In this document: piece after piece, positions 1 through 41,158 of the stretch | Layout of the letters: every line of letters starts with the position of its first letter | How positions within the stretch are numbered: the stretch's first letter is position 1 | Virus record (IMG/VR): IMGVR_UViG_3300005613_000149 | Coordinates: 1 to 41,158 of that record | DNA length: 41,158 nucleotides | DNA from: a virus | Reading direction: 5' to 3' (one strand) | Program-made: the position numbers and the translations under genes | The notes under the pieces: generated by a model | Database searches by the model: none | The model's input: only the letters and a program-made list of their open reading frames with translations | What the model was told of the DNA's origin: nothing

Positions 1-630
1 CATCGCCTCGCTGCTCGCAACGTCTATGGGGCTGAATTCGATAGGCGCAGCAAGCAAGACCAAAAGAATCTCCGGAATATGGTTAAGAATGTTGTCTATG
101 CATCCCTCTATAATGCTGGAGCTAAGACTGTTCATAGCACAATTAGAGAGAAGAAAATCCTATCGCCAGCCATGCGTGCAGCTATGACATTACCCGTAGT
201 TAAACACATTCATACGTCCTACTTCGGCAGATATGTAGAGATTCCAACATACCATGAACGTAACTATCAACAGGTGCAGCGCATCGGGTATACAGAATGT
301 CAACCGCTTGGACGCCGTAGATATTACCCGGTGCAGCCTGCACCTTATACTGAAGTTGGAAATTGGGATACGCAAACAGAGGGTTCAGACCACGTGCTAG
401 TCGCGATGGTAAATTGTCAAGAAGACTTAGATAGAGAAACGCATGGAGATGCACATATAATCGTGCATGGTCATGACGCTATTTATATTGAGTGCAAAGA
501 GAGTTATGGTGAACGCGCACAATTTCTGTTGGATTATCATTTTGGGGACACCATCATAGAAGGACCAGCAGGAGTTGTGCACTTAACTGCAAAAGCTTCT
601 ATTGGTAAAAATTTAAAGGAAGTGAAGTGA
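1..630 (+). CDS. Family A DNA polymerase, C-terminal part (cut by window edge)
   Basis: Replicative phage DNA polymerase of the Pol I/T7 type; only the fingers and end of the palm are here. The frame is open from base 1, so the ATG at 79 is internal. Residues 25-40 of the fragment match the O-helix: R25, K29, Y33 and Y37, the R-K-F/Y-Y spacing of motif B. A Tyr at the F762-equivalent is as in T7 polymerase. GRRRYYP, then NWDTQ and EGSD (fragment residues about 105-130), match the conserved block before motif C. Motif C reads VHGHDAIYIE, so the catalytic Asp (fragment D159) is kept but the usual HDE is HDA. The 5'-3' and 3'-5' exonuclease domains and motif A must lie to the left. The stop overlaps the next ATG by one base, implying translational coupling. 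Confidence 0.85.
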   Translation, partial: HRLAARNVYGAEFDRRSKQDQKNLRNMVKNVVYASLYNAGAKTVHSTIREKKILSPAMRAAMTLPVVKHIHTSYFGRYVEIPTYHERNYQQVQRIGYTECQPLGRRRYYPVQPAPYTEVGNWDTQTEGSDHVLVAMVNCQEDLDRETHGDAHIIVHGHDAIYIECKESYGERAQFLLDYHFGDTIIEGPAGVVHLTAKASIGKNLKEVK

Positions 631-890
631 TGGCAATGCAAGTCTTAGAAGCTATGAATAGAATAAAAGAGTTGGAAAAAGAAAATCAAGACCTCAAAAA
701 GCGTCTGGCAAAGACAGAGAGAAGCCAGAAAGGCTGTAGGGTAGCTATTGCAGTATTAGTTAAGCACATAACTCGAAACACACCAGATAACTTCCTCGCA
801 TTTAAAAGCGATGAAATAGCAGAAGTTTGCGCCGATGATCTAAGAATCGTTGTTACTGAAGATGGTTTTATATTCCAGATAGTGAAGTGA
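630..890 (+). CDS. Hypothetical protein with N-terminal coiled coil
   Basis: An 86-residue protein I do not recognise. Residues about 8-30 are a charged heptad-like helix (RIKELEKENQDLKKRL), so it may dimerise. The remainder is a small mixed alpha/beta segment ending in a hydrophobic strand. I chose the ATG at 630 over the GTG at 627 because AAGGAAG lies seven bases upstream and because TGATG then couples it to the polymerase stop. The same AGTGAAGTGATGG junction recurs at its own 3' end, so the three early genes look co-translated. Function unknown. Confidence 0.65.
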   Translation: MAMQVLEAMNRIKELEKENQDLKKRLAKTERSQKGCRVAIAVLVKHITRNTPDNFLAFKSDEIAEVCADDLRIVVTEDGFIFQIVK

Positions 891-1162
891 TGGCCAAAAA
901 CTTTAAGGATTGGAAGACAGGAGAGTGTCGTATTAAAGCAGACCTTGTTACGCCTTTAGGCAGTCACATGAACTGGTACATGCCACATTTATCAAAAGAA
1001 GAAGGGCTGGCCTTTGCTTGCTTATGCAATAACATAATATCTTCTAGCCCGTCAGACCCATCTGAAATCGTTGAAGCTATATTAGCTTTAAATGCTAAAA
1101 TACAAAAAGACGAAAGAGAAAAGAAGAATAAAACAATCCAAAAAAGAGAGAACAAAAGATGA
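890..1162 (+). CDS. Hypothetical early protein with basic tail
   Basis: A 90-residue protein with no family I recognise. The first two thirds look globular, with W and C residues and an alpha-helical stretch. The last 20 residues are almost all K, R, E and Q (KIQKDEREKKNKTIQKRENK), a flexible basic tail that could bind nucleic acid; that is inference. The ATG at 890 overlaps the previous stop by one base (TGATG), and its own stop overlaps the next ATG by four bases (ATGA), so it sits inside a tightly coupled early operon between a polymerase-linked gene and the Acb2 homologue. Confidence 0.6.
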   Translation: MAKNFKDWKTGECRIKADLVTPLGSHMNWYMPHLSKEEGLAFACLCNNIISSSPSDPSEIVEAILALNAKIQKDEREKKNKTIQKRENKR

Positions 1163-1377
1163 TAAATAAAGAAGATATAGAAAACCGTTTTACATATCAT
1201 TCACCCATTGCCCATCAGGTCCCGCGCTATAGTCAATTGCGTGAATCGGCAAAAGAGCTAGCACTTCTTATTTTAGAATTAACACCAACTAGTCGCGAGC
1301 AAAGTATAGCCTTTACTAAATTGGATGAGTGCATAATGTTTGCTAATGCAGCTATAGCACGCAATGAAAAAGAATAA
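1159..1377 (+). CDS. acb2: Acb2-family anti-CBASS cyclic-nucleotide sponge
   Basis: A 72-residue protein matching the Acb2 family (T4 Vs.4 and relatives; Acb2/Tad1 hairpin domain). Family hallmarks are visible in order: FTYHSP near residue 11, Q-x-x-RY near 20, the helix RESAKELALLILEL, TPTSREQSIAFTKLDE, and the closing FANAAIARNE. Known Acb2 proteins form hexamers that sequester the cyclic di- and trinucleotides made by CBASS cyclases, so effectors are not switched on. Length is close to the family minimum, with a short N-terminus. It starts four bases inside the preceding gene (ATGA overlap), so it is probably made with the early module. Assignment is from recalled family sequence, not a search; ligand range cannot be read from here. 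Confidence 0.8.
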   Translation: MINKEDIENRFTYHSPIAHQVPRYSQLRESAKELALLILELTPTSREQSIAFTKLDECIMFANAAIARNEKE

Positions 1378-1385
1378 AGATTAAA

Positions 1386-1500
1386 AAAGATTAATCAGCT
1401 CGTATGAGGGTTATAAAAATGCAAGAACATGTTTGCTTCACATGGTACAGTCTCAGTAATAGTGCTGAGCAAGATTAATACTCAGAGCTGATTAATCTTT
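1386..1500 (+). ncRNA. Structured RNA with 16-bp closing helix and alternative pairing
   Basis: Positions 1386-1401 and 1485-1500 are a perfect 16-bp inverted repeat (AAAGATTAATCAGCTC and its complement). AAGATTAAT occurs again at 1471-1479, so the 3' arm (1491-1499) can pair either with the far 5' arm or with the near copy in a 9-bp hairpin. Two small internal hairpins are possible (1421-1436 and 1452-1469). Inside is a short frame, 1419-1478 (ATG, 19 codons, TAA), with GAGGG eight bases upstream; its stop lies in the near copy, so translation could choose the fold. There is no T-run after it, so it does not look like a simple terminator. Family unknown. Confidence 0.45.
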
Positions 1501-1502
1501 AT

Positions 1503-1577
1503 GGTCCTGGGCATACGTTGGTGCCAACGGAGATGCAGCATAAATCTCTAATAGAGGTTCGATACCTCGCAGGACCG
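1503..1577 (+). tRNA. tRNA-like gene with 9-nt anticodon loop, aberrant D region
   Basis: GGTCCTG (1503-1509) pairs perfectly with CAGGACC (1570-1576), with discriminator G1577 and no encoded CCA. The T-arm is clear: GAGG, loop TTCGATA (1558-1564), CCTC, plus an A-G mismatch at the stem base. The anticodon stem GAGAT/ATCTC (1530-1534/1544-1548) is perfect but encloses nine bases, GCAGCATAA; reading it from the 3' side gives CAT followed by AA, as in Met/Ile-type loops. The D region (1510-1529) does not follow the usual plan: GGCA/TGCC can pair without the two-base linker, or CGTTG/CAACG can form instead. It may be a degenerate tRNA or a tRNA mimic; amino acid not assigned. Confidence 0.5.
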
Positions 1578-1582
1578 CAATG

Positions 1583-1604
1583 CCTTTAGTAATGGTACTA
1601 AGGG
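1583..1604 (+). other. Perfect-stem hairpin between RNA elements
   Basis: CCTTTAGTA (1583-1591) and TACTAAGGG (1596-1604) form a 9-bp stem with one G-T pair and a 4-base loop. It follows the tRNA-like gene by five bases and has no T-run. A processing or stability role is possible. Confidence 0.4.
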
Positions 1605-1608
1605 TATA

Positions 1609-1678
1609 GGGTGCCCCCGCTTTTTAAGATCAAGGGCTCATATTGTAACAGATGTGATAAAGGGGCACCCGACTTTTT
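1609..1678 (+). terminator. Large two-stem terminator-like element
   Basis: GGGTGCCCC (1609-1617) and GGGGCACCC (1662-1670) form a 9-bp GC-rich stem followed by GACTTTTT. The 44-base interior can form a second hairpin, TCATAT/ATGTGA (1639-1658). The stem and T-run are consistent with intrinsic termination, but the interior is far longer than in ordinary terminators, so it may also be a small structured RNA. It has tRNA-like length but no T-loop, so I did not call it a tRNA. Confidence 0.5.
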
Positions 1679-1690
1679 GATAGTAATTAA

Positions 1691-1807
1691 AACTGGTGCC
1701 ATCGATTGAAAGCATATTTGGAGCTTCATATAGGTCTTTTATTTTACTATCTAGTATCAGTCCCAAATGCCTGCTATAGTTTATTGACCTGATGGCATCA
1801 GTTTTTT
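1691..1807 (+). ncRNA. Structured RNA ending in a T-run
   Basis: AACTGGTGCCATC (1691-1703) pairs with GATGGCATCAGTT (1791-1803) over 13 bp with one G-T pair, and the 3' arm runs into TTTTTT. Inside, AGGTC/GACCT (1733-1737/1786-1790), a hairpin at 1708-1727, and ACTAT/ATAGT (1746-1750/1775-1779) can also pair, so this is a multi-helix RNA rather than a plain terminator hairpin. It sits just upstream of the promoter for the peptidyl-tRNA hydrolase gene, so it may also insulate that gene from upstream transcription. No family recognised. Confidence 0.45.
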
Positions 1808-1811
1808 CATA

Positions 1812-1839
1812 TTGACTTCTAAATCCTAAGCTTTATACT
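1812..1839 (+). promoter_or_regulatory. Sigma70-type promoter ahead of PTH2 gene
   Basis: TTGACT (1812-1817), 16 bases, then TATACT (1834-1839). Expected transcription start is near 1846, which is the A of an ATG, so the transcript would be leaderless or nearly so. Confidence 0.55.
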
Positions 1840-1855
1840 AATAATATGAATAGAG

Positions 1856-2185
1856 ATTGACAGTCAGCCGCAAGGCCCTACAGCCCATTATATAATTGTC
1901 CGTTCCGATCTACCCCTTGGTATCCTATCAGCCCAAGTCACGCACGCATCAGGTGAAAGCATAATGGAACCAATAGGTTCCGGCACATATGCTGTTGTGC
2001 TAGCCGCCAAAGATGAAGTCGAATTAAAACAGATCCTTCGACATATTGCTGATAAAGGTTTAAGGCATAAACCTATTGTCGAAACGCACGGTGCTTATGC
2101 AGATCAATTAATGGCTATAGGCCTAGTGCCTATTGCTAAAAAAATAGTAGGGAGGTATCTTAGCTCAATACCTTTGCTGAAATAA
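1856..2185 (+). CDS. PTH2-type peptidyl-tRNA hydrolase, start codon unclear
   Basis: PTH2 enzymes release peptides from peptidyl-tRNA. The first in-frame ATG is at 1964, but the frame is open back to 1850. That upstream part encodes the conserved PTH2 N-terminus: HYIIVRSDLPLGILSAQ, then THASGES. After 1964 come YAVVLAAKDEVELKQILRHI and the family C-terminus with AYADQLMAIGLVPI and IPLL. Using the upstream part gives about 109 residues, the normal size; the ATG would remove the first strand and helix. No ATG, GTG or TTG lies in frame there. An ATG at 1846, where the promoter would start RNA, is in another frame and meets TGA at 1858-1860, followed by C; a +1 shift there enters the PTH2 frame at GAC. 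Coordinates use ATT at 1856 as a placeholder. Neighbouring tRNA-like genes fit a tRNA role. Confidence 0.7.
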   Translation: MDSQPQGPTAHYIIVRSDLPLGILSAQVTHASGESIMEPIGSGTYAVVLAAKDEVELKQILRHIADKGLRHKPIVETHGAYADQLMAIGLVPIAKKIVGRYLSSIPLLK

Positions 2186-2191
2186 AAGGAT

Positions 2192-2266
2192 GCATCTATA
2201 ACTCAATTGGCAGAGTAACCAGCTTAATCCCCTGGTAAGTTGAGTGTTCGAGTCGCTCTAGGTGCA
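2192..2266 (+). tRNA. tRNA with 9-nt anticodon loop
   Basis: GCATCTA (2192-2198) pairs with TAGGTGC (2259-2265) with one G-T pair; the discriminator is A2266 and CCA is not encoded. T8 and A9 are present. The D-arm is ACTC, loop AATTGGCA, GAGT. The T-arm GAGTG/CGCTC holds a canonical TTCGAGT loop. The variable loop is five bases. The anticodon stem ACCAG/CTGGT (2218-2222/2232-2236) is perfect but the loop is nine bases, CTTAATCCC, instead of seven. Read from the 5' side the anticodon would be TAA, which does not fit a short variable arm if it were Leu, so I leave the amino acid open. Everything except the loop looks like a functional tRNA. Confidence 0.7.
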
Positions 2267-2271
2267 CTCAT

Positions 2272-2351
2272 GTTCCCGTAGCTCAAGTGAAAGAGCAACT
2301 ATCTTATTAAACATTTGATGGAAAGTATGGAGTTCGAAGCTCCCGGGAACA
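2272..2351 (+). tRNA. tRNA-like gene with about 13-nt anticodon loop
   Basis: GTTCCCG (2272-2278) pairs perfectly with CGGGAAC (2344-2350), discriminator A2351. T8, A9 and a clean D-stem GCTC/GAGC follow, but the D-loop AAGTGAAA lacks the GG pair. The T-arm has a TTCGAAG loop on a 4-bp stem (GGAG/CTCC), one pair short. The only anticodon stem I can form is CTATC/GATGG (2299-2303/2317-2321), leaving a 13-base loop, TTATTAAACATTT. It starts six bases after the preceding tRNA, so both are probably cut from one transcript. It could be a decaying tRNA or an interrupted one; no amino acid assigned. Confidence 0.55.
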
Positions 2352-2352
2352 C

Positions 2353-2541
2353 CTAATCTTCGTTGAGGTCATTCATGAAGGGATGACTTATATCCCATGC
2401 GTTCTTTTCTTCCTTATGCACTTTAAAATGCTCTATCTGAGCCAAACGTCTACGGGCCTCAGACTTGGACGCATACCCCTTGCTTAATTTTTTACCTGTC
2501 TTGGATAACACATAATATTTGCCATCACGTTTAACAATCAT
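2353..2541 (-). CDS. Small basic hypothetical protein
   Basis: A 62-residue protein. Its first 40 residues (DGKYYVLSKTGKKLSKGY, then SKSEARRRLAQIEHFK) resemble the small phage and bacterial proteins built on a strand-strand-helix with a GK-x-L ... S-x-x-A-x-x-x-L-x-x-IE pattern, of unknown role. The acidic tail ends in NDLNED. Its ATG overlaps the stop of the upstream gene by four bases (ATGA), so it is the last gene of the leftward structural operon. It ends one base after the + strand tRNA-like gene at 2272-2351. Confidence 0.65.
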   Translation of the reverse strand: MIVKRDGKYYVLSKTGKKLSKGYASKSEARRRLAQIEHFKVHKEEKNAWDISHPFMNDLNED

Positions 2542-3092
2542 GCCAGTACACCTTTAGTCATGATGCCTATGATTGCATCATTCAGATCGATATTGGAGCC
2601 AGTTCCTGTTTCGAATTGCAATTGGAATTGATTAGCTGTGATATTATTTATAACAGGTATGGCAGCTAAATTTTTTATATAAGTGAACACGCTGTAATTA
2701 GCATCTTTATATGATTGAGATAACGTCACCGTAATATAGTTAGCATTGCCTGGGGGTGGTATTAAGCTACTTTCAAATTTAGTTACTGAGGCTACCTCAG
2801 AAGATTGTAATAAGACTGGGTCAACTGCAGACGCACCGACATCAATAGTAGCAAATGCTGTAGGACTTCGTTCGAGTTCTGCAGCAATGGATTCAACAAT
2901 AAAGTCTAATGCACCTTTCTTTAAATTGTCTGTTCTATCAGCAACCCAAGATCTCCCGCGGTCGAACCAACCCAGCGCATCTATAAAGATTTTACCACCG
3001 TCAGGATCACCATAACCTATCTGATTATAATCTGTATCAGCATCAGCAGCTGCCTTGATATGATCCTTTATCCTATTTAATATATAGCCCAT
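2538..3092 (-). CDS. Probable tail fibre-associated protein
   Basis: A 184-residue protein of the distal tail gene block. The N-terminal half is helical and charged and contains GYGDPDGGKIFIDALGWFDR. The last 80 residues (YITVTLSQSYKDANYSVFT, later NQFQLQFETG) follow the beta-strand pattern seen in C-terminal lectin-like or gp53-like receptor-facing tips of fibre proteins, with a strand of the type tVtfs-x-sy-x-x-x-Y-x-V. That is pattern resemblance only. ATG overlaps the upstream stop by one base and its own stop overlaps the next gene by four, so it is translated with both neighbours. Confidence 0.6.
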   Translation of the reverse strand: MGYILNRIKDHIKAAADADTDYNQIGYGDPDGGKIFIDALGWFDRGRSWVADRTDNLKKGALDFIVESIAAELERSPTAFATIDVGASAVDPVLLQSSEVASVTKFESSLIPPPGNANYITVTLSQSYKDANYSVFTYIKNLAAIPVINNITANQFQLQFETGTGSNIDLNDAIIGIMTKGVLA

Positions 3093-3403
3093 TATCTTTG
3101 TGTCATCGGCATCGGTTTAAGGATGTTTTTAATATCATTGATAGGCACTACGTTCCGCACCTGATTAGCTGGAATACAATGCAATACAGCGCTTTTGCCA
3201 TTATCAACTAAGTTGCAAGTCTTGATAATGGTATCAGGACCCCACTTGCTTTTAAAGTGTTTCCTTGCCTCTGGGATTATATCCCCTGCATTGGTCACTA
3301 CTACGCTGAAGCTCATGTCGTCCCGAGGGGTTGAGCACCACGCGCCTTCTGTACCCCCCTTTGAAGACAGCATATCCACTTTCACCTTTACTCGATACCT
3401 CAT
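3092..3403 (-). CDS. Hypothetical tail-region protein
   Basis: About 103 residues, not recognised. I start at the ATG at 3403 because GGAGGTAATG places a strong ribosome site five bases before it; the frame is open further upstream to 3466 but without a better site. Two beta-rich stretches are visible (MRYRVKVKVDML and MSFSVVVTNAG), followed by a Lys-rich helix and a strand pair. It lacks signal or membrane segments. Its stop overlaps the next ATG (TAATG). Position among fibre genes suggests a virion or fibre-assembly role, but nothing in the sequence proves this. Confidence 0.55.
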   Translation of the reverse strand: MRYRVKVKVDMLSSKGGTEGAWCSTPRDDMSFSVVVTNAGDIIPEARKHFKSKWGPDTIIKTCNLVDNGKSAVLHCIPANQVRNVVPINDIKNILKPMPMTQR

Positions 3404-3479
3404 CATTACCTCCATGGCAGCAAGAGCATGTGTTATAATTATTAAGTTTACGGTAGCAAAATCCACAATAAACGAGCAT

Positions 3480-3941
3480 TCAAATACACTTTCTGGCCAA
3501 GCCAGCTGTTAGGTTGATAGACAGTAAATCCTGCAACTCATCCCGTGTCATAACCACTGGGACATAACCGATTCTATCATCACTGACCGAATGCAACATG
3601 TAAACTGGCCGTTTACCATGCTCACTATTTAAATTTTTATTACGCTCTAACACATCGAAACTCAAACCATCCAAGTCTTCACAATCATCATAAGCAAACT
3701 GCAACCAGATGCGATCACAACGTTGCAACCATTGATGCGTCAAGCGTTTCATCTCCATATCCAGTTCACCGTGGCCCAAGTATGTAAGATAAAATAAAAA
3801 AGGGGATATCGGTGTAAAGCCCATCTGAAAAGCAACACGGCATGCCTTCTGTGCAGCCTTGATTGTATGCCGATTGTCTTTTGTATGATCTTCAGGCACA
3901 AGAATATAAACCATTTTGGTGATTCGCTTGGGTGCAGGCAT
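3480..3941 (-). CDS. Nucleoside 2-deoxyribosyltransferase-like protein (DUF4406/DUF7768 type)
   Basis: 153 residues. The pattern MVYILVPEDHTKDNRHTIKA, then CRVAFQMGFTPISPFLFYLT and LQRCDRIWLQF, matches the Rossmann-like fold of phage DUF4406/DUF7768 proteins, related to nucleoside 2-deoxyribosyltransferases: a first strand, N-x-x-x-A helix, G-x-x-PisPh segment, then cDriW strand. Catalytic activity is not shown for most of these. The candidate promoter has its -10 box (TATGAC) only a few bases before the ATG at 3941, so the ATG at 3914 (MVYILV, where the domain begins) may be the true start. It is a non-structural gene embedded among tail genes. Confidence 0.6.
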   Translation of the reverse strand: MPAPKRITKMVYILVPEDHTKDNRHTIKAAQKACRVAFQMGFTPISPFLFYLTYLGHGELDMEMKRLTHQWLQRCDRIWLQFAYDDCEDLDGLSFDVLERNKNLNSEHGKRPVYMLHSVSDDRIGYVPVVMTRDELQDLLSINLTAGLARKCI

Positions 3942-3964
3942 ATCTCGTCATAGCACGGTAGTTC

Positions 3965-3979
3965 ACTATTGACAATAGT
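3965..3979. promoter_or_regulatory. Palindromic divergent promoter centre
   Basis: ACTATTGACAATAGT is a perfect 7+1+7 palindrome between divergent genes. On the + strand it supplies TTGACA, with TAGGCT 17 bases on (3992-3997). On the - strand it supplies TTGTCA, with TATGAC 17 bases on (3947-3952). A dimeric repressor there would block both -35 boxes. Confidence 0.5.
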
Positions 3980-4059
3980 AAAAATCTAAGCTAGGCTTCG
4001 CTGGCGACCCCGGGGGGTGCATCCTCTCTCCATGCCCTCGATCTAGAAAGGAGCAATTT

Positions 4060-4512
4060 ATGGGTAAAATCTCAGCAATTAATCGTGGCTCACGAGATCG
4101 CAAAGAGCACTTCAGTAAAGCCAAAGACGAACTGACTTGGACATTCATCGATCCCAGTGGACTAATCACACGTCGTGAATTAGCCAAGCATGTCGTTGAA
4201 GACAGAGGCATGTGGCTCGTAGTGATGTATCTCTACCAAGACTTAAGGCCTCGAACAGAAGAGTATGACCCACCAAAAATTGCGCTAGTGCGATATCGCA
4301 AGTACAAGAAAACCAACAGATATGAGAAGGTTAGCAGCTTTAATCTTTCCGTGCCGCAGGTGAAGATGTCCGTGCGAAAGCTCCGAGAATGGGCGGCTTC
4401 AGCGATTGGGATGGCTGTCCAAGCGGGGGAGGCTTCGGAAAGTCTGCCTGCGCCTGTCGCAGACTATCGAACTGCTTCTGCACTTGAAGAAGACCAAGTA
4501 CCAGGTTCCTAA
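4060..4512 (+). CDS. Hypothetical protein, opposite strand to tail genes
   Basis: 150 residues, with AAGGAG nine bases before the ATG and a candidate promoter at 3969-3997. I do not recognise it with confidence. The N-terminal 50 residues are charged (SKAKDELTWTFIDPSGLITR). The centre, VRYRKYKKTN then SSFNLSVPQVKMSVRKLREW, has the basic strand plus helix order of PC4/p15-like single-strand DNA-binding transcription cofactors, but the match is weak. The last 45 residues are Ala/Ser/Pro-rich. It is one of only two + strand genes inside the structural region and has its own signals, so a regulatory role is possible. Confidence 0.6.
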   Translation: MGKISAINRGSRDRKEHFSKAKDELTWTFIDPSGLITRRELAKHVVEDRGMWLVVMYLYQDLRPRTEEYDPPKIALVRYRKYKKTNRYEKVSSFNLSVPQVKMSVRKLREWAASAIGMAVQAGEASESLPAPVADYRTASALEEDQVPGS

Positions 4513-4571
4513 TTGCACCCGGAATTCTGAATGGAGTTGTCAATAAAATCGGTATGTTAGAATAGGTAAAA

Positions 4572-4587
4572 AGACGCACCCCTCCCC
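4572..4587. repeat. 16-bp C-rich repeat, copy 1
   Basis: AGACGCACCCCTCCCC is identical to 38641-38656. It lies in the 113-base gap between convergent genes. On the - strand the gap reads GGGGGGAGGGG, then GTGCGTCTTTTT, a G-run followed by a T-run. Confidence 0.5.
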
Positions 4588-4625
4588 CCTTACTTAGCGA
4601 CGTTACAGCAGAAAGTTGCACGTCG

Positions 4626-4958
4626 TCAACCGGTTAATTGATCATAATCTGGATAATTTAGTGTGTCGCAGACGCGGTCAAAGACTAGTTTCACCCGTTG
4701 TTCACAGGTCTCTTGATCTTCCAGCTGTTGATACTCCGCCTTTTTCACTTCCAAAAATTTGAGGGCGGCAGGTTTGTACTTGATGTGCATGATCCATTTG
4801 GTGACTGGATATTGTTTGTGTTCTTCCTCACATAAATTTAGCAAGGCAATGCAAGCCCAATATGGACCAGCACCAAAAGCGCTTCTCTTTTTCGGCCCCA
4901 GTTCATCCCACATAGTATAGAGAATGAACTGGTCTTCTCTTTCAAATCCGATTGCCAT
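4626..4958 (-). CDS. Hypothetical protein after tail fibre
   Basis: 110 residues, acidic and helical, with four Cys and several Trp/Tyr. No domain recognised. The stop of the fibre gene upstream touches its ATG (TAAATG), so it is probably translated by re-initiation after the fibre. A small helical gene directly after a fibre gene is a common place for a fibre assembly chaperone; this is positional inference only. Confidence 0.55.
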   Translation of the reverse strand: MAIGFEREDQFILYTMWDELGPKKRSAFGAGPYWACIALLNLCEEEHKQYPVTKWIMHIKYKPAALKFLEVKKAEYQQLEDQETCEQRVKLVFDRVCDTLNYPDYDQLTG

Positions 4959-7022
4959 TTAGCTCAATCCGCCTGTCCAAAGTACATTTGATTTATAGCC
5001 CCAGCGGTATAATCCCAATGAATAGCTTGTCGCTACTGCATTATTCTTTCGTATGCTAGCCACAGCTGAAGCCAGAGCGCTCGCAGCCGGCATGCTACTT
5101 CCTCCACCACTAGGTGCAGCAACTGCCGTCATTCCTGTTATCCAATAGATATAGCTACTGCCGCCTAATGCCCATAGATAAAAGTCAAAAATTGGGCCAG
5201 AGGCTGCTGCTATTGCTGTCGCCTCTTCATAAACAGATGTGGCATTTGATACGAAGAATTTAAAGTTTGAACCAAAGTTGAAAATCAATCCGACTGCATT
5301 GGTTCCTGATGTCAAAGTCATAGGTGGGGAACCCGCCTGTGCTGAATCCGTCATACCTATAATTATATCCACATCATTATCCACAGCATCATCAAGAGAA
5401 AATGTGGCGTGGAACATCCAAGCATCACTGCCGCCAGGATTTATATCGAATGGTGCTTTTGTAGATATTTGCACATAGTCAGTTGCAACTGCAGTCCCAG
5501 TATCCATAAGTAATCTTCCAGCATCTGCTGCAGATACATTTATAGTAGCACCTGCACTACCTCCCTTACGCAGGTATGTGTGGGGGTATATCTCTACGCT
5601 GTCCGTAGTATGTATGGCAGCCCAATAGTTTGCGAAGCTGACGTCCATGTCAGCACCTTTGGCAGTGAGCATTGCTGCATTTAATACGCTGTTTTTTTGC
5701 AACTGGTGGTCATAGTTTTCTAAGATGGCTCGTGTTGGTAAAGTAACTAAATTTGGGAAGTAACTTGCTGGTGCTGCAGCTTGATTTTCAGGTGCTACTG
5801 TGTATCCATTTGCGAAAGCAAAAATACCATCAGAATCTACTATCGTACGACCATTAGGGTAAGATGCGCTGCGGCCAAACATCACACGATGTGGAGATGT
5901 TGCCTCGATCTTAAACTGTTTTGGTGTGCCATCTCCTACTTCGAAATCCCCTGTGTAAACGAGAGAACCAACGATGGTTAGAGTTCCCGTGAAGGTATCA
6001 TCGCCTCTAGATAGAAGGGTGTTTACTTTATTGTATAGTGCGAGGAGTTGATCGTGAATACTACCCGCTGGCATTTGAAGGGCAGCACCGGTTGGGGAAG
6101 CTCTTGTAAGTCCAGTGATAGGACGACCACCGATAATTTCAGAGCCACCTGCAACTGAAGCTGTGCCTGGTTCTGCATAAAGTTCGATCAGTTGCTTAAT
6201 GGCTTCTCTTGGTGAGCCTGCACGGATGCTGTGATAGGCATGGGTGCTATCACGACTCGAGTCATAAGAGTTTTTTAGTAAAGTGTATGTCGTACCTGCA
6301 TCATTGGTGTCAATTGCTACCCAGTCTGCTCTTCGTCCGCCAAGATTTGCAGTATAATCAGAGCTGTATCTGATATTATCGTAATCTCTAGAGCTACCAC
6401 AGATTGCATCATAGGTGTAAAGGGTTCTGATCTCACCATTATTATCCAGCAAGATGTCAGCCAATAGGACTCGAGTGGAAGCCAAAGGCGCTCGTGCGGT
6501 TGCAGGTGGAGCAGCATCTGTGCCTACCAATATCTCAAAGTGGAAGCTCTCCAACTGTCTGAAGCTTATTTGGTTGTTGAGGGCATCTACTCTAATGTCA
6601 GAGAGGTTCGTATCAAAGGCGGCAAATAGAGATAGCCAAGCTTCTCCAGCTGTTATGGAAGTTGCAACAAGAGACCCATCTCCAACTGCATCAATGCTAA
6701 GACCTTCTTCCGTATCTCCAAGATTTGTCAGTGAGACAGTTGCTACCGAGTTGGCGCCTGAGCCTGCGTTAACATTGATGCGCTTTCCAAAACCATCGCG
6801 GGCCGTGCCAAAGGATACATTAACCTTATCTACTGCGTTTTTGGTGACCACCAGTCCTGATAGTATACCCCCATATTGGAGGGCATTAGCTGGGTCAGGA
6901 TCTTGACTCATAGCACCTTCCACAGCCAAAAATCTTTCAGCTGCAATCAGGTCGTCATAGATGGTATCCATCTCGCCTTCATTTACAACTTGGCCCAGGT
7001 ACCAATCTTGTCTGTTAGCCAT
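4959..7022 (-). CDS. Tail fibre protein
   Basis: 687 residues, one of the distal fibre proteins. The N-terminus (NRQDWYLGQVVNEGEMDTIY) is of the baseplate-anchoring type found in contractile phage fibres. The middle is Gly/Ala/Thr-rich beta structure, with a collar-like stretch around residues 340-420 (SRGDDTFTGTLTIVGSL) typical of beta-helical fibre shafts. The C-terminal 200 residues look like a jelly-roll or lectin-like tip (VEIYPHTYLRKGGSAGATIN and onward). TTGGAG precedes the ATG. Expected role: receptor contact. There is no visible chaperone domain; the next gene may provide that. Confidence 0.7.
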   Translation of the reverse strand: MANRQDWYLGQVVNEGEMDTIYDDLIAAERFLAVEGAMSQDPDPANALQYGGILSGLVVTKNAVDKVNVSFGTARDGFGKRINVNAGSGANSVATVSLTNLGDTEEGLSIDAVGDGSLVATSITAGEAWLSLFAAFDTNLSDIRVDALNNQISFRQLESFHFEILVGTDAAPPATARAPLASTRVLLADILLDNNGEIRTLYTYDAICGSSRDYDNIRYSSDYTANLGGRRADWVAIDTNDAGTTYTLLKNSYDSSRDSTHAYHSIRAGSPREAIKQLIELYAEPGTASVAGGSEIIGGRPITGLTRASPTGAALQMPAGSIHDQLLALYNKVNTLLSRGDDTFTGTLTIVGSLVYTGDFEVGDGTPKQFKIEATSPHRVMFGRSASYPNGRTIVDSDGIFAFANGYTVAPENQAAAPASYFPNLVTLPTRAILENYDHQLQKNSVLNAAMLTAKGADMDVSFANYWAAIHTTDSVEIYPHTYLRKGGSAGATINVSAADAGRLLMDTGTAVATDYVQISTKAPFDINPGGSDAWMFHATFSLDDAVDNDVDIIIGMTDSAQAGSPPMTLTSGTNAVGLIFNFGSNFKFFVSNATSVYEEATAIAAASGPIFDFYLWALGGSSYIYWITGMTAVAAPSGGGSSMPAASALASAVASIRKNNAVATSYSLGLYRWGYKSNVLWTGGLS

Positions 7023-7035
7023 TTATACTCTCCAA

Positions 7036-8682
7036 TTAAACTGTTGGTTCTATTATTCGAATCAAATGCATGTATAGGGGGTCTAAAATCTCTGCTATAT
7101 GTCGAACTTTCTGCCTATCCTCTTCTGATAGCACCCTAGATGATTCAATCTCATAACTATTCTTTGCATATTTAGTTGATGGACCCAAGATTGTAGACGT
7201 TCCTAGTACGGATGTACCTAAAATCCACCAGTCCATGGATTGGAATGAGCGTACCTCGAAGGTTGCATCTAGAAAAAAGGCCAAGGTCTCTTCAATTACA
7301 CGGGCAGTACCGACTCTTTGATAGATTGCAGATAGTACTGTGCATAATCTACGCTGTTCTAAGATGTTCAATGGCAATCTAAAGGGGTTGCCCAACATAT
7401 ATAAGAGGTATGGTATCCAAGAATCCTGTGCTAGGTCCGCATCATACAGATTATTTAAAGAATCACAGCGATGCCAAAGCACATTCAGCATGTCTTGTAG
7501 TACTACAGCCATCTTGTACAGTTGATTTTGATACTCAGCATCCTCCTGTTTGTCTAATGACGTCATAAAATCCCAAATTTTTATGCGGTCAGCAGGAGAA
7601 CCAAAGGATGGGGTAGTGAATTGGTAGTAGGATGTAGCGTCCGCAGCTATTCCATACTCACTAACAGCCTTGACCAAGTGCAAATTGTAAATGCGATTTA
7701 TGGAAATGTCATCATGCAACTGCAAAATTGCATAACGGGTCCAGTCTGCACCTAGTGGTAGCTCAATTTCCAGTGCTCTTCTGGCAGAAAGCACCACTGG
7801 TTCATAAGAACAGGCTACTACTACCTCGGAATCTATATCCCCTTCTATTCTGTAAGAGGAAATTACCCCTCTTAAGATACGAGTTCGGATGACATTATCA
7901 TCGGCATCTTTATCTATACCATCATCGGCTTTGAATTGCAGAGACCCAGTGTCACATGTAATTAGCTTATTTGTTAGGTCAACTGCAGTGATCTTATAAT
8001 ACCCATTATTCGCTGGATACGCAGACCCGGTAGCACCAAACCAGTACCCTATCCAAGACTCTAATGGGTTCTGCCCAGTGGTTCGGACCTGATTAGGTGC
8101 CACGAATTCCATACCACCGGAAATCGCTGCTTGGAAAAAAGTACCACCTTCTATTGCATCTGCCTGCATGGCCTCACGGAATCTTATCCGCACCTTGCGT
8201 GGTGTCAGCCAGAGGGTCTCATCAATAGCCGGGGCAGCTGTAAATGCTGTCGTAAAAGAGTAAGAATCATTAAGAGTTACTACACCATCTTGCGCTTGAA
8301 CCTCTACCAATATCAGTGTATCTGGTGGTAAATCAGTCGTGCGGTCAATGACCAACCAGCCTTCATCCAATAAGGATGAACCAACTGATTGTTTCAAAGT
8401 GTAACTAGAATTTGTGCCATTCCAACCCGCGGCGAAGCCTGTGCCAGCTTCATCATAAACAAGTTCACGAGCGCCAGAACCTATTGTAATCCATACCTTT
8501 GTTAGATTACTGAGGGCTAAATTGTATGCTACGATTTGCAGTCGGATATCTGTGTCTGTCAACACAGCCGTTTCATTATGCTCTGGTACTGTGTTGATGA
8601 GATCAAGTGCAGCACTGGTATCATCGTAATGCAGATTATCTATATATAAACCAGATACTTGCGTGCGTACTGCATTAGCCAT
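7036..8682 (-). CDS. Tail protein I-like baseplate/fibre connector
   Basis: 548 residues. The C-terminal 190 residues match the P2 gpI-like tail protein family: LYDADLAQDSWIPYLLYMLG, then EQRRLCTVLSAIYQRVGTAR, the alpha-helical pattern that links the baseplate wedge to fibres. Unlike P2 gpI, an N-terminal extension of about 340 residues precedes it, with Ig/fibronectin-like strands (residues about 20-150) and a second beta-rich segment. AAGGTGG lies before the ATG. It sits between propeller proteins and the fibre, as expected of an adaptor. Confidence 0.75.
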   Translation of the reverse strand: MANAVRTQVSGLYIDNLHYDDTSAALDLINTVPEHNETAVLTDTDIRLQIVAYNLALSNLTKVWITIGSGARELVYDEAGTGFAAGWNGTNSSYTLKQSVGSSLLDEGWLVIDRTTDLPPDTLILVEVQAQDGVVTLNDSYSFTTAFTAAPAIDETLWLTPRKVRIRFREAMQADAIEGGTFFQAAISGGMEFVAPNQVRTTGQNPLESWIGYWFGATGSAYPANNGYYKITAVDLTNKLITCDTGSLQFKADDGIDKDADDNVIRTRILRGVISSYRIEGDIDSEVVVACSYEPVVLSARRALEIELPLGADWTRYAILQLHDDISINRIYNLHLVKAVSEYGIAADATSYYQFTTPSFGSPADRIKIWDFMTSLDKQEDAEYQNQLYKMAVVLQDMLNVLWHRCDSLNNLYDADLAQDSWIPYLLYMLGNPFRLPLNILEQRRLCTVLSAIYQRVGTARVIEETLAFFLDATFEVRSFQSMDWWILGTSVLGTSTILGPSTKYAKNSYEIESSRVLSEEDRQKVRHIAEILDPLYMHLIRIIEPTV

Positions 8683-8691
8683 AGGGCCACC

Positions 8692-10971
8692 TTAGTAAGG
8701 GTATCGTTCCAGTTTTAACTTAAATGTTAAAGTGGACAGCGCTGACAATTTTGAGATATGTGCTGCTATATTGGCTCTCACCCAACCATCGGGATCTGCC
8801 TGTACCTCTGATTCTTTAAGCTGAGCACATAGGACGTCACCGCTACCGCCATCAATGTACATCTCCGCAACCCATCGTAATCCAAGCATTTCTAATGTAA
8901 CGGTCGGACCTGTCTCTACAGCCAGGGATGCATTTTCCACAATGGCGACCTGCCCAGCAGCATAAGGTCTGCTACCTCCTATTTCGTTCCAATCATTAAC
9001 ACCATATGTGTCATCCCCTTGATTGGCTGGCACAGCTGAGATTCGGAAGATATTATTGTTTGCACCTGTTGGCGCACCCGAAATTTTGACGAGTTGGTCT
9101 TGGTGATCTGCAGTAAAAACAGCAGAACCCACACGTATTCCACTAAGGCCATCACCCGCTTTTAATAAGCTGCCATCGATGAAGTCCACAGAAGCAGCAT
9201 TCAATAAAGTTTCATAAGGCTGCTGCTTCTTTGAGTAGCGCATGTGCCAATCAAAGCGAATCAATTTATGGCCGGTAAGAGTCGCTTGTTGCGTAATGGA
9301 GATTTCATCTCCAACCAGTAGCATGTAATCTTGGAAATTTTCTTGGTCCGCACCCAACACCATGACGTAAAGACCATCTGTTGGTTCTGAATATCTAGGC
9401 TGAAGACGTCCTTGCAATCCCCCAGGCAGGGAATATAAAGGAGATACTCCAGTTGGAAGCCATGACCACTCATAATGGGCATTGGCCAGCACTCCATTTT
9501 CTGCGCCACCGAATAGCACCAGGGTGTCAGCTGTTACATCATAGGCTAGGGATGCTCCTTCCAATATAGGAGCAAGGCCGGTACCTAAATGGTTGAACCA
9601 TAGGCCTCCGGTTCTGTTGTAACTCCAACTATCCGGAGTTGCTCCAGTCATGTCCGTGATGATAAACGCTGGATTGGTCACTGTATCTGCCGATGTGGTG
9701 TTGCCATTATCATCTGATACAGTATTAAAGAGGGCTACTGTGCTTGCATCTTGTATCACCGCATTGATATTTAGGGGTGATGCTGCATTGATTGCGGTTA
9801 TAATACGGTCGCGCATCAAGGTGATGTCTGCATTATCACCCGTTTCAATGACTCCATGAGCCGGATTTGGTGTAATACTGATCTTATAGTCAGCTGTTTG
9901 ATTGGATGGGGGTGCTGCTGGTGTAGCAGTTTGTCCCAAGACTGCTGTGGAAGTAGCAAGATTCAACCCACCAGAGAATGTAGAAACAACAGTTTCGGTA
10001 AAACCAGTCTCTCTGAATACCAAATCAATGGAAGTTCCAGACTCATCGGCTGTTCCCAGTAGCGAAGTCAGCTCAAAAGTCAGAGTTGTTACTGGGTCCC
10101 AACCGTTTAGGGTAACATCTGTAGGATCTTTTGTGGTGTTGAAGGCAAAAATAACTGGAGTATTAACACCATCATCTAATGTGAAGGTCTCTGCATCATT
10201 AAACCAGTCACCTTGCACGCAAGTAATGGTGCCATTGGCCACAATTCCTGTTGGCGCAAGCACTGCACGCTTCAGAGTAGGGTCATAATCCATTCCTTGC
10301 CAAGCGGCTCGGGCTATGGGTTCCGATTCTGTAGTAATCTGTTGCCAATCGTTGCCTATCCATTCCCAAATATCATTGAGGGGGCGTCCGTCTATCAATG
10401 AAACACCACCAAACATGATGACTCGGTCCTTCAATGAGTCATAATATAAGGTATGCTTCATCCGTGGTTCCGGATTTGTGTAAGGTATGGTTGCTAGCCA
10501 ATCATCTATACCGGTGTAATACATCCAGACGTATGGATCAAATGCACCCCCTGTGTCTCCACCCCATAGTAAACATGCCTCACCCGATGTATTCACGTTG
10601 GCTATAGCAGCAAATTCTCGCGCTGCGGGAATGCCACCAGTAGGAACAAACACAACCCAGTTGGAGCCTGTCCATTCCCATAGGTCTTGCTTCAATCCAC
10701 CAGAATCTCTCCCACCAAAAATCACAGGGCCACTTTCTCCTATGCAACATCCATGGCCATATCTGGCAGATGGAGATGCAGCTGGAGATTGAACAGCCCA
10801 AGTATCAGTTGCTGTTGCTAGCAGCCATGTGTCTCCAAGATAAGGAGTGGAGCCATCATGCCCACCGAACAGCAGCAACTTAGATGTATTGGCATCATAT
10901 GCCAATCCTGCATACTTACGTGCAGTTGGTGCCCCGCCCGGGGTGTATTTAGTCCAGTTGCCTAAGGGCAT
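8692..10971 (-). CDS. Kelch-propeller tail protein with domain inserted in a blade
   Basis: 759 residues. Kelch repeats show the hydrophobic-FGG signature at residues 33-37, 83-87, 134-138, 184-189 and 484-489, each followed by W-x-W, the pattern of a beta-propeller of about six blades. The fifth blade starts at about 225-242 but is interrupted: residues about 243-445 form a Thr/Asp-rich beta domain, and the rest of the blade (SWSYNRTGGLWF) resumes at 448. Residues 520-759 are another beta domain. Kelch propellers bind ligands, so an adhesin role at the tail tip is likely. AAGGAG precedes the ATG. No catalytic residues recognised. Confidence 0.7.
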   Translation of the reverse strand: MPLGNWTKYTPGGAPTARKYAGLAYDANTSKLLLFGGHDGSTPYLGDTWLLATATDTWAVQSPAASPSARYGHGCCIGESGPVIFGGRDSGGLKQDLWEWTGSNWVVFVPTGGIPAAREFAAIANVNTSGEACLLWGGDTGGAFDPYVWMYYTGIDDWLATIPYTNPEPRMKHTLYYDSLKDRVIMFGGVSLIDGRPLNDIWEWIGNDWQQITTESEPIARAAWQGMDYDPTLKRAVLAPTGIVANGTITCVQGDWFNDAETFTLDDGVNTPVIFAFNTTKDPTDVTLNGWDPVTTLTFELTSLLGTADESGTSIDLVFRETGFTETVVSTFSGGLNLATSTAVLGQTATPAAPPSNQTADYKISITPNPAHGVIETGDNADITLMRDRIITAINAASPLNINAVIQDASTVALFNTVSDDNGNTTSADTVTNPAFIITDMTGATPDSWSYNRTGGLWFNHLGTGLAPILEGASLAYDVTADTLVLFGGAENGVLANAHYEWSWLPTGVSPLYSLPGGLQGRLQPRYSEPTDGLYVMVLGADQENFQDYMLLVGDEISITQQATLTGHKLIRFDWHMRYSKKQQPYETLLNAASVDFIDGSLLKAGDGLSGIRVGSAVFTADHQDQLVKISGAPTGANNNIFRISAVPANQGDDTYGVNDWNEIGGSRPYAAGQVAIVENASLAVETGPTVTLEMLGLRWVAEMYIDGGSGDVLCAQLKESEVQADPDGWVRANIAAHISKLSALSTLTFKLKLERYPY

Positions 10972-10982
10972 TTATGTGCTCC

Positions 10983-11711
10983 TTATGGAGAAATCTGACG
11001 GAATATTTCGAGCTGATCGAACAGAGAGACTTTTCCCGCTTCCCCATTATTGAAATGCCCAAAAGCACCCCGGAATCCACTAGTGATTGGCGGATTTGGA
11101 CTGGTGCCAAATTGTGTTAGGATGCCCAAAGCGTCATCGGTGAATGATTCCATGCCTGGGATATCAATCCAGTCTGGGTCGTCGACTGTCTCAGTGTCTA
11201 AATCGTTTTGCTTCACATTCAGGACTACATCCCCTTGTGGATTGACAATGATATCCAATCTGAGATGAAACCATTTACTATTGGAATTCCATGTGGCATC
11301 AGATACCCGCAGAACGTCAGCCCCAGTTGGGTCAAGCCCACCGCCTACTAAACCTTTGCGCAGTACTATTTGATAAGGCTCAGAATCTGAAAGACCCAAA
11401 ATGTAAGCACTGCCAGCAGCTGGGTCTGTACTGCTGATGAATGCGAGCATTGGCGCATATTGCGTGCCTGCGGCATATCGTCTTATTGCGCCTCGGATCG
11501 AACCACCTTTGTTCGGTGCTATGGGATTAAAAGCAGAACTATTATAATAGTATCCTGCCCAACCAATTGTAGCTTGCAGAGAGTGGAAGGCATTAACGAA
11601 TTGGTTCGAACCACTATGTGCAGGTGGTGTCAAAGCATTCGTTACACCTTTAGCAACGTCACCGTCACCCAAACTATTAGTCGTAAATGCAGTCCAATCA
11701 GCTTCAGCCAT
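10983..11711 (-). CDS. Concanavalin A-like lectin-fold tail protein
   Basis: 242 residues with the strand pattern of a LamG/concanavalin A-like jelly roll: an N-terminal FTTNSLGDGDVAKGVTNAL segment, then KWFHLRLDIIVNPQGDVVLN in the centre and a final SLFDQLEIFR strand, as in DUF1349-type sugar-binding modules. Expected role: glycan binding at the tail tip. AGGAGTT lies before the ATG; the gene is nine bases from its upstream neighbour. No enzyme motif seen. Confidence 0.65.
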   Translation of the reverse strand: MAEADWTAFTTNSLGDGDVAKGVTNALTPPAHSGSNQFVNAFHSLQATIGWAGYYYNSSAFNPIAPNKGGSIRGAIRRYAAGTQYAPMLAFISSTDPAAGSAYILGLSDSEPYQIVLRKGLVGGGLDPTGADVLRVSDATWNSNSKWFHLRLDIIVNPQGDVVLNVKQNDLDTETVDDPDWIDIPGMESFTDDALGILTQFGTSPNPPITSGFRGAFGHFNNGEAGKVSLFDQLEIFRQISP

Positions 11712-11720
11712 GATTAACTC

Positions 11721-14700
11721 CTATACCTGAACGGAACTCCAGGTACCTTCAAAGTCTTCAAAATTATCACCACCAGTCCAATTCCCGCTGCGAATAGCAC
11801 CTGCGGTACCAGCTTCATACGGTGGTGGAAAGTGCGTTGCATCCCCTGCTTGATTTGACTTCCAGTATTCTTCAAAGTCCTCAAAATTTTGCACGACAAC
11901 AGGGTCAAAGGTCGCCGTTGTTAAATCAGTAGGGCTGAACATGTCTTGATGATTCTCGTTGTTTTGCCAATCAGATTCAAAATCTTCTGGCTGTATTGTT
12001 CCAGCGAATTCGGCCTGGGCAAGGTTGGGCGTTTGGAATTCGCTGATACTCCCATGGTTGAAAGGTGGGAGCAACACGTTATTGATGGATGAAAGGTACG
12101 GCAGGTTAGAATCATTGTCTGCCAGTCGCGTTATCTTGGTTATGCCATAGTCATAATAGGCAAAAATTTTGCCAGCATCTGGTGCTTTGTTGAATTGCAG
12201 CGCGACAGAACCTGTCACATATTGGAGCGTATTGGCAAACGGATTGCCAAAAATGTCCGAATCGGATATCAGATTGCCTTCACCATCATCAGTGATGATG
12301 TGCTGCACTCCTTGAATTGTTACCAAGATAAAGAAGGTTGCATCCCTATCACTAATCTTTGCGTGAATAGGTGTATTCGGTATTACATTTAAAAATGCAT
12401 ATAGTATTCCATCTGCTTCTGCTATCAAGAAAGCACCTTGATGGAATTCTGCGATCTCGTGCCCAACACCAGCAGGTTCCCCAATACCAAAACCTTTGCC
12501 TGGTACTGATGGACGAAAGAGATGATCGGTCTTAGTTAGGAAGGCTGAATTGACGCCTTCCTTACGCATCATGATTGCATGACCGCCTGTATCCAAGTCT
12601 TTATATTTAGTGCCTATATCTAAAGCATCATTGGGGTTGGCATAAATTGGGGACGGCCTTCCCGCTTGCGCAAGCAAGATGTTTACGTCCTTGATTGGCT
12701 GCTTCCATTCCCAAATGAAACTCTCAACTAAACCTGCTTCATCATGAAACTTAGCTTGTGATAAATCAGAATCTTCGAACTCGATGGCACTGAGATGATT
12801 ACCATCGCCCCAAGCTCTTTCAAAGAGCTCGTAGGGTATCATGCTTGATTCAAGAGTTGCGAGAGTCTCTGCGCCATCATCAGCCGAATGCGGCCAGACA
12901 TAAGCAGAGCCAGCCGCAGCATCTGGTATCTCGTAGCTCCAATTGAGTGCTTCAGCAACTATAGCAATGTAGATACCAAAGATATTCAAAAAGCCAATTG
13001 GTGGCTCCCAAGTATCGCCTGGACCACCTTCATTAATAGGTGGAACGGTACTTTTTATGCTCAATGTTTCTGCATTTATGTCTGCTAAACTATCAGGGCC
13101 TGCTATATGCAATGCAGACCACAGGCTGATTTCTCCTTGAATATAATGAAGTGAATGGTGCGTCTTATCACCGGACCCATCTGTAATTAATGTGCTAGAC
13201 CAAGTGGCAGTACCTGCATCATATTTAACTAAGCGTCCATTATTTGCTCCACAATATATGTCACCAGCACTTCCACACTTCAATAGATTATCAGTAGGCC
13301 AACCGGTTTCTCCGTCGACAAAGGTATAAACCTTTTCCCAGCTACCAAATGTGCCTTTCCATATGCCTTGCCCACTTTTGGCCACGAAGATATCGCTGCC
13401 ATCGTAGTCTATACCCATGACCCAATCTACATCCCAATTATTGCCCGTGTACCAATCACATCCAGATGGGTCTTCATGCTGCCAGTCACTTACGTCACCA
13501 TGTTGCCAATTTGTAGAACCAGCTGGTAGATAATGTACATATCTACCTATTATATACATGGCACCATTAGGCAATACATAGAGTTTCGTAGCTGCATTAT
13601 CAGAGTAAGGCGTAAAATCATTCCAGCCGTTAGTGCTTAGTCCGAGCACAGTAGTGAGCGCTGTGCCATTCCAATGTAATACATTTATATAGTGAAAGCC
13701 TGCGGATGAAGATCTACTTAGTATGAATACATTGTCTGTTGTATTTCCGTGCAAGCAACAAGACTGAAAGACGCCTCCACCCATGTTAGCAATGCGTGAC
13801 CAATTTCGACCATCAAAATGGCATAGAAGAGAAACAGATTCGTCATATGGTACTACTGGTATTGATCCACCACTCAGCCAAATATCATCCAATGCGAAAG
13901 CTAAAATGCTAGTCCAGTTCGTACTCATATCAGTGAAACTGTCTGCATTCATCCTAATCCATTCAAGATTAACACTGTCATATCCAACTACGATACCGCC
14001 TTGTCCACACGCTATTTTTGATACTTCTGGATAATCTTCAAGCCATGCAGTGAAGCCGTTACCGCCAGTGAAACTCTGATACTGATCACAGATTCCGGCT
14101 GGTACCATGGCAGACCCTTGGTATTTATCTGTCAGCCAGCTTTGTGCTGCGAGCATATGCTCCTGTCGCGCAGACCCTAAAACCGCCGTTGGGTCAATAG
14201 CGAGATGCTGTAAATATTGACTCTGACCGTTTAGTGTATCCCTGACATCATTAATTACTGTGGAGCAATATGTATAAGGGTATGCTATTGAATACCAATA
14301 CACATCACCATTTGGAAAAACAGATAATCCGCAATTGTCAGTTGTGTTATCTTCATGGAGCTGCTTCCAATTTCCAAAAAGCCCCTTAAATATTCTACGA
14401 TATGTTGCTATATAAACTGACTCACCATCTGTTTGTAGCTTAACACCAGCATGATAATAAATAGTCTCGCCGTAGGAATATAAATTTTCACTAAACCAAG
14501 TATCTTTACTCTTGATGTAAACATACATTGTTAGAATGTATGCTGCGCTTCCTAGACAGTATAGATCTCCATTTGGCATTTGTAATATCTTCAATGGAGT
14601 ATTGCCAATAGTTGCATTGTCAGCAAATACCGAAATAGAAATGCCATCCCAATGTAAGATTCTACTTTGACTATAGCCACCTTGATAGCAACTAAAATAG

Positions 14701-16145
14701 ACATCGTCTGTTGCTATGCCCGTAATTCCATGACACTGCCAGTGCGCACCTGCAGAAAATGGATTGGTGATTTCAGTAAAAAAATTGCCATCATAATGAA
14801 AAGTCTTTATCGGGTAATAACCGTATGCAGCTGCCAGCCCGCCGTAGGCAAACCATATATCATTAGGAGTAATAGCATGAACAGCTTGCATGCCCCCATT
14901 GTAGGTAGAATCTGGATAGCTGGTACCGCTAAATTCTTCAGTTCTCTCAATCCATTCCAAACCGTTAAACTCAAAAACGGTACCCCACACTAAACCTGTA
15001 CTAGTATCTTTCCCCCAACCTGTAGCCCAAGCATGTATTTTATCTGCTACAGGAGGGTCTGGATTTACAATTGCTGGCCTATCTTCGTTTTTTAAGTAAC
15101 CCCAAACATCAGAATAGACTTGAGCATTATCAGCACTCGTCGGTTGTAATGATTCGTATTGCGTACCAGCTTGATTTTTTATATAAAAAATATAGCGTGT
15201 CCCACAACCCAAATGATTATTATCATCAATAGAGTAAAAACCACCAGTCGGTATGATACCGGGAATATCTACTTGATACCATGTCTCACTACCCTGCGCA
15301 GATCCACTAAAAAGGCCATAAACCCATTGCGCACCACCACTCGATTTTGCTGTCAAATAATAAATGTTATGATTTTCTGTCGTATTTATCTTTTTGCGTG
15401 GCACACTATAAACACTTGCATGTTCATCTGCAAGTGTTGCAACTTTAACCATTAAAGACCAACTGCCTCTTTTCCAAATTTCTCTCGCTGCAGTACGCCC
15501 TACTACTAAAAAATAAGAGTAAGCAAAAGCTGTAGGAAAGCCACTATCAACAATAGCAGGATTATATCTTGCTACAGCCATGCACGACGTATTGTTTATA
15601 GGTAGTCCGATGTCTGGACCGTAATCGGTGTGGCCCAATAACTGCCAGCTGCCAGAAGAGCTCTCATCATACAAAGCATTGGGAGAAAATAAGCCAATTC
15701 TATCACTATTATTGCCAGTAACCACGCGCCTAATTGAATTACTAGACATAGTTCTAGTAGCACTACCAACCTGTACGAACGTATTGCCATTGAAATATAT
15801 CGGGCCATCGGCGCAGTCGATGGTAACCATTCTATCATTTCGAACATCGAGGTTTATAACAGAAGCAGTAGCACTTGGGAAAACCGTAGTTGCGAAACGA
15901 CTCCAAGCACCCCCATATTTTTTGCGCGCCACATAGATTTTTCCAGCACTATCAACTCCAGCTACCCATATGTTTTCTTCCCGAGAACCTTTAATACAAT
16001 ACAGTTCTGCTACATTATCTTCACCACCATTAGGTAGATCATATCGTGTCCATGTGCCATCCCAATATTCCCAGACGCCTGGATATAAATTTGGCGCAAC
16101 GGCAGTACGCTCACAAGTCCAAAAGATAGTCTTCTTTGTTGTCAT
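11721..16145 (-). CDS. Giant beta-propeller tail adhesin with FExxW module
   Basis: 1474 residues, the largest protein here. Residues 1 to about 1050 carry repeated propeller blades of the type NDIWFAYGG ... FHYDGNFFTEI; the same plan recurs as DDVYFSCYQG ... ILHWDG, DDIWLSGG ... LCHFDGRNWSRI and DNVFILSRSS ... VLHWNG, with further YIATYRRIF-like blades between. Residues about 1070-1474 are a separate module clearly paralogous to the 580-residue protein encoded next upstream: FERAWGDGNH, RPSPIYANPNDALDI, DLDTGG, EGVN, FQTPN, and FExxW motifs near 1390, 1425 and 1465. Probably a receptor-binding arm; no enzyme motif seen. It starts one base after the preceding stop region (TAACAATG) with no clear ribosome site. 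Confidence 0.7.
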   Translation of the reverse strand: MTTKKTIFWTCERTAVAPNLYPGVWEYWDGTWTRYDLPNGGEDNVAELYCIKGSREENIWVAGVDSAGKIYVARKKYGGAWSRFATTVFPSATASVINLDVRNDRMVTIDCADGPIYFNGNTFVQVGSATRTMSSNSIRRVVTGNNSDRIGLFSPNALYDESSSGSWQLLGHTDYGPDIGLPINNTSCMAVARYNPAIVDSGFPTAFAYSYFLVVGRTAAREIWKRGSWSLMVKVATLADEHASVYSVPRKKINTTENHNIYYLTAKSSGGAQWVYGLFSGSAQGSETWYQVDIPGIIPTGGFYSIDDNNHLGCGTRYIFYIKNQAGTQYESLQPTSADNAQVYSDVWGYLKNEDRPAIVNPDPPVADKIHAWATGWGKDTSTGLVWGTVFEFNGLEWIERTEEFSGTSYPDSTYNGGMQAVHAITPNDIWFAYGGLAAAYGYYPIKTFHYDGNFFTEITNPFSAGAHWQCHGITGIATDDVYFSCYQGGYSQSRILHWDGISISVFADNATIGNTPLKILQMPNGDLYCLGSAAYILTMYVYIKSKDTWFSENLYSYGETIYYHAGVKLQTDGESVYIATYRRIFKGLFGNWKQLHEDNTTDNCGLSVFPNGDVYWYSIAYPYTYCSTVINDVRDTLNGQSQYLQHLAIDPTAVLGSARQEHMLAAQSWLTDKYQGSAMVPAGICDQYQSFTGGNGFTAWLEDYPEVSKIACGQGGIVVGYDSVNLEWIRMNADSFTDMSTNWTSILAFALDDIWLSGGSIPVVPYDESVSLLCHFDGRNWSRIANMGGGVFQSCCLHGNTTDNVFILSRSSSAGFHYINVLHWNGTALTTVLGLSTNGWNDFTPYSDNAATKLYVLPNGAMYIIGRYVHYLPAGSTNWQHGDVSDWQHEDPSGCDWYTGNNWDVDWVMGIDYDGSDIFVAKSGQGIWKGTFGSWEKVYTFVDGETGWPTDNLLKCGSAGDIYCGANNGRLVKYDAGTATWSSTLITDGSGDKTHHSLHYIQGEISLWSALHIAGPDSLADINAETLSIKSTVPPINEGGPGDTWEPPIGFLNIFGIYIAIVAEALNWSYEIPDAAAGSAYVWPHSADDGAETLATLESSMIPYELFERAWGDGNHLSAIEFEDSDLSQAKFHDEAGLVESFIWEWKQPIKDVNILLAQAGRPSPIYANPNDALDIGTKYKDLDTGGHAIMMRKEGVNSAFLTKTDHLFRPSVPGKGFGIGEPAGVGHEIAEFHQGAFLIAEADGILYAFLNVIPNTPIHAKISDRDATFFILVTIQGVQHIITDDGEGNLISDSDIFGNPFANTLQYVTGSVALQFNKAPDAGKIFAYYDYGITKITRLADNDSNLPYLSSINNVLLPPFNHGSISEFQTPNLAQAEFAGTIQPEDFESDWQNNENHQDMFSPTDLTTATFDPVVVQNFEDFEEYWKSNQAGDATHFPPPYEAGTAGAIRSGNWTGGDNFEDFEGTWSSVQV

Positions 16146-16147
16146 TG

Positions 16148-16384
16148 TTATTCGGCCAAAATTGTATCGACTTTAGTTTGTGCCTGATTCCTTATATTCT
16201 CCCATTCACTCTGCCCTAACTCACCTCCAATAACTTCGATAGGATTATAAGTATAGTCAGTTCCTACAGGCTCCACGAACTTCGACTCTTCTATGCCATA
16301 ACTTTTATTACAAGTGATTTCTTCAATTTTTGATTCATCATCGTTTCTAATAGTTATTGTTGCTGCTACAGTGATGTGCACCAT
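16148..16384 (-). CDS. Small hypothetical protein between adhesin paralogues
   Basis: 78 residues from the ATG at 16384, which has GTGAGG eight bases upstream; the open frame to 16417 adds an unlikely extension into the upstream gene. The start, VHITVAATITIRNDDESKIE, is two beta strands, followed by a conserved-looking NPIEVIGGELGQSEWENI and a helix. It may be a small adaptor for the large adhesin whose gene begins three bases later. Not recognised. Confidence 0.6.
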   Translation of the reverse strand: MVHITVAATITIRNDDESKIEEITCNKSYGIEESKFVEPVGTDYTYNPIEVIGGELGQSEWENIRNQAQTKVDTILAE

Positions 16385-16395
16385 AATAACCTCAC

Positions 16396-18138
16396 TTATA
16401 TTACAATTGGGTCCCAAGTCCCGCCTTCAAAGTTTTCTACTTGCAATGTTCCTCCATCAAATTTAGCTGGATTAGCATAAGCTATAATTCCTGCAGCTAT
16501 TGGCGGTTCATAATGATCTGCAGTAAACGCGCTTCGTGCAAACCAACCCCACTCTTTTTCAAAATCCTCAAAAAGCTCTACAGGTATTTCATCATATTGA
16601 CCCACTTCACTTGTTACTAAATCCCAATCATTCACAGAGTTTTCATTATCAGACCATTCTGTTTCAAAGGTCTCTGCTAAACTACCACCAGTGAAGACGC
16701 CTTGGAAAACATTTGGCGTTTGAAACTCATTGATGGCCGTATGATTATATGGAGGAATCGGATATGCATAACCACTAGCTGGGTCTAATCGAGCCACGGA
16801 CGAAACGAATGGCAGCTGAGAATCATCATCATGTAATCGTGCAGTCTTGCTACTTCCATATTCATTATGCAATTCAATCTTCGTATCTGCATCGGGAGCT
16901 TCAACGAAGGACACATCGATTATACCTAAATCATAATCAACATAGTTGCCTACCGCCTGCAAGATGTCTTCTTCACACACCCAATTGCCAAGGCCGTCGT
17001 CCGTCACGACGTATTCAACTCCAGCGATTGTTGCTGTTATGTAACAGAAGGACGGGATTAAATAGGGCTTGCGGTGCATTGGTACATTAATGGATATATG
17101 ACCGAATCTTTTGATATACCCATCTCCAGTTGCAAGATGCTCCACGGCTTGGTGCAGCTCTGCAATCAAATGCCCTTGTACTGGAGTACCAACATCATCT
17201 AAAATGACTTGACCATTAGCATCTACCATGGCGCCTTGCATGAACCTATCGGCATCTACTCGGGTAGGAAATAGCCAATCTACATTTTCCCACTCAATTG
17301 TATTGACACCCTCTTTGGTGTTTGCGGTGCCAAAGCCGCCTGTATCTAGGTCTCTATATTCCTGCTCTAAATCAATGGCGTCATTGGGATTGCTATAAAT
17401 AGGCGCAGACCTGCCAGAGTTAGATAAGAGACTTGAAACCAATCGGATAGGCCTACGCCAACCCTGATTGAAGGCCTCAATAGTTCCATAGCTATCATTG
17501 AATTTAACGCCATCTAAATCAGCATCTTCAAATTCGACTAAGCTAATATGATTTCCATCTCCCCACGCAGATTCAAACTGTTCATAGGGCAAGATGCTAG
17601 ATTCAACTGCTGCAATTTCCTCTGCATTGGTATCTGGTATAACGTCCCAGGCATAAGCAGAGCCAACTTCAGCTCCGGGCTGTTCAAAGTTCCAATTGTA
17701 AGTCGTATCAACTGATATACTTTGTGTTTGGAATGCATAAGTGGTGTCCAGGGAGTTGGAGTAGAGATCGTCAGCCTGCACACGCACCTGCACAATTGTA
17801 TCTTGTGGAAATAACAAAGTGGGATTTATGTCATAATGATGCCCATCTGTAATCAAGGTGCGAGTTACGCTATAGCCTGGCTGTTGCGCTTCTCCTGTCC
17901 AAACTAAGTCCCAAGCTGCTGCCCCAATTTTCATTTGGATGATGACAGATGCTGCATCAATACCCGATTTAACGACACCTACATCGACAAGATCAAATAA
18001 GACATTGCTAGCAATGTTTACATCAGGCTCGGAGACATCTGGATTTCTATTTTGTAAGATTGGCGCTACTATGTCTAAGGTTGCCTCTGCTTTACCAAAG
18101 CGCGTAACTCCAAATCTTTCTACACCGAATCTTGTCAT
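16396..18138 (-). CDS. Tail protein paralogous to adhesin C-terminus
   Basis: 580 residues. The N-terminus has three RFG repeats (TRFGVERFGVTRFG). Residues 25-140 look like an Ig-type domain. Residues about 148-580 are paralogous to the last 400 residues of the 1474-residue protein: FESAWGDGNH at 188-197, RSAPIYSNPNDAIDL, DLDTGG, EGVN, FQTPN, and FExxW motifs at 491-495, 526-530 and about 570-575. A tandem duplication followed by fusion to a propeller is the simplest history. Likely a baseplate-proximal structural component. The ribosome site is weak. Confidence 0.65.
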   Translation of the reverse strand: MTRFGVERFGVTRFGKAEATLDIVAPILQNRNPDVSEPDVNIASNVLFDLVDVGVVKSGIDAASVIIQMKIGAAAWDLVWTGEAQQPGYSVTRTLITDGHHYDINPTLLFPQDTIVQVRVQADDLYSNSLDTTYAFQTQSISVDTTYNWNFEQPGAEVGSAYAWDVIPDTNAEEIAAVESSILPYEQFESAWGDGNHISLVEFEDADLDGVKFNDSYGTIEAFNQGWRRPIRLVSSLLSNSGRSAPIYSNPNDAIDLEQEYRDLDTGGFGTANTKEGVNTIEWENVDWLFPTRVDADRFMQGAMVDANGQVILDDVGTPVQGHLIAELHQAVEHLATGDGYIKRFGHISINVPMHRKPYLIPSFCYITATIAGVEYVVTDDGLGNWVCEEDILQAVGNYVDYDLGIIDVSFVEAPDADTKIELHNEYGSSKTARLHDDDSQLPFVSSVARLDPASGYAYPIPPYNHTAINEFQTPNVFQGVFTGGSLAETFETEWSDNENSVNDWDLVTSEVGQYDEIPVELFEDFEKEWGWFARSAFTADHYEPPIAAGIIAYANPAKFDGGTLQVENFEGGTWDPIVI

Positions 18139-18159
18139 CGCTTAATTTCTCAATGTCTA

Positions 18160-20061
18160 CTATGGATATCTCAAACTAAAATGATTGAAATGGATGGTAG
18201 TTGCAGGATTTGCTCCAGCCGTTACACCGTAAAGGGCCAACCTGTTCGGACTATAATCAATAGGATTGCTTGTCGACCTCCAGAAAGTCATGTCATTTAG
18301 TTCTGGTTCATTACCGATTGCATTTGTTGAATAGTAGAAAATAAAAACATTGCCTCGGCGAATTAAACCAACCCACATCCCATCTTGCCCAATTGTAATT
18401 TGCTGCTCATTACTTGAATTCCATAATGAGGAGACCCGCAATGCTGTACTAATATGGCATTGTGCCACTCTAATAAATTTTGCTTTAGTTCCTACCTCAT
18501 ATATACAAATTCCACCTGCAACTATATCAGTCAAACCTACATTTTTCACATAGACTTTTGCACTAAAATCGTAGGGGGCAATACCCATATAAATATTGGG
18601 TGCATTAAAATTACTACCATACCAATCAAGGGTTGTACCGCTTGGAAGATCGATTTCTAGTCTGCCGTTTTGCTCTGTTACAGACCCACCTGTCGGAACA
18701 TTAACTGTCCATGTAGCGTCTAAAGAATCATCATCCAAGGGATCGATGAAGTCTGATGCGCCTCCACCCCCTGCGCTAGCACCAACGGCTGCGATAGCAA
18801 AAGCAGACAAGGAGACATGCTTAAACGTGAGGTCACCTACTGGTGAAGTGGTGTCTCGCACCCAAAGCTCTATTGTGTCATTCTCAGATAAGGATACGAT
18901 GCCTGATGCAGCGATAACACCAATATCACCACCAGCACCTAATTTACGTTCAGTCGCTATAGAATCTATTAAGGTAGCTCCATTATTCTTAAATACAGCA
19001 ACTTCATATGCGGAGCTCGCTTGCCCTGAAAATGAAGCATTGAAGGAAATCCTATAGTTCCCGTCAGCCCCAATTGTAAGATGGTCGTTAGTATGATCTG
19101 GAGTAACATCACCTGAGCTTACTTCATTTGTATCAAAATTAGTTACTTGATACCAATCATTCAGTACAGATATTGAAGTTGAATTTGTATTGCCGTAAAC
19201 AGAGATACCCCCATTAGATGGTGTATAATCTACCCAAGCACCTACACCATTGAAAAGCTCAGTCGCAACATTACTAAGCTTTTTCATTAAACCATGAGCA
19301 GCGTTTGTTACATCTAAATCTGTATTGTCGTCTGGAGATGCAAGATCATCTAGCTTGATTGAATCACCACCACCAGATTGATGACTAGCAGTATGTGCTG
19401 TTGGGGTTCTGGACGCAGTTGTAAAGTCTAAATCTCCCCCAGATATTTTTGCGTTAAGATTAGTGAGAGTATCTATTGTGTGCTGGCTGCTCCCTAATAA
19501 ATGTGCAGCACCAGCTGGAACTGTATACCCGCCAATGCCATTCATGTATTCAGTAGCAATGTTACTTAATTTCTTCTGCAATCCATGCGCTGTAGGACTA
19601 GCATTCAGATTTTCATTATCGCTTGGGACATTGAGCTCATCTAATTTTTTATTGATAAGATGATTGAGTAAAGCAACAAGCATCGTGCCATAACTGAATT
19701 GATAATCACCAGGAACAGCCTTATCTGCGAACTCAGTTCCTACTGTAACAATTGTTTGACAGCTATCTCTATCGATATCTGGATTGCTATCACCTTCTCC
19801 ATTGGTAGCGATGCATTCACAAACGTAACTGCCTGACACATTTGCATCAATATTGAATGAAGGATTTTGCACACTGGATGCACCATCAGTGAAGTCCCCA
19901 TTTACTCCTACATCAGCTGCACTTCCTAATGGAACTGACTTCATTGTCCAAGCGTAACTTGTAGGGGACCCTGTTGCTGTTGCAGTTAAGGCTATAGCTT
20001 GAGGCGAACCGCTGTAAGTTTTACTTTGGTCCGCACCACATGTAACTACTGGAACTGCCAT
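18160..20061 (-). CDS. Multidomain tail protein: Ig, HGL repeats, C1q-like, ConA-like
   Basis: 633 residues. Residues 1-105 form an Ig/PKD-like domain (ATGSPTSYAWTMKSVP, later SGSYVCECIATNGEG with paired Cys). Two copies of a short repeat follow at about 150-185 and 240-275: TAHGLQKKLSNIATEYMNG and AAHGLMKKLSNVATELFNG. Residues about 295-420 have the C1q/TNF jelly-roll pattern (YRISFNASFSGQ). The last 190 residues start with DPLDDDSLDATW and fit a concanavalin A-like sugar-binding domain. It follows the gpJ-like wedge gene, as expected of a baseplate-attached adhesin. AAGGAT precedes the ATG. Confidence 0.7.
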   Translation of the reverse strand: MAVPVVTCGADQSKTYSGSPQAIALTATATGSPTSYAWTMKSVPLGSAADVGVNGDFTDGASSVQNPSFNIDANVSGSYVCECIATNGEGDSNPDIDRDSCQTIVTVGTEFADKAVPGDYQFSYGTMLVALLNHLINKKLDELNVPSDNENLNASPTAHGLQKKLSNIATEYMNGIGGYTVPAGAAHLLGSSQHTIDTLTNLNAKISGGDLDFTTASRTPTAHTASHQSGGGDSIKLDDLASPDDNTDLDVTNAAHGLMKKLSNVATELFNGVGAWVDYTPSNGGISVYGNTNSTSISVLNDWYQVTNFDTNEVSSGDVTPDHTNDHLTIGADGNYRISFNASFSGQASSAYEVAVFKNNGATLIDSIATERKLGAGGDIGVIAASGIVSLSENDTIELWVRDTTSPVGDLTFKHVSLSAFAIAAVGASAGGGGASDFIDPLDDDSLDATWTVNVPTGGSVTEQNGRLEIDLPSGTTLDWYGSNFNAPNIYMGIAPYDFSAKVYVKNVGLTDIVAGGICIYEVGTKAKFIRVAQCHISTALRVSSLWNSSNEQQITIGQDGMWVGLIRRGNVFIFYYSTNAIGNEPELNDMTFWRSTSNPIDYSPNRLALYGVTAGANPATTIHFNHFSLRYP

Positions 20062-20070
20062 GGCTAATCC

Positions 20071-21627
20071 TTATATCTGTACGCCGTTTTGATCTTGGTC
20101 AAATATAGTTACAGTACCCAGTATTGGGAACTGCAAATCCCCTAAACGAATTGATCCATGCAAATTGTTTAAGAGCAGATTATTAGAAGCGGATGAAATA
20201 TATCGAACACCTTCTGCAGCCAAGATTGCATCAAACACAGAAGACCATGTGATAAGATAATCAGGATTACCATCAGAGCCCAACAACTTAGCTCCAAAAT
20301 CTATTGAAGTATTTGGCGTCTTATCATCTAACGCTACTGCAAAGAAATCATCCAGGGCGTTTTGAATATTAGTCTTCACATCTACAGCAGAGACTGTACT
20401 TGTTTTATTAATACGCACAGATACGTCAATAGCATAAAGCTCTGCCGCAAATACATCATATCTGAATCCCAAGACTCCAGGTGTGTCGCTATACTTTGCC
20501 AGTGCTGCATCAATCTCAGCGAGTTTGGCATCCGATGGCACATCTGCTTTGAATCGTCCAGACTCGAGCTCAGTGCCATAGGCTACAATTTCCAAACGTC
20601 CATAGTCCTCTGCAATTGCTGGCACTACATCAGACGTGGCCATGAAGGCACGAGCGACACCGCCAGTCGCAGTTGCAATATATTCATAATCTTCCTCTGA
20701 CACTGCACGGTATCTGTTTCGTAGTGACTGTGGCCCGCGCACTCTAGCTTCAGATACAGACATGGCATCCTCACCAGACTGTGACGAAGCTGTATTATTA
20801 AAAGTTAATGATACAGGACCACCTAATGAATCTGTAATAGGAGTTTCAATAGTCCAAAGCGCATTAGCCGAAACTTCTCCTGCGGTGCCTCCACCAACTT
20901 TGTACTCAATATCAATCGTACCTTGTGGAATGGAGCCATTGATTCCATTCCCGAACCTAATGCGAGCACGACCCTCATCATCTACCAAGACAACAAAAGC
21001 TTTTGTGGTAGAAGTAGTACCCAGAAATGTGAGGTATTGCGTATAAGCACCATCATTTGCTGTGACAACAGCAGAGTCATCGATGTAAGGAGATTTGTCT
21101 AACAGCAATTCTAAATTTGGTTCGAGTGGAGAATCGAAAGCATCCGTCTCAACTTCAGCCTGTTCTAGGTTGACATCTACGCTCGATTCGCCTACAGCAA
21201 TGAAAGCGCCTACAGAAGTCACACGGTACACCTTGCTGGTACCAAGCTCTCTCGTTCGAACCACTACGCCTTCGTCGATGGGGATTGTGACAGTAGCTAC
21301 TCCAGTAGCCAATGCGAAAGTGCCAGTTAATGTGGCTGGCGTGCCATTCGGGAGGGTGAATCCGCTTAGTCTAGCAAGACGTATGGCCGCCAGCCTATCT
21401 GTTATTGTAGCCCACGACATTTGCCGCACGCGCTCTTCCATTGTTCCACGGATTAAGTCCGCTATGAAAACCATGCCCTCCAGCAAAAGATTTTCTGGAA
21501 AAGCTGGGCTAAAATCATCCCATTCAGGATTGACCTGATTGAACAATTTTTGCAATCTCACGAGCATATCTTCACGAGAGATTCCCGTATAATCTAATGT
21601 ACCTTGGGGCAGTAATGGCAACGGCAT
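20071..21627 (-). CDS. Baseplate wedge protein, gpJ/gp6-like
   Basis: 518 residues matching the baseplate J-like family (P2 gpJ, T4 gp6, Mu gp47). The typical features are in order: an N-terminal helical segment with NPEWDDFSPAFPENLLLEGM, the RLARLSGFTLP helix, IPIDEGVVVRTRE, a long beta section with RIRFGNGINGSIPQGTIDIE, then EARVRGPQSLRNRYRAVSEE. It forms the ring around the hub that transmits the contraction signal. AGGAGA lies before the ATG, and the gp25-like gene is just upstream, the usual pairing. Confidence 0.9.
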   Translation of the reverse strand: MPLPLLPQGTLDYTGISREDMLVRLQKLFNQVNPEWDDFSPAFPENLLLEGMVFIADLIRGTMEERVRQMSWATITDRLAAIRLARLSGFTLPNGTPATLTGTFALATGVATVTIPIDEGVVVRTRELGTSKVYRVTSVGAFIAVGESSVDVNLEQAEVETDAFDSPLEPNLELLLDKSPYIDDSAVVTANDGAYTQYLTFLGTTSTTKAFVVLVDDEGRARIRFGNGINGSIPQGTIDIEYKVGGGTAGEVSANALWTIETPITDSLGGPVSLTFNNTASSQSGEDAMSVSEARVRGPQSLRNRYRAVSEEDYEYIATATGGVARAFMATSDVVPAIAEDYGRLEIVAYGTELESGRFKADVPSDAKLAEIDAALAKYSDTPGVLGFRYDVFAAELYAIDVSVRINKTSTVSAVDVKTNIQNALDDFFAVALDDKTPNTSIDFGAKLLGSDGNPDYLITWSSVFDAILAAEGVRYISSASNNLLLNNLHGSIRLGDLQFPILGTVTIFDQDQNGVQI

Positions 21628-21636
21628 AACTCTCTC

Positions 21637-22059
21637 CTAAATCGTAATCGTTTGTACCACAGGACCCAATGCAAATTTAGTGCTGTCTGCACGTGCGCCT
21701 GCTGTTGTTGCATTGGGAATACCCCAAGTAGCAATAACGCGCATATCTTCCTCTTCAGCAATCGTACCCAATTGTACCTCGACCTTAATCAATATGATGT
21801 CCGGAATCCAAAGATTCATAGCCGAGGCAACATCGGCCTGCAAAAATCCTTGATCTGCCTCCGTTATGGATTGCGTGCGAAGATAATGAATGCGTGTGCC
21901 ATAAGTAGGTTCCCAAGGATATGAGCCTAACGGCGTCCGCAATAGATGATGAACGGCTGCTGTGTACCTAGGGCCCATGCTTCCTGTGACCCAGCCCTTA
22001 GCATCTCTTTGCAACGGCCATATCGCATTGCGTCTTCTATTTGCTGGTATTACAGCCAC
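21637..22059 (-). CDS. Baseplate wedge protein, gp25/gpW-like
   Basis: 140 residues of the gpW/gp25 family: WPLQRDAKGWVTGSMG at the start, then LRTPLGSYPWEPTYGTRIHY, with the EPTYG motif diagnostic of the family, and a helix before WIPDIILIKVEVQL. T4 gp25 is the conserved wedge subunit that starts sheath assembly. The start is GTG, with TAGGAG eight bases upstream. It is followed directly by the gpJ-like wedge gene, the standard order in contractile systems. Confidence 0.9.
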   Translation of the reverse strand: MAVIPANRRRNAIWPLQRDAKGWVTGSMGPRYTAAVHHLLRTPLGSYPWEPTYGTRIHYLRTQSITEADQGFLQADVASAMNLWIPDIILIKVEVQLGTIAEEEDMRVIATWGIPNATTAGARADSTKFALGPVVQTITI

Positions 22060-22070
22060 AGTTAAGTCTC

Positions 22071-22901
22071 CTAAAAATTTACAAAGTCTGGTACCGCACG
22101 TTGCCTTTGATTTCCAGACCTTCCAACAACTGGCGCCAATAAATTATACAACCATACTGTAACGTTGCGCATGCCCGCAATAGATTCAATGAGAGCACCC
22201 AGCGCAGGTGTTCCTTGAGCTTCATTTATATCCTGCTGTATGCCAGCTAATACATCAGGCAGAGACGATAAGTCTTTCAGAATTTGTCGTAATTCCGGAA
22301 TAGGTATCAAACGAGCAAGTGGATTCAACAATATGCTCAATATTGGTGATATGAACTTCAGAATATCCATAGCATTAACAACGAGTTTGGTTGCTTGTTC
22401 TCCCGCACAATCATTGATTGCACCCAGTTCAATATCACCAAGGTCTAAGGCTAATGAAATATTCGCTTTGTATTCTGAAATGCGTTCGTCCAAAAATACA
22501 AATAAGTTAATAACCTCATCCAATATTGAAACTACATAAAGGCACAAACTGAGCATGGTCTTTACATATTCAAACGGGGGAAAGAAGGAAGCTAGCCTCG
22601 CGATAGCTTTAATTAAATCCTTCAAGCATTCGATTATGGGACCAGGTGAAGGAGGCAAGAGCGCATCTATCACTGCTTCCTGACAACTTTTGATAGCCAC
22701 AATTACTTCAATCATTTCTAAGAAACGTCGAAGCGGTGCCAATGCATTGCCCGCAAGCTCCTGCATCGACATGATATAAACAGATAAGTCTGGTAAATCA
22801 TAGAGAGATTGCCGTGCTGCTTCCAAAACGCCGAACTGTGGAATATCGAGTTTCGGCAGCTCAGGGGGATCAGGCATCTCTATGCAAGGCACGGTAGTCA
22901 T
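22071..22901 (-). CDS. Helical, hydrophobic baseplate-region protein
   Basis: 276 residues, nearly all alpha-helical and unusually hydrophobic: LSLCLYVVSILDEVINLFVF, ISPILSILLNPLARLIPIP and others, with six Cys and a Pro-rich start (PDPPELPKLDIP). It lies between the spike and gp25 genes, a slot with a helical protein of unknown role in several large myoviruses. It could be an inner tube or hub plug released into the host membrane, or a membrane-active protein; neither is shown. ATG overlaps the spike stop by one base (TAATG), so their amounts are linked. Confidence 0.6.
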   Translation of the reverse strand: MTTVPCIEMPDPPELPKLDIPQFGVLEAARQSLYDLPDLSVYIMSMQELAGNALAPLRRFLEMIEVIVAIKSCQEAVIDALLPPSPGPIIECLKDLIKAIARLASFFPPFEYVKTMLSLCLYVVSILDEVINLFVFLDERISEYKANISLALDLGDIELGAINDCAGEQATKLVVNAMDILKFISPILSILLNPLARLIPIPELRQILKDLSSLPDVLAGIQQDINEAQGTPALGALIESIAGMRNVTVWLYNLLAPVVGRSGNQRQRAVPDFVNF

Positions 22902-23515
22902 TAGATTGTCGTCACTCCTGGCTTACGTTGAACAACCCGTCCTTGAATCTGCACTTGAGCCGCATCCAATTTGATTGCCCCTTTAGACTCAATATCTATA
23001 GATGTCGTGGCCTTAATTGCAATCGTGCATGACTTGTTTGATTCTCCATCTGTTGCGTTCATGATGATATGCGAACCTGACTTCTTCTCAAAGATTTCAA
23101 AGCGTCTATCATCTTCCTTCGTCACGACAAAGAAGCGAAAGTATTCATCTTCCCAAATTATTTGATAATCTAGTTCATCCAAATCAGGATTGGCATGGGC
23201 TTCTGCAGTTAATGCAGGCCCTAAAGGAGTACCATCTGGAGCACCATAAGGACCGGGCAGATATGCTGGAGTGACAGAAGGGTCTCCTTGATCAAAGAAC
23301 ATAGCAACTTGTGCACCAATTGGCACCACGTATTTAGAACCTCTCGCACCTGTATCACCACCTGCCCCTGGCCAACCGATAGGCACAACCCACTCCGGAT
23401 ATTGATTATCCCAAAGATCTTTGACTTTGACTTTTATTCGACCGATTCCTTCTGGGTCTTTATTATCAGATACTATTGCCCAAATGAAACCAGGTATAAT
23501 ATTATTGCCTGCCAT
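22901..23515 (-). CDS. Baseplate spike, gpV/gp5 OB-fold
   Basis: 204 residues. The N-terminal OB-fold carries the PEGIGRIKVKVKDLWDNQ pattern (D-P-x-x-x-G-R-V-K-V), then EWVVPIGWPGAGG and VVPIGAQVAMFFDQGDPSVT, all diagnostic of phage baseplate V/gp5/VgrG N-domains. The C-terminus ends in a short beta-helix-like run with SIDIESKGAIKLDAAQVQIQ. It lacks a lysozyme domain, unlike T4 gp5, and lacks an obvious metal-binding tip. It forms the membrane-piercing spike under the hub. ATG overlaps the hub stop (TAATG). Confidence 0.85.
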   Translation of the reverse strand: MAGNNIIPGFIWAIVSDNKDPEGIGRIKVKVKDLWDNQYPEWVVPIGWPGAGGDTGARGSKYVVPIGAQVAMFFDQGDPSVTPAYLPGPYGAPDGTPLGPALTAEAHANPDLDELDYQIIWEDEYFRFFVVTKEDDRRFEIFEKKSGSHIIMNATDGESNKSCTIAIKATTSIDIESKGAIKLDAAQVQIQGRVVQRKPGVTTI

Positions 23516-25023
23516 TATAATCCATTCGCATCAAATACATAATCGGCTGTACTGATTTGATTCACACTGCTAGTACTTCCTGTTTGCGTAGTTGCATTAG
23601 AAGTACTGCTGCTTTGCCTTTTAACTGTTTGCCCACTTTTGAAATTAGTTACAGCCTGTTGACTGGAAGCTTTTGCTGTGGAAACTACATCGCCTTTCTT
23701 TCCTTTAGCAGCCAAGGGTACAACAACTTTTCTACCGCCGCTGCGCTTGCGTGGAGGTCCTAATTTGATCTCAGTAATATAGTCCGTGCCTGAAAAGACT
23801 TGCATCGCCTTTTCAATAAACCAATCACCATCTACAAGGGGACTGCCAGTCCCCCGCAACGTTAATGTTTCACCACCTCCCACATCTGGATTACCTACTA
23901 CACGCAGGTTTATTTTCATAGCACGTACATGTTTTGCAATAAAAGCGTTTTGAGCTTTCAACTTTGCAAGCTGTTGATCTCCACCTGTCATTACATATAT
24001 AGGATCACGATGTAAATGCGTAGAGCGCTGCTCTCCATCAAAGGTACCTGTGGCATCATATATAATAGTTCGATCTAATATATTTGCACCTTCCGTAGTA
24101 ACATTCTCAGTAGCAACCAAGCGACGTACGGGATTGTACGTAGACACCCGAACATTCTTAGGAGTTGGCAATCGAAAATCAAAATCCAATCCTAAGTTTA
24201 AAATATCTGCACCACCATAAGTAAAGATGTGTTTTACACCTCGGCTTTTGGCTTTACTCCACCTTTGTGAATGAAAACTAAAATGATTATTATTCTCTTT
24301 GAATATCCAGTTATATTCTGCTGCCTTCTGCTCAATGAATTGGAAATCGGTCAGGCCAGTAGGTATGATTACAGTCTCAATATTATCAGAGGTTGTTTCA
24401 ATATACATATCCTTTTCTGTATAACCATGTCGTAATGCAATCTCTCGTACAGCATCCGATACATGTCTTACGTGGAAAATTCTACGCTCACCCTCCAATG
24501 GACCATGCCATGCAGAACGCTTCGCATTATCATACCTAAGTATGTCTGCAGTTGCCTCACCTTTAAATCTACGACTCTCTTTACCAACACCACGTCCTGT
24601 TACCCTATTCCTCCTATAAGCCTTTTTGCCTCTGCCTCTTCTCCCCCGTAAATCCGGTGCATTACGATTACGCCCAGAATATTCAATAATAGAATCATCT
24701 GCACCAACTGCCGGTATTGCATTGCCACCCGTCGCTACACCAACACCACCAGTCAGTCTGGAAATAACAAATGAACGCCAACTCTGTGTATCAGAAGCAT
24801 AGCCTAACCGCACTCGTACAAGTAGCCCTAGGGCCAAGTGTTTTACATCTGTCAGTAGCCCATCCCTGTTGTCCAAGCGCCAGGTTATTTGATCGTAACC
24901 CTTCCAATTATCTTCTAATGTAAAAGATAATGTCCTGTCTAGCAGTACATCAAGTATATAGCCTCCATGCACTACATCAAAATGCAAACTAGGATTGAAT
25001 GTTTTTCTGTTAGCTGCATTCAT
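23515..25023 (-). CDS. Baseplate hub protein, gpD/gp27-like
   Basis: 502 residues of the phage late control gene D/gp27 family. Its landmarks are NWKGYDQITWRLDNRDGLLT near the start, DAVREIALRHGY then DFQFIEQKAAEYNWIFKENN in the middle, and VVGNPDVGGGETLTLRG before the end. A basic insert rich in R, G and K lies at residues about 115-165, and the last 80 residues are a low-complexity S/T/K/Q tail absent from short homologues. It forms the trimeric hub between tube and spike. It is coupled to the spike gene by TAATG. Confidence 0.85.
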   Translation of the reverse strand: MNAANRKTFNPSLHFDVVHGGYILDVLLDRTLSFTLEDNWKGYDQITWRLDNRDGLLTDVKHLALGLLVRVRLGYASDTQSWRSFVISRLTGGVGVATGGNAIPAVGADDSIIEYSGRNRNAPDLRGRRGRGKKAYRRNRVTGRGVGKESRRFKGEATADILRYDNAKRSAWHGPLEGERRIFHVRHVSDAVREIALRHGYTEKDMYIETTSDNIETVIIPTGLTDFQFIEQKAAEYNWIFKENNNHFSFHSQRWSKAKSRGVKHIFTYGGADILNLGLDFDFRLPTPKNVRVSTYNPVRRLVATENVTTEGANILDRTIIYDATGTFDGEQRSTHLHRDPIYVMTGGDQQLAKLKAQNAFIAKHVRAMKINLRVVGNPDVGGGETLTLRGTGSPLVDGDWFIEKAMQVFSGTDYITEIKLGPPRKRSGGRKVVVPLAAKGKKGDVVSTAKASSQQAVTNFKSGQTVKRQSSSTSNATTQTGSTSSVNQISTADYVFDANGL

Positions 25024-25032
25024 TTTTGTATC

Positions 25033-25395
25033 CTAGATCCCCGCTTCCAAAATTAAAGAAGGGCCTCGCACTACTTCAAATATATAATTCATAGATGGTA
25101 TGTATAATTCTTTATCCGCAATTAATTTGATAGATAAATCTTGTATTGGCTCTGGTTGAAACTGAGCAATAACTTCACCTAACTCAATGTCAAACGATGA
25201 AGTATCCCCATAATGAGCAAGAGCGACATCCCATAAATATTCCTGCCCTGTAGGTATAAAAACTTTAGTGTCATCACGTTCTACGAAAGGTATGCGCTCT
25301 GGTAATGTAAAAGCAACTTCACCGTCTTCAAATTGCTTTAAGTAAGCATGCCTGTAGAGATTATCTACTAAAATAGGTTGCAGTTCGTCTGCCAT
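25033..25395 (-). CDS. LysM-like baseplate hub/wedge protein
   Basis: 120 residues from the ATG at 25395, one base after the upstream TAA; the TTG at 25419 would overlap that gene and is less likely. The centre, EYLWDVALAHYGDTSSFDIE, is the W-x-(V/I)A-x-x-x-YGD motif of the gp53/LysM-like baseplate proteins that clamp tube to hub. The C-terminus continues with KELYIPSM, the usual closing strand. It lies between the tube-initiator-like gene and the hub gene, as in other contractile systems. Confidence 0.7.
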   Translation of the reverse strand: MADELQPILVDNLYRHAYLKQFEDGEVAFTLPERIPFVERDDTKVFIPTGQEYLWDVALAHYGDTSSFDIELGEVIAQFQPEPIQDLSIKLIADKELYIPSMNYIFEVVRGPSLILEAGI

Positions 25396-25396
25396 T

Positions 25397-25951
25397 TTAT
25401 CTACCTGTACCTGAGCCAATAGAACTGTCTAAAAAACCGTTAGCATAGGCATCACTAGAACTTTGAAAGGCTTGTCTGTCTTCCAATAAATCTACAGTTA
25501 CACCAAATTCAGCAAGCGTCATATTCTGAAACCATCTCTTATACGTAACGCGGAACTTGCGTAATACATTAATCGTAAGCACGGTATTGGGACAACAGAA
25601 TATAATTCTGTTCGGTGCTATTCCGGGATCTGTGCCATGTACGAAGTAATTAAAGAAGCGCGCCGCTATGTTGAGATCATTGAAGATGTACCTATCTTCT
25701 ACATCAATTAAATCATTTGCAGCTATACGAGAAAATACCAAATCTAAAGAATACGGCATGGATTTAGTATAGGCATACTGCACTGTGGTTTGAGACCAGC
25801 CTATTGGATTTAATTCTCCATACACAGCTTCCTTTTCTAATGGTATCTGCTCTGGATTGAACAAACAAGTGAGCTTATTTGTCTGGTCTACGGCATCTAT
25901 AAAATAAGCTTTCAATAAAGCTTGTGGATGCCCAGCTCTGAAGATAGGCAT
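25397..25951 (-). CDS. Tube-baseplate junction protein (CIS tube/gp53-like)
   Basis: 184 residues. LTCLFNPEQIPLEKEAVYGE, followed by GWSQTTVQYAYTKSMPYSL and DLVFSR, matches the N-terminal domain of contractile injection system tube-initiator proteins (Afp7/Pvc7-like), where F-NPE and a Trp/Gln-rich strand are conserved. A Ser/Gly-rich tail ends the protein. Such proteins join the first tube ring to the hub. ATG overlaps the tape measure stop by one base (TAATG) and has CAGGAG upstream. Confidence 0.7.
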   Translation of the reverse strand: MPIFRAGHPQALLKAYFIDAVDQTNKLTCLFNPEQIPLEKEAVYGELNPIGWSQTTVQYAYTKSMPYSLDLVFSRIAANDLIDVEDRYIFNDLNIAARFFNYFVHGTDPGIAPNRIIFCCPNTVLTINVLRKFRVTYKRWFQNMTLAEFGVTVDLLEDRQAFQSSSDAYANGFLDSSIGSGTGR

Positions 25952-28929
25952 TATGCATCTCCTGGTACTTTTTGCAGACTATTAGTACCAACACCACCAG
26001 TGGTTAGTTGTCCCGGGTCTGGACTCATTGGATTCATAAATCTATATCTAAGATCTTTAACAAAGCCTACAAGTTCCTGTATACCAACTGCTATACGCTT
26101 GCGATCTTTTTCTGCTATAGCATCCCTTTGTTCCCTCTTTTGCGCAGCTTCTCTATTCTCCTTAGACATAACGTCCGCTTCTTCTGGAATTATTGAAGGT
26201 GCATTAATACGCTTCTGATAATCCAAGCGTTGCTTCATTGTGTTGCTATAGCCACTGCCACCTATAACAGTTTTCTCTTCCAGTTTGTCTGAACTCAAGA
26301 ATCTCCTTAGATTGTCTAAGAGAGACGTGCCGCCCTTTTTCTGTATATCAGCTGCTTGTCTAGTTGCTAATTCACCAGGGCCGATGCCGGCACCACTCGG
26401 AAAGATAGAAGCACCTTTAGTACCACGCAGATAGGCTGTTGATGCTTCGAAGTTTTTAGCTGATACAGATTGTACGGTAGCGCCAAGAGTAGCATCAAAT
26501 AATTTGGTTAAATGCTCACCCATCGACGGAGGTAAAACCTTATTAAGTATTAATTTAGTTTTGGCCATGGCTTCATTAGCTGCATTCACCTCAGCTACTG
26601 TAGCTCTCCCCTCCATGGCTTTTACTTGTACCCTGCGCCACATGCCATAACCGGCTTGAGCAGCTTGCATTGCAGCCAAATCACCTTTAGTCAGTGTCTT
26701 ACCTTTGAAAGTACCACCCTCCCCACGCTTCACAACATTGTGCATCAGTCGATCTATCTTATTCGCTTTATCAATATCTAAAACCTTAGGCTTCCAATTG
26801 ATTAAAGCCTCCCATCGCGTAATCGCTTTTGTCAAAGGCTCAGAGCCCAAACGCAATGCACGGGAGCCAGCTTTGAACGTGCTATTCCAGCGCTGTGTTG
26901 CTTTCAGATCTTGAGCCTCCTTATCCTTAAGCATCTTCTGATGTTGTTCCCACTGACGTTTGAACTGCTCTTCAGCCAATACTTTAGGGTCTATCCTTTT
27001 TTGCCATTTTATCGTTTCTATTAATGGCGTCGTTAATTTTACATTAGTTGCTTTGAATTGCTTTACAGCCTCTTTATAATCTTTGATAGATAGAGCTTTT
27101 TTAACAGAGACCCTCTCACCCAAAAGGGATTCCCGCCATCCACCTAACGCCCTTAATTCTCTCTTCGATTTGCCCATAACTTTCTCTACTCGTAGCCCCA
27201 TGGCTTCAGCAAATTCACGCTTCTCCATTTTATCGAACCAATTATCCATCATCTTGAATAATTTAACAGCTATATCAGAAAATACGAGGAGTAATCCAAG
27301 CCAATTAGTTTTAAGAAAACCACCTACAGCTACTGCCGCAGATTTCACGCCGCCCATTGCTGTCTTTATCCTAGCTAAAGAACCCTCCGCTTTAGTTAAG
27401 GATGCCACTGCCCTATTAAATATAGGTCTACCCATAGGCATGCCAGTCCCAGTTGGCAATCTCTTCTGCCCTTTTTCCATAGGACCTATAAAACCAGCAG
27501 GCGCCAGCGATTTCATTTCGCGCATAGCCATAGTTGCTCGTTTTGTAGAAGTAGCGTATTGATCCATGGATGTACTAGCCACCTTAGCAGCAGCTGAATT
27601 CTTCTGCATATACTCAAGGGCGCCCTTGAATATCATCTTAGCACCAACCCAAGCCATGCGCAGAGCCATTACAGATGCAATGAGCAATCCAGATTTGAAA
27701 CTCATAGCCAACAACCATTTAATAGGACCCGGTATTGCTTTACCAAATTCTATAATAGCTACGGTAGCGTCTGCCAAAGCCTTCGCCACTACGCCGAGAG
27801 ACGGTAATATCTGCTCACCAAGTTGCGTCTTGAGCATGTCGAATGCTTCACCTAATCTTGTCAGACCAGAAGAAGCTGTCTCCATATAAGCGTCAGATGC
27901 AGCTTGAACGGCACCCTTCGAATTATTTAATACGCCATTGAAATGCTCAAAGATCTGCGAACCAGTTAATACAGCCCCACTGCTCGTTACCATCCCATTT
28001 TTAAGCTGAGCCAACATAGCCATTATAGGCTTCATCGATGATTCACCAAAGCCCGCATTCAAGGCATCTCGAACCCGTATCGAATCCATCTCAGATGCTT
28101 TAGCCAAATCCAACATAATATCGGAAAATGCTCTGATATGCCCAGTAGCATCAGTAGTAGCCACACCGATACTATCCATTGCTTCCACAGCTTTCTTCTT
28201 TGTGAATTCTCCCATTACCCGCATGAGTTGAGTTGCAGCTCTTCTCGAAGACGGCAAGATGCGTCTGACCATCATGAATGATGACATCATCTCATCAAAA
28301 GATTGCTCACCACGAATAGCACCCGTACCAAGATAGCCCATGACTTGCTTCATCTCTTCAACGCCAACACCAGCCGACTTAGACACAGCCATGATCTTAT
28401 CCCCGGCCGCGGCTATTTCATCCGCAGACATGGAGAAGGACTTTGCCATATCAGAAACCATTCGGGTTGACCCCTCCAAAGTCAATTTACCGAAAGAGGC
28501 CATGGCCAGACCAGTGGTAGTCGCTAGGGATTTCATTGCCACGTCAGCAGAACCGGTTGCACGAACCAATTGACTTAGAGCATCTGCAGCTTCTTGAGGA
28601 CCAAAGGTTGTAACCTTTGCAACATCCTCTGCCACCTTGCGCATTGCTCCCAATTTGGCTGATGTTTCTCCAGTTAGAAAGCTTAAACGCATCATTGCTA
28701 TTTCCATCTTACGGGCTGGGTCTACGATGGATTGGATAGCATTGGATACTTTACTAGCTACAACCAATGAAGTAAAAGCCCCAGCCAGCTGCTTCAAACT
28801 ACCGGCAGCTACCTGGGCCTTCTTCCCAGCCTTCGCAGTTGATTTGCCAAATTTTTCCATAGTGACGGAGGCGTTCTTGTCTTTAGCGATGAGCTCAATC
28901 ACCATTCGGAATACATTTTGGCCAGCCAT
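25951..28929 (-). CDS. Tail tape measure protein
   Basis: 992 residues, a TP901-type tape measure. The N-terminal 250 residues carry the family core (MRKVAEDVAKVTTFGPQEAA, then DALSQLVRATGSADVAMKSL). Hydrophobic segments that may insert in the host membrane lie at about 405-440 (WLLAMSFKSGLLIASVMALR) and 540-560 (NWLGLLLVFSDIAVKLF). The rest is long helical coil. At about 1.5 angstrom per residue the ruler predicts a tail of some 150 nm. It is preceded by the frameshifted chaperone pair, as expected. AGGAGA lies before the ATG. Confidence 0.9.
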   Translation of the reverse strand: MAGQNVFRMVIELIAKDKNASVTMEKFGKSTAKAGKKAQVAAGSLKQLAGAFTSLVVASKVSNAIQSIVDPARKMEIAMMRLSFLTGETSAKLGAMRKVAEDVAKVTTFGPQEAADALSQLVRATGSADVAMKSLATTTGLAMASFGKLTLEGSTRMVSDMAKSFSMSADEIAAAGDKIMAVSKSAGVGVEEMKQVMGYLGTGAIRGEQSFDEMMSSFMMVRRILPSSRRAATQLMRVMGEFTKKKAVEAMDSIGVATTDATGHIRAFSDIMLDLAKASEMDSIRVRDALNAGFGESSMKPIMAMLAQLKNGMVTSSGAVLTGSQIFEHFNGVLNNSKGAVQAASDAYMETASSGLTRLGEAFDMLKTQLGEQILPSLGVVAKALADATVAIIEFGKAIPGPIKWLLAMSFKSGLLIASVMALRMAWVGAKMIFKGALEYMQKNSAAAKVASTSMDQYATSTKRATMAMREMKSLAPAGFIGPMEKGQKRLPTGTGMPMGRPIFNRAVASLTKAEGSLARIKTAMGGVKSAAVAVGGFLKTNWLGLLLVFSDIAVKLFKMMDNWFDKMEKREFAEAMGLRVEKVMGKSKRELRALGGWRESLLGERVSVKKALSIKDYKEAVKQFKATNVKLTTPLIETIKWQKRIDPKVLAEEQFKRQWEQHQKMLKDKEAQDLKATQRWNSTFKAGSRALRLGSEPLTKAITRWEALINWKPKVLDIDKANKIDRLMHNVVKRGEGGTFKGKTLTKGDLAAMQAAQAGYGMWRRVQVKAMEGRATVAEVNAANEAMAKTKLILNKVLPPSMGEHLTKLFDATLGATVQSVSAKNFEASTAYLRGTKGASIFPSGAGIGPGELATRQAADIQKKGGTSLLDNLRRFLSSDKLEEKTVIGGSGYSNTMKQRLDYQKRINAPSIIPEEADVMSKENREAAQKREQRDAIAEKDRKRIAVGIQELVGFVKDLRYRFMNPMSPDPGQLTTGGVGTNSLQKVPGDA

Positions 28930-28934
28930 AAAAG

Positions 28935-29222
28935 CTATCTCCTGCCTACATTCTTATAGGCTGCAATTGTTTTCTCGCGCACAGCTTGCAATCTCTCCCT
29001 TAATTTAATTGCTAACTCTTCATCCAATCCTTCAATATCAGCCAACGACAGATTTAAATAATCCAACTTAGGGGGATGATGCAGAAGTTGAAAAACCATG
29101 TCTGCATACTCATCCTCAGTTAGAGTGTAGCCATAGAAGAAGTATTGCCCTTCCTCTGTGGGTAAAAGAATTCGCCCCCGAAAGGGAGGGTACCCTGTTG
29201 TTCCGCATTGCAGCGACGGCAT
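28935..29222 (-). CDS. Downstream half of tail assembly chaperone (-1 frame)
   Basis: This frame overlaps the preceding gene by 103 bases in the -1 frame, and its own ATG at 29222 has no ribosome site, so it is most likely translated only as a fusion after a frameshift at 29180-29186. The unique part begins TEEGQYFFYGYTLTEDEYAD and continues MVFQLLHHPPKLDYLNL, then an acidic-basic helix. In other phages the frameshifted form (lambda GT-like) contacts tape measure and tube subunits. It ends six bases before the tape measure ATG, the classical position. Confidence 0.7.
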   Translation of the reverse strand: MPSLQCGTTGYPPFRGRILLPTEEGQYFFYGYTLTEDEYADMVFQLLHHPPKLDYLNLSLADIEGLDEELAIKLRERLQAVREKTIAAYKNVGRR

Positions 29223-29896
29223 TCCATGTCAATCTGTGTGCGCATACCTCCACCCAGTTTATCGATTTCTTCATCTAAAGTTGTCTGGAAATCCCAATCT
29301 TGATCTGCAAAAAATTTCTGTATCATACGAAATTGCGTGATGGTTTGTTGCCCTGGCGGTGTAATTTCAACAATGTGCATTACCATCTGTACTTCAGAAG
29401 CAGTGGTAGGATCTTGCTTATAATGCTTTGTGAGTATAGGCATATCAATACCACGAAGCATTTTGATCTTCACTTGCGCTATAGTCTCTTCACCATTAAT
29501 AGGAACGTCAATGACGTGAGGTTCACCGGTTGAAAGATGTGCCTTACCATCAGCTGACATCTTCGTTATCTCCAAGTCGCGCAGATCGATACTTACAGGA
29601 AGCTTTGCGCCACAATTTTCACAAATCTCATTATAATCTAAGACCGGCTTAGTTTGAATTCTAATATGAATCAATGCATCAATGATGTCCGTAAGGCTGA
29701 CATTGGCCCAAGGCACGGGCTTGCCTACTTCAAAATCATATGGACCAGGGTCTTCAACACCTTCATCTGCAGCCTCCAACATCTTACGCATGAGGAGACC
29801 CCCACGAATGATGCGTTGGTCATGCAAATTACGACGGTCTCCGATCTTCCATTTACGCGCATTGAAAGATAAACCAGAAGGGCAGGTCACGAGCAT
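29120..29896 (-). CDS. Tail assembly chaperone / gp26-like baseplate assembly protein
   Basis: 258 residues. It begins VTCPSGLSFNARKWKI, like the T4 gp26-type family, and carries two Cys pairs, CENCGAK near residue 92 and CRRCN near 230, suggesting a bound zinc. The end, GTLPFGGEFFYP, resembles the closing segment of that family. By position, between tube and tape measure, and by the overlapping -1 frame, it is the tail assembly chaperone whose minor product extends into the next frame. AAGGAG precedes the ATG. Both names may describe the same protein; I cannot decide which homology is closer. Confidence 0.7.
   Translation of the reverse strand: MLVTCPSGLSFNARKWKIGDRRNLHDQRIIRGGLLMRKMLEAADEGVEDPGPYDFEVGKPVPWANVSLTDIIDALIHIRIQTKPVLDYNEICENCGAKLPVSIDLRDLEITKMSADGKAHLSTGEPHVIDVPINGEETIAQVKIKMLRGIDMPILTKHYKQDPTTASEVQMVMHIVEITPPGQQTITQFRMIQKFFADQDWDFQTTLDEEIDKLGGGMRTQIDMECRRCNAEQQGTLPFGGEFFYPQRKGNTSSMATL
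29180..29186 (-). promoter_or_regulatory. Candidate -1 ribosomal slippery heptamer
   Basis: The heptamer C CCT TTC, read in the zero frame of the upstream gene, fits X XXY YYZ: both Pro and Phe tRNAs can re-pair after a -1 slip (CCC TTT), which enters the overlapping downstream frame. Twenty-two bases later AGAGGAAG and CTTCTTCT can form an 8-bp hairpin with one G-T pair as stimulator. Confidence 0.6.
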
Positions 29897-29922
29897 GTCT
29901 CACTCCTTTAACTGGAAGTAGC

Positions 29923-29946
29923 CTAGGCTACCAAATAGTAGCCTAG
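29923..29946 (-). other. Hairpin between tube and chaperone genes
   Basis: CTAGGCTAC and GTAGCCTAG form a perfect 9-bp stem with a 6-base loop, and the 3' arm is also part of the palindrome GTAGCCTAGGCTAC (29918-29931), so two folds compete. There is no T-run. It may stabilise the tube message 3' end or reduce expression of the chaperone. Confidence 0.4.
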
Positions 29947-29994
29947 ATTACTTGGTTCATCATCGAGACACTTAAGTATTAAGTTGTCCGAATA

Positions 29995-30489
29995 TTACTG
30001 TTCGATTACGTTTTCACGATCAAAATAGTAATACGTTAGGGTCAACATATCAATCGAAGGTTCATCTGAATTGTTATCAAAATCACCGGGTGACCACTCT
30101 ACAGGAAATGCCTGTATTACATCATATTCGATAGCTGGCGTATTATCCCGTGACATCTGCTCAACCGTAAGGTCCCGCTTGAATGCCGGAGATATGTCCC
30201 CACCACCACCAGCAAAGGCTAGCATATTGACAACTTCTTTAACCCAGTCATAAAAGCCCATGTCCAAGCTGATACCACGGTCTAAAGCTAAATCATCAAA
30301 GGTTACTCGAGCAGGTTCTTTGAAAGCAGCTAATGCACCACCTTCAAAATATTCCATCTTGGCAATATTAAACTTAAGGCCGGTAGCTGTCTGGAATGCA
30401 GCTGATCTCAGACCGTTGGAATTGTCACGCACCTGAAATTTGAAGCGACCATATAAGGTCCGATGTTGAGAAACAATAGGGCTTGGCAT
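29995..30489 (-). CDS. Tail tube protein (T4 gp19-like)
   Basis: 164 residues of the gp19/Hcp-like tail tube family: LYGRFKFQVRDNSNGLRSAA at the start, the beta-hairpin AKMEYFEGGALAAFKEP, then FDDLALDRGISLDMGFYDWV and a C-terminal MLTLTYYYFDRENV strand. Six-fold rings of it form the inner tube through which DNA passes. GAGGAGG lies before the ATG. It directly follows the sheath gene, the normal order in myoviruses. Confidence 0.9.
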   Translation of the reverse strand: MPSPIVSQHRTLYGRFKFQVRDNSNGLRSAAFQTATGLKFNIAKMEYFEGGALAAFKEPARVTFDDLALDRGISLDMGFYDWVKEVVNMLAFAGGGGDISPAFKRDLTVEQMSRDNTPAIEYDVIQAFPVEWSPGDFDNNSDEPSIDMLTLTYYYFDRENVIEQ

Positions 30490-30531
30490 ATCTTATCCTC
30501 CTCATGCATCCTGTTTTCAATCTACTGAAGT

Positions 30532-30553
30532 AAGTTGCAAACAGGAGCAACTT
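30532..30553 (-). other. Hairpin between sheath and tube genes
   Basis: AAGTTGC and GCAACTT form a 7-bp stem with an 8-base loop just after the sheath stop. No T-run follows, so it is more likely a stability or processing element than a terminator. Confidence 0.35.
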
Positions 30554-30558
30554 TAACG

Positions 30559-32817
30559 TTAAGCCACTAGTTGCGCCGCAAGAGCAGCTTCTACAGCGCG
30601 CTGATCTCTTGTGAACATGACTTCAATAAAGCGCCTAGACCGTGCAGTTGCCACAGCCAAAAGCACCTTGTACTCTTCCCGCTCTTGAACCAACGCGTTG
30701 TTGATACCCACACCCTTGGGATCAGTATTTACGTAGAAGCAGTCTTCAACATTAGAATTGATAAGAGCATTACGTCGCACCCAATTTGTCATATAGGTCT
30801 TTATGATTTTGGCATCAGCAGACCGATTACGCTCCGTATTAGGTGTCGTGCGCTGTGATTCCATATAACGAATCACGTCCTTTCGAATAAGAGCCATCAA
30901 ACGAATCTCACCAATTGAAATGAAATTGCCAGTTCGATCTAAGGCCTGAACATCATTAAGCCACACACCATAGGTACCTTGGGTATCCTTACCAGCAAAT
31001 ATCGGATTGATGTTGTGTGGCGTAACCTTCCTACGCGTAACAATAGATTTTACTGCTGTGGATTCCACATCAGTGACATTGATGAAACGACCAAAGAGCT
31101 CATTGCCTGGTTGGGTTGCAACATGGGTCAGATTTTCTTGGGTGTTAGCTGCCATTCTCGCAGCAATAGAACAGCTCGGTTTGATAATAATAGTTTTATC
31201 ATTACCGTAAACCGTCTTATCTGGGTTTGCGATCTTAATCGCTGGCCAAGGCATGGCAGTCAATTGCTCTGATGGAGTTAATGCATTGGCTGCAATGATA
31301 GCAGCGTCCTCATCCAATCCTAAGGTGGGATCAGGTATACCAATAGCAGTACGGTTCTTCACTGTCTCTAAGAATGTCGATAGCGCATTATAAACTGCCG
31401 TAGTCGCTCGATCTGGACAAACATAGATGTCGCCTTCTTCAGTTAAACTGAAAGCATACCATCCTGTGTTGGATGCAGCATAACCAATGAAGTCGGCATC
31501 ATCCAAAAGAGCAAGACCATCATCACCGCCAGCTAATAAGTTGCCTGCAGAATTAGCAGGGCGTCTTTCAGTTGGTGTACCAACTGCACTTAAGTCCGTA
31601 ACATCAATCAACATTGATTCAGTTGCAGCATGACTCAAGCGTGTAGCTACATAATCGACAGATGTTGTATCCATCGTCAGATTCGCATGAGTATCTACCT
31701 GCACACCATTCAAATAAACAACGATGTCAAATTGCTCAGCAACGGCAGAGGAAGCGGCAGTAACATCAAATGTGATAGCATTACCGATGGTGCCGCCATA
31801 ATATTTGCCCCAAACCTTCATCGTGTTTGCCGCAGCTCCACTAGCACCAGTATGAGTTGCATTGTCCAAACCGAGTTCATCATCTGCAGTAGAAGAAGCA
31901 TCCACCAAAATAGTACCAGCGACTCCAGCCAAAACGGTTTCGATCTGTACATAACCAGAAGCATCCGTCACAACTACACCGCTGCCGTTGGTCCAAGCAG
32001 CTTCTATGATAATTTTGAGCTCAGCAATAGTAACTGAAGAAACATCTGCCACATTGCCACTACCATTTTGAATAGCAGTGATGAATCCAAAAGCAGCATT
32101 GGCAGTGCCGCCAGTGATCTCTACATGAGAACCAGTTCCCAATTTGTCTGAAGTGATAGTTACTTTCGTACCAGCCGATGTGACAGTAGCACTCGCACCT
32201 ACAATTTTTGCATTGATGACAGCAGCAACTTCTTCTGCAGTTGCAGCTCCGATAGCAACGAATTCAGCTGTAAGGAAATCAATGGTCTGCACGGCACCAC
32301 CATCAATTTTGAGCGTCAAATCCCAACCATTTGTCAATGCATAATTCTCAGCATTTGCGCATTCCAATAATGCAGCCACCGCAGTAATAGTAGCAGTTTG
32401 ATTACCGACACCTTCAACGTTGCCGATCAAAGTATCGCCATTTACTAATGCGAAAGGAGCTGCATTAGTACCAAGAACGGTAGCTTTAGATGGTGACGTT
32501 GCAGCTGTTTGATATGTATTTGCAGCTTTCGCAGCTGAAACAGGCACACCAGCAGCGTCGATATGAACAACACGGTTGGCCAGCACCTTGCGGCCATCAC
32601 CTAAAAAGAACTGACGAACCTGGACAGGAGTTTCATAGTTCAGCATCAATCCTTGGTATTTATCAAGGAAGTCATCATAATCTACGACTTCAGTAACTTG
32701 ATTGACTTCACCCCAAAGCATGACGCCATTGATCGACAAGAGGTCTGTATCAAAAGAGCGTAAGCTTCGTGCACTTGGTTTAACTTCTTTTGATTTTACT
32801 TCTGATGCAGTTCCCAT
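30559..32817 (-). CDS. Tail sheath protein with inserted surface domains
   Basis: 752 residues. The C-terminal third carries the conserved sheath core: GISLPD-like GIPDPTLGLDEDAA, MPWPAIKIANP, RRKVTPHNINPI, MRY-type VIRYMESQRTTP, then WVRRNALINS and the last YKVLLAVATARSRRFIEVMF strand that links neighbouring subunits. Residues about 95-350 are an Ala/Thr/Gly-rich insertion with two copies of a small beta module, absent from minimal sheaths and probably exposed on the tail surface. GGAGGT precedes the ATG. It contracts to drive the tube into the cell. Confidence 0.9.
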   Translation of the reverse strand: MGTASEVKSKEVKPSARSLRSFDTDLLSINGVMLWGEVNQVTEVVDYDDFLDKYQGLMLNYETPVQVRQFFLGDGRKVLANRVVHIDAAGVPVSAAKAANTYQTAATSPSKATVLGTNAAPFALVNGDTLIGNVEGVGNQTATITAVAALLECANAENYALTNGWDLTLKIDGGAVQTIDFLTAEFVAIGAATAEEVAAVINAKIVGASATVTSAGTKVTITSDKLGTGSHVEITGGTANAAFGFITAIQNGSGNVADVSSVTIAELKIIIEAAWTNGSGVVVTDASGYVQIETVLAGVAGTILVDASSTADDELGLDNATHTGASGAAANTMKVWGKYYGGTIGNAITFDVTAASSAVAEQFDIVVYLNGVQVDTHANLTMDTTSVDYVATRLSHAATESMLIDVTDLSAVGTPTERRPANSAGNLLAGGDDGLALLDDADFIGYAASNTGWYAFSLTEEGDIYVCPDRATTAVYNALSTFLETVKNRTAIGIPDPTLGLDEDAAIIAANALTPSEQLTAMPWPAIKIANPDKTVYGNDKTIIIKPSCSIAARMAANTQENLTHVATQPGNELFGRFINVTDVESTAVKSIVTRRKVTPHNINPIFAGKDTQGTYGVWLNDVQALDRTGNFISIGEIRLMALIRKDVIRYMESQRTTPNTERNRSADAKIIKTYMTNWVRRNALINSNVEDCFYVNTDPKGVGINNALVQEREEYKVLLAVATARSRRFIEVMFTRDQRAVEAALAAQLVA

Positions 32818-32820
32818 AGC

Positions 32821-33180
32821 TTACCTCCTACCTTTCTTTGCTTTGCCATTTGCTTCTACAGCTGGCTCAGGTTTGAGTTCAGGCTTTGGTTCCGCAGCAG
32901 CTTTTGACTTTGTAGCAACTTCCACTTCAATCCGTTGAAGCCAACCACTCTTAAGAGCTGACTTCACATGAGGAAGATGTAATGCATAAGCATCTACCTT
33001 TAGAGACGACAATGCATTTACTTGAAAGCTTTGTGGCTCTTTAATAGAGATGCGCTTCCCTTTTGATCCTTTAGCATAATAAATTTTGCAGTTACAAGAC
33101 TGCCTGCGTCGACATACGATGTCATGGTACATCGTTGTCAGAAACGGCTGTCGCTTCATGTTCCGCAGGATAACTTCCAT
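32821..33180 (-). CDS. Hypothetical protein ahead of sheath
   Basis: 119 residues from the ATG at 33180, which has AGGAGG six bases upstream; the open frame further up to 33213 lacks such a site. The first half contains RRRQSCNC and then basic strands (IYYAKGSKGKRISIKEP). The last 30 residues are a Pro/Glu/Lys/Ala-rich flexible tail (SKAAAEPKPELKPEPAVEA) ending in KKGRR. Not recognised. The tail resembles the low-complexity end of the 246-residue protein at 37853-38593. It sits between the IPT-domain gene and the sheath, so a tail-completion role is possible. Confidence 0.55.
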   Translation of the reverse strand: MEVILRNMKRQPFLTTMYHDIVCRRRQSCNCKIYYAKGSKGKRISIKEPQSFQVNALSSLKVDAYALHLPHVKSALKSGWLQRIEVEVATKSKAAAEPKPELKPEPAVEANGKAKKGRR

Positions 33181-33215
33181 GAAATCCTCCTGTAAAAATT
33201 GTGAGAACTGCACTA

Positions 33216-34235
33216 TTAGAACGTCTGTGCAACAGCACCGTTCCCGTTAATATCTGATGTTGCCAGTACTAAAGTTAATCTTTGCTTAATACCCTCAGTT
33301 GATGGATCTCCTAATATAACAGGCACACCCCGAATAACCATTTGGGCTGTATAAGCACAGATGTTAGATCTATTAGCTGAACCTATCTGCCTTGGATATT
33401 GCACAAATTCCATTGGGAATTTATTATCGGCAATTGTCACTGGATATCGTGGATCTTGTGGCACCACCAACCAAGGCGTCGCCATTTGCATAGCCACAAG
33501 ATTCGATGCCATGTGCATAACTTCTCGCACGCTCTTAGAAGATAGTGTTAGTTCAAAACCCAAACGCAGAGTTGTCTGCATAGCATACTCTTGCCAATCC
33601 TTAGGATTAACCTCGAGCACCCTTGGTTCATTGTCATAATGACTGTAGTCTGGATCTTTTTCTGTATCCATTCTGAGACTGATTGCAGCATGTTCTGCCA
33701 GTTCCAAATAGAATGCATCCGGATCTCCGACATAATCTGTGTGTGTCGAGAAGTCTGCATTAGACAGAATACACCTTCTTAAAAGTATAATGAATTCCCG
33801 CAGAACTTGTAGCAGCGGTGGATCGCCTTCCGGTATCCGCATCAAAGGTTGCTCATATGTATAAGCGCTGGCAGCTGTTACAGTTTCACCTGCAATTGGC
33901 AATCCGTCATCATCCAGATTTGTAATAACCACATCAACAGCAGTAAAGGATATCTTGGATGCATCGGGATTAATCTTCCTTGCGCTCAAGATATCGGGTT
34001 CTGGATTTAATTGAGCAGTAGGTATGCGAACACGCAACTCGGTATCACTAATTGCCCACACATCTTCAACATCAACTCCGTCGACGGTGACAGCAACAGT
34101 TGGGAAATAATCACCCTGCGGATCTGTAAAGTCTCTCTCTACTGCACGGAAGTTCGTTCCTGCAATAGTAGCAATATAACCACCACCAGGATATCCTGTG
34201 TTAGGTGTGATTGATGAAAAAGTTGGTATCGCCAC
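33216..34235 (-). CDS. IPT/TIG-domain neck or tail-terminator protein
   Basis: 339 residues with GTG start. The N-terminus (SSITPNTGYPGGGYIATIAG, then TNF and later VTVDGVDVEDVWAISDTELR) is a clear IPT/TIG immunoglobulin-like domain covering about residues 1-125. The remaining 200 residues are alpha/beta, with EYAMQTTLRLGFELTLSSKS and a strand-rich end, compatible with a tail terminator or completion fold. Surface Ig domains on neck and tail proteins often bind host glycans weakly. It lies between neck genes and sheath, but is separated from the neck genes by the HNH insertion. The ribosome site is weak. Confidence 0.65.
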   Translation of the reverse strand: MAIPTFSSITPNTGYPGGGYIATIAGTNFRAVERDFTDPQGDYFPTVAVTVDGVDVEDVWAISDTELRVRIPTAQLNPEPDILSARKINPDASKISFTAVDVVITNLDDDGLPIAGETVTAASAYTYEQPLMRIPEGDPPLLQVLREFIILLRRCILSNADFSTHTDYVGDPDAFYLELAEHAAISLRMDTEKDPDYSHYDNEPRVLEVNPKDWQEYAMQTTLRLGFELTLSSKSVREVMHMASNLVAMQMATPWLVVPQDPRYPVTIADNKFPMEFVQYPRQIGSANRSNICAYTAQMVIRGVPVILGDPSTEGIKQRLTLVLATSDINGNGAVAQTF

Positions 34236-34251
34236 AGTTTCTATAGTTTAA

Positions 34252-34275
34252 ACGTACACTGTCTGAAGTACACGT
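34252..34275. promoter_or_regulatory. Imperfect dyad between divergent genes
   Basis: ACGTACACT, six bases, then AGTACACGT: seven of nine positions are complementary. It lies in the 55-base gap between the HNH gene and the divergent IPT gene. A protein binding site is possible; no promoter boxes stand out. Confidence 0.3.
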
Positions 34276-34290
34276 TTTTATTGGTCTACC

Positions 34291-34746
34291 ATGCAAACGC
34301 AATGCAAACTCAGCAAACGGTTTAATCCTGAGCAGTTCTGGAAAAAGTGCAAATCAGGCACCATTGCTGACTGTTGGCTATGGCAAGGCTATATTGGTTG
34401 GGGTGGCTACGGCATAGAATTTTTGGCAGATGGTACCAATGAACGAGCGCACCGCATTGCGTACATGTTAACCACTAATATGTACCTAAAAAGTGGCGAA
34501 TGTGTTCTACATAGGTGCATAAAACGTGACTGCATAAACCCGCATCACTTATATAAAGGTAAACATACTGGCCAAATCATCTTCGGGAGCCAGCATGGTC
34601 GATCTAAATTAACTGAGGACAAGGCGCGTATGATTCGAGCCCTTCATTCCAAGGGCGAAACTGTCGTGTCGCTAGCTGCACGGCACGGCGTTAGCCCATC
34701 GACCATATCGCGTCTTGTCCTCTTCCAAACCTGGCGACACATTTAA
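34291..34746 (+). CDS. HNH homing endonuclease with C-terminal HTH
   Basis: 151 residues. The catalytic HNH core is visible: CWLWQGYIGWGGYGIEF, RAHRIAYML, then ECVLHRCIKRDCINPHHLY, giving the V-x-H-x-C ... C-x-NP-x-HL signature of phage HNH nucleases (residues about 27-92). After a linker come residues about 107-150 (KLTEDKARMIRALHSKG, then SLAARHGVSPSTISRLV), a helix-turn-helix for target recognition. It is a free-standing homing enzyme on the strand opposite to the late genes, inserted between a neck gene and the IPT gene. Its usual target would be the same gap in related phages lacking it. Confidence 0.85.
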   Translation: MQTQCKLSKRFNPEQFWKKCKSGTIADCWLWQGYIGWGGYGIEFLADGTNERAHRIAYMLTTNMYLKSGECVLHRCIKRDCINPHHLYKGKHTGQIIFGSQHGRSKLTEDKARMIRALHSKGETVVSLAARHGVSPSTISRLVLFQTWRHI

Positions 34747-35167
34747 TGAAAATGAAATAGCGCATTCTCCTATTGCCCCCCAACTGCAACTATGCTAAGC
34801 TCACGCTCGCGGGGTCCGGGGGCCTATCTTATATTTCTATGATCTGGCTATAAATAAAGACAATTCCTCATCCTATTTTTTGAATAAGAAATCGTCTCTA
34901 ACGATGATGTGATATATGGGAAGAAAGGCGCAGCAGAGCAGAACAAATGGTATGATTGGGGATTACGTGTTCTACCTTTAAACTACATCGCCATTATGGC
35001 GATGGCTGGTAACGATCCAGCTTCTCGTCCTTATAAATGGATAACCCAATCAAATTCGGTCCCTACCCCATTCTTGCGAATAAGAACTCTGCAGCTATCT
35101 ATTTTATGGCACATATATCTCTGGCTTGCAAGCCACATTATTTGGCATGATGTGTCCCCATCTGTCT
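34747..35167. other. Gene-free gap within HNH island
   Basis: A 421-base gap between two convergent genes. Short open frames here lack ribosome sites and recognisable content. It contains a GC-rich inverted repeat GCCCCC/GGGGGC (34775-34780/34818-34823), the permuted tRNA-like element at 34953-35052, and a 14-base palindrome TGGCTTGCAAGCCA (35122-35135). Confidence 0.6.
34953..35052 (-). tRNA. Candidate circularly permuted tRNA
   Basis: On the - strand the parts of a tRNA appear in swapped order. First the T-arm: GCTGG, loop ATCGTTA, CCAGC (35021-35005). Then the 3' acceptor strand CATCGCC (35004-34998) and discriminator A34997. Then, after four more bases, the 5' acceptor strand GGCGATG (34992-34986), T8 and A9, D-stem GTTT, loop AAAGGTA with A14, GG and A21, D-stem GAAC and A26 (34968). 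Acceptor pairing is perfect. Neither half has a matching partner at normal tRNA distance. The outer ends pair over 8 bp, TGATTGGG/CCCAATCA (35052-35045/34960-34953), where the anticodon arm would lie. The anticodon stem itself is poor (CGT/ACG, then mismatches or a bulge), so no amino acid is assigned. A non-tRNA four-way-junction RNA is the alternative. Confidence 0.5.
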
Positions 35168-35863
35168 CTATTTGGGTGCTGTGATTCTAAAGCCCGTTTT
35201 CGTTGCTTGTACCAAAAGTTTGGCTACCTCTTTGCTGTAAGCTGGCATAATCGTTTTCAATTTGTAAAATACTGGCTCCCACACGGGTCTGGCTTTTGGC
35301 GTCACGGTTATGGTGCTGTTGATTTTCACATTGCCAGATTTTTGCTTGTCGCTTTTTGCACCACGGATCACTGCCAAATAAGCTGCCATGGCTGGAGTAA
35401 GCGTGACCTGCACGGGTACCGGATTTTCCATCTGTGTGGCAATTTTGGCAACAGGGATGCCCGCGTCTGCTTGATCCCCTTTGGCACCATAGACTTTCTT
35501 CGGGTCAATCTCTACATTATAACCACCTGTCTTTCTGCCTTTGTCCCGCATTGCCCGAACAACAACACTATCCCTTAAGGTAAGAGACCGCTTTAAACTG
35601 GCTGCACTTGGATATCTACGTCGGGCCGGCCGCAATCCAGGCTTCTTCCCATGGGCATAAGCTTCCAAGGTGCCCTTTGCATGTCCATAAGAAGCTGCTT
35701 CGTACCCTTTTTTTACAGCTTTGGCTGCCTTTAGGGATAATTTATGAACTCCCCTCTTGTTTATGGCTTGCAATTGCCCACCCTTGGTTAATTTGTGAGC
35801 ATATCTTAGGAAGTCCGCTGCCCACCCACCGGGAATTTTTAGCTCAAATGTCTTCCTAGCCAT
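35168..35863 (-). CDS. Neck/tail-completion protein, HK97 gp10-like
   Basis: 231 residues. The layout matches HK97 gp10-like neck proteins: a basic helical N-terminus (FELKIPGGWAADFLRYAHKL, then KLSLKAAKAVKKGYEAA), a turn with SLKRSLTLRDSVVVRAMRDK, beta strands, and a final helix KTIMPAYSKEVAKLLVQ. It is very rich in Lys and Arg, which could contact DNA at the neck. An AGGGGG site precedes the ATG. It is the last neck gene before the HNH insertion. Confidence 0.65.
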   Translation of the reverse strand: MARKTFELKIPGGWAADFLRYAHKLTKGGQLQAINKRGVHKLSLKAAKAVKKGYEAASYGHAKGTLEAYAHGKKPGLRPARRRYPSAASLKRSLTLRDSVVVRAMRDKGRKTGGYNVEIDPKKVYGAKGDQADAGIPVAKIATQMENPVPVQVTLTPAMAAYLAVIRGAKSDKQKSGNVKINSTITVTPKARPVWEPVFYKLKTIMPAYSKEVAKLLVQATKTGFRITAPK

Positions 35864-35876
35864 GCAGCCCCCTACT

Positions 35877-36413
35877 TTAAGTTGGGGTTGAAGGTCGGGT
35901 TGCCGTGTAAAGCATGTGGAGATCTTGACCCGTTGATCCCATACCCCAAGATCCAGGTTGAATCTCTACTATATATAGTGGCTCTTTTAAGGGGGTGCTG
36001 ACAATTCCAGGTCTGCCATTCACTTCCAGGGCATTGATTAGGTCATTTGTCTTTAGTTTTATGCCACCGCTCCGCGGGCATTGTAGATCTTGCTGGATCA
36101 AACCTAGCCTTCGCAAGTCTGTATTGTGTAAAACGAACACCATTTGAGTGATCGGAGCATCCCCAGTTACTACCTGCCGCACTTCTTCAAAGTCTTGTAT
36201 CTCTACTTGGCAGGGAATCCTGACCGGAGCAAGGTATCTGGTGGCAATTGCTTTGTCACCTTGTGCATCTTCATAGATGTAAGGCTCGTTTAAGACAGTA
36301 TCGTACCCCTGTTGGATGGGTCCAGCACCATCTGGGTCTACAGCCCATGTGCCATGCGGGTCCAACCGATGTACCACTATGGCAGATGGTTTCAATAAGG
36401 GTACAGAAAACAT
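35877..36413 (-). CDS. Head closure/neck protein
   Basis: 178 residues, beta-rich: LLKPSAIVVHRLDPHGTWAV, then ATRYLAPVRIPCQVEIQDFE, VVTGDAPITQMVFVLHNTDL and a closing EPLYIVEIQPGSW strand. This resembles small head-closure (stopper) proteins found between connector adaptor and tail-completion genes, but I recognise it mainly by position and fold type. It starts three bases after the upstream stop with a weak ribosome site, so translation is probably coupled. Confidence 0.55.
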   Translation of the reverse strand: MFSVPLLKPSAIVVHRLDPHGTWAVDPDGAGPIQQGYDTVLNEPYIYEDAQGDKAIATRYLAPVRIPCQVEIQDFEEVRQVVTGDAPITQMVFVLHNTDLRRLGLIQQDLQCPRSGGIKLKTNDLINALEVNGRPGIVSTPLKEPLYIVEIQPGSWGMGSTGQDLHMLYTATRPSTPT

Positions 36414-36416
36414 AAT

Positions 36417-37517
36417 TTAGTAGTGCTCCGGATAAGATAATCGTGCTGGTTTCACAAATCGTTCGACCATGGTGCTTAACATGGGGTCTCCCAGTATGCC
36501 CCTACTGACATCTACCGATCCATTAGCCCCAAAAAACTCTATCATCTGATCCCTGGTCTTGTATTTCTTCACAGTTCCAGGTCTCCAAGTACCCGGGGAC
36601 TCCATTGTAGGATCTGAAACATACCTGCTGAGTAAAATACCAGTCACCTGACTTAGTTCAAGCGGAGTATATCCGATCAGAACCTGATCTGGTCTAGGAG
36701 ATGGGTCTGTAAAACCAAATACCCCACTGACAGATATGTTCCGTTCACCCCCTGGCCATAGAAAACTCGAGGTCGAGATGCTATTTTGCAGGGATGCAAT
36801 AGAATGCAAATAGGGATTATGCCTGTCATCTGGATTGAGCAAGCCATCCAAGTGTCGGTTCATCACCTTGAAGCTTGGATGATCATAAGGAGTAAGAGTC
36901 TCTGTTCCATCCGAATTGACCTCTACCTGTGAAACTACATCAGCTGCGATAATAGCTTCATCCATATAAAGGATATGCCGCCCATCTCCATTGATGCGGA
37001 GATCAATAAACCTCGGTTCAAAAAATCTCTGCAGGATATCTTCCAAATTTACAGCAACCTGATTGATGTATCTATGCAAAGTATCAGGTGCAGCTGCATC
37101 GAACGTAAAGAAGTTGTTAAGATACAAGTCCTTAGTGGCGGCGTATCCCACATAATCTTGCCCGGTAGGATAAATTGTAGGATTGAGTACTTCAAATTCT
37201 ATGATTTGAACATACTCTCTTTCTGCAACTTCCATTTTGTATCTACAAACTGCACGGTGTGTTCCATGCCCCCAGCTCGAGGTGACTCCGGTTGGGATAT
37301 AAAATCGGCCTGTCCCCAATTTATTTCCTGTTGGGGCATCGTCTAAATCTATGGGCGTGCTAGCCACCTTAACCACTGGCGTATTTGCTGGATTGCGAAC
37401 ATCTTCAATGGTGTAACTAGCCTCCACAGGATCTGCCAGAAATTCACCCTGCCTGCAAAACAGCTGCAGCACAGGATTGACTACAGTCGATTGTTCACCT
37501 CGTGCCAATCCACGCAT
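36417..37517 (-). CDS. Head-tail connector/adaptor-like protein
   Basis: 366 residues. The start is Ig-like and beta-rich (VLQLFCRQGEFLADPVEASY), followed by a mostly helical middle with DTLHRYINQVAVNLEDILQR. The segment TETLTPYDHPSFKVMNRHLD, then LWPGGERNISVSGVFGFTD, is typical of phage head-tail connector proteins, where W-P-x-x-x-R-N-I-x-V-x-G-x-F-G precedes the last helices. It is much longer than simple gp6-like adaptors, so it likely fuses an adaptor to a surface domain. AAGGAG precedes the ATG. Confidence 0.65.
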   Translation of the reverse strand: MRGLARGEQSTVVNPVLQLFCRQGEFLADPVEASYTIEDVRNPANTPVVKVASTPIDLDDAPTGNKLGTGRFYIPTGVTSSWGHGTHRAVCRYKMEVAEREYVQIIEFEVLNPTIYPTGQDYVGYAATKDLYLNNFFTFDAAAPDTLHRYINQVAVNLEDILQRFFEPRFIDLRINGDGRHILYMDEAIIAADVVSQVEVNSDGTETLTPYDHPSFKVMNRHLDGLLNPDDRHNPYLHSIASLQNSISTSSFLWPGGERNISVSGVFGFTDPSPRPDQVLIGYTPLELSQVTGILLSRYVSDPTMESPGTWRPGTVKKYKTRDQMIEFFGANGSVDVSRGILGDPMLSTMVERFVKPARLSYPEHY

Positions 37518-37527
37518 TGATCACTCC

Positions 37528-37863
37528 TTATATATTTGAGTCTCGCATGGCACCAGGGGCCTGGCCATTTTTCCTACCAGGGCTGCCATGAAATTTATGA
37601 ACGACAGACTTTAATCTTCTTATACCCGAGCAGGTCTTTGCACAGCAAGAGTTCACAAACTCTATAGCTAGCTCTTCAGCCTTATGTTCTGGATCATATA
37701 GGCTTATTTCGAATTTATATCGAGTTGCCTTGTGTGCATACTCGACATACAAGCCTTTGGCGAACAGATAGCCTGCAGTATCTATATCCGTCAGCCTGAC
37801 ATGATCTCCATCACGGACTAATATCTCGTTGGATAACCCCTGCTGTGTTCCGCTATCGGCCAC
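37528..37863 (-). CDS. DUF5659-like hypothetical protein
   Basis: 111 residues from the GTG at 37863; the open frame runs further up inside the preceding gene but that part is its out-of-frame Lys/Arg-rich shadow. The core, DIDTAGYLFAKGLYVEYAHK, followed by YKFEISLYDPEHKAEELAIE and a final RRLKSVVHKF helix, fits the DUF5659 pattern (D-x-x-x-A-x-x-L-x-A-K-G strand, F-x-F strand, helix with L-K-x-x-I). Role unknown. It overlaps the upstream stop by 11 bases. Confidence 0.5.
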   Translation of the reverse strand: MADSGTQQGLSNEILVRDGDHVRLTDIDTAGYLFAKGLYVEYAHKATRYKFEISLYDPEHKAEELAIEFVNSCCAKTCSGIRRLKSVVHKFHGSPGRKNGQAPGAMRDSNI

Positions 37864-38593
37864 GCTTTGTTGACTTGGCTGCCGCCTTTTTCGCAGGAGC
37901 TGCCTTAGATGCCTTTTCCTTCGCCGTCTTTGCTGGCTTCGGTTTTGGCACAGGCACAGGTGCCTTAGCTTTAGCAGCACGTGCACCTTTGGCCGCAGCA
38001 GCTGGAGGCGGAACGTAAGATACCTGCACAGGTTCTTCAGCTGCCGGTGCAGCATCGGAGACCATAGCGTCTGCCCGTCCAGTCAAGTCCACTTCAGGGG
38101 CTTTTGTCATTGTTTTTGGTGCAGCCTTCACACCCTCGATGGTACCAACGGAGGTTAGCAGCTCGTCGACGGCTGGCATTGTGGGTGCTGCTGCCCCCCC
38201 CTTCAAATCTGCGAGGGTGAGCCTACCTTGTGGTTTTACTGTACCAGATACATCAGATGTTCCAGCCGAAATATTAGGCAACTCATTTATCGTGTGTTGA
38301 CTACCGAAGCCTAAGATGGCCTTACGGACATTCTCTTCTTTGGTATCAATCTGCACTTTCATTTCTTCTGTCACGATATCGAAGATCCCTTGTGAGTAGG
38401 GATCGTTGTCGATCTGTTTGCACTCCCGTAGAGCCGCCGCTTGAGCAGCGTTGACCTTGACCCATTCTGGGATCTTGTTTGGATCGATCCCATTGCCGCC
38501 TTGCCAAATGCGACCAAGGACGTGTACACGTTCTACCACATGGCCACGTTTCTTGTTGAGGGGCTTTACTCGCACCCAATATGTATCTAGCAT
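37853..38593 (-). CDS. Head/neck-region protein with histone H1-like tail
   Basis: 246 residues from the ATG at 38593, with AAAGGAGAG nine bases upstream; the frame open to 38635 runs through that site and is not used. The N-terminal 80 residues (TYWVRVKPLNKKRGHVVERV, then GIDPNKIPEWVKVNAAQAAA) are a compact domain. The middle is Thr/Pro/Gly-rich and the last 50 residues are almost only A, K and P (KAKAPVPVPKPKPAKTAKEK), ending KSTKRGR, like histone H1 or HU tails. It could touch packaged DNA or bridge capsid and neck. It starts a new transcription unit behind a candidate promoter. Confidence 0.6.
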   Translation of the reverse strand: MLDTYWVRVKPLNKKRGHVVERVHVLGRIWQGGNGIDPNKIPEWVKVNAAQAAALRECKQIDNDPYSQGIFDIVTEEMKVQIDTKEENVRKAILGFGSQHTINELPNISAGTSDVSGTVKPQGRLTLADLKGGAAAPTMPAVDELLTSVGTIEGVKAAPKTMTKAPEVDLTGRADAMVSDAAPAAEEPVQVSYVPPPAAAAKGARAAKAKAPVPVPKPKPAKTAKEKASKAAPAKKAAAKSTKRGR

Positions 38594-38640
38594 GATTTTT
38601 TTTCTCTCCTTTAACTGGTATTGGTGTAGAGGCATACTGT

Positions 38641-38656
38641 AGACGCACCCCTCCCC
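38641..38656. repeat. 16-bp C-rich repeat, copy 2
   Basis: AGACGCACCCCTCCCC is identical to 4572-4587. Here it lies, as GGGGAGGGGTGCGTCT on the - strand, nine bases after the candidate -10 box at 38665, so it would be at the very 5' end of the message. Confidence 0.5.
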
Positions 38657-38664
38657 TTGAAGGT

Positions 38665-38693
38665 AGGGTACAAGATGTGAAAGTAGACGTCAA
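38665..38693 (-). promoter_or_regulatory. Candidate promoter for neck/tail unit
   Basis: TTGACG (38693-38688), 17 bases, TACCCT (38670-38665). The -35 box sits in ACTATTGAC, a 9-base string shared with the + strand promoter at 3965-3973. The -10 box is a weak match. Confidence 0.4.
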
Positions 38694-38700
38694 TAGTAGA

Positions 38701-38748
38701 TAAAAGAGAAATGCCGGGCCCATAGACTAAGTATAGACCCAGCATTTC
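38701..38748 (-). terminator. Intrinsic terminator after capsid/decoration genes
   Basis: GAAATGCTGGGTC and GGCCCGGCATTTC form a 13-bp stem with two G-T pairs and a 22-base loop, followed by TCTTTTA. It lies about 75 bases past the stop of the 109-residue gene. Confidence 0.7.
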
Positions 38749-38821
38749 AGTAGCATACGATGCACTTCCCCCAGGCAAGTGAGGGAAATTCACGCAAACC
38801 CCTTGCAGGGTATTTAGTTTG

Positions 38822-39151
38822 TTACTTGCTTGTGATAACTAACTCAAGGCCAACAACACTAATTAAATCAACACCGTTTGCAATCTCTGCAAAAGCAGCA
38901 TCGTAGCAAACCAGTTTGTCGTTGGTGCGATCATACTTCGCTTCGCACTTTGTTGTCCCTGGGTAGTTGTTTTGCGTAACGCCCATGATGGTTCTGTCAG
39001 GTCCAATAACGGGCGCAACAGATGCATTGAAATTTGCATATCCACCAGTAACATAACTGTTATCCAGATTAAGCGTGACGATGTCAGTATATTCTGGATT
39101 TCCGGGAGCTCCTCCGGATTGAGAAGCTATTGCAACATTAGTAATAGCCAT
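38822..39151 (-). CDS. Probable head decoration protein
   Basis: 109 residues, beta-rich and Gly/Asn-rich: AITNVAIASQSGGAPGNPEY, then TLNLDNSYVTGGYANFNAS and a final GLELVITSK strand. No family recognised for certain. A small beta protein directly after the major capsid gene and sharing its transcription unit is the usual place for a capsid decoration or cement protein; this is positional inference. AGGAG precedes the ATG. Confidence 0.55.
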   Translation of the reverse strand: MAITNVAIASQSGGAPGNPEYTDIVTLNLDNSYVTGGYANFNASVAPVIGPDRTIMGVTQNNYPGTTKCEAKYDRTNDKLVCYDAAFAEIANGVDLISVVGLELVITSK

Positions 39152-39199
39152 TTGTTTTATCTCCTATGAAACAGCTGAAGAGTCGCTGCGCGTCTCTAT

Positions 39200-39222
39200 C
39201 CAAAGATGTTAAACATCTTTGG
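39200..39222 (-). other. Perfect hairpin after capsid gene
   Basis: CCAAAGATG and CATCTTTGG form a perfect 9-bp stem with a 5-base loop, 24 bases past the capsid stop. No T-run follows. It could protect the abundant capsid message or lower expression of the next gene. Confidence 0.45.
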
Positions 39223-39246
39223 AGCTGCCCTTTTCAAAAAATTGAT

Positions 39247-40224
39247 TTACTGCCCTAGAATCTGTGTAACCTTTGCAGTTGCTGGCTCATGCTCAATTTG
39301 AATGGCAAGACGCACAGTAACAACGATGGCCCACACTTGCTCTGAAATCCGGAACTCTGTATCGAGGGTCACCTTGCGGTAGAAACCCATGATAAAGTTC
39401 TTTGGGTCTGCATATACTACGTTGGTTTCATTACTGCCACCACCATAGTTATTTGGGAATCGTGGAACTTTGGTAAGTCTCACACCATCATAACCGAGGT
39501 CTCCGGCTGCTTGCCCAGACACCATCTGAGATCCCAATGAATCTGGATGCCCAGTTACGGTGAATGAAGGAGCTGCAGTTACAGCTAATTGTCCGCGCCA
39601 ACTTGAACGGTAATCAGATCGAGCTTTTCTGTTTGTGAAAAACTGCAGACCTGGTTGATCGTCAAACTCTTCTGGCATATCTTGTATTACATCACGGAGG
39701 TGATCTCCAGTTAATGCAACAGTACCACCCAAAACGACATTGGATGTGATCTTTTTTAAGATGCCATCTTGTACAGCAAGCCATGGATCTGCAGACGCCG
39801 TGTCACCTTTAATGAGAGCGTCTTCAAAATCTGCAGCAACCTTCTCACCCAAAAATTGAATGATAGTATTTTTGAAAGAACCACGTTCGATTTGATCTTC
39901 AAGAACCTCCCGGTCCATATGAACTTCAGCTTTTCCAAGCTTGGCGTTCAAAGTTACTTTGTCGAAAGTAGGCTTCGAACGTTGAGCTTCAGAAAGTGCA
40001 ACACCGGGAATACCAGGTTGCATTACTCGAGTGGTCCAGAGCAACTTTGGTTGCTCCTCATCGAAGTTTTGCATAGTCGGTGCTCGAACCATCGATGTAA
40101 GAACGTTTTTCTTAATGGCGATTTTCAAAAATTTCGCCGCTTGCCGGGTGACTAGGAGACCACCGGGAGCAAGATCAGCAAGCTGCAGGTCAGCTTTCTG
40201 TACGATCTCTTGATTATACTGCAT
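39247..40224 (-). CDS. Major capsid protein, HK97 fold
   Basis: 325 residues. The layout is that of HK97-fold capsid proteins without a long N-terminal scaffold: a helical start (PGGLLVTRQAAKFLKIAIKK), an E-loop region (LWTTRVMQPGIPGVALSEAQ), a beta stretch with KAEVHMDREVLEDQIE, the spine helix KNTIIQFLGEKVAADFEDAL, the P-domain and a C-terminal FRISEQVWAIVVTVRLAIQI strand. It assembles the head around the product of the gene upstream. GGAGGAGAAGG gives a very strong ribosome site, as expected for the most abundant virion protein. Confidence 0.9.
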   Translation of the reverse strand: MQYNQEIVQKADLQLADLAPGGLLVTRQAAKFLKIAIKKNVLTSMVRAPTMQNFDEEQPKLLWTTRVMQPGIPGVALSEAQRSKPTFDKVTLNAKLGKAEVHMDREVLEDQIERGSFKNTIIQFLGEKVAADFEDALIKGDTASADPWLAVQDGILKKITSNVVLGGTVALTGDHLRDVIQDMPEEFDDQPGLQFFTNRKARSDYRSSWRGQLAVTAAPSFTVTGHPDSLGSQMVSGQAAGDLGYDGVRLTKVPRFPNNYGGGSNETNVVYADPKNFIMGFYRKVTLDTEFRISEQVWAIVVTVRLAIQIEHEPATAKVTQILGQ

Positions 40225-40276
40225 CCTTCTCCTCCGTTGCCAGGTGTCGTCTAAATGACGTGTATCCTAGCCAGTT

Positions 40277-41158
40277 TTAGTTATCGTCTGCGTTCAGGTC
40301 AAATGGGTTGCCCCAGTGATTTTGTTGCGTGCCTGACTGCCCATTATTGGTTTCACTGTGTGAGGCAGGAGGCAGTAAGGCTGGACGGCCATTTTCCGAC
40401 TTCAACACAGTTGTTAATTCTCCAATAGCCGACTTAAAACCATCCGCTATTTGTGTAGCGAAAGTGTTTAAATCTGCCTTGGTTACTACTTCTTCTTTGT
40501 GATTTTGTGCTTCATCATTAGCAGCGCTACCTTCAGCTGCGCCAGCTTCTGATGATACAGCTCCAGCAGTTTCTCCCGCAGGGGTTGCAGTTTTGCCAGC
40601 TGCGCCTTCGGTGCTGCTAGTGGCTTCACCTTTTTTGTCAGCATCCTTATTCGCTTCAGCATCGTTGCCCCCTGCATTTGCAGCAGCTGCAACAGCTGCT
40701 TCAGCGTCAGCTTTAACTTTGTCCTTGGCTTTGGCTTCAGCTTCGGCTGCATCAGCTTTTGCTTTAGCCTCTGCATCTGCCTTTGCTTTAGCTTCAACTT
40801 CTGCCGCTGCCTTTGCCTCAGCCTCTGCTTTCTTAGCGTCTCCAGCTTCATTCTTGCTCGTTGGCAATGCTTCCAATTGTGTAGCAAGGCTTGCAAGACC
40901 TTCAGTTAGTTTATCAAGTTGATCCATTTGATTGAGATCATGACTTTGCTCACCCATATCAGCGGTGATACCTTTCAATTCATTGACGCTCTTCATAGCA
41001 TCTTCAGTATTGAAAGTAACAGGGGCAGACGTGACGCCTAGCACACCATTTAATGTTTGCTGTGCAATCTGCAAGTCCTGACTAAGCTTGTCCACGGTTT
41101 CCGCCGCGGGCTCGCCAGATTTGCAGACCGTGATTACGCGACCTACTGTCTCTTGAAC
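40277..41158 (-). CDS. Scaffold-like C-terminus of capsid assembly protein (cut by window edge)
   Basis: The frame is open to the right edge, so the GTG at 41095 is probably internal. The visible 293 residues are a scaffold-type domain: helical coil (TVDKLSQDLQIAQQTLNGVL, then DLNQMDQLDKLTEGLASLAT), a long A/E/K repeat (KAEAEAKAAAEVEAKAKADA and similar, residues about 105-165 of the visible part), an Ala/Gly/Ser spacer, and a final helix KADLNTFATQIADGFKSAIG before a Pro/Asn tail. In many phages such a domain is fused behind a prohead protease (XkdF-like) just before the capsid gene; the protease part would lie beyond the window. Confidence 0.7.
   Translation of the reverse strand, partial: VQETVGRVITVCKSGEPAAETVDKLSQDLQIAQQTLNGVLGVTSAPVTFNTEDAMKSVNELKGITADMGEQSHDLNQMDQLDKLTEGLASLATQLEALPTSKNEAGDAKKAEAEAKAAAEVEAKAKADAEAKAKADAAEAEAKAKDKVKADAEAAVAAAANAGGNDAEANKDADKKGEATSSTEGAAGKTATPAGETAGAVSSEAGAAEGSAANDEAQNHKEEVVTKADLNTFATQIADGFKSAIGELTTVLKSENGRPALLPPASHSETNNGQSGTQQNHWGNPFDLNADDN

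Follow-up and report, generated by a model that had tools for sequence, protein, structure and literature searches.

A tRNA-like element with circularly permuted arms in a phage late operon, probably a divergent YrlA-like tRNA mimic

YrlA (Y RNA-like A) is a bacterial Y RNA of 90–150 bases in which both ends form a large stem and a tRNA-like domain resembles the D, T and acceptor arms of tRNA; it is modified by DusA and TruB, is bound by Rsr and tethers PNPase (PMC8394870). The tRNA-like domain of YrlA is not cleaved as an anticodon nuclease substrate, and it has been suggested that it acts as a competitive inhibitor (PMC7790460). Phage Y RNAs or Ro-like proteins have also been mentioned (PMC12282133, PMC7765460). 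Permuted tRNA genes are known from Cyanidioschyzon, prasinophytes, the nucleomorph of Bigelowiella and Thermofilum. In these, a bulge-helix-bulge lies at the termini, and splicing and ligation proceed via a circular form (PMC3978253, PMC4033280).

Here, the window is the whole stretch of DNA that was analysed, a viral record 41,158 bases long and possibly incomplete. On its minus strand, at 35052–34953, it holds tRNA parts in circularly permuted order, namely a T-arm, a closed acceptor hairpin and a D-arm (Table 1). The element sits in the structural (late) operon, and not within a tRNA cluster. The original prediction had described a T-arm and 3′ acceptor strand followed by a joint, the 5′ acceptor strand, TA and a D-arm, with helices perfect or nearly so and an 8-bp outer helix joining the ends, and all of this was found in the sequence. 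The outer helix is Watson-Crick throughout (8/8), the T-stem pairs at 5/5 positions, the acceptor stem at 7/7 and the D-stem at 4/4, with one G-T. A repeat search returned the outer and acceptor arms as inverted repeats. The internal loop is large and asymmetric, with 16 bases on one strand and 4 on the other. The ACG before the variable loop can pair with CGT at 34967–34965 to give 3 bp of an anticodon-like stem, a pairing that appears when the core alone is folded. If it forms as modelled, the small hairpin of the longer loop strand would resemble an anticodon arm.

Table 1. Parts of the element, listed 5′ to 3′ along the minus strand; read in succession, and with the possible hairpin set aside, they make up the complete element.
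Feature	Sequence	Position	Strand	Basis
Basal (end-to-end) helix, 5′ strand	TGATTGGG	35045–35052	−	Inverted repeat and predicted fold
Internal-loop strand, holding a possible small hairpin	TTATCCATTTATAAGG	35029–35044	−	
Possible hairpin	TCC-ATTTATAA-GGA	final A at 35028	−	Seen in minimum-energy fold
ACG and four-base variable loop	ACG-AGAA	35022–35028	−	Sequence; identity to viral tRNA-Thr
T-arm	GCTGG-ATCGTTA-CCAGC	35005–35021	−	17-mer present in viral tRNAs
Acceptor-like stem, 3′ strand	CATCGCC	34998–35004	−	7/7 pairing with 34992–34986
Loop closing the acceptor hairpin	ATAAT	34993–34997	−	Sequence
Acceptor-like stem, 5′ strand	GGCGATG	34986–34992	−	7/7 pairing
TA (positions 8 and 9) and D-arm (D-arm alone, 34983–34969)	TA-GTTT-AAAGGTA-GAAC	34969–34985	−	TAGTTTAAAGGTAGAACA in viral tRNAs
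A26, CGT and internal-loop strand	A-CGT-AATC	34961–34968	−	Sequence; CGT pairing in core-only fold
Basal helix, 3′ strand	CCCAATCA	34953–34960	−	Inverted repeat

Judged by sequence, both halves of the element are genuine tRNA arms, because the verbatim D-arm and T-arm sequences sit mainly in real viral tRNAs. The T-arm 17-mer occurs in 48 stretches of viral contigs, most of them within tRNAs called by ARAGORN (Thr, Phe, Met, Ile and Asn types), and the D-arm 18-mer, TAGTTTAAAGGTAGAACA, in 26 stretches, 23 of which lie within such tRNAs. The 3′ half, including the variable loop and T-arm, is identical to the viral tRNA-Thr of contig L056 at 29 of 30 bases and, by inspection, the D-arm region agrees with another viral tRNA-Thr at 19 of 21. 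The T-loop ATCGTTA, earlier named as a weak point, is normal and frequent in a class of viral tRNAs, in a set that was partly selected by this same T-arm, and it occurs with other stems too. More widely, the T-loops ATCGTTA, ATCGTTC and AGCGTTA, in which A54/U58 replace U54/A58, recur in viral tRNAs of contigs L016–L089, among tRNAs for Thr, Ile, Val, Phe, His, Met and Asn.

The rotated fold of these tRNA parts is real and not a product of chance. All four helices (outer, acceptor, T and D) appear in the minimum-energy RNA fold (RNAfold), with a z of −4.1 that no shuffle equals. The opposite strand folds too (z = −4.6), so folding alone cannot choose the strand; it is the tRNA identities that choose it. 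A descriptor of the permuted tRNA (7/7 acceptor, 5/5 T-stem, 4/4 D-stem, A14..GG..A21) gave 0.033 matches per dinucleotide-shuffled window, and its strict form, with the acceptor and T-stem all Watson-Crick, gave none in 1076 shuffles. The descriptor was picked after the element had been seen, and the evidence of homology therefore weighs more than the shuffle counts. The basal helix, 8 Watson-Crick bp between the flanks, is modestly above chance (p = 0.031 against shuffled flanks).

A permuted-tRNA covariance model, R1, was trained on 26 rotated viral tRNAs that all lack the T-arm of the element. It scores the window element at 42.5 bits (E 1.9e-15), and its second-best match in the window, at 19.4 bits, falls on the junction of two tandem tRNA-like genes near 2233–2301. 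Standalone elements of other viral contigs reached 49.8 (L039), 40.2 (L043), 40.2 (L038) and 38.9 bits (L022), so that the window element scores like that group. R1 also matches many tandem complete tRNAs, some at about 40 bits, and its score alone is thus no proof of one molecule. A Watson-Crick 7/7 acceptor match between different tRNAs was found in 52 of 156,168 pairs, and no outer tRNA halves were recognised on either side of the element by ARAGORN or by eye; both points argue that the halves in the window belong together, and it is unlikely that two different tRNAs were fused. Of 56 rotated constructs submitted to ARAGORN, 4 were called as tRNA, with specific trims only, and the interpretation does not rest on these calls.

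The same architecture was found in other viral contigs. A scan of 0.85 Mb of tRNA-rich viral loci with the strict descriptor, excluding stretches that overlap a complete tRNA, gave matches elsewhere in L024, L038 (with a duplicate in L052), L043, L076 and L080; looser settings added L039, L051, L059, L022 and L082, and the element of L064 was recognised by its flanking sequence and read manually. Together these make eleven further elements of tRNA-rich viral contigs with the same rotated arms as the window element. Among these 12, 82 of 84 acceptor positions are in standard pairs versus 51% with partners swapped (computed directly, since alignments of the elements are imperfect), which indicates that the acceptor stem is maintained while its sequence varies. 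The loops closing the acceptor in the related elements have 4–7 bases, with one of 20. When genomes were scanned for these arms in permuted spacing, there were no matches. The L064 element (6057–6090, plus strand), YrlA-like, with ACCA after the acceptor strand and the 20-base loop, looks as if it were derived from two tandem tRNA genes. On the minus strand of L068, near 2304, there is a tRNA-like stretch with acceptor, D-arm and T-arm and almost no anticodon arm.

The Rfam model of YrlA (RF02553) scores the elements of L038, L080, L076 and L024 at 40.5, 39.4, 35.4 and 28.7 bits, respectively, and it also matches in the L039, L043 and L064 records; all these scores are below the gathering score of 69. 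A control, the YrlA of Gordonia phage Boopy, which lies in a tRNA cluster 1.2 kb after an annotated Ro-like gene confirmed as TROVE, likewise stays below that score, at 52.1 bits. Values of about 20 bits or less are uninformative, as tandem tRNAs in ordinary genomes also reach E ≤ 0.1. Given that RF02553 recognises several cases and that Y RNAs have been reported from phages, the arrangement is not unprecedented in phages. The window element itself was not matched by RF02553 in a search of 200 bases with E up to 10, and a search of the whole record returned the tandem tRNA junction at 2235–2299 as the only match. Rfam as a whole gave no relevant match on the element, either at the gathering threshold or with E up to 10. 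No TROVE (Ro) gene was found in the 41,158-base contig or in the contigs of the related elements, all of them partial; the Rsr of the host could serve. Two more phages taken as Ro/Y RNA controls, Listeria phage P100 and Vibrio phage pir03, yielded neither a TROVE nor a YrlA match.

A common frame links about 20 small elements of tRNA-rich viral contigs. It consists of a covarying 7-bp basal stem, mostly AGG....CCT, with CAGCAA 2–4 bases past the 5′ strand and TGT at the 3′ end. The pattern has 31 matches, against 0–7 per shuffle, and is found in L022, L023, L024, L038, L051, L057, L059, L064, L076, L080 and L082. The frames enclose a YrlA-like tRNA mimic in some cases, a complete tRNA-Arg in L080 and unrelated sequence in others, and no Rfam family was seen to cover them. 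From their sequences, these framed elements seem to form a modular family of viral small RNAs that share an end module. The frame AGGNNNN..CAGCAA...CCTGT, common to many of the other elements, is absent from the window element.

Searches with several proteins and with DNA found no close relatives of the phage; they gave a single distant contig (L002) that has the tail region, with 32% identity over part of one protein, too far for a comparison of the spacer. Head proteins are about 30% identical in named phages, and a search of phages and plasmids with the spacer sequence found nothing. The gap that holds the element also holds an HNH homing-type endonuclease gene (34291–34746, plus strand), opposite to the late genes, according to PHROG matches. 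Elsewhere on the plus strand, a tRNA at 2192–2266 (Rfam 51.4 bits in a sensitive search, missed by the fast gathering search) has an odd anticodon arm, CCAG-CTTAATCCC-CTGG, and is called Ile(AAT) by ARAGORN. Directly behind it, at 2272–2350, lies an unannotated tRNA-like gene with acceptor GTTCCCG/CGGGAAC, D-arm, T-arm with TTCGAAG, and an anticodon stem CTATC/GATGG with a 13-base loop. A tRNA-like stretch at 1503–1577 has acceptor GGTCCTG/CAGGACC, a T-arm with TTCGATA and an anticodon-like stem GAGAT/ATCTC that closes a 9-base loop. Abnormal anticodon arms are thus found in several of the phage's tRNA-like genes.

One alternative is a genuine tRNA gene, circularly permuted or in two pieces, from which a decoding tRNA would arise via a circle or from two annealed pieces. 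With the break between positions 28 and 29, such a tRNA would have the anticodon stem CGTCC/GGACG and the loop ATTTATAA. The 3′ half stands upstream of the 5′ half with complementary acceptor strands, as in permuted tRNA genes, the acceptor stem has its full 7 bp, the D- and T-arms are identical to those of working viral tRNAs, RNAfold predicts the TCC/GGA hairpin, and the ARAGORN calls in rotated constructs as well as permuted tmRNA, a bacterial precedent of a two-piece RNA, speak for this reading. However, no bulge-helix-bulge, the signal of the known permuted tRNAs, was found by inspection at the termini, where there is the 16/4 internal loop and no 3-base bulge pair around a 4-bp helix, and archaeal-type splicing was dropped for that reason. 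Joining the halves leaves 3 bp of the anticodon arm in register, and 5 bp are gained only with the 28/29 break, at the price of an 8-base loop; the ARAGORN calls need chosen trims, the one displayed includes mismatched positions in its anticodon stem, and the related elements have no consistent anticodon arm. Descriptions of permuted tRNAs are otherwise confined to algae, a nucleomorph and an archaeon, and no report of one from a phage was found in the literature searched. A permuted tRNA gene in the algal or archaeal sense is not supported, given the missing bulge-helix-bulge and the lack of a clear anticodon arm, and we regard a decoding tRNA as very unlikely. Were it true, a functional tRNA without bulge-helix-bulge would extend permuted tRNAs to viruses. 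Permuted tmRNA is not supported either, as neither an Rfam tmRNA match in the window nor a tag-coding part was seen.

It is unlikely that the element is a relic of a tandem tRNA duplication, in which head-to-tail copies lost their outer halves and the inner halves were left without function, given that all the inner helices are intact (7/7, 5/5, 4/4) with no trace of outer halves, that other viral contigs show the arrangement with acceptor stems that differ in sequence and yet pair, and that the basal helix is left unexplained. Such an origin does agree with the abundance of tandem tRNAs in viral tRNA clusters and their matches to the permuted model, with the ACCA retained after the acceptor strand in L064, as expected for tandem tRNAs, and with the other irregular tRNA-like genes of this phage. 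A 91-codon plus strand frame (ORF 34909–35184) spans the element, and the helices might be chance hairpins in that gene or in a spacer, with an accidental likeness to tRNA; but the frame has no homologue and its codon score is in the range of non-coding frames, while the strict descriptor is not matched in shuffles and the identity to tRNA arms is exact. The tRNA-arm identities, together with the lack of a homologue and of a coding signal, in effect refute this explanation.

Taken together, the element is probably a divergent YrlA-like tRNA mimic, that is, a gene for a Y RNA carried by a phage. We hold it as probable rather than as a proven member because RF02553 does not match it, the CAGCAA frame and a TROVE gene are absent, the basal helix is modestly supported and no close relative was found. 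It would be transcribed with or within the late transcript as a small non-coding Y RNA, which would fold as drawn, with a basal helix from the paired ends and a body that mimics the D, T and acceptor arms of tRNA. Because a short loop joins its two acceptor strands, the RNA is expected to be neither aminoacylated nor processed at its ends like an ordinary tRNA. Its tRNA-like body may work by mimicry and bind tRNA-handling proteins, either as a scaffold for the host Ro protein (Rsr) on RNA-decay enzymes or a ribonuclease, or as a decoy that occupies tRNA-binding enzymes such as anticodon nucleases, so that tRNAs would be spared and translation protected during infection.

Viral tRNA-mimicking Y-type RNAs would then extend beyond what RF02553 detects, with about a dozen in a small set of tRNA-rich contigs. 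In some of them, arms match those of working tRNAs exactly, in keeping with an origin in tandem tRNA genes. Mimics of this kind would provide an RNA counter-defence if they inhibit anticodon nucleases or divert RNA decay. Searches for permuted tRNAs in phages can be expected to pick up Y RNAs.

Viral tRNA-Thr(GGT), tRNA-Ile(GAT) and tRNA-Val(UAC) with the T-loop ATCGTTA have D- and T-arms nearly identical to those of the element, from which they differ as ordinary linear genes, mostly in tRNA clusters and with CCA encoded. The permuted tRNAs of Cyanidioschyzon, prasinophytes, Bigelowiella and Thermofilum share with it the 3′ half in first place and a short spacer between the acceptor strands, whereas they have a bulge-helix-bulge, none being seen in the element, which also has no complete anticodon arm in evidence. 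Permuted tmRNA, a bacterial permuted gene, likewise places the 3′ acceptor strand before the 5′ one, but it has a tag-coding part, not seen in the element, where a canonical D-arm is present. Compared with YrlA (RF02553), the element has the T-loop ATCGTTA instead of UUCRA, an acceptor stem of full tRNA length and the 16/4 internal loop, and it sits in a late operon, with no Ro gene seen nearby and no match to the model. In both, the ends pair in a basal stem, here of 8 bp, and a tRNA-like domain follows the same permuted order of T-arm, closed acceptor-like hairpin and D-arm. The sequence of the element also offers potential targets of tRNA-modifying enzymes, namely U55, here within an A54/U58 loop, and a U in the D-loop. 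As in YrlA, a short stem replaces the anticodon stem, and both RNAs are carried by phages.
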